Positions 1 to 64,000 of a stretch of 64,000 nt of DNA are shown here, piece by piece. The notes under the pieces are model-generated. The model was given only the letters and a program-made list of their open reading frames with translations, made no database searches and had not been told where the DNA came from. The DNA lies in the NCBI RefSeq assembly GCF_001624695.1, contig NZ_JSEP01000020.1, forward strand, positions 1 through 64,000. Direction: 5' to 3'. The first letter of the stretch is position 1. Every line of letters begins with the position of its first letter. A program made the position numbers and the translations under genes. The stretch is from Labrenzia sp. OB1. GTDB taxonomy: Bacteria; Pseudomonadota; Alphaproteobacteria; Rhizobiales; Stappiaceae.

Positions 1-188
1 AGACCGGTCTCAATCTCCCTGAGGCTCTGCGCGCCTGCAAGCTGGCCGAACAAAAGGGCCAGAAACTGGGTCTTCGTCGTCAAACGGCGGACGCGGTGGT
101 CCGCTTTATGCTCATCCACAAGGCGATTGAACTCGCCCCAAGGAACATGCTTCAGCACTTGATGAAAAACGCTATTGTGATGGCGCAT
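1..188 (-). CDS. IS4-family transposase, N-terminal fragment at window edge
   Basis: The minus-strand frame from ATG at 188 reads MRHHNSVFHQVLKHVPWGEF and continues to the window edge with RLTTKTQFLALLFGQLAGAQ and SLREIE. This is the typical N-terminal domain (DUF4372 type) found in front of many IS4-family DDE transposases. About 62 residues are visible; the catalytic domain lies outside the window, so I cannot tell whether the element is intact. It sits downstream of, and in the same direction as, the type I secretion operon. The start codon lies inside one arm of a 15-bp inverted repeat (183-259), which could limit expression. Family assignment is from sequence recognition only. Confidence 0.8.
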   Translation of the reverse strand, partial: MRHHNSVFHQVLKHVPWGEFNRLVDEHKADHRVRRLTTKTQFLALLFGQLAGAQSLREIETG

Positions 189-259
189 GACATTGATCCT
201 CTGTTCGTGTCTCAAACGCGGCCAAACGTCTGAAACCGAGTAGAATCAATGTCATGCGC
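183..259. repeat. 15-bp perfect inverted repeat around the transposase start
   Basis: The arm gcgcatgacattgat (183-197) is exactly complementary to atcaatgtcatgcgc (245-259), with 47 bp between the arms. The left arm covers the transposase ATG. It could be part of the element's terminal region, or an RNA hairpin that hides the ribosome entry site when transcription reads in from outside. Both roles are inferred. Confidence 0.6.
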
Positions 260-427
260 TCTGTCTAGATTTTTAAACCGGACAGCAGTGGGTCAAGCCA
301 TGGCATGACGGAGCGGGTTCGGAGCCTTGAGATGACATGGCATCGAACGGAGTTGAAGATGACGGTGAGAACGGACCTCACTATGCCAACCCCGACAGAA
401 GGAGACCTGCCAGTCGGAGTTGTTTTT

Positions 428-1171
428 TTAGCGTGCTGCCTGCCGGTTGCGGAGAAGTGCCGCCCCGGTAAGTCCGCAAAGGGCTGTGGCGATACCGGCA
501 AGGATGGCGAGAAGGCGGGTCAGGTCCGCAACGCCGCCAAATGCATTTGCCTCAGGCCCAGCCCAGGCCGGACTGCCGGCTGTGCTTGCGGTGAGGTTGG
601 TCCCGGTGGGACCGTCTGGCGGCAGGATGGTCAGGCTGCCATCGGGGAGGGCACCTGTCAGCCGACCCGCAGGCGATTGCGGATCATTGAAGTCGTAAAC
701 GACGGCTTCGACCTCGACGGTTTTTGCGTCCGTGGGAGCGGCCGCGGTATTTTCCGCAGCAAGCACTTCACTGCCGTCGGCGGATAGCAGCGCAATGCGC
801 TGCAGACCGGTTTCCCGTCCTGCCGCATCCAGAACCGTGCGCAAGTAGTCTTCCAACTCCCTGGCGTCGGCACTGTTCGGCCGGGTTTCGGCAATCGACA
901 GATATTCTGGAATGAGAGGCAGTGCGGCGAGTTCTTCCAGACGCAGACGCGGGCCGGTGAGCCATACGTCTTTCAGAGCACTGACGAGCAGATCGCGCTC
1001 CTGGGAAACCGCTATTTCCCGAGCTTCCAGCAGCGCTTGCTGTTTTTCCGCGAGCGCGAAGCCGCCAAGGGCGAGGCCGGAGCCAACAAGGATACCGCCC
1101 AGGCCGAGGCCGAAGGCGGCGGAAATCTGCAATGGTTTTCGAATCGTGGCGCTCTGCTCTCGATCAGACAT
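428..1171 (-). CDS. Two-TM membrane protein with extracytoplasmic domain, last gene of secretion operon
   Basis: About 247 residues. A first hydrophobic segment lies at roughly residues 15-38. It is followed by about 170 residues predicted to be outside the cytoplasm, and a second hydrophobic segment (LAILAGIATALCGLTGAALL) ends just before a short basic tail. No HAMP, GGDEF, EAL, kinase or methyl-accepting domain follows, so it looks like a sensor module without an output domain. It lies 105 bp after the BTLCP protease gene in the same orientation. In Lap systems that position often belongs to LapD, which binds LapG through its periplasmic domain; any similarity here is inferred from context. 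The start is uncertain: ATG 1171 (MSDREQ) is used, and TTG 1219 is an in-frame alternative. Neither has a clear ribosome binding site. Confidence 0.65.
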   Translation of the reverse strand: MSDREQSATIRKPLQISAAFGLGLGGILVGSGLALGGFALAEKQQALLEAREIAVSQERDLLVSALKDVWLTGPRLRLEELAALPLIPEYLSIAETRPNSADARELEDYLRTVLDAAGRETGLQRIALLSADGSEVLAAENTAAAPTDAKTVEVEAVVYDFNDPQSPAGRLTGALPDGSLTILPPDGPTGTNLTASTAGSPAWAGPEANAFGGVADLTRLLAILAGIATALCGLTGAALLRNRQAAR

Positions 1172-1276
1172 GACTTGCGTATAGCACGCAGCGCCCGCGT
1201 TTGGGGAGACGGAAATCAAGCATTGCTTCGTCTCTTGAGGCGAAAGAGCTTGAGAATAAAGGTCGGCGACGTCTGT

Positions 1277-2257
1277 TTATCTTGTCGCCGACTTCAAACG
1301 GGAAGCGAGGCGCACCGGCGAACCGGGGGTGGGAACATGAGACCACTGTCCAGCGGCATTCACCGAATAAAGAACCTGATAATGCGGCAGGTCGCGCTCG
1401 AAGCGGACACGGGAGAACCGGTTGTCCAGGATCAGCCAGTTCCCTTCGTGGCGCACGGAGAGCACCGCGTGATGCTGTCGGGCAGCCGTATCGCGCAGGA
1501 CGACGATGCGCATGTCCTTGTCTTCGACACCCAGATCCCGCAGCAGCGCGTACTTCAGGATGGCGTAGTCCTCGCAGTCACCGGCGCGCCTGGTCAGGCT
1601 TTCCACCGGGCTGGCCCAGTATTCGCCGGTCTTCCACAGACGTGCGTCGTCCCTGTAGGCCAGAACCCGGTTCACCATGTAGTTGACCTTTGGGATCTGC
1701 AGTCCGCGGCGCTGTTCCTTCACTTGCTCCAGAATGGCGGTATAGGCGCGGAAACTGTTGCGGCCGGCTGCCGAACCTTCCCCGTCGGAGCGGATTTCGT
1801 CGAGCGCCCGGGTCCAGCGCTTCGTCACTGGAGACAGCGCGACCGGTTTGCCGAGCGAACCGAAGAGGAGTGTCGGTTTCGCGTCCGCAGTGTTCGCCGC
1901 GGGCAACTCGATGATCTGACGAGAGGCTTTTTCCAGGGGCGGTGACTGAATGACCGGCTTGGCCAGGGGGGCGATGCGGATGGTCCGCAGTTCCACCGCC
2001 TTTGCAGCGGGAAGCGGAACAAAATGCAGTTTCACCGGCAGGGCGTCGGCGGAAACGGTTTCCAGCAGGGAGATCTTGAGGAAGTCGCGAACGTTGGAGA
2101 TGCCGGTCATTTCACCCGACGCCAAGGGGCCGTCTTCCGCCTGGGCGGTGACGAATGCCGCCTGCAGGACGAAGGCGCAAGTCAGTGCCCATCCGAATTT
2201 GCGCGCAGCTTTCCCGTTCGCAGCCGGCACTGCCGGTGCGGTCGCTCTGTGTTCCAT
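1277..2257 (-). CDS. Transglutaminase-like cysteine protease (BTLCP, LapG-like)
   Basis: 326 residues with an N-terminal hydrophobic export segment (about 23-41), so it is probably periplasmic. The bacterial transglutaminase-like cysteine proteinase triad is visible: Cys228 in RAGDCEDYAILKY, His263 in RQHHAVLSV and Asp278 in LILDNRF. LapG, the best-known member, cleaves the N-terminus of type I secreted adhesins to release biofilm cells, and is controlled by c-di-GMP through LapD. The gene starts 30 bp after the HlyD-type adaptor gene in the same operon, which supports a role with the exported substrate. The first roughly 150 residues, before the core domain, are longer than in minimal LapG proteins and I cannot assign them. 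Confidence 0.85.
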   Translation of the reverse strand: MEHRATAPAVPAANGKAARKFGWALTCAFVLQAAFVTAQAEDGPLASGEMTGISNVRDFLKISLLETVSADALPVKLHFVPLPAAKAVELRTIRIAPLAKPVIQSPPLEKASRQIIELPAANTADAKPTLLFGSLGKPVALSPVTKRWTRALDEIRSDGEGSAAGRNSFRAYTAILEQVKEQRRGLQIPKVNYMVNRVLAYRDDARLWKTGEYWASPVESLTRRAGDCEDYAILKYALLRDLGVEDKDMRIVVLRDTAARQHHAVLSVRHEGNWLILDNRFSRVRFERDLPHYQVLYSVNAAGQWSHVPTPGSPVRLASRLKSATR

Positions 2258-2287
2258 CTGCCGATCGCCTCATTATTTGTCGAGACG

Positions 2288-3601
2288 TCAGCGCTCCCTG
2301 AGTGCCTGGTCCCGAACTTTCTTGATCGGCTTTAAGATGTAGTCCAGAACCGTTTTCTCTCCGGTTAATATATCGATGGACGCGACCATTCCTGGTATTA
2401 TTGGTAAAGGATCCGTATCTGAACCAAGGTAGTTTTTATCTGTTCTGACCGTGACACGGAAGAAACGATTACCTTCTTCATCTTCGGTGGTGTCCGCACT
2501 GATGCGTTCCAGTTCGCCTTCAAGTCCGCCATAAATAGAGTAGTCGTAAGCGGTTATCTTCACTGTCGCCTTCTGGCCGGGGTGAAGGAAGGCGACGTCC
2601 TTGGGGCGGATCTGGGCTTCGATCAGGAGGGTGTCCTCCAGAGGGACGATTTCGACGAGATCGGCGCCCGGTTGCACCACCGCGCCGATGGTGGTGATGT
2701 TCAACTTGTTGACGATGCCCTTGACCGGCGAGACCAGTTCGGTCCGGCGGACCCGGTCGGCGGCACCTTTCAGGCTTTCGTTAATAACCGCAAGTTCGCC
2801 GCGAGACTCAGCCAGCTGCTGTCTTGCCTCGGAAACGAAAGTCGAGATTGCACTGCGGGAGCGCTCGCGGGCTTCCTCCTTGGCCGCCTGGGAGCGCATA
2901 ACTGAGGCCTTGGTAATCGCCAGTTCGCCTTCGCTCTCCTTCAACTGGCGTGATAGGCGGAGAAATTCGATCTCCGGCAGCACCTTGCGTTCGTAGAGGC
3001 GCTGGTTGATCTCAACTTCGCGCGCCATGATCTCGATAACTGAATCGAGTTTGGCCTGTTTGGCGAGAAGTTCCTGATATTCCTGCTCGCGCTGCGAAGC
3101 CTGGTTCCTGAGGACGCTCAGTTCGTTTTCGAGGCTGGTCTTTTTGTCCCGATAAACATTGCTTTCCTCGGCGATCAGACCGGGAACTTCTTTTTGCAGC
3201 ATGTCGGGAAACACCAACGGCTTCTGATCCGCCTCAGCCTGAAGCCGCTCGATCCGCGCCATGAGACCCCACTGGCGCTGCCGGATTTCTCCGAGCTGCG
3301 AGGAAAATGTAGTGTCGTCAATTTCGATCAGCGACTGGCCTTCTTCGACGATATCGCCTTCCTGGACGAAAATATTTTCCACGATGCCAGCATCGGGCGC
3401 CTGGACCACCTGGATCTGTCGCGAGGGGATCACACGGCCGTCGCCTCTGGTGACTTCCTCCAGTGCGGCCAGATATGCCCAGAGCAGCCCCAAGACAAAC
3501 AGCGCAAGGCCGATACGGATCACGTTGGTCGTGTATCTCGGCGGCCTGGTCTGGATGACATCGCGAATATCGTTGGCGTAGTTCCAGTCGCCTGGGTTCA
3601 T
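2288..3601 (-). CDS. Type I secretion periplasmic adaptor (HlyD/LapC family)
   Basis: 437 residues, the usual size for the family. A single N-terminal membrane segment (IRIGLALFVLGLLWAYLAAL, about 29-48) is followed by a biotinyl-lipoyl-like half (VVQAPDAGIVENIFVQEGDI), a long Q/E/R-rich coiled coil (about 100-290), the second lipoyl half and a beta-barrel domain. The protein bridges the inner-membrane ABC exporter and the TolC channel. Its ATG overlaps the exporter stop codon (ATGA, 3598-3601), indicating translational coupling. The next gene encodes the BTLCP protease. Confidence 0.92.
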   Translation of the reverse strand: MNPGDWNYANDIRDVIQTRPPRYTTNVIRIGLALFVLGLLWAYLAALEEVTRGDGRVIPSRQIQVVQAPDAGIVENIFVQEGDIVEEGQSLIEIDDTTFSSQLGEIRQRQWGLMARIERLQAEADQKPLVFPDMLQKEVPGLIAEESNVYRDKKTSLENELSVLRNQASQREQEYQELLAKQAKLDSVIEIMAREVEINQRLYERKVLPEIEFLRLSRQLKESEGELAITKASVMRSQAAKEEARERSRSAISTFVSEARQQLAESRGELAVINESLKGAADRVRRTELVSPVKGIVNKLNITTIGAVVQPGADLVEIVPLEDTLLIEAQIRPKDVAFLHPGQKATVKITAYDYSIYGGLEGELERISADTTEDEEGNRFFRVTVRTDKNYLGSDTDPLPIIPGMVASIDILTGEKTVLDYILKPIKKVRDQALRER

Positions 3602-5817
3602 AACACGGTACCCTTGCCGGCCTGCAAGGAGGCATTCATCGCGCCAAGCTCCTGAAGCTTTTTCAGGACGTCCTTGCGAGGTCCGTCCAGCGCCAGCTTG
3701 CCGTAGTCGAGAGTGATCAGGCGGTCGGTCAGTTCGACAAGGCTCATGCGGTGCGTGCTTATGATGACGGTGGTATCGGCGCTGTTGTGTTCCTTCAGCC
3801 GGGCGATCAGGCGGCGCTCCGAGGCAAGGTCCTGATGGCTCGACGGTTCGTCCAGGAACAGGACCCGGGGTTTGCGAAGCAGGATCCTTGCAAGGGCCAC
3901 GGACTGTTTCTGGCCGCCGGACAAGAACCGGCCGCCTTCACCGACCTGAAGGTCATACCCGAGCGGGTTCTGCGCCACGAATTCCTCGACACCGGCTATC
4001 CGCGCCACCTCGATGAGAGCGTCATCGTCGGCAAAGAGATCGCCCGCGCTGATGTTTTCCCGCACCGTTCCACTGAAAAGCACGTTGTCCTGGGAGAGAA
4101 AGCCGACATTGGCGCGCAGGTCGGCAGGGTCGAACTGTCTGGTGTCCGTTCCGTCAATCAGAACAGCACCGTCGGAAGGATAATACAGGCCGGAGGTCAA
4201 GCGGCCGATCGTGCTTTTGCCAGCGCCGACGCGGCCGATCAGGCCTACGGTTTCCCCTGGCGCAATCTTGAAGGAAATGTTCTTCAGACTGTCGTCTTCA
4301 CCGCCGGGATAGCGGAAGTTTACGCCCTTGAATTCCACGGATCCCGATGTGATGCGCTTGTTGATGTAGGTCCTGCCGGGCTTGCGCTCGGTTTCGGTCA
4401 TCATGATCTCGTTCAGGATCTTGTAGGAATGTGTCGTCTGGCGCAGGCGGGTAAGGGTATTGGCGACATTGGCGAGCGGCGCCAGCACCCGGCCGGAGAG
4501 CATCATGGCTGCGATCAGCGCGCCCATGGTGATGTCTCCGCTGGAGATGAGATAAACACCCCAGACAATAATGCCGATGGAAACGCTGGCCTGGACGAAG
4601 CCGGTTCCCGATTGCGCGATCAGGGCCCAGAACCGGCCTTTCATGATCGCACCGCTGCTGGCGGCGACAGAGCGTTCCCATTTGGTCTGCATGCGGCTTT
4701 CCGCATTCAGCGCCCGGATTGTGTCAAGATTGGCAATGCTTTCCACAAGGATCGAATGCCGTATGGCGCTTTCCTTGTGGGACTTTTCGATTGCTCCGGC
4801 CAGGGGAGCCTGAACGAACAGGCTGATGGCGAGGACGACCGGAATTGCCACCAAAGGAACAACCGCAACGGATCCGACGAGCATGAACAGGACGGCGACG
4901 AAGATGCCGATGAACAGGAGGTCGATCAGCGATACAAGCGACGAGGAGGTGATGAACTCCCTGACATTCTCGAACTCACGGATGTGATTGGCAAATTGTC
5001 CCGAACTTGCGGGTCTCTTTTCGAAATCGATCGCCAGGGCGTGCGCGAAGATCTTGCTGGCCAGCGCATTGTCGGCCTGTTTGCCTGCCACGTTGATGAT
5101 TTGCCCGCGGGCGATCTTCAATACGGCGTCGAAGACTAGGGAAAGGATAACGCCGATTGCAAGGGCCCAAAGGGTCGGGATGGCGTTGTTCGGCACCACC
5201 CGGTCGTAGACATTCATGGTGAAGAGCGGAGAGGCGAGGGCAAGCAGATTGATCAGAAGCGCGGCGAGAGCGACGTGGACATAGTCGCGCCAGTAGGAAG
5301 TGATCGTGCTCCAGAACCAGTGTCCGTCAAATCCGAGAACGCGCTCGCTCTTGCCGGAGCTGTCGACTGCCGGTTGAAAGAAGATGGCGTATTCGCTGTA
5401 GCTGTCTTCAAACTCGGCCATGGAGCTATGAATCTTGGTCGCGGGATCGAGGGGATCCACCAACTCGATTGTGCCGGCTTCCTTGTCGAGGCCCGTCAGC
5501 ACGAGCATTTGAGAGTTTTTCATTGCGACGATACACGGAAGGGCCACCAGCGGGATGGAGCCGATATCCTTGCGGTCCGGCATCGCCTTCAGGCCGCAAT
5601 TGGCGGCCGCTCGGCCGAGAATGCCGATGCCGAGCGTATCGCTGGACTGAGGCAAGCCATTCCAGATCACCGAGTCGGTGACGTGATAACCATGCACGCG
5701 GGCAATGTATTTCAGAGCCGAGGCAAGCGGGTCCTGACTAGTCGAAGGTGTTGCCGGGGTTTGCGATCCTGGCTTCTTTTCGTTGGTATTCTTCTGCAGC
5801 ATATCGGTGCCGCCCAT
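3598..5817 (-). CDS. Type I secretion ABC exporter with N-terminal C39-like domain
   Basis: 739 residues. Residues about 30-160 form a C39-peptidase-like domain, but no catalytic Cys is present in its first helix, so it should dock the substrate rather than cut it, as in LapB and HlyB. The transmembrane exporter domain covers about 175-460. The nucleotide-binding domain has Walker A (GLIGRVGAGKST, near 530), signature LSGGQKQS (near 632) and Walker B VLFLDEPSSH (near 655). The layout fits a LapB-type exporter for a large adhesin with a C-terminal signal. A second in-frame ATG lies at 5802. The tolC-like gene ends 189 bp upstream. The substrate gene is not in the window. Confidence 0.92.
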   Translation of the reverse strand: MGGTDMLQKNTNEKKPGSQTPATPSTSQDPLASALKYIARVHGYHVTDSVIWNGLPQSSDTLGIGILGRAAANCGLKAMPDRKDIGSIPLVALPCIVAMKNSQMLVLTGLDKEAGTIELVDPLDPATKIHSSMAEFEDSYSEYAIFFQPAVDSSGKSERVLGFDGHWFWSTITSYWRDYVHVALAALLINLLALASPLFTMNVYDRVVPNNAIPTLWALAIGVILSLVFDAVLKIARGQIINVAGKQADNALASKIFAHALAIDFEKRPASSGQFANHIREFENVREFITSSSLVSLIDLLFIGIFVAVLFMLVGSVAVVPLVAIPVVLAISLFVQAPLAGAIEKSHKESAIRHSILVESIANLDTIRALNAESRMQTKWERSVAASSGAIMKGRFWALIAQSGTGFVQASVSIGIIVWGVYLISSGDITMGALIAAMMLSGRVLAPLANVANTLTRLRQTTHSYKILNEIMMTETERKPGRTYINKRITSGSVEFKGVNFRYPGGEDDSLKNISFKIAPGETVGLIGRVGAGKSTIGRLTSGLYYPSDGAVLIDGTDTRQFDPADLRANVGFLSQDNVLFSGTVRENISAGDLFADDDALIEVARIAGVEEFVAQNPLGYDLQVGEGGRFLSGGQKQSVALARILLRKPRVLFLDEPSSHQDLASERRLIARLKEHNSADTTVIISTHRMSLVELTDRLITLDYGKLALDGPRKDVLKKLQELGAMNASLQAGKGTVL

Positions 5818-6006
5818 GGGCTGTTTCGCCGCGGAAATCGTCTCGCCGGGCTCGGGTGAACGGACTTATCGGCCTTCACTGGCAACGCCTGAACGAATAG
5901 GTGCGCAATTGGTGCCTTTAACCCCGGCCGGATTTCCTTTTGCGGTGCTCCGAATTGAATGGAACGCCTGCCGGTTGCCCAGCAAGCCGAATCTGCCTGC
6001 AATTCA

Positions 6007-7374
6007 TTAGAACTTACGTAACGGCTCTATATTGAAATTGGCACTTTGCGGGAAAATAGACGCATTGTCGCGCTGGCCGTCCATCGCTTCCGCAGGCGGG
6101 GTTACACTCAAAAATGCTAGCAGGTCGCCGGATGTCGCACGCAACTGGTAAGTGGAGAAGGTGTAGATGGCTCGTGCGGAGATCAGTTCGATTTCACTGT
6201 TGAACAGAGCGTTTTCCGCATTCAGCACATCGAGCAACGTCCGCTGACCGATGTCATATTCCTGACGGTAACCTCCGACGACCTGACGGTTAGCTTCCAA
6301 TTGTTCGCGGAGCGCCTTGATCCTGTCCGTCAGCGTGGTCACGGATGCCCAGGAACGCTCGATGCCTTCCTTGAGTTCGCGGCGAACCCGGTCGACTGCG
6401 ATTTGTGCTTCGGCCAGGCGCTCGCTGAATTCCAGCGACAAGGCCGTGTCGCGGCCTCCATTGTAAAGGTTCCAGGAAAAGACCAGCTTGCCGGAATATT
6501 CGTTGTTCCGGCCTTCGATGCCGCCAAGATCGTCCCCAACGCTGGCCCGGCCTCTCAGGGAAATCTCAGGAAGGAAATTTCCCTTGGTGGCGTCGTACTG
6601 GTATTTCGCGGCATCAGCATCTGCCATTGCCGCGCGCACCTGCGGGTGCTGCTGGGCGGCAACATCGACTAGGCGATTGACCGGTCCGGGAGGAATGCTC
6701 GCCGGTTTCGCCGGCTCCAGCCTTGCCGGCTTGTTGCCAACAATGCGTTCGTATTTGGCGACCGTGTCGAGAAGCGATTTTCGGACTTCCGTTACGATAA
6801 CTTCGGCGGCTGCAACCCGTTCCCTGGCCTGGGCAAGATCTGCAGCGCCTGTTTCACCACCTTGGTATCGCTCGTCGACGTCGGAGAAAATGCGGCGGTG
6901 CTTGCTCACGTTCATGCGAGCCTTGGAGAGGATGGCTGTATGACGCAGGACGTCGATATAGGCTTCAACCGCGTCAAGTGCGGTTGCTTCCGAACGCTCC
7001 ATCACTCTCAGGGCAGCTCCGTCAACGCGAGCGCTCTGGCGATAGACTTCATTCACCGAGGCAAAGCCGTCGAACAGCAACTGCTGAACGGTCAAGGAAA
7101 GCTCGGATCCTGTCCGCCATTCATCGTTCTCGTTGGCGGTGAAGGAGTTCGGCCGGTCAAGACGTTCCGGTCCTACTTCGCCGGACAGATCGACGGACGG
7201 CAAGAAAGCGCCCTGTGACCGACGATATTCCTGATCGCGCGCACGGCGGTTCGCTGCAGACTCCAAAACATCCGGATTAGTTGAAACAGCTTCCTGAACC
7301 ACCTGCCTGAGGTCGGCAGCGGAAGAAATGTCAACCAAACAAGTGGTCATAAAAAGCGCCAAAAAAACTCGCAT
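6007..7374 (-). CDS. TolC-family outer-membrane channel of the type I system
   Basis: 455 residues with an N-terminal signal peptide (MRVFLALFMTTCLVDISSA). The repeated alpha-helical outer-membrane efflux domains typical of TolC/LapE follow (for example EYRRSQGAFLPSVDLSGEVG and the related KYQYDATKGNFLPEISLRGR). The protein forms the outer-membrane and periplasmic exit duct. It is the first gene of the minus-strand secretion operon and is preceded by a long AT-rich region suitable for a promoter. The 189-bp gap to the exporter gene may hold a second promoter. Confidence 0.92.
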   Translation of the reverse strand: MRVFLALFMTTCLVDISSAADLRQVVQEAVSTNPDVLESAANRRARDQEYRRSQGAFLPSVDLSGEVGPERLDRPNSFTANENDEWRTGSELSLTVQQLLFDGFASVNEVYRQSARVDGAALRVMERSEATALDAVEAYIDVLRHTAILSKARMNVSKHRRIFSDVDERYQGGETGAADLAQARERVAAAEVIVTEVRKSLLDTVAKYERIVGNKPARLEPAKPASIPPGPVNRLVDVAAQQHPQVRAAMADADAAKYQYDATKGNFLPEISLRGRASVGDDLGGIEGRNNEYSGKLVFSWNLYNGGRDTALSLEFSERLAEAQIAVDRVRRELKEGIERSWASVTTLTDRIKALREQLEANRQVVGGYRQEYDIGQRTLLDVLNAENALFNSEIELISARAIYTFSTYQLRATSGDLLAFLSVTPPAEAMDGQRDNASIFPQSANFNIEPLRKF

Positions 7375-7813
7375 TTCCTACCCATGCCCATAAAATTTCA
7401 ATGGCCGCACAATATTATACGTTGTTCGCTTTCCCAAGTGCCGTTTCGTAATTAAAAATCGTTAAACTTTCGAGTGTGGCTGGAATACAACGATTTGCGA
7501 GGATGATTGCCTTTTTCGGCGATAATTACAGCTAAGTCACCAATATATAGTCACTTATTATAATTGAAAAAATTTTTGATGCACCTTTAGGTAAGTTGTT
7601 CACGCATTGGAACACTATCGTACGGTTGTTTTTGTCGAGTCGCGCTTTTTTCACGCTACGGGACTTTCGTTGCGGATCGCATGCAGACAGAGCAGCTCGA
7701 GAGCTTCTTCCGCTTCGTCATCGTCGGGACTATTCCGGCAGGAAGCAAGATACGGAGAGCTGCGCGGCGGTTTGGTTTGTGTAAACTCCCGCCGTGGGCC
7801 TTCGGTTTGTGTC
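7375..7813. other. AT-rich intergenic region between tolC-like gene and phnM
   Basis: No convincing gene. The stretch 7420-7600 is distinctly AT-rich relative to its surroundings and probably carries the promoter of the minus-strand secretion operon. TTAAAAATCGTTAA occurs near 7455; it resembles a CtrA box but has six rather than seven spacer bases. A plus-strand frame from ATG 7681 (about 60 codons) has no recognised similarity and I do not call it. Confidence 0.4.
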
Positions 7814-7842
7814 CTGTCACAATCTTGTTTCCCAAAGGTCAC
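7814..7842 (+). promoter_or_regulatory. Pho-box-like direct repeats upstream of phnM
   Basis: CTGTCAC (7814), TTGTTTC (7825) and AGGTCAC (7836) are spaced exactly 11 bp apart, the periodicity of PhoB-bound Pho boxes (consensus CTGTCAT repeats). The outer two units match best and the middle one is weak. The site is about 75 bp before the phnM start. PhoB control of phosphonate genes is well established; use of this site is inferred. Confidence 0.45.
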
Positions 7843-7918
7843 ATTTCGCGCCGGAAACAAGGATAGAAGGTGTCCGTTCGAGTGACCTACAACAGGTGCC
7901 CGACATGAAGGAGAGGTC

Positions 7919-9094
7919 ATGACATTTGCAGACAGGCAAGCTCCGACAGGCAGTGAGCTGACAATTCTCAAAAATGCACGCCTCGTGCTCTGCGACGAGA
8001 TCCTCAGTGGTCATGTGTCGGTAGCCGCAGGTGAAATCGTATCCGTCGATACCGGGGCCGCGCCTCAGGCTGGCACGGATCTTGACGGCGATTATCTTCT
8101 GCCCGGTCTTGTCGATATTCATACCGATCATTTCGAAAAACATGTTTATCCGCGCTCCCACGTGCGGTGGGACCCGCTGCGGGCGGCATTGGCTCACGAT
8201 GCGCAGATCATCGGCGGCGGCGTCACCACCGTTTTCGACAGTCTTTGTGTCGGGGCAACCCTGAACAACCCGGAGCGACGGGAAATCCTGGCACCGATGA
8301 TCGATGCGCTTGAGCAGGCGCAGGCCGCCGGCATGCTGCGGTCGGAACATCTGGTTCACTTGCGCTGCGAGATCACCGATCCGGAGACAGCCCGGCTGAC
8401 GGAAGAAAACATCGCCAGACCCATCGTGCGGATGATTTCGGTGATGGAACATCTTCCCGGCCGTCGGCAGAGCCGGGACATTGAAGGGTACATCGCGCGC
8501 CGGATGGCAGATAGCGGTCACTCCAGAGCGACGGTTGAAAGGGAGACAAAGAAGCTTCTGAGCCTGTCCGACGAGATCGGTAACCGGATCCGTCCGGCTG
8601 TCGTGGCGCTGGCCCATCAGAACATGCTGCCGTTGCTCAGCCACGACGATACCGAGCATGTCCACATCGACGAGGCGATTTCGGAGGGCATTGCCGTTTC
8701 CGAATTTCCCTGTACGAGGGAAGCTGCCCGCAAGGCGAGAGTGCACGGGATGCATGTGGTCGGGGGCGCGCCGAATGTTCTCAGAGGGGGCTCACAGTCC
8801 GGCAACGTGGCGGTGTGTGATCTCATGGCCGAGGGGCTGGTCGATATCCTGGCGTCCGACTATGTGCCCCGTTCACTGCTCGACGGCGTGTTTCTGATTG
8901 CGGCCGACGAGACATTCCGGACCGATCTGCCGGAGGCGGTACGAATGGTGAGCAAAACGCCCGCCGAAGTCGCGGGTCTTTCAGACCTGGGTGAAATCGC
9001 CGCGGGCAAACGTGCCGATCTCCTGCATGTCGGCCTGCACAACGGCCAACCTTTCGTGAAACAGGCATGGCGTGCCGGGCAGAGGGTTCTTTGA
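7919..9094 (+). CDS. phnM: Alpha-D-ribose 1-methylphosphonate 5-triphosphate diphosphatase
   Basis: 391 residues, an amidohydrolase-superfamily protein of PhnM type. It hydrolyses ribose-1-methylphosphonate 5-triphosphate to the 5-phosphate plus diphosphate in the C-P lyase pathway. Visible metal and active-site elements are LVDIHTDHFEKH (about residue 65), SHDDTEHVH (about 240) and ILASDYVPRSLL (about 310). A good ribosome binding site (aaggagagg) stands before the ATG. It is alone: no phnG-L, phnN or transporter genes flank it, so the rest of the pathway must lie elsewhere or be absent. The next gene is convergent. Confidence 0.92.
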   Translation: MTFADRQAPTGSELTILKNARLVLCDEILSGHVSVAAGEIVSVDTGAAPQAGTDLDGDYLLPGLVDIHTDHFEKHVYPRSHVRWDPLRAALAHDAQIIGGGVTTVFDSLCVGATLNNPERREILAPMIDALEQAQAAGMLRSEHLVHLRCEITDPETARLTEENIARPIVRMISVMEHLPGRRQSRDIEGYIARRMADSGHSRATVERETKKLLSLSDEIGNRIRPAVVALAHQNMLPLLSHDDTEHVHIDEAISEGIAVSEFPCTREAARKARVHGMHVVGGAPNVLRGGSQSGNVAVCDLMAEGLVDILASDYVPRSLLDGVFLIAADETFRTDLPEAVRMVSKTPAEVAGLSDLGEIAAGKRADLLHVGLHNGQPFVKQAWRAGQRVL

Positions 9095-9198
9095 CGCCGT
9101 GAGCCTGCCGCCCTTGCGTTGATGGGGCGCGGGGCAGGGCACACCAAAATCAATCGGGTGCTGGTCGTCCAATCGATATGGAAGTCCTGCCGATCCGA

Positions 9199-10371
9199 TC
9201 ATTCCGCTGCCGTTTCGGGCAATGGAACCTCGATTTCGGGGTTGAGCTCCTGATCGGCATCGGCCGTCGGCTGCCGGGTGAAGCCCTTGAGGTCGGAGAA
9301 CTCGCGGGCGTCACGCTGGATCTGGACCGGACTGAGCGCGTAAACGGTGGCAAGTTCAGCCAGAGACCGTAATGCATGCATGTGAATGCGCTCGTACCCG
9401 TGGCTGGCGTCGACGCCGAAAGTGATCAGGGCGGTGCGCACGTCCGCACCGGCTTCGATCGCAGTGGCCGCGTCGGAGCGATAGAAACGGAAGACATCCT
9501 TCTGGTACTTGATGTCATTGTCGCGGCACAGCTGAACCATTTTCCGTGTCAGATGGTAATCGAAGGGTCCTGTCTGATCGGCCATGGCGATGGTGACGCC
9601 GAATTCGTCTGAGTTCTGACCTGGTGCGGTGGTGCCGTTGTCGATGGCCACCAGCGAGGCGATATCGGGTGTCAGGATCGATTGCGCGCCATGGCCGGTT
9701 TCCTCCGCGATGGTGAACAGCCAGAAGACATCGACAGTCGGCTCGATATCCGATTCCACCATTGCCTTCAGGGCGGCCAGCATCACCGCGACGCCGGCCT
9801 TGTTGTCCAGGTGCCTGGATACGATAAATCCGTTCTCCAGAAACTCCGGCAGCGGATCGATGGCAACGAAATCGCCGACGTCCAGACCAAGCCTGAGCAG
9901 ATCGGCTTCCGACTTGGAGTAGGCATCGACACGGAGTTCGACATATTCCCAGCCGACAGGCAGGTCATCAACACCCTTGTTGAACGTATGGCCCGACGCC
10001 TTCAGCGGCAGAATTGTACCGGTATAGGCACCGTTTTCGGAAAACACCGTCGTTCGCGCGCCTTCTGCGAAGCGGGCGGACCAGTGACCGATGGGAACGA
10101 GCTCCAGACGACCGTTGTCTTTCAGCGACTTGACCTGCGCCCCGAGCGTATCGAGATGCGAAACGAAGGCCCTGGCCGGTTTGCGTTTCTTACCCGGTAT
10201 TCTGGCGCGCACACCGCCGCGCCGGGTTATCTCGTAGAAAACACCGAGGGACTCAAGTTCCTTGGAAACATGCCTTACGATTTCGTCCGTGTATCCGGTC
10301 GGGCTTGGGATTTTCAGCAAATCCTGAAGTTTTGCCGTCAGGTAGGGAATGTCGATATTGAGCAATGTCAT
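9199..10371 (-). CDS. NAGGN-system M42-family peptidase
   Basis: 390 residues. Residues of the M42/M20 dinuclear metalloaminopeptidase core are visible: HLD (FVSHLDTLGAQ), the bridging Asp in SRHLDNKAGVAV, the EE pair in FTIAEETGHGA, Asp in VAIDNGT and a late His in GYERIHMHAL. This subfamily is found next to the genes for the dipeptide osmolyte N-acetylglutaminylglutamine amide. It is likely cytoplasmic and may recycle or trim the dipeptide, which is inferred. The start overlaps the end of ngg (ATGA), so it is the third gene of the operon. I see nothing missing. Confidence 0.9.
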   Translation of the reverse strand: MTLLNIDIPYLTAKLQDLLKIPSPTGYTDEIVRHVSKELESLGVFYEITRRGGVRARIPGKKRKPARAFVSHLDTLGAQVKSLKDNGRLELVPIGHWSARFAEGARTTVFSENGAYTGTILPLKASGHTFNKGVDDLPVGWEYVELRVDAYSKSEADLLRLGLDVGDFVAIDPLPEFLENGFIVSRHLDNKAGVAVMLAALKAMVESDIEPTVDVFWLFTIAEETGHGAQSILTPDIASLVAIDNGTTAPGQNSDEFGVTIAMADQTGPFDYHLTRKMVQLCRDNDIKYQKDVFRFYRSDAATAIEAGADVRTALITFGVDASHGYERIHMHALRSLAELATVYALSPVQIQRDAREFSDLKGFTRQPTADADQELNPEIEVPLPETAAE

Positions 10372-12149
10372 GGCCCGGTCCGGTTCATTGTGTTCCTGAC
10401 CGGTTGCGGTACCGACAGGGGAAACAGGAAATCAACGAAGCGTTCGGCGGTGGGCTGAGGCTCGTGATTGGCAAGCCCGGGCCGCTCATTGGCTTCAATG
10501 AAACGATAATCCGGTTTTCGTGGGTCCTGGACCATCAAGTCAATGCCTGTCACCGGAATTTCAATGGCGCGGGCAGCCGTGACGGCAGCATCTATAAGCG
10601 TGTGATGGGTTTCTCCCGTCACGTCGTGAATGGTGCCGCCAGTGTGCAGGTTGGCGGTGCGTCTTACGGCCAGTCTGTGTCCTTCGGGCAGAATGTCCCC
10701 GAGCTTGAAGCCTTTCGCGCTCAGACAGCGCTCAACTTCTTCGTCGACCACTATTTTGGATTCGCCGCCCGTGGCGGCAGCGCGTCTTCGCGACTGGATC
10801 TCGATCAGTTCCGCAATGGTTGTCCGGCCGTTACCTGTCACTTCGGCCGGCTTTCGCAGCGCGGCCGCGACCACCTTGTAGTCGATGACCACCAGGCGAA
10901 GGTCCTGGCCGGAGACGAATTCCTCGATCAGAACATCGTTGGAAAAGGTTCTGGCAACGTCGATCGCCGCCATGACTTCTTCAGGTGTGCTCAGGCCGAT
11001 GGCGATGCCCTTGCCCTGTTCCCCGCGGGCAGGTTTGACCACCACGGAGCCGTATCTTTCCAGAAACACAGCGTTTTCGTCCGCCGATCCCGCCAGTATT
11101 TGTCCGGGAACTTCAACGCCTGCACGTTTGACGATGCGGCGCGTCGTGGCCTTGTCGTCGCACAGGGACATGGCAACTGCGCTGGTGAACTCGCTCAGGG
11201 ACTCCCGGCATGCCACGGATCTTCCGCCATAGGACAGCCTGTAAAAACCGCCGATTGCGTCGATGATCTCCGCCTGGATGCCGCGCCGCCGGGCTTCGTT
11301 GATCACGATCGTGGCATAGGGATTGAGCTTGTCATCCAGTGCCGGGCCAGCAAAGAGGGCCTCGTTTATGGTGTTCTTGCGCTTGATCGTGAAAAACGGC
11401 ACCCGTTCAAATCCGAGTTTTTCGTAAAGGCCGATGGCCAGCTCGTTGTCGTGCAACACGGACAGGTCCATGTGCGGCAGACCCTTGCCCTTGAACACCT
11501 CGGCCAGCCGCCGGACCAGCGCTTCACCGACGCCGGGGAACCGTGCCTGGGGCGATACGGACAGGCACCAGAGCGAACTGCCCAGGTCCGCGCCGCTGGT
11601 TGCCTGGCTATGGTCAACGCCCATGGCGGTGCCGACAATCGCGCCCGTGTCGTCCTCCTCGGCCACGAGTACGGTGATCGTTCTGGGGTCGAGGTCGGAC
11701 CAGAAGAACTCCGGTGGCACCGGAACCATGCCCCGGCTGATATAGAGCTCGTTGATGGCTTCCGCGTCCGAGCGCGACGACAGGCGCCGCACTGTAAAGC
11801 CCATCCTGCGGCTGCGGGCCGCGCGGTAGGTCGCCAGGTTCAGACGGAATGTATGGGAGGGGTCGAGAAAAAGCTCATGCGGCGCGCTTCCCACCAGCAC
11901 ATGCGGATCGCGCACGTAAAAGGCAATGTCGCGGCGGTCGGGCCGTTCGTTGCGCAGGACCTCAACGAGTTTATCGGTTTCCTGATAGGTGTTGGCGAAG
12001 ACAAGCCGGCCCCAGCCGCAATTGATATAGCGGTCTTTCTGGAGTTCGCTTTCCTCAAGCCTGAATTCCGGTTTGAGGCCGTGTTCGCGCATGCGCTTCA
12101 GACGATGATCGAACGCGCCCTTGGGCCGCGATGGTTCGTTCTCGGCCAT
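10368..12149 (-). CDS. ngg: N-acetylglutaminylglutamine synthetase (GNAT plus ATP-grasp fusion)
   Basis: 593 residues. The N-terminal half (about 60-270) contains a GNAT acetyltransferase fold (GVDHSQATSGADLGSSLWCL, ARFPGVGEALVRRLAEVF). The C-terminal half (about 290-580) is an ATP-grasp ligase related to glutathione and cyanophycin synthetases (VVVKPARGEQGKGIAIGL, LIEEFVSGQDLRLVVIDYKV, DLMVQDP, FIEANERPGL). Together they acetylate glutamine and join a second glutamine to form the NAGGN skeleton, as shown for this pathway in Sinorhizobium and Pseudomonas. It starts three bases after asnO ends and overlaps the peptidase gene, so the three genes are probably co-transcribed and osmotically induced. 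Confidence 0.92.
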   Translation of the reverse strand: MAENEPSRPKGAFDHRLKRMREHGLKPEFRLEESELQKDRYINCGWGRLVFANTYQETDKLVEVLRNERPDRRDIAFYVRDPHVLVGSAPHELFLDPSHTFRLNLATYRAARSRRMGFTVRRLSSRSDAEAINELYISRGMVPVPPEFFWSDLDPRTITVLVAEEDDTGAIVGTAMGVDHSQATSGADLGSSLWCLSVSPQARFPGVGEALVRRLAEVFKGKGLPHMDLSVLHDNELAIGLYEKLGFERVPFFTIKRKNTINEALFAGPALDDKLNPYATIVINEARRRGIQAEIIDAIGGFYRLSYGGRSVACRESLSEFTSAVAMSLCDDKATTRRIVKRAGVEVPGQILAGSADENAVFLERYGSVVVKPARGEQGKGIAIGLSTPEEVMAAIDVARTFSNDVLIEEFVSGQDLRLVVIDYKVVAAALRKPAEVTGNGRTTIAELIEIQSRRRAAATGGESKIVVDEEVERCLSAKGFKLGDILPEGHRLAVRRTANLHTGGTIHDVTGETHHTLIDAAVTAARAIEIPVTGIDLMVQDPRKPDYRFIEANERPGLANHEPQPTAERFVDFLFPLSVPQPVRNTMNRTGP

Positions 12150-12152
12150 GGA

Positions 12153-13928
12153 TCAGACCTCCTGTGCCTGCAGCCACATTTCCAGCAGTGCGACCTGCCA
12201 GAGTTCGGAGCCGCGCAGCGGCGTGATGTATTTTGTCGGGTCGGCGTAAAGCTTTTCCAGATAAACGCTGTTGAAGAGGCCTCGTTCCCTTGCTGCCTGA
12301 CTGGATAGCGTATCACGCACCATGTCCAGGTAATCCCCCTGGATATATTTGAGGGCAGGGACCGGAAAATAGCCTTTGGGCCTGTCGATCACAGCACTGG
12401 GGACGACCTTGCGGGCGGCGTCCTTCAGGACGCCCTTGCCTTGCTGGGCCAGCTTGAATTCAGCCGGGATCCGTCCGGCGAGCTCCACCAGTTCATGGTC
12501 CAGGAACGGCACGCGTGCCTCCAGGCCCCAGGCCATCGAGTGATTGTCGACCCGCTTCACGGGATCGTCGACAAGCATGACATTGGTGTCGAGGCGCAGA
12601 GCCTTGTCGACGGGGTCGGCGGCGCCGGGACGGGCAAAATGGGCTTCGACAAAGGCGAGGCTTTCGTCTCTGGCACAGAGATAGTCGGAGGAAACGGCTT
12701 CCGCCATCTGCGCTTCCGCCCGGTCGAAGAAGCCGGCAGCATAGTCCTGAACAGGTTGGCTCGATCCGGTCAGTTTCGGATACCAGTGATAGCCGGCGAA
12801 GACCTCGTCCGCACCCTGGCCGGACTGAACCACCTTGATGTGCTTGGAGACCTCCCGCGACAGCAGGTAGAAGCCGATATTGTCGTAGGAGACCATCGGT
12901 TCCGACATGGCGCGGATTGCACCTGGAAGGTTTTCCTGAAGTTCGGAGGAGGGGATGAAGATTTGCTGGTGATTGGTGCCGTAGTGTTCGGCGATCAGGT
13001 CCGAATACTGGAACTCGTCGCCTTTTTCGCCATGTGCTTCCTCAAAGCCGATTGAGAATGTCGAGAGGCCCTGCTGTCCTTCCTCGGCAAGCAGGCCGAC
13101 GATCATGGAGGAATCCACGCCGCCGGAGAGCAGAACGCCGACAGGCACGTCTGCGACCATGCGCCGGCGAACTGCCTTGCGGAGGCCTTCCAGAACCATG
13201 TCGCGCCAGTCGTCGGCGCTGCGGGCCAGATCTTCGTCCGACTTTTCAAACGTCGGCTCCCACCAGGTCACGTCGGCGGAGCGGCCGTCGGTTTCGATGG
13301 TCCTGACCGTTGCGGCAGGCAGCTTGCGGACCCCGTTCAGGATCGTGCGCGGCGCGGGGACCACCGCATGCCAGCTCATGTAATGGTGCAGGGCGACGCG
13401 GTCGATGGAGGTGTCGATATTGCCGCCGGCGAGCAGGGCGGGCAGGGAGGACGCGAATGCGAGCCTGCCGCCGGCTTCGCTGACATAAAGCGGTTTGATG
13501 CCGAACCGGTCGCGGGCAAGGTGGATGCGGCCGCTGTCATGTTCGTGAATGGCGACCGCGAACATGCCGTGGAAGCGCGAGAAACAGTCTTTGCCCCATT
13601 CCTTCCAGGCCTTCAGGATGACCTCAGTGTCGCTTGTGGAGAAAAAGGAATAGCCCTTGGCGCTCAGTTCGGTGCGCAGTTCCTGATAGTTGTAGATGCA
13701 GCCGTTGAAGACGAGTGACAAACCGAGAGCGGTGTCGGTCATCGGCTGGGCGCCACGGTCACTCAGGTCGATGATTTTGAGACGCCTGTGGCCGAAGGCG
13801 ATCCGGCCGCGCTGGGTCACGCCCATGCTGTCGGGACCGCGGGCCTCCATCGCGTCAGCCATCCGGCGAACCCGGACAATGTCGGCCTGATCGTTCTTGA
13901 AAACCACTTCGCCGCAAATGCCGCACAT
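12153..13928 (-). CDS. asnO: N-acetylglutaminylglutamine amidotransferase (asparagine-synthetase family)
   Basis: 591 residues. After Met removal the N-terminal Cys of MCGICGEVVF is the class II glutaminase nucleophile. The synthetase half carries the PP-loop VLLSGGVDSSMIVGLL (about 255-270) and the downstream region YHWYPKLTG to SMAWGLEARVPFLDHELVEL. The enzyme amidates the acetylated dipeptide to give the compatible solute NAGGN. It is the first gene of the operon and is transcribed away from a MarR regulator. The 84-bp divergent spacer contains a 21-bp palindrome that should bind that regulator. Confidence 0.92.
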   Translation of the reverse strand: MCGICGEVVFKNDQADIVRVRRMADAMEARGPDSMGVTQRGRIAFGHRRLKIIDLSDRGAQPMTDTALGLSLVFNGCIYNYQELRTELSAKGYSFFSTSDTEVILKAWKEWGKDCFSRFHGMFAVAIHEHDSGRIHLARDRFGIKPLYVSEAGGRLAFASSLPALLAGGNIDTSIDRVALHHYMSWHAVVPAPRTILNGVRKLPAATVRTIETDGRSADVTWWEPTFEKSDEDLARSADDWRDMVLEGLRKAVRRRMVADVPVGVLLSGGVDSSMIVGLLAEEGQQGLSTFSIGFEEAHGEKGDEFQYSDLIAEHYGTNHQQIFIPSSELQENLPGAIRAMSEPMVSYDNIGFYLLSREVSKHIKVVQSGQGADEVFAGYHWYPKLTGSSQPVQDYAAGFFDRAEAQMAEAVSSDYLCARDESLAFVEAHFARPGAADPVDKALRLDTNVMLVDDPVKRVDNHSMAWGLEARVPFLDHELVELAGRIPAEFKLAQQGKGVLKDAARKVVPSAVIDRPKGYFPVPALKYIQGDYLDMVRDTLSSQAARERGLFNSVYLEKLYADPTKYITPLRGSELWQVALLEMWLQAQEV

Positions 13929-13971
13929 ATTGACAAGTCTCTCTGTTTCCTGAAAACACGGACACTATATA

Positions 13972-13992
13972 GAACTCTAATCATTAGAGTTC
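13972..13992. promoter_or_regulatory. 21-bp palindrome between asnO and marR
   Basis: GAACTCTAAT-C-ATTAGAGTTC has perfect 10-bp arms around one central base. It lies 43 bp from the asnO start and 20 bp from the marR start. MarR dimers bind palindromes of this size and commonly repress their own divergent promoters. The link to this MarR protein is inferred from position. Confidence 0.75.
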
Positions 13993-14012
13993 AAATTAAC
14001 AGAGGTGTTACG

Positions 14013-14489
14013 ATGCAGGCGGTGGGTTCGTCGCAAGTGATCAAGGCCATCCGCAGGATCGTGCGGGCCATTGATCTGCGGTCTCGGGAAGTGTCCCGTC
14101 TAACCGGGCTTACCATCCCGCAAATCGTTGTCCTGCAAGGTGTTCGAGATCTGGGTGAGGTGACGACGAAAGTACTTTCCGACAATGCTGATCTGAGCTC
14201 GGCGACTGTCGTGACCATACTGGACAAACTTGAGGAAAAGGGGCTGGTCGAACGCTACAGGTCGGTTTCCGACAGGCGAATCGTGCACACAAAACTGACC
14301 GAGCAAGGCAGGAAAACGGCCTCCAATCTCCCGGGTCTGCTGCATGAGGAATTCGAAAAGAAGTTCGCTGACCTGGACGCGGTAGAGCGTTTGCGGCTGG
14401 TCGGGGCGATCGAACAGATCGCGGAGATGATGAATGCGCACAAGCTGGACGCCGCTCCGATCCTGATGACAGGCAAGCTTCCCGATTAG
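14013..14489 (+). CDS. MarR-family transcriptional regulator beside the NAGGN operon
   Basis: 158 residues. The winged helix-turn-helix covers about 30-110 (TIPQIVVLQGVRDLGEVTTKVL, SSATVVTILDKLEEKGLVER, SVSDRRIVHTKLTEQGRK). Start ATG 14013 is chosen because gaggtg precedes it and the family N-terminus begins close to here; the open frame extends upstream without similarity. It is divergent from asnO with the 21-bp palindrome between them, so autoregulation and control of NAGGN synthesis are likely but inferred. Confidence 0.9.
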   Translation: MQAVGSSQVIKAIRRIVRAIDLRSREVSRLTGLTIPQIVVLQGVRDLGEVTTKVLSDNADLSSATVVTILDKLEEKGLVERYRSVSDRRIVHTKLTEQGRKTASNLPGLLHEEFEKKFADLDAVERLRLVGAIEQIAEMMNAHKLDAAPILMTGKLPD

Positions 14490-14556
14490 GTGGGGGGAGC
14501 ACAGGTCCGGCTTCATGTTCGACCCCGGCAACTTGAAGGAGGTCTGGACCGTTTCC

Positions 14557-16689
14557 TCAGGCCCGTTTCTTTTCCATTTGGGCAGATCGTGCCGTCCTGG
14601 ATTTTTGGAAGTCCTCGATGCGCTGCCGGACGTCCTTCGCGGCGACGGCAGGGGAGCAGAAGTACCCCTGCATTCCGTCGCAAAGATGCGCCGCCGTGAG
14701 CGCATATTCGCCGGCCGTTTCCGCACCTTCCGCGATCACGCGCAGGCCGAGGCTTCGTCCAAGGCCGACAATTGCGTGGAACAGATGCTCCTTCTGCAAA
14801 TCCTTGTCGGCATCGGCGAGGAAGGCGCGGTCGATCTTCAACTCCTGGAACGGCAGCCTGTGGAGATAGATCAGCGAGGAATATCCCGAGCCGAAATCGT
14901 CCAGCGAAAGCTGCACGCCGATTTTCTGGAGTTCGGAAAGGATGTCGAGAACCATCTGCTCGCCGGTATCGACAAAAACGTTTTCGGTCAGTTCCAGACA
15001 CAGCATCCGTGCCGGTAACCGGTAGGTGTTCAGCATGTGCCGGACTGTTGCGGCAAAGCTGGGCTGGCGAAATTGCAGGGGGGAGACATTCACGGAAACC
15101 TGGCCGAACTCAAACCCGGCCTGCCGCCATTCGGCGGCCTGTCTGCAGGCCCGTTCCAGGACATATTGTCCAAGCTCCAGAATAAGTCCCGTTTTTTCTG
15201 CGATCGGTATGAATTCGCCCGGCGGTATATAGCCCCGCTTGTCGTTCGGCCAGCGGGCCAGGGCCTCCAGGCCGATCAGCCGGTCGTCAGAGGGACAGAT
15301 CTGCGGTTGATAGTGAAGCTCCAGCTGTTCGGTCTTCAGGGCGGCCCGCAGAAGCGTTTCCACCAGCATCTCCGTCTGCACACGCTCGTTGAGCGGGGTG
15401 GAGAAGAAGATATGCCTGGCGCCCGTGCTTTCCTTGGCTGCTCTGAGAGCAAGTCCGGCAACGCGGTGAGCGGTTTCCGCGTCCTGTGCGTCCTGGGGCA
15501 GCAAGGCTATGCCGATGCTCGGCTCCACGCGAATTTCACCTTCTTCCATATTGAAGGGAACCGACAGCATTTCTATTGCCTGGATCGCGTAGTCCTCGGC
15601 GATCGCACCCTGGGCGTCGAACGGCAGCAGGATGCAGAAATCGTCGGCGGAGATACGGGCAATCTGAGCGCTCGGTCCGAAGATGTTGGCAAGGCGGGCA
15701 TAGGCCTGAAGCAGGACACGGTTGCCCACCTGGTGGCCGAATGTATCGTTGATCTTGGAAAATCCGTTGAAGTCGAGATGAATCAGGGAGGCGCGGAACT
15801 TCCCGTCCTTTGACCGCTTCAGGGCATTGTTGAGATCGGAGAAGTAGCGCGCACGATTGCCGGCTGTCGTGACCGGGTCGGTATAGGCGAGCTTCTGCAG
15901 CTTGTCCTGGAGATCGGTAACCCGTGTCAGGCCATGCGCAAGGTCGCCGATTTCATCGAGACGGTCCGTGAAGGGGATCTCTCGGGGTTGCGTTCCGGCC
16001 GCAAGTTCGTCCGCTGTTCTGGCGAGCTGGCGCAAGGGGCGCAACTCAAAACGCAGAAAGAGTCCACCCATCAGGATGGCACCCGTCAGAATAACGATAG
16101 CCGCCGAGGCTATCCGGGTCTTGAGACGGTTTTCAGCGAAGTTGAGATCGTCCACCCATCCGACATCGACCGCGAGTGCACCGGCGAGCTTGTTGTTTTC
16201 CGCCAGGATCGGCATCAGGTAGGCAAGCCGCAGGCGTTCCTGTACAGGAACTTCTCCGGTGAAAGGCTGTCCTGCGGCAAGGCTGGCGTAGGCCGGGTGT
16301 CCCTCGCGGATTGAAAAGACCTTCGCGGGGGCTCCGTCAGGGGTTGCGAAGGTCGTCGCGAACCGGTCGAACGACGACGTCTGCTCCGTCCAGGAAAACA
16401 GGTTTGCCGCGCCCTGGTTCGCCTGGCCGATGGTCTTGACGAGCTCGTCAAGCTTTTCTCCCGGGACCAGCGGATTCTGGCCGGACGCTGTCGCGATATG
16501 AAGGGAAACGGGGTTTTGGCTGGCACCGAATTGCGGACGAAAGGCGTGGTTTGTGCCTTCACTCAGGATGGCCACGGCTGCTCTGGCTGCCCGGTCAATC
16601 CGGAAAGAGGCGTTTTCTTCGGTTGTCTTGGACAGCTCAAAATAGCTCAGGCCTGAAACCAGTCCGATACTGCAGAGCACCATGATCAC
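14557..16689 (-). CDS. Membrane GGDEF-EAL c-di-GMP phosphodiesterase with HAMP domain
   Basis: 710 residues from GTG 16689. An N-terminal TM segment is followed by an extracytoplasmic region (about 25-165), a second TM (ASAAIVILTGAILMGGLFL), a HAMP domain, a GGDEF domain (about 270-430) and an EAL domain (about 450-700). The GGDEF signature is degenerate (SADDF, near 346), so cyclase activity is unlikely. The EAL side keeps GLEALARW (near 473), ELTEN, LDDFGSGYSS, LKIDRAF and IAEGAET, consistent with active c-di-GMP hydrolysis. The start is doubtful: the reading frame continues 5' through IKRLGPHSLVYRISVIL, which would complete the first TM helix. No ATG, GTG or TTG occurs there before a stop at 16764. 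Confidence 0.88.
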   Translation of the reverse strand: MIMVLCSIGLVSGLSYFELSKTTEENASFRIDRAARAAVAILSEGTNHAFRPQFGASQNPVSLHIATASGQNPLVPGEKLDELVKTIGQANQGAANLFSWTEQTSSFDRFATTFATPDGAPAKVFSIREGHPAYASLAAGQPFTGEVPVQERLRLAYLMPILAENNKLAGALAVDVGWVDDLNFAENRLKTRIASAAIVILTGAILMGGLFLRFELRPLRQLARTADELAAGTQPREIPFTDRLDEIGDLAHGLTRVTDLQDKLQKLAYTDPVTTAGNRARYFSDLNNALKRSKDGKFRASLIHLDFNGFSKINDTFGHQVGNRVLLQAYARLANIFGPSAQIARISADDFCILLPFDAQGAIAEDYAIQAIEMLSVPFNMEEGEIRVEPSIGIALLPQDAQDAETAHRVAGLALRAAKESTGARHIFFSTPLNERVQTEMLVETLLRAALKTEQLELHYQPQICPSDDRLIGLEALARWPNDKRGYIPPGEFIPIAEKTGLILELGQYVLERACRQAAEWRQAGFEFGQVSVNVSPLQFRQPSFAATVRHMLNTYRLPARMLCLELTENVFVDTGEQMVLDILSELQKIGVQLSLDDFGSGYSSLIYLHRLPFQELKIDRAFLADADKDLQKEHLFHAIVGLGRSLGLRVIAEGAETAGEYALTAAHLCDGMQGYFCSPAVAAKDVRQRIEDFQKSRTARSAQMEKKRA

Positions 16690-17191
16690 CAGGATAACGC
16701 TAATCCGGTAAACAAGCGAATGTGGACCAAGCCTCTTTATCTCACCAGTTCCTTGCCAAATTCACGTATGAGGAGTTTGTCAGCACGTCGGCACGCTAAG
16801 GTAAAATCCATTCGCTACGAAATTCTGAACAAATTCCCCGAAAATGAATCAATATGAGTAAAAAAGGCATGAGAGGCTTTTACATGGGTATTTTTCGCAT
16901 GTATCCGTACCTTTGACAATAAATTTTCGTGCGATAATTGTGCGTTTAATGTGACGGAAGGGCTAAATTCGCGATAAAGGGAACCTGCGAATGCTTGTTT
17001 GAGTGTACGTCGCACCAGCCCCATTGGAAAATCATCGGAAAGAGGATAGGACGGGGGGCTTTGCATCCTTCGGAAAGGATCCGTCCAGCTGTAAATTCGT
17101 GGCCCGGATGGAACGGACCGGAGGGCAAGAGCATTCGGCGAGGCGTTTGGGGCCATCGAATTCGGCCAGGGGTTTTCGGGAAGAGCAATAG
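16690..17191. other. Intergenic region before trkH
   Basis: The first about 70 bp (16690-16761) remain open in the frame of the GGDEF-EAL gene and may encode its true N-terminus. Positions 16790-16960 are AT-rich and may contain divergent promoters. No gene or clear terminator is recognised in the rest. Confidence 0.4.
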
Positions 17192-18637
17192 TTGATTTCT
17201 CTCAGACCAGTATTGAACGTTCTCGGCTTTTTGTATGTCGGTCTTGCAACCGCCATGCTCATTCCGGCAATCGTCGATGTGGCGCAGAAAAATGCCGACT
17301 GGCAGGCCTTCGTTTTTTCTGCGCTGCTCACAGGCATGGTCGGCATGCTGCTGTCGCTCGCCGTCGGCGGCACGCTTCTGGAAGGGCTGGATACACGTCA
17401 GACCTTCATTCTGACGACCCTTGCATGGTCCACGCTGCCGGCTTTCGGGGCGCTGCCGTTCCTGTGGCTCGGGATCGACTATGCCGACGCCGTTTTCGAA
17501 GCGGTTTCGGGATTCACGACGACGGGATCCACCGTTCTGACCGGGTTGGACAGCCTGCCGCCCGGACTCCTTGTCTGGCGTTCCATCATGCAATGGATGG
17601 GCGGGGTGGGGATCATCGTCATGGCGATCGTCCTGCTGCCTTTTCTCAGGATCGGCGGGATGCAGCTGTTCCAGAGCGAGAATTCCGACCGCTCGGAGAA
17701 AATCGTCAGCCGGTCCGTGGAACTGATCCGCCTGCTCGGGCTCGCCTATGTATTCCTGACAGTTTTGTGCATTGTGTCCTATCTGGCGACCGGAATGGAT
17801 CTGTTCGATGCGTTCAATCACGCCCTGACCACGATTTCGACGGGCGGGTATTCGACCCATGACGCCTCCTTCGGATATTTCACCAATCCGGCTTCCGGCT
17901 GGGTGGCCATCTTCTTCATGATCATCGGATCCCTGCCGTTCGTTCTGCTCATCCAGGCTCTGCGCGGACAGCCACTTCTGCTGTGGCGCGATCCGCAGGT
18001 GCGGGCGTTGCTCGGCTTTCTGGCAGTGGTTTCGCTGACGATGACCGTCTATCTCGGCATCAACATGCACTTTCCGTTCGACGACGCCTTGCTGAAGGCA
18101 ACGTTCAACGTGGTGTCCGTCGTCACGGGCACCGGCTATGCGATGGGGGATTTTTCCGAATGGGGGCCTCCTGTCGTCGGCGTGACCTTCCTCCTGATGT
18201 TCGTCGGAGGCTGTACCGGTTCGACGACGGGCGGCATCAAGATGTTCCGCTTTCTGGTGTTCTTCGGAACCGTGCGCGCTCATCTGCGCCGGATGGTGCG
18301 GCCGCACCGGGTCATGTCGGAGGAATACGCCGGTACCCGGCTGACGCAGGACCTGTCCTTTTCAGTTCTGGCGTTTCTCGTCGTCTATATGGGGTCTGTG
18401 GGCGTCATCACCGTGGCGCTGTCCTTTTTCGATCTGGACCTGGTTACCGCAATTTCAGCGGCTGCGACTTCTGTCGGCAACGTCGGACCGGGGCTCGGGC
18501 CTGTCATCGGACCGGCCGGCCATTTCGCGCCGCTGCCGGACGGCGCCAAATGGCTCCTGTCCATCGCCATGCTGGTGGGCCGTCTTGAACTCTTCACGGT
18601 GCTGGTGCTTCTTGATCCGGATTTCTGGTCGAAATAG
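17192..18637 (+). CDS. trkH: TrkH-family potassium uptake channel subunit
   Basis: 481 residues, an integral membrane protein with the four pore-loop repeats of Trk/Ktr channels: SGFTTTGSTVL (near 105), TTISTGGYSTHDASF (near 215), VVTGTGYAMGDFSEW (near 310) and ATSVGNVGPGLG (near 430). It should carry K+ together with a TrkA-type regulatory subunit, which is not in the window. TTG at 17192 is taken as the start because the first TM helix begins immediately after it and a gggaag sequence lies about 8 bases upstream. K+ uptake fits functionally with the nearby osmolyte operon, though they are separate units. Confidence 0.93.
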   Translation: MISLRPVLNVLGFLYVGLATAMLIPAIVDVAQKNADWQAFVFSALLTGMVGMLLSLAVGGTLLEGLDTRQTFILTTLAWSTLPAFGALPFLWLGIDYADAVFEAVSGFTTTGSTVLTGLDSLPPGLLVWRSIMQWMGGVGIIVMAIVLLPFLRIGGMQLFQSENSDRSEKIVSRSVELIRLLGLAYVFLTVLCIVSYLATGMDLFDAFNHALTTISTGGYSTHDASFGYFTNPASGWVAIFFMIIGSLPFVLLIQALRGQPLLLWRDPQVRALLGFLAVVSLTMTVYLGINMHFPFDDALLKATFNVVSVVTGTGYAMGDFSEWGPPVVGVTFLLMFVGGCTGSTTGGIKMFRFLVFFGTVRAHLRRMVRPHRVMSEEYAGTRLTQDLSFSVLAFLVVYMGSVGVITVALSFFDLDLVTAISAAATSVGNVGPGLGPVIGPAGHFAPLPDGAKWLLSIAMLVGRLELFTVLVLLDPDFWSK

Positions 18638-18679
18638 GCTCGCGAAACCCACCCGATTCGCGCTTGCAAGAGGCTCAAG

Positions 18680-19384
18680 ATGAAATTCCCGGAACCCCTG
18701 GTCAGCGGTCGCCTCGTCAAGCGTTACAAGCGGTTCCTGGCCGATGTGACCTTGGATGATGACGGCGCGGAAATCACCGCCCATTGCGCCAATCCGGGCT
18801 CGATGCTCGGCTTGAAGGAGCCTGGCTCACGCGTCTGGCTCTCCCGGTCGGACAATCCGAAACGGAAGCTGAAGTATTCCTGGGAAGTGATGGAAGCGGA
18901 CGGTGCGCTGGTGGGGATCAACACGGCTCACCCGAACAGGCTGGTCGAGGAAGCCCTGGAGGCAGGCAGGATCGCTCCGCTGACCGGATATCATTCTCTC
19001 AAGCGGGAAGTGAAATACGGCAAGAATTCACGGATCGATATTCTTCTGGAAGGCGAGGGCGGGTCGAAGATCTATGTCGAGGTGAAGAATGTTCACCTGA
19101 TGCGGCAGCAGGGGCTTGCCGAGTTTCCCGATAGCGTAACAGCCCGTGGTGCCAAACATCTGGCCGAGCTTGCCGATATGGTCGGTGAAGGACACCGGGC
19201 GGCCATGGTGTTTCTTGTTCAGCGTCCCGATTGCGACCGGATCAGTCTCGCCGCGGACATCGATCCGACCTATGCGGCGGCCTTCGATGTTGCAGAGGCA
19301 GCCGGGGTGGAGGTTTACGCGATCGGCTGCGATGTCCGGCTGGACGGTATCGACGCGGTGAAACCGGTGGAGATATCGACCTGA
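18680..19384 (+). CDS. sfsA: SfsA family DNA-binding/nuclease protein
   Basis: 234 residues, close to the usual size. Family blocks are RLVKRYKRFLADV near the N-terminus, TAHCANPGSMLGL, SRIDILLEG, the nuclease-like core IYVEVKNVHL, PDSVTARGAKHL and AAMVFLVQRPDC. The protein is named for sugar fermentation stimulation in E. coli; later work points to nucleic-acid binding and nuclease activity. It starts 42 bp after trkH in the same direction and is convergent with the L,D-transpeptidase gene. Confidence 0.92.
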   Translation: MKFPEPLVSGRLVKRYKRFLADVTLDDDGAEITAHCANPGSMLGLKEPGSRVWLSRSDNPKRKLKYSWEVMEADGALVGINTAHPNRLVEEALEAGRIAPLTGYHSLKREVKYGKNSRIDILLEGEGGSKIYVEVKNVHLMRQQGLAEFPDSVTARGAKHLAELADMVGEGHRAAMVFLVQRPDCDRISLAADIDPTYAAAFDVAEAAGVEVYAIGCDVRLDGIDAVKPVEIST

Positions 19385-19407
19385 CCCAAGGCATGAAGCC
19401 GGCCGGG

Positions 19408-20073
19408 TCAGGCCTGCCTGACGATGATCGGCGAGCCGTTGGGGACCCTGTTGTAGAGGTCGATGACGTCCTGGTGCAGCAGTCGCACACAGCCCGATGA
19501 CACCGCCTTTCCGATCGACCAGTATTCGGATGTTCCGTGCAGGCGATAGAGAGTGTCCCGGCCACCTTCGAAAATGTAGAGCGCGCGGGCTCCGAGCGGA
19601 TTGTCGAGCGCGGGTGCCATGCCATTGCGGAATTCTTCCAGTTCGGGCTCACGGGCGATCATCTCCGCCGGCGGTGTCCAGGTCGGCCATTCCCTCTTGT
19701 ACTGAATGCGCGCCCTTCCGCCCCATTCGAAACCTGCGCGGCCGATGCCGACGCCATAGCGCATGGCCTGTCCGTTTTCCATCGTGAGATAGAGATACCG
19801 GTTGGCTGTATCGACAATGATGGTTCCCGTCGGTTCTGACGTGGGATAGTCGACCAGACGGCGGTAATAGGCCGGGTCGATCTTGGTGAGGTCGACGGCA
19901 GGAATGGGAAAGCGTTCCTCGGGCATCGCCCGGTACATCTGCAGATATTCGGGAGAAATCCGCTGCCCCTTGTAGGTCGGTCCGGCTGGTTGGGGAAGAG
20001 GTTGGCGTGTGGACGCGCAGCCTGAGACAAATGCGGCTGCGGCAGAGGTAATAAACAGGCGTCGGTTCAGCAT
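19408..20073 (-). CDS. L,D-transpeptidase (YkuD), exported lipoprotein
   Basis: 221 residues from ATG 20073 (MLNRRLFITSAAAAFVSGCA). This gives a signal peptide with a possible lipobox (VSGC) that a longer upstream start would bury. The YkuD catalytic motif is present as HGTSEYWSIGKAVSSGCVRL, with the nucleophile Cys in SSGCVRL. The enzyme forms 3-3 peptidoglycan cross-links or attaches proteins to the wall in the periplasm. It is convergent with sfsA. Confidence 0.9.
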   Translation of the reverse strand: MLNRRLFITSAAAAFVSGCASTRQPLPQPAGPTYKGQRISPEYLQMYRAMPEERFPIPAVDLTKIDPAYYRRLVDYPTSEPTGTIIVDTANRYLYLTMENGQAMRYGVGIGRAGFEWGGRARIQYKREWPTWTPPAEMIAREPELEEFRNGMAPALDNPLGARALYIFEGGRDTLYRLHGTSEYWSIGKAVSSGCVRLLHQDVIDLYNRVPNGSPIIVRQA

Positions 20074-20212
20074 TCCTGGTTCCGTATGACCTTCATGATG
20101 GGCGTCTGGGGCGTATCCCGGTGGTCTGGAAACGCGCAATGAGCACTAAAGTTCGTTTTGACGTGTGTTCGTGACCTGAAGTCCCTCCCGAAAACCTGGA
20201 CGGGTCGCGCTC

Positions 20213-20250
20213 AGGTAAAACGACCGGCCAGATGTGAATCTGACCGGTCG
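20213..20250 (-). terminator. Intrinsic terminator downstream of gpt
   Basis: On the minus strand CGACCGGTCAGAT and ATCTGGCCGGTCG form a 12-pair stem with one mismatch and a four-base loop (TCAC), followed by TTTTAC. It lies about 100 bp after the gpt stop codon in the direction of that gene. Confidence 0.65.
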
Positions 20251-20353
20251 CAGGTAGCCTTAGCAGGAATATTCCGGCGGAAAAGTGGCAGGGCCTTCAC
20301 CTTGCCGTGACACCCTCACGCAACGGCGGCAGGCGTGACATATGTGCCACCGC

Positions 20354-20863
20354 TTATCCGGCGCTGTCCTTGGCAAGCGGCGGCTGGAACTGCCATCCCA
20401 TGTCCCATGGGAAATAGATCCAGGTGTCCTGGGAAACCTCCGTGATGAAGGTATCGACCATCGGGACACCGACCGGCTTTGCGTAGACGGTCGCGTAATG
20501 GGCCTTCGGCAGCATCTCGCGGACAACCTTCAGGGTCTTGCCGGTGTCAACCAGATCGTCGATGACGAGGACACCGCTGCCTTCTCCTCCCTCCAGATCG
20601 ACAACCTTGGGATCGACGGGTTTGATGACCTTCAACGCGCCCTGATTTTCATAGTCGTGATAAGAGGCGATGCAGACGGTTTCGATGGTCCGGATGCCGA
20701 GTTCGCGCGCGACGATACCTGCGGGAACCAGGCCGCCGCGGGTGATGCAGACAATCGCCTTCCATTCGCCTTCGCTCGAAAGCCGCCAGGCGAGGGCGCG
20801 CGAATCCCGGTGGAACATGTCCCACGACACCGGGAATGCTTTGTTTTGAGCGGGGTTTTCCAT
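20354..20863 (-). CDS. gpt: Xanthine phosphoribosyltransferase
   Basis: 169 residues. The PRPP-binding loop [13 protein letters not shown] (about 98-110) and the Gpt-type N-terminal block [16 protein letters not shown] are present. The enzyme salvages xanthine and guanine to nucleotides in the cytoplasm. Its start lies 15 bp after the stop of the MoCF-domain gene, so the two are probably transcribed together. A likely terminator follows at 20213-20250. Confidence 0.93.
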
Positions 20864-20878
20864 ATTTTTTCCTTCAGA

Positions 20879-21622
20879 TTATCCAGACAGCTCGGCAACG
20901 GCCCTTGCCACGTCTTCCGCGGCTGCCGTCAGGATTGCCTCGTCCCGTGACCGGATGACGATCTGTGTGGTGAATTTCCCGTTATCCGCCTGGGGATAGG
21001 ATCCGATGAGCGTTTGCGGGTGTGTGTCCTGAATCGTGGCGAGCCGTTCCGCGATCCGGCTTTCCGGCATGTCGGCGGGAACGGTTCGTGAAAGCATTTT
21101 CTTCCCGGTCGCCAGCGTCGGGGCGATTGCGTCCATCATGGCCTGCATGATGGCAGGCACCCCGGCCATGACGTAAACGTTGTCGATCTTGAAGCCCGGC
21201 GCCTTTGAGACCTTGTTCTCGATCAGGTCCGCGCCCTCGGGGATACGCGCCATACGCTGACGGGCGGGCGTGAACTGGCCGGGAGGGTAATGCGCCTCGA
21301 GAATGGCCACGGCCCGGGGATCGAGAAGCAGCGGGACGCCGAAGGCTTCGGCGATGCACTCTGCGGTGATGTCGTCGTGGGTGGGGCCGATGCCGCCGGA
21401 GGTAAAGACATAGTCATATCTGGCACGCAGGGCGTTGACCGCAGCAGCAATCTCCTCCCGGTCATCCGGCACGATCCTGGCTTCCTTGAGATCGATGCCG
21501 ATCGATGTGAGATAGTCGGCTGTGAAACCGATGTTCCTGTCCTTGGTGCGGCCGGAGAGTATTTCGTCTCCGATGACCAGGAATGCAGCGGTTACGACTT
21601 TGTCTGCCTTCTGACCGGTCAT
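20879..21622 (-). CDS. MoCF-domain molybdopterin-binding protein (CinA N-domain type)
   Basis: 247 residues. It corresponds to the competence/damage-inducible protein A N-terminal domain: GDEILSGRTKDRN, TSGGIGPTHDDITAECIA, VYVMAGVPAIMQAMM. The C-terminal nicotinamide-nucleotide amidase domain of full CinA is absent, which is common in alphaproteobacteria. The molecular role of the stand-alone domain is not well settled; a pyrophosphatase-type activity on nucleotide cofactors is known for full-length relatives. It is likely co-transcribed with gpt. Confidence 0.88.
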   Translation of the reverse strand: MTGQKADKVVTAAFLVIGDEILSGRTKDRNIGFTADYLTSIGIDLKEARIVPDDREEIAAAVNALRARYDYVFTSGGIGPTHDDITAECIAEAFGVPLLLDPRAVAILEAHYPPGQFTPARQRMARIPEGADLIENKVSKAPGFKIDNVYVMAGVPAIMQAMMDAIAPTLATGKKMLSRTVPADMPESRIAERLATIQDTHPQTLIGSYPQADNGKFTTQIVIRSRDEAILTAAAEDVARAVAELSG

Positions 21623-21726
21623 CTTGGAACTCCCTGAAAAATCGATAGGGTTGGCTTTATCCCAGCTTACCCTTCAGCTCAAGCATTAGGGTGCGGACCA
21701 TAGAGTAAGGACCAAAGGGTGGTATC

Positions 21727-22929
21727 TCAATTTCCGGCGGACCAGCCGTAGACATCGTCGAACCGTGCGGCCAGGGTCTCGGGACTGGACAGGCCCAGAA
21801 CCGTATCGCGGGCTAAGGCCTTGATGCCGGAAAAGTGGAAAACCTTCGCGTTTCGAAAGGCTATGCCCTGGATGCGGGTAACCCTCGGTTTGCGTTCGCG
21901 CTCAAAGGCCCGCAAAGCGGCGGGGATATTCGCGACGTCCCTCGGCAGGTGCCTGGCAAGGACGGCGGCATCCTCGATGGCCATCGCGGCTCCCTGCGCC
22001 ATATAGGGCAACATGGCGTGCGCCGCGTCGCCCATCAGCGCCACGTGGCCATGGGACCAGGGTCCGGACGCGTCCACGCTGCACAACGCCCATTTCAGCC
22101 AGTTTTCCGTCTTGCCCAGGAGGGTGCGGACTTCGGAAGGCCAGTCCCGGAACACGTGCAGCACGGCTTTCGCGTCCGCCCTGGCGGACCATGTCTCGTC
22201 TTTCCATGCTTCCTTGGCCAGTCCGACGATATTCAGATCGCGGCCGCCTCTTACCGGGTAGTGCACCAGATGGGAATCCTGGTGCATCCAAAGACCGGAG
22301 TCCTTTCTCCAGCCGGTTGGGGCTGCCTCTATCGGGATTGTTGCCCGGTAGGCGACCTGACCGCTGAATTTCGCGTTTTCATGTCCCGGGATGATCCGCC
22401 GGGATCTGGACCAGACCCCGTCCGCCCCTATGAGGGCCTTGCAGGACAGGTTGGCGGTCACTCCGTCACTTTGGTAGATGCAGGACAGGTGGTCGTAAGG
22501 AGACGGCTCCAGATCCAGCACCTCGGTGGCGAGACGGATGGTGATTCCCTCTGTCTGCTCAACCCGCTCCTGCAGAACCCGCTGCAGGTCGGCCCGGTGG
22601 ATCACCCAGAACGGATAACCGTGGCGCTGCTTGAGATAGTCGCCGAAGCGCACGCGGCCCAGTTGCCGGCCGGATTGTCCCGACCGGATCCGCAGGTATT
22701 CCGGGGCGCAGGCATGAGGCTCGAGGGCGTCCAGAACGCCGAGCCGGTCCAGGACCGAACACGCATTGGGTGAAAGCTGCAGTCCCGCACCGACTTCCGA
22801 AAGCGCGGCGGCCTTGTCCATCAGGACGATTTCGTGGCCTTGCTGGCGCAGGGCAAGTGCAGCAGTGAGACCACCGATACCGGCCCCGGCGATAATGATC
22901 GGCTGTAGGGCATCATCGGTCCGGGTCAT
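21727..22929 (-). CDS. FAD-dependent aromatic-ring monooxygenase
   Basis: 400 residues. It has the three class A flavoprotein hydroxylase signatures: GAGIGGLTAALAL (dinucleotide fold, about 13-25), LIGADGVWSRSR (DG motif) and GDAAHAMLPYMAQGAAMAIEDA. Closest general type is salicylate 1-monooxygenase-like; the substrate cannot be read from sequence. It starts 15 bp after the small zinc-finger gene and is probably in the same operon. No aromatic catabolism genes are adjacent. Confidence 0.9.
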   Translation of the reverse strand: MTRTDDALQPIIIAGAGIGGLTAALALRQQGHEIVLMDKAAALSEVGAGLQLSPNACSVLDRLGVLDALEPHACAPEYLRIRSGQSGRQLGRVRFGDYLKQRHGYPFWVIHRADLQRVLQERVEQTEGITIRLATEVLDLEPSPYDHLSCIYQSDGVTANLSCKALIGADGVWSRSRRIIPGHENAKFSGQVAYRATIPIEAAPTGWRKDSGLWMHQDSHLVHYPVRGGRDLNIVGLAKEAWKDETWSARADAKAVLHVFRDWPSEVRTLLGKTENWLKWALCSVDASGPWSHGHVALMGDAAHAMLPYMAQGAAMAIEDAAVLARHLPRDVANIPAALRAFERERKPRVTRIQGIAFRNAKVFHFSGIKALARDTVLGLSSPETLAARFDDVYGWSAGN

Positions 22930-22944
22930 GGCGCCGCTTTCAGG

Positions 22945-23190
22945 TCAGGCTGCGGCCGGTGTCCAGGTGCAGTCGACCGGGGAGGATTCGTGCGCCGTCA
23001 AAGTGGCGTCGAATTTGTAGAGCGTGGAGCAATACGGGCAGACGATTTCCTTCTCGCTGCCCATATCCAGAAAGACATGAGGATGATCAAACGGAGGATT
23101 GGCACCGATGCACATGAATTCACGGGCACCGATCGCTACTGAATCATGTCCACTGGAGTTTTGAAAATGCGGGACAACGTGATCCGCCAT
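22945..23190 (-). CDS. Small zinc-finger protein (zf-CHCC)
   Basis: 81 residues from ATG 23190, which has gaaggaa about 8 bases upstream. The C...H...CxxC ligand set is visible (FMCIGANPPFDHPHVFL and IVCPYCSTLYKF). The family is related to the mitochondrial complex I subunit NDUFS6; many alphaproteobacteria carry a stand-alone copy of unknown specific function. It precedes the FAD monooxygenase gene by 15 bp. Confidence 0.88.
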   Translation of the reverse strand: MADHVVPHFQNSSGHDSVAIGAREFMCIGANPPFDHPHVFLDMGSEKEIVCPYCSTLYKFDATLTAHESSPVDCTWTPAAA

Positions 23191-23459
23191 TGTCACATTC
23201 CTTCTCTTGCAAGGGGCAATTCCCGATATCAAGTTTCGCGGAACATATCCATTTGAAAAACGGTTGGGTAGGGGCATTGTGCCGCGATCCCCCAATCAAG
23301 AGCCAAACGGCCCCCTTGATGTGCGGATCTGCTTCAAAAAGAGCGAAGTGACCCGACCTAGAGGCAATAGCGGCGCGATTCTTTGCCGGACATCGATCCG
23401 GCGCAATATACCTGCTGAAGTTTGCGGTGTCGGCCTGACGCCCGGCGAGGGGGCTGAGA

Positions 23460-24356
23460 TCATGCATACTTCCGCTGGCGCATCGCAAGCATGTCGACGA
23501 AACGCGTCACCTTCTGAGGCCTGAAGCGCGCTGCGGGATAGACCACGTGGATACCGCCCGCCGGCAGATCCCATTCCGGCAATACGCGGACAAGGCTGCC
23601 TGTGTCCAGATGATCGGTGATCAGAAAATCCGGCAAGACGGCAAGACCGCCATCTGAAAGGCACGCCTGAAGGACGGCTGGAGTCGCATCGATGGAAATC
23701 GCCTCGGTCAATGTGACCTGTCTGCGGTCGAGGTCGTGTTTGGTAAAGCTCCAGGTCAGTGGTTCGCGTAGCGCCATGTTTGCGACAAGCGGAACGCCGG
23801 AGAGGTCCTCGGGCTCACGGATATCGAGCCCGGCGGCAAATCCGGGGGAGGCGACCAGAATTTGCCGGAAGGTGCCTATGCGCCTGGCCTTCAGGCTGGA
23901 ATCGGAGAGCCAGCCTACGCGGATGGAGAGATCGACCTGATTTCCGATCACATCGAGCTTGTCGTCGGAAATCAGGAGCTTGACGTCACAAGCGGGATAT
24001 TGCTTCCGGAATGCGGCTGCCAGTGGTGCGATCATGGTTGTCCCGTAATCGTTCGGGGCCGCTATGCGAAGGGTGCCGACAGGTTCCGTGTTCGCCTCAC
24101 CGACCTCGTCGATCGCTTCGTCCAGTTCCCGCAGGATCAGCACGCTGCGCGCATGCAGACGCCTGCCTGCTTCTGTCGGCATGACCCGGCGCGTCGTGCG
24201 GACCAGCAGCGTGATTTTCAACTCTTCCTCAAGCCGCGCCACCTGTTGGCTGACGACGGTCTTGGTAATGCCGAGCCGCTCGGCCGCCTGCGTGAAGGAC
24301 CCGGTGTCGACGACTGCGGTGAAATAGGCGAGACGGTTGAGGTTGATCGGCTTCAT
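23460..24356 (-). CDS. LysR-family regulator divergent from DsbA/MBL pair
   Basis: 298 residues from ATG 24356 (MKPINLNRLAYF), the normal LysR start. An upstream ATG adds residues without family similarity. The HTH covers about 17-45 (GSFTQAAERLGITKTVVSQQVARLEEEL) and the effector-binding domain about 90-295. The divergent gene pair 24470-26031 is its likely target, with a LysR-type inverted repeat between them. The inducer is unknown. Confidence 0.92.
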   Translation of the reverse strand: MKPINLNRLAYFTAVVDTGSFTQAAERLGITKTVVSQQVARLEEELKITLLVRTTRRVMPTEAGRRLHARSVLILRELDEAIDEVGEANTEPVGTLRIAAPNDYGTTMIAPLAAAFRKQYPACDVKLLISDDKLDVIGNQVDLSIRVGWLSDSSLKARRIGTFRQILVASPGFAAGLDIREPEDLSGVPLVANMALREPLTWSFTKHDLDRRQVTLTEAISIDATPAVLQACLSDGGLAVLPDFLITDHLDTGSLVRVLPEWDLPAGGIHVVYPAARFRPQKVTRFVDMLAMRQRKYA

Positions 24357-24370
24357 GGCTGTCCGCTTAT

Positions 24371-24389
24371 TGTATCCTTTTGATATACA
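24371..24389. promoter_or_regulatory. Candidate LysR operator
   Basis: TGTAT and ATACA form an inverted repeat with nine bases between the arms (TGTATCCTTTTGATATACA), containing a T-N11-A core. It lies 15 bp in front of the LysR start and 81 bp before the divergent gene. Binding is inferred from position and shape. Confidence 0.5.
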
Positions 24390-24469
24390 GTCTGTGTGAT
24401 TGTGTGTCATTTATCTATCAATCACCGGCCTCTATCTGTCAATGAAACACTGACTGATGGAGACAGAGC

Positions 24470-25099
24470 ATGCGGATCACATATCTTTTCGACCCCTTGT
24501 GCGGCTGGTGTTATGGCGCAAGCCCGGCCATCGAACGTCTTGCAGCCCTTGAGAACGTGACGCTGACCCTCAGCCCCACCGGGCTTTTCGCCGGAGAGGG
24601 CGCGCGCACCATGGATGCGGGGTTTGCGCAATTCGCCTGGCAGAACGATCAGCGTATCGCGCGGCTTACCGGCCTTCCCTTCACGCAGACCTACAAGACG
24701 CGGGTTCTGGACACAGAAGGCAGCATGTTCGACTCGGCGCCTGCGACGCTGGCGCTTGTTGCTGTCGGCCTGTGCGAGCCAGGCAAGGAACTCGCCGTTC
24801 TGAAGACCCTGCAGCTTGCGCGCTATGAACACGGCCGCGACACCTGCGACCTGGAGACTGTCGCTGCCATTCTGGAGGAAGCGGGCCTTCCCGCCGCAGC
24901 GCGCAGCCTGCGTGTGCCCGATGAGGGCCTTTACGCCGTCTATCGCAAAAAGACATCTGCCGCGCGCAGCGACATGGTGGCGTTTAGCGCCAACGGTGTG
25001 CCGGCGCTTGTGGTTGGCGAAGCCGCCAACCGCCGTCTGCTGAACAGCAACGCGCTTTTCGGCGACTTCGATCAGCTTGCGGCACAGATCGCCGCCTGA
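24470..25099 (+). CDS. DsbA/FrnE-type thioredoxin-fold oxidoreductase
   Basis: 209 residues. A thioredoxin fold starts directly at the N-terminus with the redox motif CGWC in TYLFDPLCGWCYGAS (Cys11/Cys14). A helical insertion follows, with the thioredoxin cis-Pro region GVPALVV near 183. No signal peptide is seen, so it should act in the cytoplasm, like FrnE relatives. A ribosome binding site (ggagac) precedes the ATG. It is followed after 29 bp by the MBL-fold gene; both are likely controlled by the divergent LysR. Confidence 0.88.
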   Translation: MRITYLFDPLCGWCYGASPAIERLAALENVTLTLSPTGLFAGEGARTMDAGFAQFAWQNDQRIARLTGLPFTQTYKTRVLDTEGSMFDSAPATLALVAVGLCEPGKELAVLKTLQLARYEHGRDTCDLETVAAILEEAGLPAAARSLRVPDEGLYAVYRKKTSAARSDMVAFSANGVPALVVGEAANRRLLNSNALFGDFDQLAAQIAA

Positions 25100-25128
25100 C
25101 CATTTCAACCATCAAAGGAAGTATTCAA

Positions 25129-26031
25129 ATGCTGACAAGAAGGCAGATCATAAAGACCTCAATCGCTCTGGGAGCAACCGCCGTGTTCGCGCGCGCCGAA
25201 ATTGGAAATGCCGCCGGCAGCAAGCTCAGCTGGCAGCATTTCCCCGCTGGCCCGAACGGCTTCTTCCGTGCGCCGGTCCTGATTTCCGGGCCGACTGAAG
25301 CTGTTCTCATCGATGGCGGCTTTACCTTTCCGGACGGCCGCGCGCTTGCCGATGCCATCAAGGCAACCGGAAAGAAGCTGACGACCATTTACATCAGCCA
25401 GTCCGATCCGGACTTCTATTTCAGTCTGAAGCCGGTCACTGAAGCTTTCCCGGATGCAAGGGTCATCGCAGCTTCCGCAACGCTGGATGCGATCAGGGGC
25501 AACGTTGAAAAGAAGCTTGCCACATGGGGGCCGCAACTGAAGGGAAACGGTCCGGCAAGCCTCGATGATATCGTCTTTCCGGAGGCCTATGATGAACCGG
25601 CGCTTTCGCTCGATGGTGAGACCATCGAGATCGTTGATGCAGAAGATGGCCTTGCAAATCGCCGCTACCTGTTCGTGCCGTCGCTCAATGCGGTATTCGG
25701 CGGCGTGATGGTGTTCTCGGGCGTCCATGTGTGGACGGCCGACACGCAGACCGCTGAAAGTCGCGCGGCCTGGGTCAAGACCCTGGACGCGATCATAGCG
25801 CGTAACCCGGAGATCCTCATCCCCGGGCATATGACAGTCGATGCCGCAACCGGCCTTGCAGCGGTGGAATACACCAGGTCCTACCTTCTTGCTTTCGAAG
25901 AGGAAATCGGTAAGGCCAGCGACAGCGCTGCCCTCAAGGCCGCAATGCTGGAGCGCTTCCCGGGCCTGGGCATGGAAATCGCCCTCGATATCGGCTCGAA
26001 GGTCGCCAAGGGCGAGATGAAGTGGGGGTGA
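25129..26031 (+). CDS. Exported MBL-fold protein lacking the metal-binding motif
   Basis: 300 residues with a Tat-like leader (MLTRRQIIKTSIALGATAVF, cleaved near residue 28). The fold resembles metallo-beta-lactamase hydrolases (FRAPVLISGPTEAVLIDGG, LIPGHMTVDA). The metal motif HxHxDH, expected after TTIYI, reads SQSDPDF, so the first metal ligands are lost. The downstream IPGH His remains. It may bind rather than hydrolyse its ligand, or use a different chemistry. It is the second gene after the DsbA-like protein. Confidence 0.8.
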   Translation: MLTRRQIIKTSIALGATAVFARAEIGNAAGSKLSWQHFPAGPNGFFRAPVLISGPTEAVLIDGGFTFPDGRALADAIKATGKKLTTIYISQSDPDFYFSLKPVTEAFPDARVIAASATLDAIRGNVEKKLATWGPQLKGNGPASLDDIVFPEAYDEPALSLDGETIEIVDAEDGLANRRYLFVPSLNAVFGGVMVFSGVHVWTADTQTAESRAAWVKTLDAIIARNPEILIPGHMTVDAATGLAAVEYTRSYLLAFEEEIGKASDSAALKAAMLERFPGLGMEIALDIGSKVAKGEMKWG

Positions 26032-26086
26032 GTCCGATGCAGTGCAGAGCCTTGACCTGATCCGGCAAGACCTGTGAGGAAACCCG

Positions 26087-26118
26087 GAGGAGCGGCCAGA
26101 GTCTTTTGGCCGCTCCTC
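26087..26118. other. Strong 12-bp hairpin between convergent genes
   Basis: GAGGAGCGGCCA (26087-26098) pairs perfectly with TGGCCGCTCCTC (26107-26118) around an 8-base loop. It lies 55 bp after the MBL gene stop. No T-run follows on either strand, so it may be a transcript-end stabiliser rather than a classical terminator. Confidence 0.55.
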
Positions 26119-26282
26119 AAAATGTTGACAAACTGCCGTTGTCATCAACTTCGGGGACATCGTCAGCCTGAAGCCATCGGCCGGCTGTTGCGGAAACACC
26201 GCTTCGTGCTTCGTGGAACCCTGGTGCCGTTAGACCAAAATCGGGCTGCCAACCTGCCGGTCATGGGACGTGCCTGAGGTAT

Positions 26283-26675
26283 TCAGACCGGAAGCTTGCG
26301 GCCACGGCCCCACAACACAAAGAGCGACAGCGCGATCAGGATGATGTTTACCGGAAGCGCTTCAAACTCACCGCGGTAAATGTGGAAGGGGATCGCCAGG
26401 GCCTGCACCAGCGTCAATCCGGACGCGGCCCACAGGGTCAGGCGCGGCTTTATGCCAGTAAGCATTGGGGCAACCATGCCAATCGCTCCAAGAATTTCCG
26501 CGACACCGATGAACCGCGCCAGCGCCGGGGCATGACCTGGCCAGCCACCGAGCATCTCATCCAGTACCGGGATCGGTTGCGTCGCTTTCATTGCGCCGAC
26601 CGCGCCATAGACAGCCAGCAACAGGATCTGGGCGGCCCACAATCCGATATTCAGTTTTTTCGATCCTGTAACCAT
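26283..26675 (-). CDS. DoxX-like membrane protein
   Basis: 130 residues from ATG 26675, which has gaaggaa about 9 bases upstream. Four hydrophobic segments are visible: IGLWAAQILLLAVYGAVGAM, FIGVAEILGAIGMVAPML, LTLWAASGLTLVQALAI and NIILIALSLFVLW. The pattern fits the DoxX/DoxD family of small inner-membrane proteins, whose biochemical role is mostly unknown. The longer reading frame upstream overlaps the divergent LysR gene and is rejected. The LysR gene at 26824 is the likely regulator. Confidence 0.85.
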   Translation of the reverse strand: MVTGSKKLNIGLWAAQILLLAVYGAVGAMKATQPIPVLDEMLGGWPGHAPALARFIGVAEILGAIGMVAPMLTGIKPRLTLWAASGLTLVQALAIPFHIYRGEFEALPVNIILIALSLFVLWGRGRKLPV

Positions 26676-26758
26676 TTCAAGTTCCTTCGTGATCTCTTCG
26701 CCGCCGCGGTTTCCGCTTGAGCGTTCCCAGGAGGGGTACAGGCTTTCGCATAATTCAT

Positions 26759-26771
26759 CTATACGGTATAG
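26759..26771. promoter_or_regulatory. Palindrome in the DoxX/LysR divergent spacer
   Basis: CTATAC-G-GTATAG is a perfect palindrome midway between the two divergent starts. The motif gcataat occurs on both sides of it (near 26748 and 26787). It is a candidate LysR binding site. Confidence 0.45.
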
Positions 26772-26823
26772 TTTGGAATTACTTTGCATAATACGGGATA
26801 ATTGATGCAGGCTGGAGGCAGAC

Positions 26824-27696
26824 ATGACCCTTGATGGAATCGATGTCTTTGTTGAGGTCGTCGATGCGCAGAGCTTTTCCAGGGCGGCGCGGCGTCTCGG
26901 CATGCCGACCACAACGGTCAGCGCGAAGCTGGCGCGCTTGGAAAAACAGTTGGGCGTAACGCTTTTGCACAGGACGACGCGCAAGCTGAATGTCACCGAG
27001 GCAGGGCGCAGATATTATGCGCACTGCGTCAGGGCGCTCAAGGAGATGGCAGCAGCCGAACAGGCCCTTGAGCAAGGTTCCGATGTGCCGACCGGACGTC
27101 TCAGGATCACCGCAACCGCGGAGCTGTCGCAAACACTTCTGGCGCCGATCATCAAACGCTACCTGGACCGCTATTCGCAGGTTTCGGTCGAACTGAATGT
27201 GTCCAACAATGTGCAAGACCTTATCGCGGAAAAGATCGATCTTGCGGTTCGCATCGGCGACCTCGCCGATTCAAGCCTGATAGCCCGCCGGTTCCTCAAC
27301 ATGCGGGTAGGGTTGTGGGCGAGCGAGTCCTATCTTGCCCAACATGGCGCACCTGTCTCGCTGTCCGATCTCGGGAAGCACAACCTAATCGGGATTGCCC
27401 AAAGGCCGAGGGAAGTTCCTCTGATCGATCGAGCAGGACAGACCCATCTGGTGACCATAGGAAACCATCTTCAGGTGGACGACCTGCAAACCTGCAAGGC
27501 GTTTATCGAGGCAGATCTGGGAATCGGACCGCTACCGGAATTCATATCGGCGACCCGCTGGTCGAATGTTCGGCTGAGACCTGTCCTCCCGGACCTCAAG
27601 ACGGATGAATTCACGACCTATCTGGTCTATCCCCGGCAGAGTTTCGTGCCACCCAAGGTGCGTAAATTCATCGAGACAGCGCTCGAGGAAGCCTGA
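26824..27696 (+). CDS. LysR-family transcriptional regulator
   Basis: 290 residues of standard layout. The HTH is at about 16-45 (QSFSRAARRLGMPTTTVSAKLARLEKQL) and the substrate-binding-like domain at about 90-288 (RLRITATAELSQTLLAPII, KIDLAVRIGDLADSSLIARR). Ribosome binding site ggaggc precedes the ATG. It is divergent from the DoxX gene, which is its probable target. It belongs to the same broad subgroup as the LysR at 23460 but is not a close duplicate. Confidence 0.93.
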   Translation: MTLDGIDVFVEVVDAQSFSRAARRLGMPTTTVSAKLARLEKQLGVTLLHRTTRKLNVTEAGRRYYAHCVRALKEMAAAEQALEQGSDVPTGRLRITATAELSQTLLAPIIKRYLDRYSQVSVELNVSNNVQDLIAEKIDLAVRIGDLADSSLIARRFLNMRVGLWASESYLAQHGAPVSLSDLGKHNLIGIAQRPREVPLIDRAGQTHLVTIGNHLQVDDLQTCKAFIEADLGIGPLPEFISATRWSNVRLRPVLPDLKTDEFTTYLVYPRQSFVPPKVRKFIETALEEA

Positions 27697-27924
27697 ATTC
27701 AGTGCGATCATTCAATCGGGACACGTTTCAGGGACCTTTGGGGACGTTACGACGCTGAGAGCTGATCCAATTTGACGCTTGCTGCGACTGGGGCGGCAAC
27801 CGAGGCAAATTCGCGCTCGGTCAGGGGAGGGGGCTGTATTTGGGGTTGAGCCTTTGCAAAGACGGTTTTACTGCTTACTCTAGCACGATTGGAGTTTTCC
27901 GTTTACGTAAAGGTCATTAGTTGC

Positions 27925-28680
27925 ATGCCGCAGTTCGAATATGACGGGGTCAGGATCGCCTATCTGGATGAGGGGTCTGGTGACCCGATCCTGCTGATCC
28001 ACGGTTTTGCATCCAACAAACAGGTCAATTGGCAATACCCCGGCTGGGTCGACCTTCTGGTCAAGGCCGGCCGGCGGGTGATCGCCATCGACAATCGCGG
28101 CCATGGCGAGAGCCAGAAATTTTATGATCCCGCTGCCTATGGTGCGCCGATCATGGCGGAAGACGCGCGGCATCTGCTTGACCATCTGGAGATAGAACAG
28201 ACCGATGTCATGGGATATTCGATGGGCGCGCGGATTTCCGCGTTCCTGACGCTCAACCATCCCGGCCGTGTTCGCAGTGCAGTGTTCGGCGGTCTGGGGT
28301 ACGGCATGGTCTCCGGTGTCGGCGATCCCGAGCCGATTGCCGCTGCCCTTGAAGCCGACCGTCTGCAGGACGTCTCTGATCGCACCGGCCGCGCCTTCAG
28401 GGCATTTTCCGACCAGACCGGTTCGGACCGGCGGGCGCTTGCAGCCTGCATGCGGTCCTCCCGGCAGAAGATCAGCGAAGCTGATGTTGCGCGAATCGAG
28501 CGGCCGGTTCTCGTTGCCGTAGGAACCAAGGACGATATCGCCGGATCGCCTCAGAAACTGGCGGATCTCATGCCACATGCTGACGTTCTGGATATCCCGG
28601 GGCGCGACCACATGGTGGCGGTCGGTGACAAGGTCTACAAACAGGGCGTTCTGGCGTTCCTGAAAAGTGTGGACGTTTGA
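27925..28680 (+). CDS. Alpha/beta hydrolase
   Basis: 251 residues from ATG 27925 (MPQFEYDG); the frame upstream has no family similarity. The oxyanion region ILLIHGFASNKQVNW (about 27-41), nucleophile elbow MGYSMGAR (Ser near 96), and a late His in PGRDHMVAV form a complete triad with a C-terminal Asp. Substrate unknown. It is followed after 8 bp by a second alpha/beta hydrolase, so both are probably translated from one mRNA. Confidence 0.88.
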   Translation: MPQFEYDGVRIAYLDEGSGDPILLIHGFASNKQVNWQYPGWVDLLVKAGRRVIAIDNRGHGESQKFYDPAAYGAPIMAEDARHLLDHLEIEQTDVMGYSMGARISAFLTLNHPGRVRSAVFGGLGYGMVSGVGDPEPIAAALEADRLQDVSDRTGRAFRAFSDQTGSDRRALAACMRSSRQKISEADVARIERPVLVAVGTKDDIAGSPQKLADLMPHADVLDIPGRDHMVAVGDKVYKQGVLAFLKSVDV

Positions 28681-28688
28681 GGAGCTTC

Positions 28689-29600
28689 ATGGATAGCGGT
28701 CACACGGGAGATGTCATGGACCCGGAACGCATTGAATTTCAAGGCGCCGAGAACAACAGGCTGGTTGCCGACCGCTACGGGGAGGGCGGTCAGCCTGTGG
28801 TCATGCTGCATGGCGGTGGTCAGACGCGGCACTCCTGGGACGCCGCGTCCCGGCGGATCGCCGGTCTCGGTCATCCGGTCTATGCTCTCGATCAGCGTGG
28901 GCACGGCGAGAGTGACTGGGTTGAAAGCGGCAACTACGGCTTTTTCGATTTTGCGCAGGACCTCACCGCCGTAACGCGGCAGGTCCAGGCCCGTCACGGG
29001 GCGAGGCCCGTCGTCGTCGGGGCGTCACTCGGCGGTTTTGCCGGCATGCTGGCCGAAGGCCGGGTGAATACGGGCGGTCTGGCGGCGCTGGTTTTGGTGG
29101 ACATCACACCGCGGATCGACATGGGCGGCGTCAGCAAGATACTCGGTTTCATGGGAGACCGGGTCGAGGAGGGCTTCGCGAGTGTCGAGGAGGCCTCGGA
29201 CGCGATCGCACGCTATCTGCCGAACAGGGCGCGGCCGAAAGACCTTTCCGGGCTCTCCAAGAACCTGCGCCTTCATGACGACGGGAGGCTGCGCTGGCAT
29301 TGGGACCCGGCGTTCCTGCAATCGCGGCAGCATCAGGACGCCGAAGTGTCGGCATCGGTGCAGGAAGAAGTGCTGGCCGCCACCTCCAATCTCACCCTGC
29401 CTGTCCTGCTCATTCGCGGACAGAATTCGGAATTGGTCTCCCTGGACCATGTCCGGGAGTTTCGTGAGCGGGTCCCGCATGCAAGGTTCACGGATATCCG
29501 CGACGCCGGACATATGGTTGCCGGGGACAGGAACGACGTCTTCGCCGCCGCCGTTGAGGAGTTTCTGCTCGATCTGAAAGCCGGCGCAGCGATTTCCTGA
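28689..29600 (+). CDS. Alpha/beta hydrolase
   Basis: 303 residues from ATG 28689, placed just after gaggagc. A later ATG (28716, MDPERIEFQG) is also possible. The motifs are VVMLHGGGQTRHSWD (oxyanion hole), VGASLGGFAG (nucleophile Ser), Asp in the LIRGQNSELV region and His in DAGHMVAGD. It resembles peroxidase/hydrolase members of the superfamily, but the substrate cannot be set. It forms a pair with the preceding hydrolase without being a close copy of it. Confidence 0.88.
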   Translation: MDSGHTGDVMDPERIEFQGAENNRLVADRYGEGGQPVVMLHGGGQTRHSWDAASRRIAGLGHPVYALDQRGHGESDWVESGNYGFFDFAQDLTAVTRQVQARHGARPVVVGASLGGFAGMLAEGRVNTGGLAALVLVDITPRIDMGGVSKILGFMGDRVEEGFASVEEASDAIARYLPNRARPKDLSGLSKNLRLHDDGRLRWHWDPAFLQSRQHQDAEVSASVQEEVLAATSNLTLPVLLIRGQNSELVSLDHVREFRERVPHARFTDIRDAGHMVAGDRNDVFAAAVEEFLLDLKAGAAIS

Positions 29601-29667
29601 GTGGCAAAATGAATTTTATCAGGTGCTTGTGACAGACACTTGAGAAGTTGAATCCGCTATGCGGCGT

Positions 29668-30483
29668 TCAAATTCCGTTGAACTGCGGCGTACGTTTTTC
29701 CAGGAAAGCCTTGCACCCCTCCCGGTAGTCTTCACTGTTGACGCAGATGCGGGCATTGGTCTGGGCAACGCTCAGGTCGGCGGCCTTCGCCGGCCGCGCC
29801 AGGTGGTCCAGGGCGTGTTTGGCCGCCTTGAGCGACAATGGCGCGTTTGCGGCAATTCGTTCACACATGGCCGCGATGCGGCTGTCCATACCGGCATCCT
29901 CCACGACTTCGTTGATCAGACCCATCGTCAGGGCCTCATCCGCCGGAACGCGATCTGCGGTGAACAGCAGGCGCTTGGCATTGGAAACGGAGACGGCTTC
30001 CAGCAGATCGGAGAGCGCTTCGGGCGGATAGGCAAGGCCCAGTCTGGCCGCCGGTATGCTGAAGAAGGACGACCGGGCCGCAATTCTGATGTCGCACGCA
30101 AGGGCAAGACCCAACCCGCCTCCGAGACAAGGCCCGTGGATGGCGGCAATCACGGGTACCGGAAGGGTCTTCAGGGATTGGAAGGCAGCCACGTTGATAT
30201 CGTCGTAGCGCTGTGCGGCATCCGATGTTGCGCGAATGGCCTCGAATTCCGATATATCCGCCCCTGCGCAGAAACTCTTGCCCCCGGCGCCCCTGACGAT
30301 GCAGACACGGACGGCAGGATCCTTGCGGACAGTCTCCATGAGGTCGGGGATACGCTGCCAGGCGGCGAGAGGAAGTGCATTTTTCCTGTCTTCGGCGTTG
30401 AGGAGCAACTCGGCCACCGGACCGTTGACGCTCAGGAGCGGATTGGCCGGGGCTCCGGTCTGTTGGCTGGCAGTCGGCATCAT
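29668..30483 (-). CDS. Enoyl-CoA hydratase/isomerase family protein
   Basis: 271 residues from ATG 30483, with gagga 5-9 bases upstream. Crotonase signatures are VRGAGGKSFCAGADISEFEA (oxyanion hole) and AIHGPCLGGGLGLALACDIRIA (second oxyanion loop), followed by FFSIPAARLGLAYPPEAL. One of the two typical catalytic Glu residues is not evident in the second region, so reaction type (hydratase or another crotonase activity) is uncertain. It is convergent with the hydrolase pair and divergent from cysE. Confidence 0.88.
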   Translation of the reverse strand: MMPTASQQTGAPANPLLSVNGPVAELLLNAEDRKNALPLAAWQRIPDLMETVRKDPAVRVCIVRGAGGKSFCAGADISEFEAIRATSDAAQRYDDINVAAFQSLKTLPVPVIAAIHGPCLGGGLGLALACDIRIAARSSFFSIPAARLGLAYPPEALSDLLEAVSVSNAKRLLFTADRVPADEALTMGLINEVVEDAGMDSRIAAMCERIAANAPLSLKAAKHALDHLARPAKAADLSVAQTNARICVNSEDYREGCKAFLEKRTPQFNGI

Positions 30484-30647
30484 TCGTCCTCGACGGTTCA
30501 CTCTGAAATTGGAAGAAGCTGGAAATTTTAAGATTTCAACGTTCATAACAAGGGTTCATATCTGATATCAGCAAGTTTGATTTTGGAAAATCAGACGACA
30601 GTCCTATTTTAGGGCTTGAACGTGACGGCTTGAAAAGGAGACAGGCC

Positions 30648-31484
30648 ATGTCGGCACCCATCAGCAAGTCCGACCCGAAGCGGGTTGTGACCCATGATCC
30701 CGTTTGGCAGAAGCTGCGGGAAGAGGCACAGGAAATGGTTGCCGCTGAGCCGGCCCTGTCGTCTTTCGTCTATGAAACGGTTCTCAATCACGAGAGCCTG
30801 GAAGAAGCCGTCGTCCATCGGCTCGGAGACCGTCTCGGCAGGGACATCGTTTCGGCATCGCTGATCCGCCAAACCTTTCTGGAGGCGCTGGCGGACCAGC
30901 CAGAGCTCGCCGAGATCTTCCGCGTCGATATCGTCGCCGTCTTCGACCGCGATCCCGCCTGCTTCCGCTACCTGGAGCCGGTTCTCTATTTCAAAGGCTT
31001 CCACGGCCTTCAGACACACCGTCTGGCACATTGGCTCTGGCGGAAGGGCCGCCAGGATTTTGCCCTCTACCTGCAAAGCCGCGCCTCCGAGGTGTTCCAG
31101 ATCGACATTCATCCGGCGGTACCGGTCGGGCGCGGTATTTTCATCGACCATGGCACCGGCATCGTCGTCGGTGGGACGGCCGTTATCGAGGATGATGTCT
31201 CCATCCTGCAGGGCGTCACGCTCGGCGGGACCGGCAAGGCGGGCGGCGACCGTCATCCGAAGATCCGTCACGGTGTCCTGCTTGGTGCCGGTGCAAAGGT
31301 TCTCGGCAATCTGGAGATCGGTCACTGCTCGAGGATCGCGTCCGGATCGGTGGTTCTGGCGGACGTTCCCGCGAACACGACGGTTGCCGGTGTGCCGGCT
31401 AAAATTGTCGGCAAGGCGGGGTGCCCGGAACCGGCCCGCAGCATGAACCAGCTCCTGGGCGATGACGTGGGCCGTCCGGACTGA
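30648..31484 (+). CDS. cysE: Serine O-acetyltransferase
   Basis: 278 residues from ATG 30648 with aaggagac upstream. The N-terminal helical domain (DPVWQKLREEAQEMVAAEP) and the left-handed beta-helix with hexapeptide repeats (VGRGIFIDHGTGIVVGGTAV, VTLGGTGKAGGDRHPKI, SVVLADVPANTTVAGVPAKI) are typical of CysE. It makes O-acetylserine from serine and acetyl-CoA, the first step of cysteine synthesis. A short palindrome CTGATATCAG (30562-30571) lies in the upstream spacer. Confidence 0.95.
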   Translation: MSAPISKSDPKRVVTHDPVWQKLREEAQEMVAAEPALSSFVYETVLNHESLEEAVVHRLGDRLGRDIVSASLIRQTFLEALADQPELAEIFRVDIVAVFDRDPACFRYLEPVLYFKGFHGLQTHRLAHWLWRKGRQDFALYLQSRASEVFQIDIHPAVPVGRGIFIDHGTGIVVGGTAVIEDDVSILQGVTLGGTGKAGGDRHPKIRHGVLLGAGAKVLGNLEIGHCSRIASGSVVLADVPANTTVAGVPAKIVGKAGCPEPARSMNQLLGDDVGRPD

Positions 31485-31591
31485 ATATCAGGAAGACGGG
31501 GATAGACGGCGGAAAAGCTTTGGCATTTCCGTCCGGTCTTGTAGGGTCCGCGCCGCATATGCAGAATAACGAAGACTATTAGGAGATCGCC

Positions 31592-31804
31592 TTGAAACCC
31601 GATGAAATCCGCAAGATCGAAGCTTACCTTCGTTCGAAATTCGAGTTGGCCAGCCTGCAGGTGCGTGCCCGTCCGATCAAGGACGACTCCGCGGAAGTTT
31701 ATATCGGCGACGAATTTATCGGTGTGATCTTCCGGGACGACGAGGACGACGATCTCAGCTGGAACTTCCAGATGGCTATTCTGGAAATCGATCTGGAGAG
31801 TTGA
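31592..31804 (+). CDS. DUF3126 family protein
   Basis: 70 residues, starting at TTG 31592 with aggag seven bases upstream. The sequence (MKPDEIRKIEAYLRSKF, VYIGDEFIGVIFRDDEDDD) matches DUF3126, a small acidic protein restricted to alphaproteobacteria and usually found just downstream of cysE, as here. Function unknown. It is followed by a good intrinsic terminator. Confidence 0.9.
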   Translation: MKPDEIRKIEAYLRSKFELASLQVRARPIKDDSAEVYIGDEFIGVIFRDDEDDDLSWNFQMAILEIDLES

Positions 31805-31836
31805 TGCCGGGTTGAAGTCAGTCCGGACAGGAATAC

Positions 31837-31865
31837 AGGCGGTCCTCTGCAAGGGCCGCCTTTTT
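31837..31865 (+). terminator. Intrinsic terminator of cysE-DUF3126
   Basis: AGGCGGTCC (31837-31845) and GGGCCGCCT (31853-31861) form a 9-pair stem with one G-T pair and a 7-base loop, followed directly by five T. Confidence 0.85.
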
Positions 31866-31919
31866 CATGAAATGGTTGTCCCTGTGGTCAGACGCTCCCG
31901 CGATCCGCGTTGGTGCCGA

Positions 31920-32663
31920 TTATCGTGTCCTGAAAGTGTCGATTTTCTGAAGGATTGCAGTGTCCAGTTGCCGCCACTCGGGCAGAAGCTTGCGCGCGAA
32001 CCGGTATCGCAGTTCAAGTCCCGAGGTCAGCACAACGGCGCGATTGCAGACAGTATTATCCGGCTGTGAAGACTGCCTCAGACAACGGGCGATGAACCCG
32101 TTCTGGACCGACGGATCGTAGACGATCAGCTCTGTTCCGGATCCGCCGTGCGATGACAGGTTGAGGATCTTCAATCCATTGGGGCCGGCCAATTCTCCAC
32201 CCCGGGCAAGGCGGCGATAAAACGGGTCCATCCGGGCGCGAAGGCTTCGCCTCCCGGGATTGTGTTCCAGTTCGATCTGTATCGTGCTGCCGATTCCGGG
32301 CTGATTGCTCATCCCGGCGGGTTGAAACCTTCCACTGTGAAGGCCGGGACTGTCCAGTCCGGGCCAGATCATGGCAAGACGCAGACTCCTGAACCGGTTG
32401 TCCGTTCCGGACGATTGCCGGCGTGCGCCGGCAAGATACTTCGGTGGAATGCGGAACTGTCCCGGCCCCACAGTCAGGAAAACCGGCTCGTCTCCGGACG
32501 CCGCGGTTTCGGTGCCCAGCCAGACCTTTGACCAGAACGTCACCCGGTCGGCAATATGGGCCGCGCCGACAAGGCAGATCGCCAGTACGAGAAATGTAAA
32601 GCCGCGGGTCCGGCCCCCGATCGGGGCGGGAAGCGAGAGCGGTATCACCGGCCGCTCCGGCAT
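31920..32663 (-). CDS. Membrane-anchored protein of unknown function
   Basis: 247 residues with one N-terminal TM segment (GFTFLVLAICLVGAAHIADRV, about 20-40). The rest is extracytoplasmic, with no enzymatic motif I recognise. Sequence such as TVGPGQFRIPPKYL and SSHGGSGTELIVYD suggests a compact beta-rich domain. The coding nature is supported by a clean single-TM topology and the absence of a better frame. It is convergent with the cysE unit. Confidence 0.7.
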   Translation of the reverse strand: MPERPVIPLSLPAPIGGRTRGFTFLVLAICLVGAAHIADRVTFWSKVWLGTETAASGDEPVFLTVGPGQFRIPPKYLAGARRQSSGTDNRFRSLRLAMIWPGLDSPGLHSGRFQPAGMSNQPGIGSTIQIELEHNPGRRSLRARMDPFYRRLARGGELAGPNGLKILNLSSHGGSGTELIVYDPSVQNGFIARCLRQSSQPDNTVCNRAVVLTSGLELRYRFARKLLPEWRQLDTAILQKIDTFRTR

Positions 32664-32841
32664 GCGAAAACTGCACGGTTCTGGGACACCTTGTCCTGAA
32701 TTGGGACAGACGTCCCGCTCAGGGATGGTTCCGTTATTGGCCTGAGTGGCGGTTTGTTGCGGGTTACGCCCATTTGCCCTTCCGGCACAGTCTTTGCTCT
32801 TGACCCTTTAGGATTTCTTAATCACTTTCCAGATGGAAGGG

Positions 32842-32857
32842 TTAACAAGGGGTTAAC
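32842..32857 (+). promoter_or_regulatory. CtrA-type box at the start of a membrane protein gene
   Basis: TTAACAAGGGGTTAAC fits TTAA-N7-TTAAC exactly. It sits immediately in front of the preferred GTG start (32862), overlapping the purine-rich ribosome binding site. That is too close for an ordinary activator site of this gene; repression, or regulation of an internal transcript, would fit better. Confidence 0.4.
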
Positions 32858-32861
32858 GGGT

Positions 32862-33188
32862 GTGTTTTTTAACCTACTTCTCGTTGGATACATCGCGTGC
32901 GCCGGGTTTGTGGCCGCAGGCGTGCTCGGCAGTCTCCATCAACTGATCACCAGAGAGCCGCCGCGCTTCAATTTCGCGGGTGAGACGGTCATGGCGTTTC
33001 TGACGGGGGTCGTCATGTGCATCTTCGCCGGGCCGTTCATCATCATGCGCAACGCCATCCGAGGACGGCGTATCGAAAACCGGCCTCTTGGCTGGCTCGT
33101 CGCGTCTTCCACAATCGCTGGAATGTGGAGCATGTGTTCGGGCATCATGGTGATGAATGTCGCCATGATCCTGGTCGGCTACTCGTGA
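32862..33188 (+). CDS. Small integral membrane protein of unknown function
   Basis: About 108 residues from GTG 32862, the first codon of the first TM helix, with aaggggt upstream. The open frame extends back to TTG 32754 without recognisable sequence. Three hydrophobic segments: VFFNLLLVGYIACAGFVAA, VMAFLTGVVMCIFAGPFIIM and SMCSGIMVMNVAMILVGY. It precedes the gamma-carbonic anhydrase gene by 6 bp, so the two should be co-transcribed. The family is seen in hyphomicrobial genomes; function unknown. Confidence 0.7.
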   Translation: MFFNLLLVGYIACAGFVAAGVLGSLHQLITREPPRFNFAGETVMAFLTGVVMCIFAGPFIIMRNAIRGRRIENRPLGWLVASSTIAGMWSMCSGIMVMNVAMILVGYS

Positions 33189-33194
33189 GGTTTC

Positions 33195-33722
33195 ATGCCG
33201 GTTTTCGATCTTGACGGCCGCAGGCCAAGCTTTCCCGACAGCGATGAATACTGGATTGCACCGACTGCCGTGCTGATCGGGGATATTCGCCTGCAGGAAG
33301 AGGCAAGCGTCTGGTTCGGGGCCATTCTGCGCGGTGACAATGAACCCATTACGGTCGGTTCCCGCTCGAATGTGCAGGACGGCTGCGTTTTTCACACTGA
33401 TCTTGGATTCCCGCTGACCATAGGCGCTGGCTGTACCATCGGCCACAAGGCCATTCTTCACGGCTGCACGATCGGCGACAATTCCCTTGTCGGCATGGGT
33501 GCCACCATTTTGAACGGTGCGGTGATCGGTCGGAACTGCATTGTCGGCGCAAACGCACTTATCGGCGAAGGCAAGGAAATTCCCGACAATTCTCTGGTCG
33601 TCGGCATGCCGGGAAAGGTTATCCGGACGCTGAGCGAAGAGGCGGAAGACGGTTTGCGGAAATCCGCCGAAGGCTACGTCCGCAACTGGCGGCGCTTCAA
33701 GGCCGGATTGAAAGAGATCTGA
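33195..33722 (+). CDS. Gamma-class carbonic anhydrase-like protein
   Basis: 175 residues. A left-handed beta-helix of hexapeptide repeats runs through most of the chain ([48 protein letters not shown]). The three zinc His ligands correspond to VFHTD, TIGHKA and AILHGC. It is followed by the usual C-terminal helix. Family members are cytoplasmic trimers; many bacterial copies have weak or unproven CO2 hydration. It follows the small membrane protein gene by 6 bp. Confidence 0.93.
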
Positions 33723-33782
33723 ACACCCAGCCATTGCCGGAAAAGGCGGAAGCCGGCCTGCGGGGGGCGGGCCGACTTCCTG

Positions 33783-33828
33783 GATCCGGTCGTGGTAGGG
33801 ATGGGGAGGGTGGGGACGCGACCGGATC
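33783..33828 (+). other. Stem-loop with a G-quadruplex motif in its loop
   Basis: GATCCGGTCG (33783-33792) pairs perfectly with CGACCGGATC (33819-33828). The 26-base loop contains GGGATGGGGAGGGTGGGG (33798-33815), four G-runs with 1-2 base loops, which meets the usual G-quadruplex definition. It lies 60 bp after the carbonic anhydrase gene, between convergent genes. It could act in termination or mRNA 3'-end stability; no T-run follows. Confidence 0.7.
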
Positions 33829-33884
33829 GTCCTAGCGGTTCGGCGAGCCGAACCAATCCCTATTCTGGTGTGGCCGCAGCAGCC

Positions 33885-34505
33885 CTATCTGGACACGCTG
33901 CTGACCGTTGTGACGCGCGTGTCGGATATTCCCGTCCAGATTACGGTTGAACTGGCCGACTGGCGTTTGATGTAGCGGTAAGGTGTCGAATACCAGGGCA
34001 GCACCGCCTCGATCTGATTGTCTAGGATCACGTCGCCGTGGTCGGTTCTGACCGTCAGCACCGCATGCCCAGAATTCTTGACGTCCTTGGCGACGGTTAT
34101 CAAAAGTGCGCTTCTGGGCCAGCCCGCCTCGACAAGCACGCGCTGTTTCTCCAGAACGTATTCCTCGCAGTCGCCGTAATCCTCGACCGGATAGGTCCAG
34201 CGTTCCGGTTCGCCGAAGAGATCCTCGTCGGTCATGGGCCGGACGCGCCGGTTGACCTCTGCATTGATTGCGATGAGTTCCTGCCAGCGGGCTTCGTCCA
34301 GACGTACGACAACCGGGTCATAGCTCTCTGTCGGGCAGGCCCAGGCGTTGTCGCGGCAGAACTGCCTGTGGCCGATGGGTGCCTTGACCACTGTGTTCAT
34401 TTCCATGAAACGGCCGGGTTCGGCACTGGCGGCAGTCCCTGTCAGCAGGGTCATCGGCATCGCCATTGCAGATACTATCAAGATATTTCGAAGTAGTTTC
34501 ATCAT
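33885..34505 (-). CDS. Second BTLCP transglutaminase-like protease, stand-alone
   Basis: 206 residues from ATG 34505, with gggaggg upstream. A signal peptide is cleaved near residue 28 (TGTAASA-E). The BTLCP core is shorter than that of the operon copy: Cys in DYGDCEEYVLEK, His in NSGHAVLTVRT and Asp in VILDNQIEAV. This compact size is typical of the family in rhizobia and relatives, where no adhesin partner is known. It has no secretion genes nearby, so a LapG-type role cannot be assumed. An AT-rich promoter region lies upstream. Confidence 0.88.
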   Translation of the reverse strand: MMKLLRNILIVSAMAMPMTLLTGTAASAEPGRFMEMNTVVKAPIGHRQFCRDNAWACPTESYDPVVVRLDEARWQELIAINAEVNRRVRPMTDEDLFGEPERWTYPVEDYGDCEEYVLEKQRVLVEAGWPRSALLITVAKDVKNSGHAVLTVRTDHGDVILDNQIEAVLPWYSTPYRYIKRQSASSTVIWTGISDTRVTTVSSVSR

Positions 34506-35106
34506 TACGCCCTCCCCAAGGCTGACGTAACGATGCATGTTTGCTTTTTACTTCAAGAAAATCTTGGTAGTAAAATAGTAATAGAATTCTACTTTTGTTT
34601 TATGTAAGTTCTATTTTTATTCTATACTTGTTTTATTTAAACTGTCATCGAATTTTCCTAAAATTGGACATATCCTCCACAAGTGCCTGAAATATTTGAG
34701 GTGTCCTGTTTCCGGGGCGGAAACTGACCTGGGATCGAGGACGCATAACTTGCCGTTCCCCACGCATTGCAGGTCCATTTCGCGGCCTTGAAGCCGCAAA
34801 AGATTTTTAGGGCTGGCCTGAAAAAAAAAGGTCCAACCCGGCAAAATTTCGAGGAGGACCGCATCACAAGGCGTGAAGAGGCGGTTCGGGCGGAACGCTG
34901 CAACAGGGACAGGAGGGCGCGCGGGGCAAACAAACCCGCTATCCAAAGTGTATTGCGCTTAAGCGGATTCATGGTTGCGGGAAGACACCGAGGCGGCGTT
35001 TGCAGAGCAATTGCGTTCGGGCGATTTCATGAATTCAATTTAACGCGGCGGTCTCCAGGGTCCGTACCCTAAAGGTGGGTGAGACGCCAAGATCGAGCGG
35101 CAGTCA
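34506..35106. other. Long intergenic region upstream of the second BTLCP gene
   Basis: Positions 34540-34660 are strongly AT-rich and likely hold the minus-strand promoter. A small hairpin GCGGC-cttgaa-GCCGC lies near 34785, followed by a tract of nine A near 34825. Open frames here are short and unlike known proteins. No gene is called. Confidence 0.4.
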
Positions 35107-35742
35107 TCAATTGTCGCCGGAAGACGAGATATGCTGTTCCAGAATGTTACGGTTCTGAACCGCGGCAAACTCCACCGCGATGCCGCCTTCGATAGGCCGG
35201 ACGACTCGCGCACGCATCTTGCCAAGGGTGATCGCGTCGCCCATGTGCGGCATGATTTCCGTCGCGATTGCAGCTCCGGACAGGGAAACGTCAACAATCC
35301 GGACCATGTGCTCCGAACCGTCCGGCAGGATCATTCTGGTCATCGGGTTCTTCGGCACGAAGCGATCGTGACGGCGGTCTTCGGGAAGATTGAGCTCGTC
35401 CCTGTTGGCGAGCCAGGTCAGGACATTGGCGATCTTGTCACGCTTGCGCGCCGTGTTCCGCAGTTCAACGGCAAAGCCGCCATCGATCAGGCGGGAGATA
35501 CGCCCTTCCACACGGCTCAGATGGTCGAGATAGGCAATCACGCGTTCGCCGACGCGGCCTGTTACAGGCGTGATCATCGCCATTCCGCCGGGAGACATGT
35601 CGATTACCTGGCAGGGATACTCGCGGCGGTCCTCAAGCATGAACCGGCCCAGAATGTTGACCTGAACCCGTTGATGCCGCCGGCGATCAGCGGCTTGAAG
35701 CGTTCTGCTTCCCTCTGGTTCTGTTGCCACTCCGGCGCCCAT
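35107..35742 (-). CDS. Tandem PilZ-domain protein
   Basis: 211 residues. The first PilZ unit has the RxxxR arginines in RRRHQRVQV (about 21-29) and DMSPGGMAMI (about 48-57), which together bind c-di-GMP. A second, divergent unit starts near 125 (RRHDRFVPKNP, VDVSLSGAAIATEI). It is likely a cytoplasmic c-di-GMP effector. Functionally it could connect to the EAL protein at 14557 and the Lap-like system, though nothing physical links them. Confidence 0.9.
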   Translation of the reverse strand: MGAGVATEPEGSRTLQAADRRRHQRVQVNILGRFMLEDRREYPCQVIDMSPGGMAMITPVTGRVGERVIAYLDHLSRVEGRISRLIDGGFAVELRNTARKRDKIANVLTWLANRDELNLPEDRRHDRFVPKNPMTRMILPDGSEHMVRIVDVSLSGAAIATEIMPHMGDAITLGKMRARVVRPIEGGIAVEFAAVQNRNILEQHISSSGDN

Positions 35743-36060
35743 GCCTGTTTATCCAATACCGTGCGGGATCCGCACTGCCTCCGGCCGGGAAAGGATTCCC
35801 GGTATTTCCATCAAGTACTGTAGGCAGTTGAGGTTAACGATGTGTAAGAGATTAGGCCCCGTGCCGCTCAGGTCCAGGCTGCGGGGGCATAATTTTTTCA
35901 TTCTGGGAGTAAATTGAAAGGAAGGCAGAAGGAACGGTTGCAATAACGAATAAAAATTGAAATTTTTCGGAGCGCAACCTTTGCATGCCTGTCGTTCAGT
36001 TCCGGCACTGCCGGTTCGGATCGTTCGAACCAGCAGCGCGGCAGTGGTTTGTCGCCGGCG
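35743..36060. other. Intergenic region between PilZ and PAS_5 genes
   Basis: No gene seen. A compact inverted repeat CCGGCA-C-TGCCGG lies near 36002, and GGTTCG/CGAACC with a 7-base loop near 36013; they could act as the end of the minus-strand PAS transcript. The PilZ promoter should lie at 35745-35900. Confidence 0.4.
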
Positions 36061-36705
36061 TTACGACTTGCCGCCGGAATACACAGTCAGATGTCCGACT
36101 TTCTTTTCGGCTCCCCGGGGGAGCGTCGGCGGTGGCATGGTCATACCTTCCGCGGTGAAGCGCGGAAGTATCGGATTGATGGTCGACCGTTCTTCCATGA
36201 AATACGGCCGTTCGTCGGGCCAGACCAGGCGCAAGCTGCTAATGGACTGGTTGAGGATCGGATGCAGTCCGATCCAGTAAGGCTTTTCCATCGGCGTGCA
36301 GCTTCCCAGAATGCGGATGCGTCCTTCGCCGGGTACGTTGAGCGGTACCAGCAGCATTTCCATCTGCAGGACCTGGCCGCGTTCCGCCTGACCGTTTACC
36401 CCGATGACCGCCGCAGCGGCATCTTCGGTGATGGCGGCGATCAGGCTTTCAAGGGCTTCCCGGTCCTTGGTGCTCCAGCCGCGCAGAAAATTGCGGCCCT
36501 TCAGCTCCCGGCAGTGTGCGGAGCACAGGCGGGTTCCGGCGAGGCGATAACGGACATCCTGCGGACTGTTTACCTCAAGAATGAATGTGTCCCCCAGAAG
36601 GCCGCGAATTTCGCCCGGATCGACTTCGCTGCGATTGGGGGCGGGGCGCGCGCCGCGCAGATTGTCCCAATAGGAATAAAGAGTTTGCGTTACGCCGTGT
36701 TTCAT
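36061..36705 (-). CDS. PAS_5-family PAS domain protein
   Basis: 214 residues from ATG 36705. The PAS_5 (PF07310) type is recognised by LYSYWDNLRGARPAPNRSEVDPGEI, RLAGTRLCSAHCRELKGRNF and MEMLLVPL. There is no output domain. Family members are common, often in multiple copies, in alphaproteobacteria; one related protein in Caulobacter (MopJ) affects cell-cycle control. Ligand and partner are unknown. An upstream TTG (36726) is less likely. Confidence 0.85.
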   Translation of the reverse strand: MKHGVTQTLYSYWDNLRGARPAPNRSEVDPGEIRGLLGDTFILEVNSPQDVRYRLAGTRLCSAHCRELKGRNFLRGWSTKDREALESLIAAITEDAAAAVIGVNGQAERGQVLQMEMLLVPLNVPGEGRIRILGSCTPMEKPYWIGLHPILNQSISSLRLVWPDERPYFMEERSTINPILPRFTAEGMTMPPPTLPRGAEKKVGHLTVYSGGKS

Positions 36706-37091
36706 CTTGTTTCGCCTCTTCGCCAATCTTTCGTCCGGTGTTTCGTCTCAAGACACTGCCTGTTTCAAAACGGGACGAATGTTCTTCCCTGTTCGTTTCT
36801 GAGTGATGCTAAGCAGGCGGCATGCCAAGTCGGCGGGTTTAGGTTTTTCCTGAGTTCGGGCCGATTTATTAAGGTTAAAATCCGGTAAAGCTTGTTTCGG
36901 GCTGCGGTTACTGACAGCTTAAGGTTCTGTTCACGATCAGTTGCGGGTGGGAGGAAGCCGCCGTTTTTCAGGCTGCGAACCGGAAGAAATGGCCGCATAA
37001 GGCTCTCCGGGAAAAACAGACGCCGGAAAACCCGTGAACGACTTACCTGAGCCGGACGTGTGGGGACGCGACCGTTTCATGGGGGGCAGGG
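36706..37091. other. Intergenic region, possible transcribed non-coding segment
   Basis: No convincing gene. The region ends in a strong plus-strand intrinsic terminator at 37092, although no plus-strand gene lies between 33722 and that point. A non-coding RNA or an unrecognised small gene in roughly 36890-37140 is therefore possible. A partial CtrA-like motif occurs near 36870. Confidence 0.35.
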
Positions 37092-37144
37092 CGAAGCGCT
37101 GGTCATCGATCTGGTGGCCGGCGCTTCGTTTTTTCTCTTGTGCC
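37092..37144 (+). terminator. Orphan intrinsic terminator
   Basis: CGAAGCGC (37092-37099) pairs with GCGCTTCG (37131-37138), followed at once by six T. The 31-base loop can fold further (ggtcatcgat/ctggtggcc). No upstream plus-strand gene explains it. Confidence 0.65.
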
Positions 37145-37158
37145 GAGGAAGGTTGATT

Positions 37159-37275
37159 ATGACGCGTCTGATGCCCATTCCTGTCTGCAGGCGAGGCGCA
37201 TCGCGCATTCGGCCGGACGGAGATAAAATGTCCATCGGCGCTTCAGAAGCGGTCAACCTTTCTGCTGTCATATGA
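37159..37275 (+). CDS. Possible 38-residue small protein
   Basis: ATG 37159 is preceded by aggaagg at good distance and opens a frame (MTRLMPIPVCRRGASRIRPD...) ending at 37275. It lies between the orphan terminator and the rhomboid gene. It has no recognised similarity, so the call rests on the ribosome binding site alone and could be chance. Confidence 0.25.
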   Translation: MTRLMPIPVCRRGASRIRPDGDKMSIGASEAVNLSAVI

Positions 37276-37330
37276 GGGGATGTGAAAGCAGGTTGGTCTG
37301 GAAGACAAAACAGTCAAAGGCACAGGGTTC

Positions 37331-38116
37331 ATGAACGTCTACAAATTCGATGAGGAGCGCGCCCGGCGTGAACAGGCCGCAAAGGAAACGGGACCTCGCC
37401 CGCCGTCCGCGCCGCCTGTGTTCAATCTTCCTGACGTCATCATCTGGCTCGGAGGAGCGATGATCGCAATCCATGTGCTGCGCGCTTATGCCCTGCCGCA
37501 GAGCTGGGACAACTGGATCGTCTACCTGTTTGCCTTCTGGCCGGCCAAATATGCCGCGTTCTGGGGTTTGACCCCGCTCGATATGGCGTCCAGCATCTGG
37601 AGCAGCGTCTCCTACAGCCTGCTACATGGCGGCGCTATGCATATCATTTTCAATCTGCTCTGGATGGCGATCTTCGGCAGCGCAGTCGCGCGCCGGTTCG
37701 GTGCGATGCGGTTTCTTGTCTTTTCTGCCCTGTGTTCGATCGGTGGGGCCGCCGCGCATCTGGCGACCAACTGGGGCGAAACCGCACCGATGATCGGTGC
37801 CTCGGCGGCGGTATCCGGCCAGATGGCGGCGGCAATCCGGTTTGTTTTCGAACTTGGCGGTCCGCTCGGGGCTTTCCGCCGGTCCGATCAGGCTGCCTAT
37901 TACGTTCCTGCCCAGCCGCTGGCCGAGTGTTTTCAGAATCGGCAGGTGCTGGTGTTCGTTGCGGTATGGTTCGGGCTGAACCTTTTCTTCGGCATCATGA
38001 GCGGTCCGGTTGCCGGGCAACCGGCCAGCGTCGCATGGCAGGCGCACATCGGCGGATTCATCGCCGGCCTGGCGCTCTTTCCCCTGCTGGACCCGGTTCC
38101 GCAACGTCAAAATTAG
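37331..38116 (+). CDS. Rhomboid-family intramembrane serine protease
   Basis: 261 residues with six or more TM segments. The catalytic Ser is in GASAAVSGQMAAAI (about 157) and the His in WQAHIGGFIAGL (about 239). The conserved HxxxN of an early helix is in MHIIFNLLWMAIFG. The protease cuts TM helices of other membrane proteins; substrate unknown. The insert between the Ser helix and the next TM (GGPLGAFRRSDQAAYYVPAQ) is typical of alphaproteobacterial members. Confidence 0.92.
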   Translation: MNVYKFDEERARREQAAKETGPRPPSAPPVFNLPDVIIWLGGAMIAIHVLRAYALPQSWDNWIVYLFAFWPAKYAAFWGLTPLDMASSIWSSVSYSLLHGGAMHIIFNLLWMAIFGSAVARRFGAMRFLVFSALCSIGGAAAHLATNWGETAPMIGASAAVSGQMAAAIRFVFELGGPLGAFRRSDQAAYYVPAQPLAECFQNRQVLVFVAVWFGLNLFFGIMSGPVAGQPASVAWQAHIGGFIAGLALFPLLDPVPQRQN

Positions 38117-38132
38117 CCGCTCGTCGCCTCAA

Positions 38133-38156
38133 CGGTTTGCGTAACCGGTTTTTTTT
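38133..38156 (+). terminator. Intrinsic terminator of the rhomboid gene
   Basis: CGGTT (38133-38137) pairs with AACCG (38143-38147) around TGCGT, followed by a run of eight T (38149-38156). Confidence 0.75.
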
Positions 38157-38216
38157 GCAATGATATGCGTCCCCCGTTCGATACGGGCCGGTTGATGCCA
38201 TGGGAGAGATGCAAAA

Positions 38217-38648
38217 ATGACCGTTGCCGCAATCTTGAGTGGAAAAGGCCATGACACGATCACTGTGCGCAGTGAAGTGTTGTTGAGCGAAGTTTGTGAA
38301 ACCCTGGCGAAGTACAAGATCGGTGCCGTCGTTGTTTTCGACGGCAAAGAGGCGATCGAGGGCATTGTGTCCGAGCGCGATATCGTGCGTGTCGTGGGAA
38401 CGCAGGGCGACTCGGCGCTCAAGCTTCCCGTTTCCAACGTCATGACGAAGGATGTCATGACCTGCACGGAAGAAAACAGTGTCAACGAGGTGATGGCACG
38501 CATGACCCAGGGCCGGTTCCGGCATATGCCGGTGGTCAAGGACGGCAAGCTTACCGGTGTGATCTCCATCGGCGATGTGGTCAAATTCAAGATCGCGCAG
38601 GTCGAGCTCGAAGCCGAACAGATGCGCAGCTACATCACCATGGCCTGA
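38217..38648 (+). CDS. CBS-domain pair protein
   Basis: 143 residues made of two CBS units: residues about 1-65 (VRSEVLLSEVCETLAKYKIGA, EGIVSERDIVRVV) and about 75-130 (MTKDVMTCTEENSVNEVMARM, FRHMPVVKDGKLTGVISIGD). Stand-alone CBS pairs bind adenine nucleotides and regulate partners; here no partner is evident. Ribosome binding site gggagag precedes the ATG. Confidence 0.92.
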   Translation: MTVAAILSGKGHDTITVRSEVLLSEVCETLAKYKIGAVVVFDGKEAIEGIVSERDIVRVVGTQGDSALKLPVSNVMTKDVMTCTEENSVNEVMARMTQGRFRHMPVVKDGKLTGVISIGDVVKFKIAQVELEAEQMRSYITMA

Positions 38649-38662
38649 CAGCAGGTCAGGAA

Positions 38663-38700
38663 GAGGCCGGTCTGCGAGACCGGTCTCTGCCTGCCTTTTT
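38663..38700 (+). terminator. Hairpin after the CBS gene
   Basis: GAGGCCGGTCT (38663-38673) and AGACCGGTCTC (38677-38687) form an 11-pair stem with one G-T pair and a GCG loop. A T-run comes only at 38696-38700, so termination strength is uncertain. It may also end the converging hisI transcript. Confidence 0.5.
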
Positions 38701-38721
38701 CAGTCCTTTGACGGGCTTCGA

Positions 38722-39177
38722 TCAGCTTTTTCCGTAGACGTCTTTCGGATCATAGACCTTGTCCACGGCGACCTTTTCCAGGCGCAGGGGGCCGGTTTCC
38801 GGTTTGACGATCTTGCGATAGAAACACGACCTGTAGCCGACATGACATGTGGCGCCGTTCCCGGCGACGGAAACCTTGAGCACCAGCGCATCCTGGTCGC
38901 AATCGGTCAGGATTTCATGGACGCTCTGGACTTGTCCGGAGGTCTCGCCTTTTTTCCAGAATTCCTGCCGGGAGCGGCTCCAGTACCAGGCCTCTCCGGT
39001 TTCGACGGTGCGCTTCAGGGCCTCGGCATTCATGTAGCCGACCATCAGCACTTCACCCGTCGCGACATCGGTGACAACTGCTGCGATCAGGCCGTCTGCA
39101 TCATACTTCGGCATCAGAAGGGTGCCGTCCTCGACCGCCTTCTTGTCGCCGCGCTCGGCAAATTCAATTTGACACAT
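38722..39177 (-). CDS. hisI: Phosphoribosyl-AMP cyclohydrolase
   Basis: 151 residues from ATG 39177 ([10 protein letters not shown]); the upstream open frame overlaps folE and is not real. Metal and substrate motifs: [13 protein letters not shown] and [14 protein letters not shown], with [16 protein letters not shown] in front. It opens the purine ring of PR-AMP in histidine synthesis. Only the cyclohydrolase half is present, as usual in alphaproteobacteria, with hisE elsewhere. It follows folE by 47 bp. Confidence 0.93.
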
Positions 39178-39224
39178 TCGGGAAAAGCCCTTGCCAGAAG
39201 AATAGATCGGCAGGGGCGGGTAAC

Positions 39225-39860
39225 TTAGACGCCCTTGCCGCGCACCAGGGTCATGAATTTGGCCTGTTCGGCCGGTTCGTCCTGGAAAACGCCGGTGAAT
39301 TGGGTGGTGATCGTGGAGACCCCCGGTTTCTGAACGCCACGCATGGTCATGCACTGATGCTCTGCTTCCAGCATCACGGCCAGGCCGCGCGGCGCCAGCG
39401 CGTCGTCAATGACCGATGCCACCTGCGCCGTCAAGTTTTCCTGAGTCTGGAGGCGCTTGGCGAAGATGTCGACAACGCGGGCGAGCTTCGACAGTCCCAC
39501 GACCCCATCCGCCGGGTAATAGGCGATATGCGCCTCTCCGATGAAGGGCAGCATGTGATGCTCGCAGTGCGAATGAAACGGAATACCGCGCACCAGCACG
39601 ATATCCTTGTAGCCGCCGACATCCTCGAAAGTCCGGGACAGGTGTTCCGCCGGATCCTCGAAATACCCGCTGTAGAGCTGGCTCAGTGCCTTGACGACCC
39701 GCTTGGGCGTATCGACAAGGCCCTCGCGGTCCGGATCGTCGCCCGTCCAGGCAAGGATCGTGCGCACGGCGGCCTCCGCCTCTTCCCGGCTCGGACGTTG
39801 CAATTCGTCGGGGGTCTTGCGTTCAAACGGTTTGGCAACCGGCTTGAGGACGGCGTCCAT
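39225..39860 (-). CDS. folE: GTP cyclohydrolase I
   Basis: 211 residues from ATG 39860, which has gaggat 7 bases upstream; an earlier ATG (39896) lacks one. Zinc ligands and active site: Cys/His in [12 protein letters not shown] and the second Cys in [12 protein letters not shown]. It converts GTP to dihydroneopterin triphosphate, the first step of folate synthesis. It is followed by hisI and divergent from the IscU-like gene. Confidence 0.95.
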
Positions 39861-40158
39861 GGAAATCCTCGCAATATTACTTTTGTCACTCGTCATACGG
39901 CGCTCGTTGGTGCACGGATCATGACGCCCAATCCTAAAGATCGGGTTTTCAGGCAACCAGCCCTATCATACTCCGTCCAAAGACCAACTCACAGTCTGCG
40001 GGCGGCGCGGGCCGGTTGCAAGCGCGTCTGCGTCTCATGCAATCACCGGCTGCGACCACTCAGCCCCTTGCGAAATTGCCGTGGCGTCTGATCTATATAT
40101 ATGAAAGATGTGCGCCATCAATGTGTCGCGTATCACAGGCATTCACGAAGAGGCGAGT

Positions 40159-40611
40159 ATGCTCGACGATATCTACAACGCCAGGATACTGGAATTTGCC
40201 GGAAATATTCCGCGGATCGGCCGTCTGGAGCATCCGGACGCGAGCGCGAAAGCGCATTCCAAGCTCTGCGGTTCGACTGTTGTCGTCGATCTTTGCCTGA
40301 AGGACGGTGTGGTGACGGATTTTGCGCATGACGTGAAGGCCTGCGCGCTCGGTCAGGCCTCGTCTTCCATCATGGCGCAAAATGTCGTCGGGGCGAGGGC
40401 AGAGGAACTGCGCGAGGTGCGCGACACCATGCGGGCGATGCTGAAGGAAGGTGGAAAGCCGCCGGCCGGACGGTTCGCCGACCTTAAATTTCTTGAGCCG
40501 GTGAGAGAATACAAGGCCCGCCACGCTTCAACCCTTCTGACGTTTGAAGCTGTCGTGGATGCGCTCGATCAGATCGAGGCGAAACAGAAAGAAGGAGGCG
40601 CCGCGGCCTGA
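40159..40611 (+). CDS. IscU/NifU-like iron-sulfur scaffold protein
   Basis: 150 residues from ATG 40159 (MLDDIYNARILEFAG), with gaggcg upstream. Scaffold cysteines are present in SKLCGSTVVVD and VKACALGQASSSIM; the third Cys of classical IscU is not at its usual place. Small U-type proteins of this kind are common in hyphomicrobia. It precedes yidD by 27 bp. Exact role in cluster assembly is inferred. Confidence 0.85.
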   Translation: MLDDIYNARILEFAGNIPRIGRLEHPDASAKAHSKLCGSTVVVDLCLKDGVVTDFAHDVKACALGQASSSIMAQNVVGARAEELREVRDTMRAMLKEGGKPPAGRFADLKFLEPVREYKARHASTLLTFEAVVDALDQIEAKQKEGGAAA

Positions 40612-40638
40612 CGCCAACGCGGCCCGCTTTGCTAAAGC

Positions 40639-40989
40639 ATGTGTCCCTCCCCGAAAACCGCTACCGTCCCTGACAGGCCACTCTCCATCGCGGGACGGGG
40701 CGCGATCTGGCTGATCTGGATCTACCGCCATTCCCTGTCGCTTTTCATGGGGAGGGGCTGCCGTTACGCGCCGACCTGCTCGGATTATACCGAGCTGGCC
40801 ATCCGCAGGTTCGGCTTCTGGACCGGGGGCTGGATCGGACTGGCGCGGATTCTCCGATGCAATCCGTGGGGGGCTTCGGGGTTTGATCCCGTGCCGGAGG
40901 CCTTGCCTGAAGACGCGCATTGGTGGATGCCCTGGCGATACGGCCGCTGGAGCGGTGGACACATTCCCGAGGAACATCGGCTGGACTGA
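40639..40989 (+). CDS. yidD: Membrane protein insertion efficiency factor
   Basis: 116 residues. The YidD block IYRHSLSLFMGRGCRYAPTC, followed by SDYTELAIRRFG and RILRCNPWGASGFDPVP, is diagnostic. It is a small membrane-associated protein that helps YidC insert inner-membrane proteins. It is away from the usual rnpA-yidC context, which is normal in alphaproteobacteria. The start has no obvious ribosome binding site. Confidence 0.93.
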   Translation: MCPSPKTATVPDRPLSIAGRGAIWLIWIYRHSLSLFMGRGCRYAPTCSDYTELAIRRFGFWTGGWIGLARILRCNPWGASGFDPVPEALPEDAHWWMPWRYGRWSGGHIPEEHRLD

Positions 40990-41088
40990 TCTGCCCGTTA
41001 AGCTTGTATCCGTCTTTGCCGCAAATCAGTTGACGTTAAGGAAGGTGAGTGCGACGCTCTTTCCATCAACGGGAGAGCGGAACGGCAC

Positions 41089-42873
41089 ATGGACGCTTGC
41101 GACTTCCATTTCGTGATGATCAAGCCGACGCATTATGATGATGACGGCTATCCGATCCAGTGGCTGCGCTCGGCCATTCCCTCCAACACGCTTGCAAGCC
41201 TGAACGGCCTGGCGCAAGCCGCAAAGGACCGCCACGCGTTGGGGAAAAACGTCCGGATTCATCTCGAAACCTATGACGAAACCAACAAGCGGGTGCGGCC
41301 GCAAAAGATCGCGAAGGAAATCCGCAGGCGGGGTGGCAAGGCCCTGATCGCTCTTGTCGGGGTTCAATCGAACCAGTTTCCACGGGCTCAGGATCTCGCC
41401 CGCAAATTCCTGAAGGAAGGTCTGCAGGTCGCCGTTGGCGGGTTTCATGTCTCCGGCTGTATCTCCATGCTGGAGGAGATGCCGGAAGAAATGCTCCGCC
41501 TGCAGGAAGAGGGCGTCAGCCTGTTTGCCGGGGAGGCGGAAGAACGACGACTGGATCAGGTTTTCCGCGATGCCTTCGCCGACGATCTGCAGCCGCTCTA
41601 CAATTTCATGGCGGATCTGCCGTCGCTTCAGGGAGAGCCGACGCCGATCCTGCCGCTTAAACATATCCGCTTCACAGCCGGGTCCCACTCCAGTTTCGAT
41701 CTCGGCCGGGGCTGTCCGTTTCAGTGTTCCTTCTGCACCATCATCAATGTTCAGGGGGGCAAGAGCCGGTTTCGCTCGGCTGACGATCTGGAACAGATCA
41801 TCCGGGACAATTATGCCCAGGGCATCAACCGGTTCTTCATCACCGATGACAATTTCGCCCGCAACCGAGACTGGGAGCCGCTGTTCGACCGGCTGATCGC
41901 CCTTCGGGAGGAGGAGCGGTTCGACATCAAGTTCATCATCCAGGTGGATACGCTCTGCCACCGCATCGAGAATTTCATCGAGAAGGCGGCGCGGGCCGGG
42001 GTGAACCGCGCCTTTATCGGTCTGGAGAACATCAATCCGGACAATCTGCTGGCCGCCAAAAAGCGCCAGAACAAGATCACCGAGTACCGGGAGATGCTGC
42101 AGGAATGGCGCGCGCATGGCGTGACCACCTATGCCGGCTACATCATCGGCTTTCCCGGCGACACGAAGGAATCGGTGCTGCGGGATGTCGAGATCATCAA
42201 GAAGGAACTGCCGCTCGATCTGCTTGAATTCTTCTACCTGACGCCGCTTCCGGGATCGGAAGACCACAAGGTGCTGTTGTCGAAAGGGATCTGGATGGAC
42301 CCGGATCTCAACAAGTACGATCTCAATCACCGGGTGGCCCATCATCCCCGGATGAGCGACGCCGACTGGGAGGAGGCATACCGGCAGGCCTGGAAGAGTT
42401 ACTATTGCGACGCCCATATCGAGACGGTTCTGCGCAGAGCCGCTGCTCACAAGAAGGGCCGGCCGGGCAACAAGCTGTTCCTGATGATGTGGTTCCGGCT
42501 GATGGTGCAATGTGAAGGCGTGCATCCGCTTGAGGGCGGCTATTTCCGTCTGAAAGTCCGCACGGACCGGCGCAGCGGGCTGCCGGTCGAAAACCCTCTG
42601 GTGTTCTATGCGCGCTATCTTCTGGAAATCGTTGCAAAGCACTGGGCCTATGCCTCCGCCACCTGGCGGGTCTACAGGATCTACAGGAAGGTCAAGTGCT
42701 CGCCGGACCGGCGCAGCTATACAGATCTGGCGATCTCGCCCATGGACGGGACGGGAGAAGAGGATCTTGCGATGATCCGCGACACGCGCGGCGGCACGGA
42801 AGCCGTTGCCAAGAAAATCCGCGATGCGGCCTTGAGCAAGGCGGGGAAAGACCGGGCAAAAGCGGCCTCGTAG
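41089..42873 (+). CDS. B12-binding-type radical SAM protein
   Basis: 594 residues. An N-terminal Rossmann-like, B12-binding-type domain (about 55-165, ALIALVGVQSNQFPRAQDLA, VAVGGFHVSG) precedes the radical SAM core with CxxxCxxC at Cys209, Cys213 and Cys216 (GRGCPFQCSFC). The typical DxHxxG cobalamin motif is not seen in the first domain, so cobalamin use is doubtful. A long C-terminal extension (about 430-594) is basic and unassigned. The reaction is unknown; no pathway genes are next to it. Confidence 0.85.
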   Translation: MDACDFHFVMIKPTHYDDDGYPIQWLRSAIPSNTLASLNGLAQAAKDRHALGKNVRIHLETYDETNKRVRPQKIAKEIRRRGGKALIALVGVQSNQFPRAQDLARKFLKEGLQVAVGGFHVSGCISMLEEMPEEMLRLQEEGVSLFAGEAEERRLDQVFRDAFADDLQPLYNFMADLPSLQGEPTPILPLKHIRFTAGSHSSFDLGRGCPFQCSFCTIINVQGGKSRFRSADDLEQIIRDNYAQGINRFFITDDNFARNRDWEPLFDRLIALREEERFDIKFIIQVDTLCHRIENFIEKAARAGVNRAFIGLENINPDNLLAAKKRQNKITEYREMLQEWRAHGVTTYAGYIIGFPGDTKESVLRDVEIIKKELPLDLLEFFYLTPLPGSEDHKVLLSKGIWMDPDLNKYDLNHRVAHHPRMSDADWEEAYRQAWKSYYCDAHIETVLRRAAAHKKGRPGNKLFLMMWFRLMVQCEGVHPLEGGYFRLKVRTDRRSGLPVENPLVFYARYLLEIVAKHWAYASATWRVYRIYRKVKCSPDRRSYTDLAISPMDGTGEEDLAMIRDTRGGTEAVAKKIRDAALSKAGKDRAKAAS

Positions 42874-43294
42874 CAAGAGGTTCTGGAAGAAGGAACGCTC
42901 CCTGATCAGCCCCGCGCGATGGCGCTGAAAAAAATCTGTTACAGGCTTGAAAACCGAAACATTGCCTGTGAGTTCGGTGTATTCGGCAAAGACTGTCGAC
43001 AGGTTGCGGAGAAGGCACAACGTCGGCATCGGCACCGTTACGGGCCGTCGCCAATCATGGATGGAAACCGGGAGCGTGCCCCGGGCGATCTTGCCGAAAA
43101 GGATATAGTCCGGGAGCGGCTCATCCGTTTGTTTGTCCGCCGGCTCGAAGTCAGGTGAACGCCCGCGGATATAAAACATAAGGAAACCTTCGGAAAAGGT
43201 TGCCGGATTATCCTGAATCCCGTATTCCCGGCCCGTTGCCATTACCCAAAACAGCTTACCTGCCTTGTCTGCAGGAGTGAGCAGGAGAAAAACG
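42874..43294. other. Intergenic region before thrS
   Basis: No gene I can support. A 79-codon plus frame (42919-43158) and a minus frame both lack recognisable features. The region should carry the thrS promoter and leader; no T-box or other known riboswitch pattern was recognised. Confidence 0.4.
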
Positions 43295-45265
43295 ATGATC
43301 CAACTGACTTTCCCCGACAATTCCGTGCGCGATTACGAAGCAGGCATTACCGGTCTTGCTGTCGCCGAAGGCATCTCCAAGTCGCTCGCCAAGAAGGCTG
43401 TAGCAATGACCTTGGACGGGGAGCTGAAAGATCTCACCGACCCCATCGGTACCAACCACAAGATCGAGATCGTCACCCGCGACGACCCGCGCGCGCTGGA
43501 ACTTATCCGTCACGATGCTGCCCATGTGATGGCCGAAGCGGTGCAGGAGTTGTGGCCGGGTACCCAGGTCACCATCGGTCCGGTGATCGAGAATGGCTTT
43601 TATTACGATTTCAAGCGCGTGCATCCAGACAGCGGCGACGACTGGCCCTTCACGCCTGAAGAGCTGCCGGTTATCGAAAAGAAGATGCGCGAGATCATCG
43701 CGCGTGGCGCGCAGTTCACCAAGGAAATCTGGTCCCGCGAAGAAGCCAAGCGCTTCTTCGCCGCCAAGGGCGAGGCCTACAAGGTTGAACTTGTCGACGC
43801 GATCCCCGAAGATCAGGAACTCAAGATCTACAAGCAGGGCCAGTGGCTTGACCTGTGCCGTGGCCCGCATATGGTTTCCACCCGGCAGATCGGCGACGCC
43901 TTCAAGCTGATGAAAGTTGCCGGCGCCTATTGGCGCGGCGATTCCGACAACGAGATGCTGACGCGCATCTATGCGACGGCCTGGCATAACGAGAAGGAAT
44001 TGAAGGCCTATCTTCATATGCTGGAGGAGGCTGAAAAGCGCGACCACCGCAAGCTCGGCCGGGAAATGGATCTCTTCCACTTTCAGGAAGAGGGACCCGG
44101 CGTCGTCTTCTGGCATCCGAACGGCTGGGATATGTTCCAGACGCTCATCGCCTACAAGCGGCGTGTCCTGAAGGATACCTACAAGGAAGTGAACGCGCCG
44201 CAGATCCTGCACACCTCGCTTTGGGAAACTTCCGGTCACTGGGGCTGGTACAAGGAGAACATGTTCTCCGTGCAGTCCGCCGACCCGGAGGCGGAGGACA
44301 CACGTGTCTTCGCGCTGAAGCCGATGAACTGCCCGGGGCATGTACAGATCTTCAAGCACGGCCTCAAGAGCTACCGTGACCTGCCTCTGCGTCTGGCCGA
44401 GTTCGGCGTTGTCCACCGCTACGAGCCTTCAGGCGCGTTGCACGGGCTGATGCGTGTGCGCGGCTTCACTCAGGACGATGCGCATGTGTTCTGCACCGAG
44501 GAGCAACTGGCGGACGAGTGCCTCAAGATCAATGACCTGATCCTCTCGGTCTACAAGGATTTCGGTTTCGACGAGATCGTCGTCAAACTGTCGACCCGCC
44601 CGGAAAAGCGTGTCGGCACCGACGAGATGTGGGACCATGCCGAAGAGGTGATGGGCGCGGTTCTCAAGCAGATCGAGGCGCAGTCGGAAGGCCGGGTGAA
44701 AACCGATATTCTGCCGGGCGAGGGCGCTTTCTACGGACCGAAATTCGAATATACGCTTCGGGACGCAATCGGCCGCGAATGGCAGTGCGGAACGACCCAG
44801 GTCGATTTCAACCTGCCGGAGCGCTTCGGCGCTTTCTATGTGGACAGCGACGGCGAGAAGAAGACGCCGGTGATGATCCACCGGGCGATCTGCGGCTCCA
44901 TGGAGCGGTTTCTCGGTATCCTGATCGAGAACTATGCCGGTCATTTCCCGCTATGGTTCGCACCGTTGCAGGTCGTCGTGGCGACCATCACCTCCGAGGC
45001 CGATGCCTACGGTCAGGAAGTCGCAGATCTTCTGAAGGCCAGGGGCCTGAAGGTGGAAACCGATTTCCGCAACGAGAAGATCAACTACAAGGTTCGCGAA
45101 CACTCGCTCGCCAAAGTGCCCGCAATTGTCGTCTGCGGCATGCGCGAGGCGGAAGAGCGGACGGTGAATGTCCGCCGTCTGGGGTCCAAGGACCAGACTT
45201 CCATGGGGCTCGACGAAGCGTTGGCGGCCTTTGCCGAGGAAGCTCTGCCGCCGGATCTGAGATAG
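43295..45265 (+). CDS. thrS: Threonyl-tRNA synthetase
   Basis: 656 residues from ATG 43295, with caggag upstream. Domains in order: TGS (about 1-60), editing domain with HxxxH in [13 protein letters not shown] (about 70-230), class II catalytic core with zinc Cys in [10 protein letters not shown] and motifs including [20 protein letters not shown], and the C-terminal anticodon-binding domain (about 550-650). It charges tRNA-Thr. Complete and of normal length. Confidence 0.97.
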
Positions 45266-45303
45266 GCGTCCTTTTAACGGTTCGCGGTAAAACATGCAGC
45301 TCG

Positions 45304-45331
45304 CGGAATGCCCTTTGACGAGGGCATTCCG
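45304..45331 (+). terminator. Perfect 10-bp hairpin after thrS
   Basis: CGGAATGCCC (45304-45313) and GGGCATTCCG (45322-45331) pair fully around an 8-base loop, 39 bp after the thrS stop. No T-run follows, so it may protect the 3' end rather than terminate by itself. Confidence 0.55.
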
Positions 45332-45388
45332 ACTTCGGATGAAGGCAGGCCGATCTTCGATGTTCGGCCGTCATATTCATGATACACT

Positions 45389-46294
45389 GTGTCTGGTAAT
45401 GGGTTCCAAATTTACCAGAGCAAGATCAGGTTCAAGACGACCGCCGTGCGCCACACCGAATTCAGCTATGCCAATCCGGAACAGCCTCCGCTCAAGCGTT
45501 GGACAATTCGGGCGATCGAAGGTCTTTCGGGCCGCCGGCAGCTTGTCGATGTCTATGATGTCTGGAAAGACACCATGGTCGGCACGTCGGAATATATCTG
45601 GAACGATCTTCTCGGGCTGATCAATCTGAATGTGTCCGTCGCCGACGGCGATTGGCCACCGCAGAACCTGCCGGAAGGTCCGCTGGTTCTTATCGCCAAC
45701 CATCCCTATGGAATAGGCGATGGTCTGGCGATCCTGGCGCTGGCCGAGAAACTGGACCGACCGTTCAAGATTCTGATCAACAACGAACTTCTCAAGGTTC
45801 CGGAGGTCCGGCCGTTTTCTCTTCCCGTGGATTTCGAGGAAACCAAGGAAGCCTTGAAAACCAATATGCAGACCCGCAAGGAGGCTCTTCGCCTTCTAAA
45901 GGAAGGCACGACGATCATCGTGTTTCCAGGGGGTGGGGTCGCGACCGCAGCCAAGCCCTTCGGCCGGGCGCAGGAGCTGCCGTGGAAGACCTTCACGGCC
46001 AAGATGATCCGGTCCTCCAGAGCCACCGTTCTGCCGCTTTATTTTGATGGCCAGAACTCCTGGCTGTTCCATCTGGTGAGCAGATATTCGCTCACCCTGC
46101 GCCTGTCGCTGCTTGTGCGTGAGTTCCGCCGCATCATCGGATCGGTGATAACCGCCCGCGCCGGGCAACCCATACCGTTCGAAACCCTTTCCGGCTTCGC
46201 GGACCAGAAGGAAATCATGGATTTCCTGCAAACACAGGTCATGGAAATGGAACCGGCGAAAAAGGCAGACCGTGTGCTCGGGCGGCGCCTGTAA
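45389..46294 (+). CDS. Lysophospholipid acyltransferase family protein
   Basis: 301 residues from GTG 45389; GTG 45446 is an alternative, and neither has a clear ribosome binding site. The acyltransferase motif I is NHPYGIGDG (H-X5-D, as in several ornithine-lipid or haemolysin-type relatives, rather than H-X4-D). The glycine-rich block GTTIIVFPGGGVATA is motif III. It probably transfers an acyl chain to a lysolipid at the inner membrane. No olsB partner is nearby. Confidence 0.82.
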   Translation: MSGNGFQIYQSKIRFKTTAVRHTEFSYANPEQPPLKRWTIRAIEGLSGRRQLVDVYDVWKDTMVGTSEYIWNDLLGLINLNVSVADGDWPPQNLPEGPLVLIANHPYGIGDGLAILALAEKLDRPFKILINNELLKVPEVRPFSLPVDFEETKEALKTNMQTRKEALRLLKEGTTIIVFPGGGVATAAKPFGRAQELPWKTFTAKMIRSSRATVLPLYFDGQNSWLFHLVSRYSLTLRLSLLVREFRRIIGSVITARAGQPIPFETLSGFADQKEIMDFLQTQVMEMEPAKKADRVLGRRL

Positions 46295-46341
46295 GGCAAT
46301 CGGAACAGATGTCATGGCGGCGCGCATTTGCGCGGCGGAGG

Positions 46342-47397
46342 TCAGTTGCTCGACACTGTGTCCTGCTGACCTGCCAGTTCGGCCATGCTGGTGACCACTT
46401 CCACTTCGCGGTCTTCTCCGGGAGAGACTTCAAAGGTGTGCAGGTATGTGCGGCCGTTGTTGCGGGCGATCGCTTCGTATTCTCCCTCCGCCAGCACGAA
46501 GTCCGGGAAGGCACCAGTGGCTTCCACCACGATGTCGCCTCCGGGGCTCAGCACGGACCAGGTGGTGTTGGCGATGGCTTCTCCGCCGCGTTCGTTGACC
46601 AGCTTCAGGGTAATGTCCGCGGCCTTGTGGAATATGGTCGCTTCGGTGAGCTTGCCCGGGAGCACCTGAATATCGGCGCGTATCACTGCGTTCACGTCGC
46701 CATAGCGGCTGACGACATGATAGGTGTCGGCGGAAAGCCGGACGATGGAGCCCGGTTTGACATTGCTGGCGATCAGGTCGCGCTCGCCGCGCTCGTCAAA
46801 TTCCCTGCCGAAAACGTCGAAGGAGACGATCCGGTCGTCGAGATCTTCGCCATCCTTGAGGGCCGCGCCGAACTTGATGCCGCCTGCATTGAGGGTCAGC
46901 ATCTTCGACTGGACTTCCTTGCCGATGACGATCCGGTTTGTCGCCTGGGCGAAACCGTAGGCGGTATGGACGAGATAGGTACCTGGATCGAGACGAAATT
47001 CCGCGTCGCCGCCCTGGGAGGTCGCAACCAGTTGAAGCCGGCCGTCGGTATTCGTGGTCTCTGAGTAGATGCGCCAGATCAGGCCGTCATTCAAAGGCGT
47101 ACTGTCCGGCGTGAGTTTCGCCATCAGATAGAGGGCACCCTGGTCCAGACCCTCGGCGATGCCCGTCGTTGCGGAGCGTGCGGGCGCATAGGGGACCAAC
47201 GTGTCGGAAAAGAGCGGTTCCGGCTCCCGGTCGAGCAGATTGATGATCGGCTCCTCGCGGGACGTGGAGGGGGCGTTCGGATCGGGCTTGGCCGCAGGCG
47301 GAAGAGGCGTCGGCAGGGATTGCGCGTGTGCAGTCAGACCGCTGGCCGACAGCAGGCAAGCAAACAGCACCAACGGAAGCGACACACTTCTGATCAT
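46342..47397 (-). CDS. Exported repeat-like protein of unknown function
   Basis: 351 residues from ATG 47397 (MIRSVSLPLVLFACLLSASG), giving a clean signal peptide cleaved near AHA-Q. A proline-rich linker follows, then about 270 residues with at least three beta-rich units of similar design: LDPGTYLVHTAYGFAQA, LSADTYHVVSRYGDVNAVIR and LAEGEYEAIARNNGRTYLHT. Each has a G/D-x-Y-x(V/A) strand and resembles carboxypeptidase-regulatory-like or Ig-type folds. It is probably periplasmic or surface-located. Function unknown. Confidence 0.75.
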   Translation of the reverse strand: MIRSVSLPLVLFACLLSASGLTAHAQSLPTPLPPAAKPDPNAPSTSREEPIINLLDREPEPLFSDTLVPYAPARSATTGIAEGLDQGALYLMAKLTPDSTPLNDGLIWRIYSETTNTDGRLQLVATSQGGDAEFRLDPGTYLVHTAYGFAQATNRIVIGKEVQSKMLTLNAGGIKFGAALKDGEDLDDRIVSFDVFGREFDERGERDLIASNVKPGSIVRLSADTYHVVSRYGDVNAVIRADIQVLPGKLTEATIFHKAADITLKLVNERGGEAIANTTWSVLSPGGDIVVEATGAFPDFVLAEGEYEAIARNNGRTYLHTFEVSPGEDREVEVVTSMAELAGQQDTVSSN

Positions 47398-47768
47398 GTG
47401 ACGTGAGAGACCCAACCAGCCCGAGACAAATCCTGCGTTCAACATGCCCACTTCATTATCATTTTTATCCGACAGAAAAACCCGTCTTTTGAGTCGAAAG
47501 CCCTTTTTCCTTATTGGGACCGAAAATCGGGCAAATTCAAGACCGCGTGAGGATAACGGCCAGTCGCCGCGGAATATGACCTATATTCCTGCCTTTATGG
47601 AAAGCGTGCCGCCAATCCCGGCGCCCCAAACGTCTGTTGCCGCAGTTGAACGAAGCAACGTGTGCAAGGACCCCAAACCTCCCGTCGTGTCGCCGGTAGA
47701 AGTTGACAAATATGGTCAATCTAATAGGGGGTTGGTTTCAAACGCGACTATCTGGACAGGATACCTTC
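47398..47768. other. Divergent intergenic region before the nitroreductase
   Basis: Likely contains two divergent promoters; an AT-rich stretch is at 47455-47520. No gene is recognised; a plus frame 47444-47806 overlaps the nitroreductase start and has no similarity. Confidence 0.4.
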
Positions 47769-48365
47769 ATGGCGAGCTTTCAAACCGGTTCTCCCGAGAC
47801 CCTTGAGTTCCTGAGAAAACGGCGCTCCCATCCTTCGGTCACCATGACCGGGCCGGGACCTGACGACGGGCAGATCAAGGACATCCTGACCATCGCCGCG
47901 CGCGTGCCCGATCACGGCAAGCTGACGCCCTGGCGCTTCGTGCTGTACCGGCCGGAGCAGGGGGAGCGTATCGGTGTCTGGCTCGCAGAGCTGTGCAAGC
48001 GCAGGAACGGTCCGCTCGGTAAGGACCAGCTCGAAAAGGAACTCACCCGTTTCACCAGAGCGCCGCTTGTGGTCGGTGTCCTGAGCACGGCCGCCGAACA
48101 CCCGAAGATACCTGTTTGGGAGCAGCAACTCTCGGCGGGGGCTGTGTGCATGAACCTGGTGACGGCTGCAGCCGCGTCGGGTTTCGTGTCGCAATGGCTG
48201 AGCGAATGGTACTGCCTCGACGAGGAGGCCGCCCGGTATCTCGGCGCCCGCGATGGTGAGAGGTTCGCCGGGTTCGTTCAGATCGGCACGCCGACCCAGC
48301 CGCCTTTCGAGCGTCCACGCCCGGAACTTTCGGATTTGATCACCAACTGGACGGAGTCTCAGTAG
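47769..48365 (+). CDS. Nitroreductase-family flavoprotein
   Basis: 198 residues from ATG 47769; an earlier in-frame start adds an unlikely segment. The FMN-binding family pattern is present: LRKRRSHPSVTMTGPGP near the N-terminus, RVPDHGKLTPWRFVLY, AGAVCMNLVTAAAASGF and FVQIGTP. It is probably an NAD(P)H-dependent reductase of the YdjA type. It starts the pair with the flavin-reductase gene, which begins three bases after its stop. Confidence 0.9.
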   Translation: MASFQTGSPETLEFLRKRRSHPSVTMTGPGPDDGQIKDILTIAARVPDHGKLTPWRFVLYRPEQGERIGVWLAELCKRRNGPLGKDQLEKELTRFTRAPLVVGVLSTAAEHPKIPVWEQQLSAGAVCMNLVTAAAASGFVSQWLSEWYCLDEEAARYLGARDGERFAGFVQIGTPTQPPFERPRPELSDLITNWTESQ

Positions 48366-48368
48366 CCT

Positions 48369-48971
48369 ATGTTTTACGAAACGGAAAAGAACGATCACGG
48401 CCTTCCTCACAATCCGTTCAAGGCGATTGTCGCTCCGCGCCCGATCGGCTGGATTTCCACGCTGGACAAGGAAGGGCGGTCCAATCTCGCGCCATATAGC
48501 TTTTTCAATTGTGTCAGCGACCGGCCACCGATCGTGCTGTTTTCCTCCACTGGCTACAAGGACAGCGTCGCGAATGTGGATGCGACCGGTGAATTCGTCT
48601 GCAACATGGCGAGCTGGGACCTGAAGGACGAGATGAACGTGTCCTCCGCCGCCGTGCCTCATGAAACATCGGAGTTCGACCTGTCCGGTCTTGAGATGGC
48701 GCCCTCCAGAATGGTCAATGCCCCGCGGGTGGCAAAAGCGGTGACTGCGCTTGAGTGCAAGCATCTGCAGACAATGCATCTTAAGGGCCTCGACGGTGCG
48801 GAAACCGGCAGCTACATGGTCATGGGGCAGGTGGTCGGCGTTCACATCGACGACAGTGTCATCGTCGACGGCCGGGTTGATGTCACCCGCTACAAGCCGC
48901 TGTCGCGCCTTGGATATATGGACTACGCCGTCATTTCCGAGGTCTTCCAGATGGGCCGGCCCAAATCATAG
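48369..48971 (+). CDS. Flavin reductase-like FMN-binding protein
   Basis: 200 residues. Family signatures: IVAPRPIGWISTLDKEGRSN (about 19-38), PYSFFNCVSDRPPIVLFSS and EFVCNMASWDL. Members bind FMN as dimers and reduce it or use it for unknown chemistry. It is translationally linked to the nitroreductase and ended by a clear terminator. Confidence 0.9.
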   Translation: MFYETEKNDHGLPHNPFKAIVAPRPIGWISTLDKEGRSNLAPYSFFNCVSDRPPIVLFSSTGYKDSVANVDATGEFVCNMASWDLKDEMNVSSAAVPHETSEFDLSGLEMAPSRMVNAPRVAKAVTALECKHLQTMHLKGLDGAETGSYMVMGQVVGVHIDDSVIVDGRVDVTRYKPLSRLGYMDYAVISEVFQMGRPKS

Positions 48972-49034
48972 CAGTCGAGAACTGCCGGCGATTTCCGGTT
49001 TCGGAATTCCGCAGTACTGCGCAGATAGATCTGG

Positions 49035-49064
49035 AAAAGACGCCGCAACTGACGGCGTCTTTTT
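49035..49064 (+). terminator. Intrinsic terminator of the flavoenzyme pair
   Basis: GACGCCG (49039-49045) and CGGCGTC (49053-49059) with flanking A/T pairs form a stable stem, followed by TTTTT. Confidence 0.85.
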
Positions 49065-49259
49065 CATTTTGGGTTGCCGACTCACCGGAACCAGCGGTAT
49101 TTCGGTTTCGCGGCAGATTCTTTTGGATGTCTTTTTCCCAAGAAAAAGTCCGGATGGTCTCTAGATGTCCACAAATCCGGCGGTTTACATACGTAGAATT
49201 CCGCAGGCAGAATTAAATAAGAAACGCCTGTAGTTGCTGCTCCCATCATCTGTGTGTTG

Positions 49260-49275
49260 TTAAGGTATTGTTAAC
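49260..49275 (+). promoter_or_regulatory. CtrA-type box upstream of the transglycosylase gene
   Basis: TTAAGGTATTGTTAAC matches TTAA-N7-TTAAC, the consensus of the alphaproteobacterial cell-cycle regulator CtrA. It lies 69 bp before the start codon, a normal activator position. Its right half is also part of a 10-bp inverted repeat, TTGTTAACCT (49268-49277) and AGGTTAACAA (49299-49308). Confidence 0.6.
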
Positions 49276-49343
49276 CTTTTGGGCGTGAAGTGAGCGTTAG
49301 GTTAACAAAGTCGTAATTTTAGTTCCGTCGAGGAGACAGGGTC

Positions 49344-50654
49344 ATGCTTATCGCTGACACCACCTCGATCGCGTCTCGGATCGAGCTAGCGTTTCAGTCT
49401 GCGAGTAGTTCAACAGGAACGTCATTCGACTACCTGGTGAAAACCGCTGCACGGGAATCTTCGTTCAATCCTGCGGCCAAGGCGAAAACCTCAAGCGCGA
49501 CCGGGCTGTTCCAGTTCATTGAATCGACATGGCTGGAAACGATGAAAGAGGCCGGTCCGAAGCACGGACTGGATAAATACTCCGATCAGATCACGCAGGG
49601 CAAAAACGGCAAGTTTTATGTCAATGATCCACAGATGCGGCGCGAAATTCTCGATCTGCGCAAGGATCCCGAAATCTCGTCCATGATGGCGGGGGCGCTG
49701 ACACAGAAAAACGCCAGTTACCTTGAGCGCAGAATTGGACGCGAGCCGACAGACGGCGAGCTCTATATGGCGCATTTTCTCGGAGCGCACGGCGCCAGCA
49801 AGTTGATTGAAACAACGGCCGCCAAGCCGGACATGCGGGCTGACAGTGTGTTTTCCGCTCAGGCAAGAGCGAACAAACCGATCTTCTACAATCGCAACGG
49901 CACCGCCCGATCGATGCAGGAGGTCTATGAAGTCATTGTTTCAAAGCATGATGCGGTGACAATGATCGCGGAAGTCAGCGGCAAGAAGAACCTGCGGACT
50001 TCCGGGGCGCTCACGAGCGTGGCTGCCTTGCCGAACGCCAAACCGGACGGCGGCGTACCGGGTCTCGACCCGAGTTCCTTCGATCATCTGGCGGGCGATC
50101 CGGCTGCTGCTTTCGCCATGCGCTCCAAGCCGTCCACACCCGTGCAAATGGCCGCCGCGAACGAGGCAGCGCAAGCGCTTGCCGGCGGAAACTCACCGGA
50201 ATTCGCGCGGGCGCGTCTTGACCTTCCCGACACCCGTTCCGGCCGGTCCGCGGGCCCGGCGGCGAGCGCGGTTTTCCTTCAGGAAGAACGGGTTGCGGCA
50301 ACGCCCGTTGGCTCATCGCCTCAGGGTCCTGCTGGCGAGTCCATCAATGGGGGCGCTGCGGATGCGGCCATGACACGCGTGCTGTCGGCTTTTCAGGCGA
50401 CTGAAACCGTCAATCCGTTCGAAGCACTCTTTCGCAATGACGATGCCTCCACCAACGCGGAGGTCAATAACCGGTTTGCGTCCGCATTCGCGGCTGTCGA
50501 TGAAGTGGCACTCTTCAGCGGGATGACCGGTGCTTCCAACCAGGTGGCGGCCCAGGAACTTGCATTGGCCAACCAGGGAGGCCCGCTGGATCTCACGCGG
50601 TTCCTGCGCCTGAAGGCGGAAGAGGAACAAAAGGATCTGCTGCCGCCTGCCTGA
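49344..50654 (+). CDS. Lytic transglycosylase domain protein (SLT), C-terminal extended
   Basis: 436 residues. The SLT domain is at the N-terminus (about 25-190), with catalytic Glu38 in AARESSFNP, the AKTSSATGLFQFIESTW block and AHFLGAHGASKL. The rest (200-436) is Ala/Gly-rich and low in structure. There is no signal peptide, although its peptidoglycan target is outside the cytoplasm. Export by the flagellar or another specialised route is possible and fits the CtrA-type box upstream, because CtrA drives motility genes in many relatives. No flagellar genes lie in the window. Ribosome binding site gaggagac. Confidence 0.85.
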   Translation: MLIADTTSIASRIELAFQSASSSTGTSFDYLVKTAARESSFNPAAKAKTSSATGLFQFIESTWLETMKEAGPKHGLDKYSDQITQGKNGKFYVNDPQMRREILDLRKDPEISSMMAGALTQKNASYLERRIGREPTDGELYMAHFLGAHGASKLIETTAAKPDMRADSVFSAQARANKPIFYNRNGTARSMQEVYEVIVSKHDAVTMIAEVSGKKNLRTSGALTSVAALPNAKPDGGVPGLDPSSFDHLAGDPAAAFAMRSKPSTPVQMAAANEAAQALAGGNSPEFARARLDLPDTRSGRSAGPAASAVFLQEERVAATPVGSSPQGPAGESINGGAADAAMTRVLSAFQATETVNPFEALFRNDDASTNAEVNNRFASAFAAVDEVALFSGMTGASNQVAAQELALANQGGPLDLTRFLRLKAEEEQKDLLPPA

Positions 50655-50754
50655 TCTCCGGGATCCGGCACCCTTGTGAAAATTATGGTGAACCGATCGT
50701 TAAGCCTTTGATGTCAGGATAACATCCGACACTTGGGAAGATTGTTTTACCGCC

Positions 50755-51909
50755 ATGACCGTACACGACATTCTACAGCTCAATAACAACGACGAGTGCT
50801 CCCTGGATATCCAGGCCGCGCAGGAATTCGCGGAGCGCTGTCTGGCAGCGGAGCCCGGTAGCCGGGACTGGAGCAGCATGGTTGCGGCTTTGACAATTCT
50901 TCTGGATGACCCGAGCCGGGGCGTGCGCAAGGCAATTGCGCAGGTTCTCGCCAGCAGTTCGTATGCACCGGCCCATGTGGTGCGGTGCCTCGCGGGCGAT
51001 GTCGATGAAGTCGCGGCTCCCATTCTCAAGTCCTCTCCGATCCTGACAGACGCGGAGCTGGTGGATCTGTTTGCCGAAGGCAGCGATGCCGTGCAATGCG
51101 CCATAGCGGAGCGGACCGGGCTGCCGGCGCCCATCTGTGCTGCGATTTGCGAGGTCGGCAGTGAAGTTGCCTGCCGGATTCTGCTGCGCAATACCAGCGC
51201 GCGGGTGCTGCAATCCTCGCTGCTGCGTCTGGCGCAGCGGTTCGAACACCGGCCGGACATTTGCGATGAACTCTTGAAGACACGGGATCTGCCGCTGCCG
51301 ACCCGCTATGAACTGCTCATGCGGCTTGCCGAGAACCTGGACGATCATCCGATCGTTCTGGAGCGGGTGCCCGAACATCAAAGAGAAACATTTCTGAGTG
51401 ACGCCGAGGACAAGGTGGTGCTGCGTCTGGCGCTGGAAGCCAGCGTTGAGGATCTGTCCGATTTCGTCGAACATCTGCGCCTGGGAGGCAAACTGACCAC
51501 TCGTCTGCTGCTGCGCGCGGTATGCTGTGGCCGCTTGCGGTTCTTCGCCGCTGCTCTTGCCAATCTGGGCCAGGTGCCGCTGCCGCGCCTGTGCAGTCTG
51601 CTGATAACGGTCCGGCGCTCGGCCCTGCAGGCAATGCTGCGCAAGGCCGGTCTGCCGCTCAGGGCGCATCAGGCATTCCTGCTGGCCATCGACATTGCCC
51701 GGCAAGCCGATGCCGACTTCACATACGATCTAGCGCTCGACGAAGCCAGAATGCTGACGGAGACCCTGCTTGCTGAAATGCAGGACGGGGCGCTCGGAGC
51801 CGATGAGGACGTCACCGCATTTCTCCGGCGGTTTGCCATCGACGTCGCCCGGCTGGAAGCGCGCCTGCTGCTCAAGAACGGCGGACTGCTGGCGACAGCG
51901 GCGGCCTGA
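50755..51909 (+). CDS. DUF2336 protein (HEAT-like helical repeats)
   Basis: 384 residues, almost entirely alpha-helical, with repeated units such as DDPSRGVRKAIAQVLASS, AGDVDEVAAPILKSSPILTDAEL and AEGSDAVQCAIAERTGLPAP. DUF2336 proteins are frequent in alphaproteobacteria and have no settled function; protein-protein scaffolding is the usual guess. It follows the transglycosylase by 100 bp and is convergent with the Hpt gene. Confidence 0.85.
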   Translation: MTVHDILQLNNNDECSLDIQAAQEFAERCLAAEPGSRDWSSMVAALTILLDDPSRGVRKAIAQVLASSSYAPAHVVRCLAGDVDEVAAPILKSSPILTDAELVDLFAEGSDAVQCAIAERTGLPAPICAAICEVGSEVACRILLRNTSARVLQSSLLRLAQRFEHRPDICDELLKTRDLPLPTRYELLMRLAENLDDHPIVLERVPEHQRETFLSDAEDKVVLRLALEASVEDLSDFVEHLRLGGKLTTRLLLRAVCCGRLRFFAAALANLGQVPLPRLCSLLITVRRSALQAMLRKAGLPLRAHQAFLLAIDIARQADADFTYDLALDEARMLTETLLAEMQDGALGADEDVTAFLRRFAIDVARLEARLLLKNGGLLATAAA

Positions 51910-51959
51910 GCGGGTCCGGGAAGAAATTCAGTTTTTAAAGATTGCAGACAGGAAGCGGG

Positions 51960-52478
51960 TTACTCGGGGGCTTCGGGAAACTGATCCAGAAACTCGCCGG
52001 TAACGGTCTTCAGGGTTTCCAGCAACTGGACGCCTGTCGTGTTGCCGTCGTCCTTTGCGCCTTCCTTGACCATCGCCCGGATGGCTTTCACATAGCGTTC
52101 GGCCAGATCCAGCGGCAAGGCGGCGGGGGAGGGCACGGTCTCTATCAGATGGCAGAAGCTGGCAGCCGCTTCGCCGACCAGCGGAAAGCCGAGGGTCAGA
52201 GCCTGGCCCTTGATGTTGTGCGCCGCCTGAAACAGCGTCGCCAGCGTCTCTTCGGACATGCCTTCTGCTTGCACGGCTTCCCAGGCGCCCGTCAGGGCGA
52301 GGGTTTCGTTGTCCATCCAGGTGCCGAAATGCTGGGAAAGACGGTACATCGCATCCTCGGCAGCCTTCACCGGATCGAATTTCCTCGCCTCACGCGGTGT
52401 CAGTTCACGCACCTTGCTGCGCAAATTGTTCGGCGGTGACAGGATTTCATAATTCTGATCCTTGGCAGTGTCGGCCAT
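51960..52478 (-). CDS. Hpt-domain phosphotransfer protein
   Basis: 172 residues from ATG 52478, with gaggacg upstream. The histidine phosphotransfer site is His87 in AAHNIKGQALTLGF, inside a four-helix bundle. No kinase or receiver is fused. It may carry phosphate to a response regulator not in the window; the CtrA-type box near the preceding gene pair makes a cell-cycle or motility phosphorelay tempting, but that is inferred. Confidence 0.88.
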   Translation of the reverse strand: MADTAKDQNYEILSPPNNLRSKVRELTPREARKFDPVKAAEDAMYRLSQHFGTWMDNETLALTGAWEAVQAEGMSEETLATLFQAAHNIKGQALTLGFPLVGEAAASFCHLIETVPSPAALPLDLAERYVKAIRAMVKEGAKDDGNTTGVQLLETLKTVTGEFLDQFPEAPE

Positions 52479-52622
52479 GTCAGTTTTCGTCCTCGTCTGC
52501 GGTGATGCAAGGGAGTGAGCGTGAACGGCTCCCGTGAGCGCAAGTATGGTCAATCATACTTAACAGGGTCTTGCCTCTGTGCATTTTATCAATGTCTTTG
52601 GTCCCGAAAGGTCCGGGCGGTC

Positions 52623-53435
52623 TCAATAGCGGAACATTTCCGTCTGGATGCGCTCGTCCCAGCCGTGATCGGCATCGAACATGATCAACCCTTCAAGCCG
52701 GGTCGATTCCTCAATCGCCACATGGATGACGTCCCGAAATTCCCTGTGGTCGGCAGAGGCGCTGACGGGCCGTTTCGCCGGATCGAGGATTTCGATGTCG
52801 ACCCTGGCCAGATTCGGCAGCACAGCGCCGCGCCAGCGCCGCGGACGGAAGGCACTGATTGGCGTCAGGGCCAGGAGATTGGCCGTGACCGGCAGAATAG
52901 GGCCGTGAGCGGACAGGTTATAGGCGGTGCTTCCGGCCGGCGTGGCGACGATGCAGCCGTCACAGACCAGTTCCTCCAGTCTGACACGGCCGTCGACCGA
53001 AATTCTCAGCCTCGCTGCCTGCGATGTTTCCCGCAACAGGGAGACTTCATTGATGGCCACAGCTCTATGTGTGCCGCCGCCTTCTCCCATTGCCGTCATT
53101 TCAAGTGGGCGGATCGTGGTGATATCCGCTTTGGCAAGCCTCTCGGTCAGATCATCTTCCCGATATTCGTTCATAAGGAAGCCGACCGAACCGCGGTTCA
53201 TGCCGTAGATCGGTTTGCCTTTGCTCATATGGGCATGGAGCGTCTGCAGCATCAGCCCGTCGCCTCCCAGGGCGACAATCGCATCCGCATCTTCGACAGA
53301 ATGATTTCCATAGCGCTTGGACAGGTTTTCAAGTGCCGCGCTTGCTTCCTGCGTGTCACTCGCGACGAAGGCCAGCTTGTTCAGCGGGACCGTCCGGATC
53401 GGGTCTGGTTGAAACGGTGGAGCGGATAGGTTCAT
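52623..53435 (-). CDS. nadK: NAD kinase
   Basis: 270 residues from ATG 53435 ([11 protein letters not shown]). The longer upstream frame is not needed. Motifs: [10 protein letters not shown] (GGDG), [16 protein letters not shown], and [22 protein letters not shown]. It makes NADP from NAD and ATP in the cytoplasm. Complete and of normal size. Confidence 0.93.
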
Positions 53436-53583
53436 CGTCCAATGTATCTTTGTATCTGTCGATCTGGTGTCTGGCGAAATCATCGCCGTCCGGGAACTCG
53501 TGTTGCCGACCGATAGCACCATAGCGGGGCCATGTGCCAAGGGGCAGCGAAAAATCACACTTTCGCCGAAAGGCCGTTGCGGA

Positions 53584-54387
53584 TCAGTTGCCCGCGTCAG
53601 CAGGCCGGGCCCGTATGGTGCCCTGTGGTTCGCGAGTTTGTTCGCAGGAAGCGTTTTTCAGCAAGGTCTGCCAGTTGAAAAACGGTACGATGGCAGACCG
53701 GTCCTCGTCGAGCCTTGCAGACATCACGCCGGCCACGCGCGGGCCGTCAGGTGTTTCGACGAGCAGGGGGCCGCCGGAGGCGCCGCTTTCGGAGGAACAA
53801 TCGGTGACCCAGCTCTCTTTCGCCTGGCCCAGTATCCTGCAGGCCGGTACGACGGTCGGCAGATAGCGGCGGCTTTTCCTGTATCCGACAGAGCGAAAGC
53901 GGGTGTCTTTTGTGAGCCGGGCAGCCTGTTGCGGGGACAGGGGCGGGATGGGGTCCAGGGAGCTGGCCTCCTTCAGGATGATGATGCCGACATCGTTGCG
54001 GATATCGGCCAGTTTGACGTCTTTCGACGGTGTGAACCCTTCCGCGGTTCTGAAACAGGCAGCTTCCAGCCTGGCCGCATGGTCACTTCTCCTGACGCCG
54101 GCAATGAAAAGCAGGTCGTCAATGGGGACGGGTTTCAGAGAGTGCCTGTCATAGAAACAGTGCGCGGCCGTCAGCACGATGTCGGGAGCTATCAGCGTTC
54201 CGGTACACATGGAGGTTGTGCGATAACCGGCGACATTCACCCGGCCTATGGATGGCCACGGGGCTTCGGTGCTGTCGATCACCTGAAGCTTGGCGGCAAC
54301 GGCGGGCAAAGCGCACAAGATCGCGAAACATGCCGCCAGCAGCGCAGTGGTCCGGCGCCGGATGGTAAGCTGTCGTAAGGGCTCCAT
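53584..54387 (-). CDS. Secreted trypsin-like serine protease (S1)
   Basis: 267 residues from ATG 54387 ([19 protein letters not shown]), with a signal peptide cleaved after AVA. An earlier ATG (54435) adds 16 residues without export features. The catalytic triad is complete: His in [10 protein letters not shown], Asp in RNDVGIIIL, Ser in [10 protein letters not shown]. The protein is likely periplasmic or secreted. Substrate unknown. Cys pairs suggest disulfides. Confidence 0.88.
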
Positions 54388-54634
54388 GCGTTGCTTGTAG
54401 CCCATTGCCGCAGGCGTTTCATCTGTCTTGCCCATGAGCCGGTCCTGCGGCGCCGGAAAGCGATTTCATCCCCGTGGAAAGGGCGGCAGGTCACAATGCC
54501 CTGTGAACGGTTATTGGGGGGAGGCAAGCAGGAAACCGGCATAAATTTCGGGTTGGAATACAATTTGGCGAAAAACTTCTGCTGCGCTGCAGCATGATAG
54601 TTGCATAAAAAGTAGCCCTGCGCATAATGGCGGC

Positions 54635-55222
54635 ATGATCCGCGGACTTTCCATTCTGGTCATCGACGACAACAAGATCCGGGCGTCCATCATCGAGCAG
54701 GGATTGCGCGATGCCGGGCACGACAGGGTTATTCTCGTGCACCAGATGGACGGGCTGGTACGGCAAATCGCGGAAATCAATCCGGATGTGATCGTTATCG
54801 ATCTGGAAAACCCCAATCGGGACCAGCTCGAGCACATGTTCCAGGTGTCCCGAGCGGTTCGGCGGCCGATCGCGATGTTCGTAGACAAGTCGGACAGCCA
54901 CTCGATCGAGGCGGCCGTCGATGCCGGCGTTTCCGCCTATGTCGTCGACGGGCTGAAGCGTGAGCGGGTCAAACCGATCCTCGACATGGCCATCAGCCGG
55001 TTCCGGGCCTTTTCCAAACTGAACGAAGAGCTTGAGGAAGCCCGCAGCGAACTCGCCGACCGTAAAACCATCGATAGGGCCAAGGGCATCCTGATGAAAT
55101 CAAAAGGTCTTTCGGAGCAGGAGGCCTACGACCTTCTGCGCCGGTCGGCCATGAACCAGAGCCGCAAGATCATAGAAGTGGCCCGAAGCCTGGTTATCGC
55201 CAGCGGATTGCTGGAGGACTGA
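54635..55222 (+). CDS. nasT: NasT, ANTAR-domain antitermination regulator
   Basis: 195 residues. A receiver-like domain (about 1-120, ILVIDDNKIRAS, DVIVIDLENP) is followed by an ANTAR RNA-binding domain (about 135-190, LADRKTIDRAKGILMKSKGL, SEQEAYDLLRRSAMNQSRKI). In nitrate-assimilating bacteria NasS holds NasT when nitrate is absent; free NasT binds a two-hairpin leader RNA and prevents termination. nasS follows after 59 bp, and a matching leader lies upstream of nrtA. Confidence 0.93.
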   Translation: MIRGLSILVIDDNKIRASIIEQGLRDAGHDRVILVHQMDGLVRQIAEINPDVIVIDLENPNRDQLEHMFQVSRAVRRPIAMFVDKSDSHSIEAAVDAGVSAYVVDGLKRERVKPILDMAISRFRAFSKLNEELEEARSELADRKTIDRAKGILMKSKGLSEQEAYDLLRRSAMNQSRKIIEVARSLVIASGLLED

Positions 55223-55281
55223 ACCATGCTCATCGAAAGAAACCGTCGGGACGGAACGGCCGATCGGGAGACCGGAGGATT

Positions 55282-56391
55282 ATGGAAAAGAGTTTAACAC
55301 CCGTCATTGCCGGTTTTATTCCTCTGCTGGACAGCGCGGTTCTTGTGGCCGCGGCGGAAATGGGATTCGCGGAGCAGGAAGGTATCGCGCTGAAGCTCGT
55401 CCGGGAAACCTCCTGGGCGAATATCCGGGACCGGATCGCCGTCGGTCATTTCGATGTCGCCCATATGCTGGCGCCGATGCCAATCGCCGCGAGCCTGAAC
55501 CTGACCAGTCTGGCCGTGCCGATGCTGGCGCCCATGCTGCTCGGTCTGGGGGGGAATGCCATAACGGTGTCGACCAGCCTTTGGGAAGACATGGCGGCCG
55601 CGGGCGCCGATACCGGGGGCGATCCTGGCTCGACCGGCAAGGCGCTGGCGGCAGTCATCGCGAGCCGGCGCGCAAAATCGGCACCGCTGCTGCATTTCGG
55701 CGTGGTCCATCCTTTTTCCGGGCATGCCTACGAGTTGCGCTACTGGATCGCTGCCGCTGGTCTGGATCCCGACACCGATGTGGAAATCACCGTACTTGCG
55801 CCGCAGATCATGGCGGATGCGCTCGCGACCGGCCAGCTTGACGGCTATTGTGTCGGAGAGCCGTGGAACACGGCGGCGGTGGCCGCCGGGACAGGGCGGA
55901 TCGTGACCTACAAGCAGGCCATCTGGCCCGACAGTCCGGAAAAGGTCCTCGGTGTCACCCGGAAATGGGCGGAGGCAAATCCCCTGACGTTGGCAGCCCT
56001 TCTGCGCGCCTTGTCCGGGGCTGCCGACTGGTGCGCATCTACGGAAAACGTGGAAAAGCTCGCCGGACTGCTCTCGAGCGCAGACATGCTCGGTTGTCCG
56101 GCGGAGGTTTGCCTTCCGGCGCTTGAGGGCAGCATGCGCCTTGGCCGGAACACGATGAAGCAGGTACCTGACTTTCTGACATTTTCGGGGGGCGCGAAGA
56201 TGGCGCCGATGCCGGCGCACGGCAAGTGGTTCCACGAGCAGATGGTGCGCTGGGGCCAGGCGGAGCGATCGGAAGAGGCCTCCGCGGCGGTGGCCGGAAT
56301 TTTTTCTCCCGACATCTATCTGTCGGCCCTGGGGCTGGAAAACGTGCCCAGGGATACGCCAATTCGCATGTTCGACGGCCGGGAATTCTAG
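55282..56391 (+). CDS. nasS: NasS, nitrate-sensing NrtA-like protein
   Basis: 369 residues, related to NrtA/CmpA substrate-binding proteins ([57 protein letters not shown]). It has no signal peptide, which separates the cytoplasmic sensor NasS from the transporter subunit. It should bind nitrate and release NasT. Ribosome binding site ggagg. It is paired with nasT. Confidence 0.93.
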   Translation: MEKSLTPVIAGFIPLLDSAVLVAAAEMGFAEQEGIALKLVRETSWANIRDRIAVGHFDVAHMLAPMPIAASLNLTSLAVPMLAPMLLGLGGNAITVSTSLWEDMAAAGADTGGDPGSTGKALAAVIASRRAKSAPLLHFGVVHPFSGHAYELRYWIAAAGLDPDTDVEITVLAPQIMADALATGQLDGYCVGEPWNTAAVAAGTGRIVTYKQAIWPDSPEKVLGVTRKWAEANPLTLAALLRALSGAADWCASTENVEKLAGLLSSADMLGCPAEVCLPALEGSMRLGRNTMKQVPDFLTFSGGAKMAPMPAHGKWFHEQMVRWGQAERSEEASAAVAGIFSPDIYLSALGLENVPRDTPIRMFDGREF

Positions 56392-56557
56392 CCGCGATTG
56401 AAGCGCGACACTTCCGGTCAGATGCGCTGCGGTGCACAAAAAAAGATCAACTGCCTGCTGGTGCAGCTGTTAATTCATGCAGGCAGTGCAAGCCGGCTGG
56501 CAGGGGCCTAATGCGTAACTCATTGTAAATCATCAGAAAGATCAAAAATCATTTAAT
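56392..56557. other. Upstream half of the nrtA control region
   Basis: Contains the inverted repeat ACTGCCTGC (56450-56458) / GCAGGCAGT (56479-56487), with perfect 9-bp arms and a 20-base loop. Two GGTGCA half-sites (56431 and 56460) resemble parts of NtrC sites. These could bind the activator of the sigma-54 promoter that follows; this is inferred. The repeat could also end the nasS transcript, but no T-run follows. Confidence 0.4.
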
Positions 56558-56573
56558 TGGCATGCTTCATGCT
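56558..56573 (+). promoter_or_regulatory. Sigma-54 (-24/-12) promoter of the nrt-nir operon
   Basis: TGGCATGCTTCATGCT has GG and GC dinucleotides ten bases apart and matches TGGCACG-N4-TTGCW at most positions. Transcription would begin near 56584, just before the first leader hairpin. Sigma-54/NtrC control of nitrate uptake genes is common in proteobacteria. Confidence 0.65.
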
Positions 56574-56586
56574 TTGAATGAAACGT

Positions 56587-56629
56587 GGCCGACGATGGCC
56601 CATCTTATAACGCGCCCGGTGCTGGGTGC
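56587..56629 (+). promoter_or_regulatory. Candidate ANTAR (NasT) two-hairpin leader
   Basis: Hairpin 1 is GGCC-gacgat-GGCC (56587-56600). Hairpin 2 is GCGCCC-ggtgct-GGGTGC (56612-56629, one G-T pair). Both have six-base loops with G at position 4, as in ANTAR targets, but position 1 is G rather than the usual A. They are separated by 11 bases and followed at once by the terminator. Confidence 0.6.
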
Positions 56630-56636
56630 TCAGGCA

Positions 56637-56698
56637 AAGCCGCCGCTCTGATCTGCATGATTTCCTTCCATTCATGCTGGTCAGACGGCGGTTTTTTT
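56637..56698 (+). terminator. Leader terminator in front of nrtA
   Basis: CCGCCG (56640-56645) pairs with CGGCGG (56686-56691), TCTGA with TCAGA and GCATGA with TCATGC, giving a long stem, followed by seven T. It precedes the nrtA start by 58 bp, so transcription would stop unless antitermination occurs. NasT is the expected antiterminator. Confidence 0.85.
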
Positions 56699-56755
56699 AT
56701 TTGCGCTGGGCCCGGTCGGGCCGGCGCAGGGCAGATGAGGGAAGAGGACGAAACG

Positions 56756-58156
56756 ATGTCAACGACAACTAAGATCACCCGCCGGGTTGCTCTCGGGGCC
56801 CTGATGGCGGCCACGGTGCTGGTGCCCGCTTCCGGTGCCTTTGCCGAGATGCTGGATGTCGAAAAGGATGAGCTGACCTTCGGTTTCATCAAGCTGACCG
56901 ACATGGCGCCGCTCGCGGTTGCCTATGAACTTGGATATTTCGAGGACGAGGGGCTTTTTGTCACCCTCGAGCCGCAAGCCAACTGGAAGGTTCTGCTCGA
57001 CCGGGTGATCACCGGCGAACTGGACGGGGCGCACATGCTGGCCGGCCAGCCATTGGCGGCGACCATCGGTTTCGGAACCAAGGCGCATATCGTCACGCCG
57101 TTTTCCATGGATCTCAACGGCAACGGTATCACCGTTTCCAACGAAATCTGGGAGATGATGAAGCCGCATCTGGAGATGCAGGACGACGGAAAGCCGGTGC
57201 ATCCGATCAAGGCGACGGCTCTGAAGCCGGTTGTCGACAAGTTCAAGGCCGACGGCAAGCCGTTCAACATGGGCATGGTGTTCCCGGTCTCCACCCATAA
57301 CTACGAGCTGCGTTACTGGCTCGCCTCCGGCAACATTCATCCAGGCTTCTATTCAGACACGGATATTTCCGGCCAGATCCAGGCGGATGCGCTTTTGTCG
57401 GTCACCCCGCCGCCACAGATGCCCTCGACGCTCGAGGCCGGCACCATCCACGGCTACTGTGTCGGCGAACCGTGGAACCAGCAGGCGGTGTTCAAGGGCA
57501 TCGGCGTTCCGGTGATCACCGACTACGAGATCTGGAAGAACAACCCGGAGAAGGTCTTCGGAATGACGCAGGAGTTCACGGAGGAATATCCGAACACCAC
57601 GCTCGCCGTCACCAAGGCGCTGATCCGCGCGGCCAAGTGGCTTGATGAAAACGACAACGCAAACCGTATGGAAGCTGTCGAGATCCTCTCCCGGTCCGAA
57701 TATGTGGGTGCGGACGCGGAAGTTATCGCCAACTCCATGACCGGCACCTTCGAATACGAGAAGGGCGACAAGCGCGACGTTCCCGACTTCAACGTCTTCT
57801 ATCGCTACTTTGCGACCTATCCCTACTACTCGGATGCGGTCTGGTATCTGACCCAGATGCGCCGCTGGGGCCAGATCGGCGAATACAAGCCCGACAGCTG
57901 GTACGACGAGGTGGCGAAGTCGGTCTACCGCCCGGATATCTATCTCCAGGCCGCCGAAATGCTGGTCGAGGACGGCCATGTCGCAAGGGAAGACTTTCCC
58001 TGGGACACCGACGGCTACCGGGTGCCCACTCCGGCCGGGGATATCATCGACGGCATCGCCTACGACGGCAAACAGCCGAATGCCTATATCGACAGCCTGC
58101 CGATCGGCCTCAAGGGCAAACAGGTCGTGACCGGCAGCGACGTCGTCGGCGGATAA
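56756..58156 (+). CDS. nrtA: Nitrate ABC transporter substrate-binding protein
   Basis: 466 residues from ATG 56756, with gaagaggac upstream; the open frame further 5' runs through the leader terminator and is not coding. A Tat-type leader ([20 protein letters not shown]) is cleaved near AFA-E. Blocks shared with NasS include [36 protein letters not shown] and [11 protein letters not shown]. It captures nitrate in the periplasm and passes it to NrtB. First gene after the antitermination leader. Confidence 0.95.
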
Positions 58157-58241
58157 GGGAGGGAAGAGGGGTGGCGGGCTACAGCCCGCCGCTCCTTGCT
58201 TTTCCATTGAGCATCAGAAATTTGAGACGAGGACCTTCATT

Positions 58242-59324
58242 ATGGCCAATGCCGACACCGCAGGCGGTCAGGATCTTGCCCGCGCCGCACGCCGGGAAAA
58301 GCTTTTCACGCGGATCAACAAGGCTGCCGGCTGGCTGGACGCGCTTGGTCTGTCGTGGACCGTGCCGCTCCTGAAGATCGCCGCCGGCGACAGCCGCAAG
58401 GAACAGATGGGTGAACTCAAGCGGGTGCTTGTGATCCCGCTTCTGGGTATCGCCGCCTTTCTGGTCCTGTGGGGCGTTCTGGCGCCGCAGGTGCAGACGT
58501 CTCTCGGTGCCGTTCCCGGTCCGGCACAGGTCTGGGATCAGGCCGTCAATCTCTGGGACGATCATGTGCGCGAGCGCGACAAGGCGGATGCCTTTTTCGA
58601 ACGCCAGGAACAGCGCAACGCCAAGCTGGTGGCCGAGGGCAAGTCCGACAAGGTCAAGTGGCGCGACTATACCGGTAAACCGACCTACATCGACCAGATC
58701 GGCACATCCCTGAAAACCGTGGGGCTCGGCTTCCTGATCGCGACGATCATCGCCGTTCCGCTCGGGATCGCATCCGGTCTGTCGCGGTCGTTCAACGGGG
58801 CGATCAATCCGCTTATCCAGATTTTCAAGCCGGTCTCGCCACTCGCATGGCTGCCGATCGTCACGATGATCATTTCCGCGACCTATGCGGATCCCTTCGA
58901 CTGGCTGTCGAAATCCCTGCTGATTTCCGCCGTTACGGTGACGCTGTGCTCCATGTGGCCGACCCTGATCAACACGGCGCTGGGCGTCGCCTCCGTCGAC
59001 AAGGACCTGATGAATGTCGGCCGTGTCCTGCAATTGCCGACATGGAAGACCATCACCAAGCTCGTGCTGCCTTCCTCCCTGCCGCTGATCTTCACCGGTC
59101 TGCGCCTGTCTCTGGGTGTGGGCTGGATGGTGCTGATCGCCGCGGAAATGCTGGCGCAGAACCCTGGGCTGGGAAAATTCGTCTGGGACGAATTCCAGAA
59201 CGGCTCTTCGCAGTCGCTCGCAAAGATCATGGTCGCTGTGCTGACCATCGGCGTTATCGGGTTTGCGCTCGACAGGCTGATGTTCGCCCTGCAGCGCGCC
59301 TTCACCTTCTCGGCGAACCGGTAA
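58242..59324 (+). CDS. nrtB: Nitrate ABC transporter permease
   Basis: 360 residues. After an N-terminal TM ([20 protein letters not shown], about 65-85) and a periplasmic loop, five further TM segments carry the permease domain, with the ATPase-contact loop [18 protein letters not shown]. The extended N-terminal cytoplasmic part is typical of this nitrate/bicarbonate/taurine-type family. It lies 85 bp after nrtA and 10 bp before the ATPase gene. Confidence 0.95.
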
Positions 59325-59334
59325 GGAGACCGAT

Positions 59335-61095
59335 ATGGCGTTTCTGGAAATCTCCGGCATCTCCAAATCCTATGGCGAGGGCGCCAACCGGACGGATGTT
59401 CTGGAAGACATCAACCTGAAGGTGGAGGAGGGGGAATTCATTGCCATTGTCGGGTTTTCCGGCACCGGCAAGACGACACTTATCTCCCTGCTTGCCGGCC
59501 TCATCGAACCGGACACCGGCGGCATCATCTTCAAGGGAAGGGAAATCGACGGTCCGAGTCCTGACCGGGGCGTGGTTTTCCAGTCCTATTCACTCATGCC
59601 GTGGCTGTCGGTCGCGGGCAATGTGGCGTTGGCCGTCGACAGCGTCTTCAGGAAGAAAAGTTCCACCGAGCGCAAAGCCATCTGCGACAAGTACATCGAG
59701 ATGGTCGGTCTGGCGCACGCCAGGGACCGCAAGCCGGCTGAGCTTTCCGGCGGCATGCGCCAGAGAGTGGCCGTCGCCCGCGCATTGGCGATGCAGCCGG
59801 AGCTTCTGCTGCTCGATGAACCGCTGTCGGCGCTCGACGCGCTGACGCGCGCCAAGCTGCAGGACGAGTTCGCGGCGATCTGCGAGCAGGAGAAAAAGAC
59901 CATCGTCCTCATCACCAACGATGTTGACGAGGCCATTCTGCTGGCCGACAGAATTGTTCCGCTGAAGCCTGGAACGAGCGCAACGCTCGGTCCGGAATTC
60001 AAGGTGCCGTTCAAGCGTCCCCGGGACAGGGGAGAACTCAATCACGACGAAGATTTTATCCGCCTTCGCGCCGATGTGACCGCGTATCTGATGGAAGCCG
60101 GCGCGCTGCGCGGTGCGGATACGGAGCGAGACATCGTCCTGCCGAATATCGTTCCGATCACCCGGCGGCCGAAGGGTGGCGACAAATTGCCTGACGCCTA
60201 TGAACGTGCGGCCGAAACGGCCAAACAGGATCGGTATCTGGAATTTTCCCGTCTCAAGAAGGTCTACCCGACGCCCAAGGGACCGCTGACGGTCGTCGAC
60301 GGGTTTGATCTGAAAATGAAGAAGGGGGAGTTCATCACCCTGATCGGACACTCGGGCTGCGGCAAATCCACGGTTCTGTCCATGGTGGCCGGCCTCAATC
60401 CGATCACCGACGGGGCGATTGTCCTGGACGGCACCCATGTCACAGAGGCGGGCCCCGACCGGGCCGTGGTGTTTCAGGCGCCCAGCCTGATGCCGTGGCT
60501 GACGGCCTATGAGAACGTGGAGCTCGGAGTCGACAAGGTCTATCCGGACGCGAACAAGGCCGAAAAGCGGGATGTCATCGAATACTATCTTTCCAAGGTA
60601 GGCCTTGCCGATGCCATGCAAAAGGCAGCCGTCGACCTGTCTAACGGCATGAAACAGCGTGTCGGCATCGCCCGGGCCTTTGCCCTGTCGCCGAAACTGC
60701 TGCTGCTCGACGAGCCTTTCGGCATGCTGGACAGCCTGACGCGCTGGGAATTGCAGGACGTCCTGATGGATGTGTGGAAACGCACCCGGGTGACAGCGGT
60801 CTGCGTCACCCATGATGTCGATGAAGCCATCCTGCTCGCCGACCGCGTGGTGATGATGTCCAACGGCCCGAACGCACGGATTGGCAACATCATGGAAGTG
60901 GACCTGCCGCGTCCTCGCTCGCGCAGGGAACTTCTCGCCCACCCGGATTACTACGCCTACCGCGAAGAGCTCCTGGATTTTCTGGAGGCCTATGAGGGCG
61001 GCGCCGATCCGAGCGAGGACCAGCTCAAATCCATTCAGGAAAAACGCGCTGCGCGCATGGCCCGGCAGAAGGCCGCGGTCGAGGCTGCCGAATGA
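59335..61095 (+). CDS. Nitrate ABC transporter tandem ATPase (NrtC/NrtD-like fusion)
   Basis: 586 residues with two complete nucleotide-binding domains. Domain 1: Walker [11 protein letters not shown] (about 40), signature LSGGMRQRV (about 136), Walker [11 protein letters not shown] (about 158). Domain 2: Walker [11 protein letters not shown] (about 340), signature LSNGMKQRV (about 436), Walker [11 protein letters not shown] (about 456). One polypeptide would supply both ATPases normally encoded as NrtC and NrtD. The C-terminal substrate-binding-like domain of cyanobacterial NrtC is absent. It is followed by nirB with 17 bases between the genes. Confidence 0.92.
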
Positions 61096-61112
61096 AGTCG
61101 AGGAGCGAGACA

Positions 61113-63566
61113 ATGAGCAAACAGAAACTCGTCATCGTCGGCAACGGCATGGCCCCCGGGCGGATGCTCGAATATCTGTTCGACAGGAACCCGGACGCCT
61201 TTGAGGTCACCATTTTCAATGCAGAGCCGCGGGTCAACTACAACCGCCTGATGCTGTCTCCGGTTCTCTCGGGTGAAAAGACCTATGAGGACATCATCAC
61301 CCACGGCGATGACTGGTACGGCGAACACGGTGTAACGCTGCACAAATCGGCCCGTGTACGCGACATCGACCGGACGGCGAAAACCGTTATCTCCGAGAAT
61401 GGCGTGACCGCCACCTACGACAAGCTGGTGATCGCCACCGGGTCCGATCCTTTCATCATCCCGTTGCCGGGCAAGGATCTCGACGGGGTTCTGACCTACC
61501 GGGATCTCGATGACGTCGAAAGGATGCTGGAGGCCGCCAGGCGCGGCGGACGCGCAGTCGTTATCGGCGGTGGCCTGCTTGGACTGGAAGCGGCGGCAGG
61601 CCTGAAGATGCAGGGCATGGACGTGACCGTCCTGCACCTGATGCCGACGCTTATGGAACGCCAGCTCGATCCGGCTGCCGGCTTCCTGCTGGAGGAAGAG
61701 TTCAAGCGGCGCGGCATCGACGTGCGAACCAAGGCCAACAGCCATGAGATCGTCGGTGATGAAGCGGGCAGGGTAAAGGCCATCCGCCTGGACGACGGTT
61801 CCCAGATCGATGCGAGCATCGTTGTAATGGCGGTCGGTATCCGGCCGTCCGCGGAGCTTGCCAGGACGGTTGGCCTAAACGTCAATCGCGGCGTTCTTGT
61901 CGGCGACGACATGCGCACCAGCGACGAGGACATCTTCGCGCTGGGCGAATGCGTCGAGCACCGGAGCATGTGCTACGGGCTGGTCGCGCCGCTCTACGAA
62001 ATGGCGGGCGTCATCGCGGAGAACCTGCTTGAGGGGAGCGCGGAATATACCGGGTCCGCCACTGCGACCAAACTCAAGGTTACCGGCGTAGATCTCTATT
62101 CGGCGGGCGATTTCGTTGAAGGAAAGGACCGGGAGGAGATCGTCCTCAGGGATGCCTCGGCGGGTGTCTACAAGCGGCTTGTTCTCAGGGACAACGTGAT
62201 CGTCGGTGCCGTGCTTTACGGTGAAACGTCCGACGGTCCATGGTTCTTCGACCTGATCAAGAAAAAGACGGATGTCTCCGAAATGCGGGAGACGCTTATC
62301 TTCGGACAGGCGTATCAGGGGGGCGCCCCCCTGGACCCTACGGTGGCCGTTGCAGCCTTGCCGGATGATGCGGAAATCTGCGGCTGCAACGGCATATGCA
62401 AGGGACAGATCGTTTCCGCCATCGCGGAAAAGGGCCTGACCAACCTTGATGGTGTCAGGGCGCACACCAAGGCGTCCGCCTCCTGCGGCACCTGCACGGG
62501 GCTTGTCGAGCAGCTTCTGCAGGTCACGCTCGGCGAAGCTTATAATCCCGCGGCTGTCACGCCGATGTGCGGCTGCACGCATCTGGGCCATAACGACGTC
62601 CGCCGGCTGATCAAATCCAATGAGCTGAAGACCATTCCCGCCGTCATGCAGGAACTGGAATGGACCTCGTCGGGTGGCTGCGCCAAGTGCCGGCCGGCGC
62701 TCAATTATTATCTCGTTTCCGACTGGCCGGACGAATACGCGGATGACTATCAGTCCCGCTTCATCAACGAACGCGTGCACGCCAACATCCAGAAGGACGG
62801 CACCTATTCCGTTGTTCCGCGCATGTGGGGCGGCATGACGTCCTCCAAGGAACTCAGGGCCATCGCCGACGTCGTCGACAAGTTCAACATACCGGCGGTC
62901 AAATGCACGGGTGGCCAGCGGATCGACATGCTGGGGATCAAGAAAGAGGATCTCCCTGCTGTCTGGGCGGATCTCGGCAAGGCCGGTTTCGTCTCCGGTC
63001 AGGCTTATGCCAAGGGCCTCAGAACGGTCAAAACCTGTGTCGGGACAGACTGGTGCCGCTTCGGCACCCAGGATTCCACCGGTCTCGGTATCAAGATCGA
63101 AAAGTTCATGTGGGGCTCCTGGACGCCGGCCAAACTCAAACTGGCGGTCTCCGGCTGTCCGCGCAACTGCGCGGAAGCGACCTGCAAGGATATCGGCATC
63201 ATCTGTGTCGACAGCGGTTTCGAGATCCACTTCGCCGGTGCCGCCGGTCTCGACATCAAGGGCACGGAAGTGCTGGGCCAGGTAAAGACCGAGGAAGAGG
63301 CGCTGGAGCACGTCGTGGCTCTTGCCCAGATGTACCGCGAACAGGGTCATTACCTTGAACGGATCTACAAGTGGGCCAAACGCATCGGCTACGACGAGAT
63401 CCGCCGCCAGATCATGGACGATGCGGGCAAGCGCACGGCCTATTTCGACCGGTTCGTCCACTCCCAGAAATTTGCCCAGATTGACCCGTGGTCGGAGCGG
63501 GTTTCCGGCAAGGACAAGCATGAGTTCAATCCGATGGCCGTACTTTCCCAGGAGGCTGCAGAATGA
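61113..63566 (+). CDS. nirB: Assimilatory nitrite reductase large subunit
   Basis: 817 residues from ATG 61113, with gaggagcgag upstream. Order of domains: FAD/NAD(P)H pyridine nucleotide oxidoreductase (about 1-290, VIVGNGMAPG, VVIGGGLLGLEAA), two BFD-type [2Fe-2S] domains (CGCNGICKGQI with ASCGTCTGL; CGCTHLGH with GGCAKCRP), then the siroheme/[4Fe-4S] nitrite reductase half (CVGTDWCRFG and SGCPRNCAEATCKD). It reduces nitrite to ammonium with NAD(P)H. It overlaps nirD by four bases. Confidence 0.96.
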   Translation: MSKQKLVIVGNGMAPGRMLEYLFDRNPDAFEVTIFNAEPRVNYNRLMLSPVLSGEKTYEDIITHGDDWYGEHGVTLHKSARVRDIDRTAKTVISENGVTATYDKLVIATGSDPFIIPLPGKDLDGVLTYRDLDDVERMLEAARRGGRAVVIGGGLLGLEAAAGLKMQGMDVTVLHLMPTLMERQLDPAAGFLLEEEFKRRGIDVRTKANSHEIVGDEAGRVKAIRLDDGSQIDASIVVMAVGIRPSAELARTVGLNVNRGVLVGDDMRTSDEDIFALGECVEHRSMCYGLVAPLYEMAGVIAENLLEGSAEYTGSATATKLKVTGVDLYSAGDFVEGKDREEIVLRDASAGVYKRLVLRDNVIVGAVLYGETSDGPWFFDLIKKKTDVSEMRETLIFGQAYQGGAPLDPTVAVAALPDDAEICGCNGICKGQIVSAIAEKGLTNLDGVRAHTKASASCGTCTGLVEQLLQVTLGEAYNPAAVTPMCGCTHLGHNDVRRLIKSNELKTIPAVMQELEWTSSGGCAKCRPALNYYLVSDWPDEYADDYQSRFINERVHANIQKDGTYSVVPRMWGGMTSSKELRAIADVVDKFNIPAVKCTGGQRIDMLGIKKEDLPAVWADLGKAGFVSGQAYAKGLRTVKTCVGTDWCRFGTQDSTGLGIKIEKFMWGSWTPAKLKLAVSGCPRNCAEATCKDIGIICVDSGFEIHFAGAAGLDIKGTEVLGQVKTEEEALEHVVALAQMYREQGHYLERIYKWAKRIGYDEIRRQIMDDAGKRTAYFDRFVHSQKFAQIDPWSERVSGKDKHEFNPMAVLSQEAAE

Positions 63567-63904
63567 ACGCCGAAATTCGCAACTGGATTCAGGTCGGGTC
63601 CCTGGAAGACATTCCCCGGCAGGGCGCGCGCTGTGTGAAGGCCAGGGGGATGACCGTCGCGGTGTTCCGAACCGCCAAGGACGATGTTTTCGCTCTGGAA
63701 GACAAGTGCCCGCACAACAACGGGCCGCTCAGTCAGGGGATCGTGCATGACGGCTGTGTGACTTGCCCGCTGCACAACTGGGTGATTTCCCTGGAAACGG
63801 GGGCCGCGCAGGGTGCTGACGAAGGACGGACTCTGGCCTTCCCGGTCCGGCTGGAGGACAGCCGGATCTATATCGATCTTTCCCATTCGCACGAAGCTGT
63901 CTGA
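63563..63904 (+). CDS. nirD: Assimilatory nitrite reductase small subunit
   Basis: 113 residues. A Rieske-type fold with a full set of [2Fe-2S] ligands: CPH in EDKCPHNNGPLS and CPLH in VTCPLHNWVISL. Several NirD proteins lack these ligands; this copy retains them and may be redox-active. Coupled to nirB by an ATGA overlap. Confidence 0.94.
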   Translation: MNAEIRNWIQVGSLEDIPRQGARCVKARGMTVAVFRTAKDDVFALEDKCPHNNGPLSQGIVHDGCVTCPLHNWVISLETGAAQGADEGRTLAFPVRLEDSRIYIDLSHSHEAV

Positions 63905-63933
63905 CCGGACGGCCAACCGGGAAAGGAACGACC

Positions 63934-64000
63934 ATGTCCTGTGTAAATCCCAGGGAATTTGCTCACAAGACGATCGACGCGGGAGAATCCAGGATCTGGG
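63934..64000 (+). CDS. Start of next gene in the nitrite operon (truncated by window)
   Basis: ATG 63934 with aaagga upstream opens MSCVNPREFAHKTIDAGESR and runs off the end. Twenty-two residues are too few to identify. Position after nirBD suggests a nitrate-assimilation gene; it does not begin like a typical nasA nitrate reductase catalytic subunit. A protein-kinase-type gene occurs next to nirBD in some bacteria, but there is no evidence for that here. Confidence 0.6.
   Translation, partial: MSCVNPREFAHKTIDAGESRIW

Follow-up and report, generated by a model that had tools for sequence, protein, structure and literature searches.

A probable two-layer control region of nitrate assimilation in Labrenzia sp. 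OB1, with a third ANTAR-type hairpin in its NasT-type leader

A 364-base gap lies between nasS and nrtA in the 64,000-nucleotide stretch of Labrenzia sp. OB1 DNA that was analysed (the window), and it raises the question of how this gap controls the nitrate-assimilation genes behind it, and whether the loops of its RNA follow the usual ANTAR rule. Pfam and the open reading frames (ORFs) give the gene order nasT, nasS, gap, nrtA, nrtB, nrtCD, nirB and nirD, and 3' of nirD there are a nasA-type nitrate reductase gene and a siroheme synthase-like gene. A receiver-ANTAR nasT and an NrtA-like nasS beside nitrate assimilation genes are the components of a NasS-NasT system, and the Pfam matches bear out the preliminary description, which had placed nasT and nasS directly upstream of the leader and nrtA downstream. 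Besides, nasS adjoins nasT in related loci too, and the NasT protein can be aligned end to end with EutV (6wsh) and Rv1626 (1s8n). We read the gap as the control region of the nitrate-assimilation operon with two layers, sigma-54/NtrC-type initiation and NasS-NasT antitermination via the hairpins P1 and P2, with an extra hairpin H0, and give this reading a probability of roughly 0.87. Its features are as follows.

54635 to 55222, + strand: nasT, receiver and ANTAR antiterminator protein of 195 aa (Pfam ANTAR, 72.4 bits, and Response_reg)
55282 to 56391, + strand: nasS, NMT1_2 (NrtA-like) nitrate/nitrite sensor (Pfam PF13379, 241.6 bits)
56433 to 56449, + strand: NtrC-like half-palindrome TGCACAAAAAAAGATCA, candidate enhancer (3 mismatches to TGCACY-N5-RGTGCA)
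56558 to 56572, + strand: predicted sigma-54 -24/-12 promoter TGGCATGCTTCATGC (sequence and GG-N10-GC spacing; predicted start near 56584)
56587 to 56600, + strand: H0, extra 5' hairpin GGCC[GACGAT]GGCC with ANTAR-type loop (conserved in the Stappiaceae group, recurrent elsewhere)
56612 to 56629, + strand: P1, GCGCCC[GGTGCT]GGGTGC, putative first hairpin of the canonical ANTAR pair (covariation; loop G4 conserved)
56633 to 56644, + strand: P2, GGC[AAAGCC]GCC, putative antiterminator hairpin overlapping the terminator 5' arm (conserved A1 and G4; compensatory change)
56636 to 56698, + strand: intrinsic terminator with a stem of 23 bp and a run of seven T (fold; 10 pairs changed on both sides among 33 relatives)
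56756 to 58156, + strand: nrtA, first gene of the controlled operon (Pfam and ORFs)

The nrtA frame also stays open across the entire leader, back to a GTG at 56585 (56585-58156), with no obvious ribosome site before it, and we take this as chance.

Two six-base-loop hairpins and a long terminator with seven T had been described for this leader, and all of them are present, the hairpins at 56587-56600 and 56612-56629 and the terminator in both sequence and fold. The leader folds at -54.1 kcal/mol vs -36.9 for shuffles (z -4.45; 0/200). The claim of an ANTAR-type leader held in so far as the leader is of the NasT type, but the hairpin pair had been misassigned: P1 is the hairpin formerly counted as the second, P2 had been overlooked, and the one counted as the first is the extra H0. 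For comparison we used 80 loci found by NasT similarity together with the window, which gave 77 loci with a clean leader (window included). It turned out that the P1 loop has G at position 4 (G4) in 77 of 77 NasT-linked loci, and that the P2 loop has both A at position 1 (A1) and G4 in all 77. This canonical loop, together with the overlap with the terminator 5' arm, in which the P2 loop and 3' strand lie, identifies the hairpin as P2.

The stems point in the same direction. In the P1 stem, 4 of 6 pairs have both-side changes and 98% of the cells are paired. P2 is invariant inside the Stappiaceae group; in Ensifer and Rhizobium it reads CAGC[AAAGCC]GCTG, a compensated GC to AU change with the 5' strand outside the terminator, and in other families the P2 stems have a different sequence with pairing retained. 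These Ensifer and Rhizobium leaders (L054, L067, L081) keep P1 and P2, have a changed terminator base along with the CAGC/GCTG stem, and carry no ANTAR-type H0. When folding was followed in the growing transcript, the P2 share of the ensemble was 59% as long as the terminator 3' arm was absent and 0% once it had been made; forcing P2 in the folding cost 12.3 kcal/mol and removed the terminator base. The published ANTAR arrangement consists of P1 and P2 with A1 and G4, P2 excluding the terminator (PMC3369931, PMC3369936; NasR selection, PMC7496416). Here there are two six-base-loop hairpins with at least three pairs (six in P1, three in P2), both with G4, and P2 overlaps and excludes the intrinsic terminator; A1 is found in P2 (AAAGCC) and in P1 of most relatives, and is missing from P1 of the window (GGTGCT). 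Judged by sequence and predicted structure, P1 and P2 are the published ANTAR antiterminator pair and a putative NasT target. When dual hexaloops that overlap a terminator were sought, this site alone turned up in the 64 kb window, with a score of 18, and 0 or 1 match turned up in each of ten shuffled windows, the best score there being 16.

The P1-P2 loop spacing is 18-21 nt in related loci, nearly constant, and wider elsewhere. With all 6 P1 pairs formed the linker would measure about 3 nt, a point against the present reading, since in EutV a 3-nt linker failed (PMC3369931). The constant spacing across the 77 NasT loci suggests that NasT differs.

Searches with models and patterns were of unequal use. 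Rfam gave no ANTAR- or attenuation-RNA-like match to the leader even at E up to 5, and what overlapped it were chance-level matches to unrelated families. The leader model R2 found only this leader in its own genome (2e-19); the next matches, at E 0.19 and above, were regarded as chance, and the one examined, C46:185438, falls within a coding ORF. R2 class matches were often called on the wrong strand owing to the palindromic terminator, and those loci were rescanned on both strands. A loose hexaloop pattern had over 20,000 matches in the whole genome and was uninformative. The sole other ANTAR protein of the genome belongs to an AmiC/AmiR-like pair (L148 1720-3617; G000:C46, about 178220-180120), whose neighbours are an ABC transporter of the dipeptide type and a gene resembling acetamidase/formamidase. 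Just 5' of the AmiC-like gene stands a stem with seven T, but no clean P1-P2 pair was found at this place.

For the promoter layer, the -24/-12 promoter proposed earlier is present at 56558-56572, resembles TGGCAC-N5-TTGC with GG-N10-GC spacing, and is kept at the corresponding place in nearly all compared loci with a near-constant spacing to H0. The genome encodes both rpoN and ntrC. An NtrC-like site with at most 3 mismatches occurs in 48 of 78 loci vs about 9 expected, at a conserved distance upstream; the site of the window is imperfect (3 mismatches), and Mesorhizobium has a better palindrome at the same distance, e.g. TGCACAAAAGTTGTGCA in L037. From the site conservation, the two regulator genes and the NtrC-like site at its conserved distance, we infer the promoter layer.

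In the proposed mechanism, shortage of nitrogen would lead to NtrC-type activation of the sigma-54 polymerase and to a start near 56584. By default the RNA would fold the terminator at 56636-56698 and transcription would stop. Nitrate or nitrite bound by NasS would release NasT, a step taken over from Paracoccus, where nitrate dissociates NasS-NasT and NasT binds the leader (PMC3795266), and where breaking one leader hairpin abolished growth on nitrate (PMC5424462). Freed NasT would then hold the antiterminator P1 (56612-56629) and P2 (56633-56644), and with nine bases at the foot of the terminator 5' arm locked in P2, the terminator could not reach the T run and the polymerase would read into nrtA. 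H0, at the very 5' end of the RNA, would allow early NasT loading and transfer to P1 and P2, and G at loop position 1 (G1) in H0 and P1 would be a tolerated purine change. The NasS-NasT logic under a nitrogen-status promoter, as first proposed, finds support by comparison of loci, in the order of sigma-54 promoter, NasT-type leader and nrtA. A combination of Ntr-controlled initiation and nitrate antitermination was already known in Klebsiella, as stated in PMC5424462. The two-layer logic and the P1-P2-terminator core are an ordinary member of the known system, that is, a new instance of it. By its sequence, the locus departs from that system in a third ANTAR-type hairpin and in a purine, not a strict A, in P1.

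The known systems show the same likeness and departure. The Klebsiella oxytoca NasR-nasF leader also joins a general-nitrogen promoter layer to nitrate-dependent ANTAR antitermination through P1 and P2 hexaloops, P2 overlapping the terminator; however, NasR is a one-component NIT-ANTAR sensor in place of NasS-NasT, and two hairpins are described there, with A1 in both loops, against three here. In Paracoccus denitrificans nasT-nasS likewise stands directly upstream of the operon and a leader hairpin is essential. NasT binds leader RNA in Paracoccus denitrificans and Bradyrhizobium diazoefficiens, a binding that we infer here, and one or two hairpins are named there, whereas here the leader is partitioned into P1, P2 and terminator with a third ANTAR-type hairpin. 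The Enterococcus faecalis EutV-eut leaders share the dual hexaloop with A1 and G4 and a P2 inside the terminator arm, and their EutV aligns with NasT, but EutV is a kinase-activated response regulator, the P1-P2 spacing is longer in eutP, and A1 is kept in those seeds.

Most surprising is the recurrence of the third hairpin across NasT leaders. The H0 loop has the form C[RANGNN]G in every one of the 33 Stappiaceae-group leaders, with A2, G4 and the C:G closing pair invariant, and it lies, loop to loop, 27 nt from P1 in the window and 26-31 nt upstream of P1 across the group. A wider test covered 120 NasT loci from 385 alphaproteobacterial and 398 Pseudomonadota genomes; P1-P2-terminator units were scanned with only G4 and the closing C:G fixed, and hexaloop hairpins with four or more pairs were counted in the 64 nt upstream of P1 and in 310 nt further upstream. 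Outside the Stappiaceae group, A1/G4 loops made up 17 of 40 hexaloop hairpins near P1 vs 5 of 136 further upstream (Fisher p 6e-9). Just 5' of P1, 17 were seen vs 1.0 expected (about 17-fold; Poisson p 2e-15), counts that are not fully independent although the examples come from well-separated branches. Such H0-like hairpins, with similar spacing, are those of L157, L162, L174, L177, L183, L184, L186/L190, L243/L253 and L233. No third leader hairpin was met in the ANTAR/NasT literature covered, outside which the Azotobacter and Pseudomonas leader work falls, so that it seems unreported with priority uncertain; an extra single hexaloop of EutX RNA is mentioned in the EutV structure paper (PMC8934654). 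Its place at the start of the RNA and the model of successive binding in PMC8934654 make H0 a probable early loading site for NasT, handing on to P1 and P2.

The preliminary description was right that the two loops which it named, those of H0 and P1, have G4 but no A1; P2 keeps its A. G1 in both H0 and P1 is common to the window, L003 and L004, and the next relatives have A in P1. Among 98 non-redundant leaders, position 1 of the loop is A in 84 and G in 14 for P1, and A in 90 and G in 8 for P2, two of these G calls being weak secondary matches. On the NasT tree (131 leaders) position 1 of P1 switches between A and G about 11 times, some distant calls being less certain, and the A-to-G change is recurrent in alphaproteobacteria. 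Since the change recurs so often, G1 in P1 looks, on sequence grounds, like a local A-to-G change by drift under a purine rule rather than a new code. Its toleration fits the EutV-RNA structure, where base-specific contact is limited to G4 and A1 is free of contacts (PMC8934654). G1 in P1 is associated with a C at position 5 of the loop (7 of 14 vs 6 of 84, p 3e-4, ancestry not being considered in the counts), which could allow a 1-5 cross-loop pair, a lead only. It also goes with the presence of H0 outside the group (6 of 8 vs 16 of 68, p 0.006), where only 3 independent pairs are supported and shared ancestry is possible.

One reading would join these observations: many NasT leaders would be three-hairpin relays, in which H0 loads NasT at the promoter exit and hands it to P1 and then P2, and with H0 present the strict A1 rule of P1 is relaxed and G1 accumulates. 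We hold this tentatively, at slightly less than an even chance. H0 could instead simply shield or insulate the RNA at its 5' end and resemble an ANTAR loop by chance; in Mesorhizobium leaders the place of H0 is taken by a hairpin without an ANTAR-type loop (e.g. CCCGTTCGCGGG), which may itself be 5' stabilising, but the invariant A2, G4 and closing pair in the 33 group leaders and the A1/G4 enrichment near P1 outside the group make this rather unlikely. The same Mesorhizobium leaders, in which P1 and P2 remain, speak against H0 and P1 being the NasT-binding pair under a changed rule (G1 for A1) with nothing else bound. Both loops do have C:G closing pairs, a purine at position 1 and G4; however, a canonical A1/G4 hairpin overlaps the terminator in 77 of 77 loci, and published systems need one hairpin of the pair to overlap the terminator (PMC3369931, PMC3369936), while H0 and P1 overlap nothing, so that we consider such a pair highly improbable.

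Very little weight also falls to the idea that the loop change marks a co-evolved RNA-binding face of NasT, a lineage-specific code, even though the three close relatives (window, L003 and L004) all have G1 in H0 and P1. No residue of the NasT ANTAR domain tracks the G1/A1 state or tells the G1 species of the group apart from those with A1, both NasT classes have residues in common along the whole domain, P2 retains A1, and G1 recurs on distant branches. With A1 also in P1 of most relatives and uncontacted in EutV-RNA, the earlier suggestion of a different recognition rule is not upheld. For the promoter, nrtA might be expressed mainly via read-through from the nasTS promoter, the -24/-12 site being inactive. 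As nasTS stands directly upstream on the same strand, this could be imagined, but the conserved site with its near-constant spacing to H0 in nearly all loci, and the separate transcription units of nasTS and nasABGHC in Paracoccus (PMC5424462), leave it hardly credible.

By definition an ANTAR leader has two hairpins, and genome searches seek exactly two A1/G4 loops; targets would be found differently if a third hairpin is recurrent and loop position 1 takes a purine, not strictly A. The EutV structure left open whether the dimer grips both loops together or one after the other. Successive binding would fit with a hairpin for loading at the 5' end, which offers a way to test that model.

Several other loci are worth a record. 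In Aminobacter sp. HY435 and Mesorhizobium alhagi (L045, L064) no leader was found where it normally follows nasS, and this suggests that a stretch has been rearranged or inserted there. Two P1-P2-terminator units lie within 12 kb in several loci outside the alphaproteobacteria (L244-L249, L252 and L266), possibly two leaders under one NasT. Besides, two alphaproteobacterial genomes, G285 and G371 (L125, L126, L137-L139, L162, L173, L182), each contain two nasT-like genes and two or three NasT-type leaders, and NasT may therefore run a small regulon in them.
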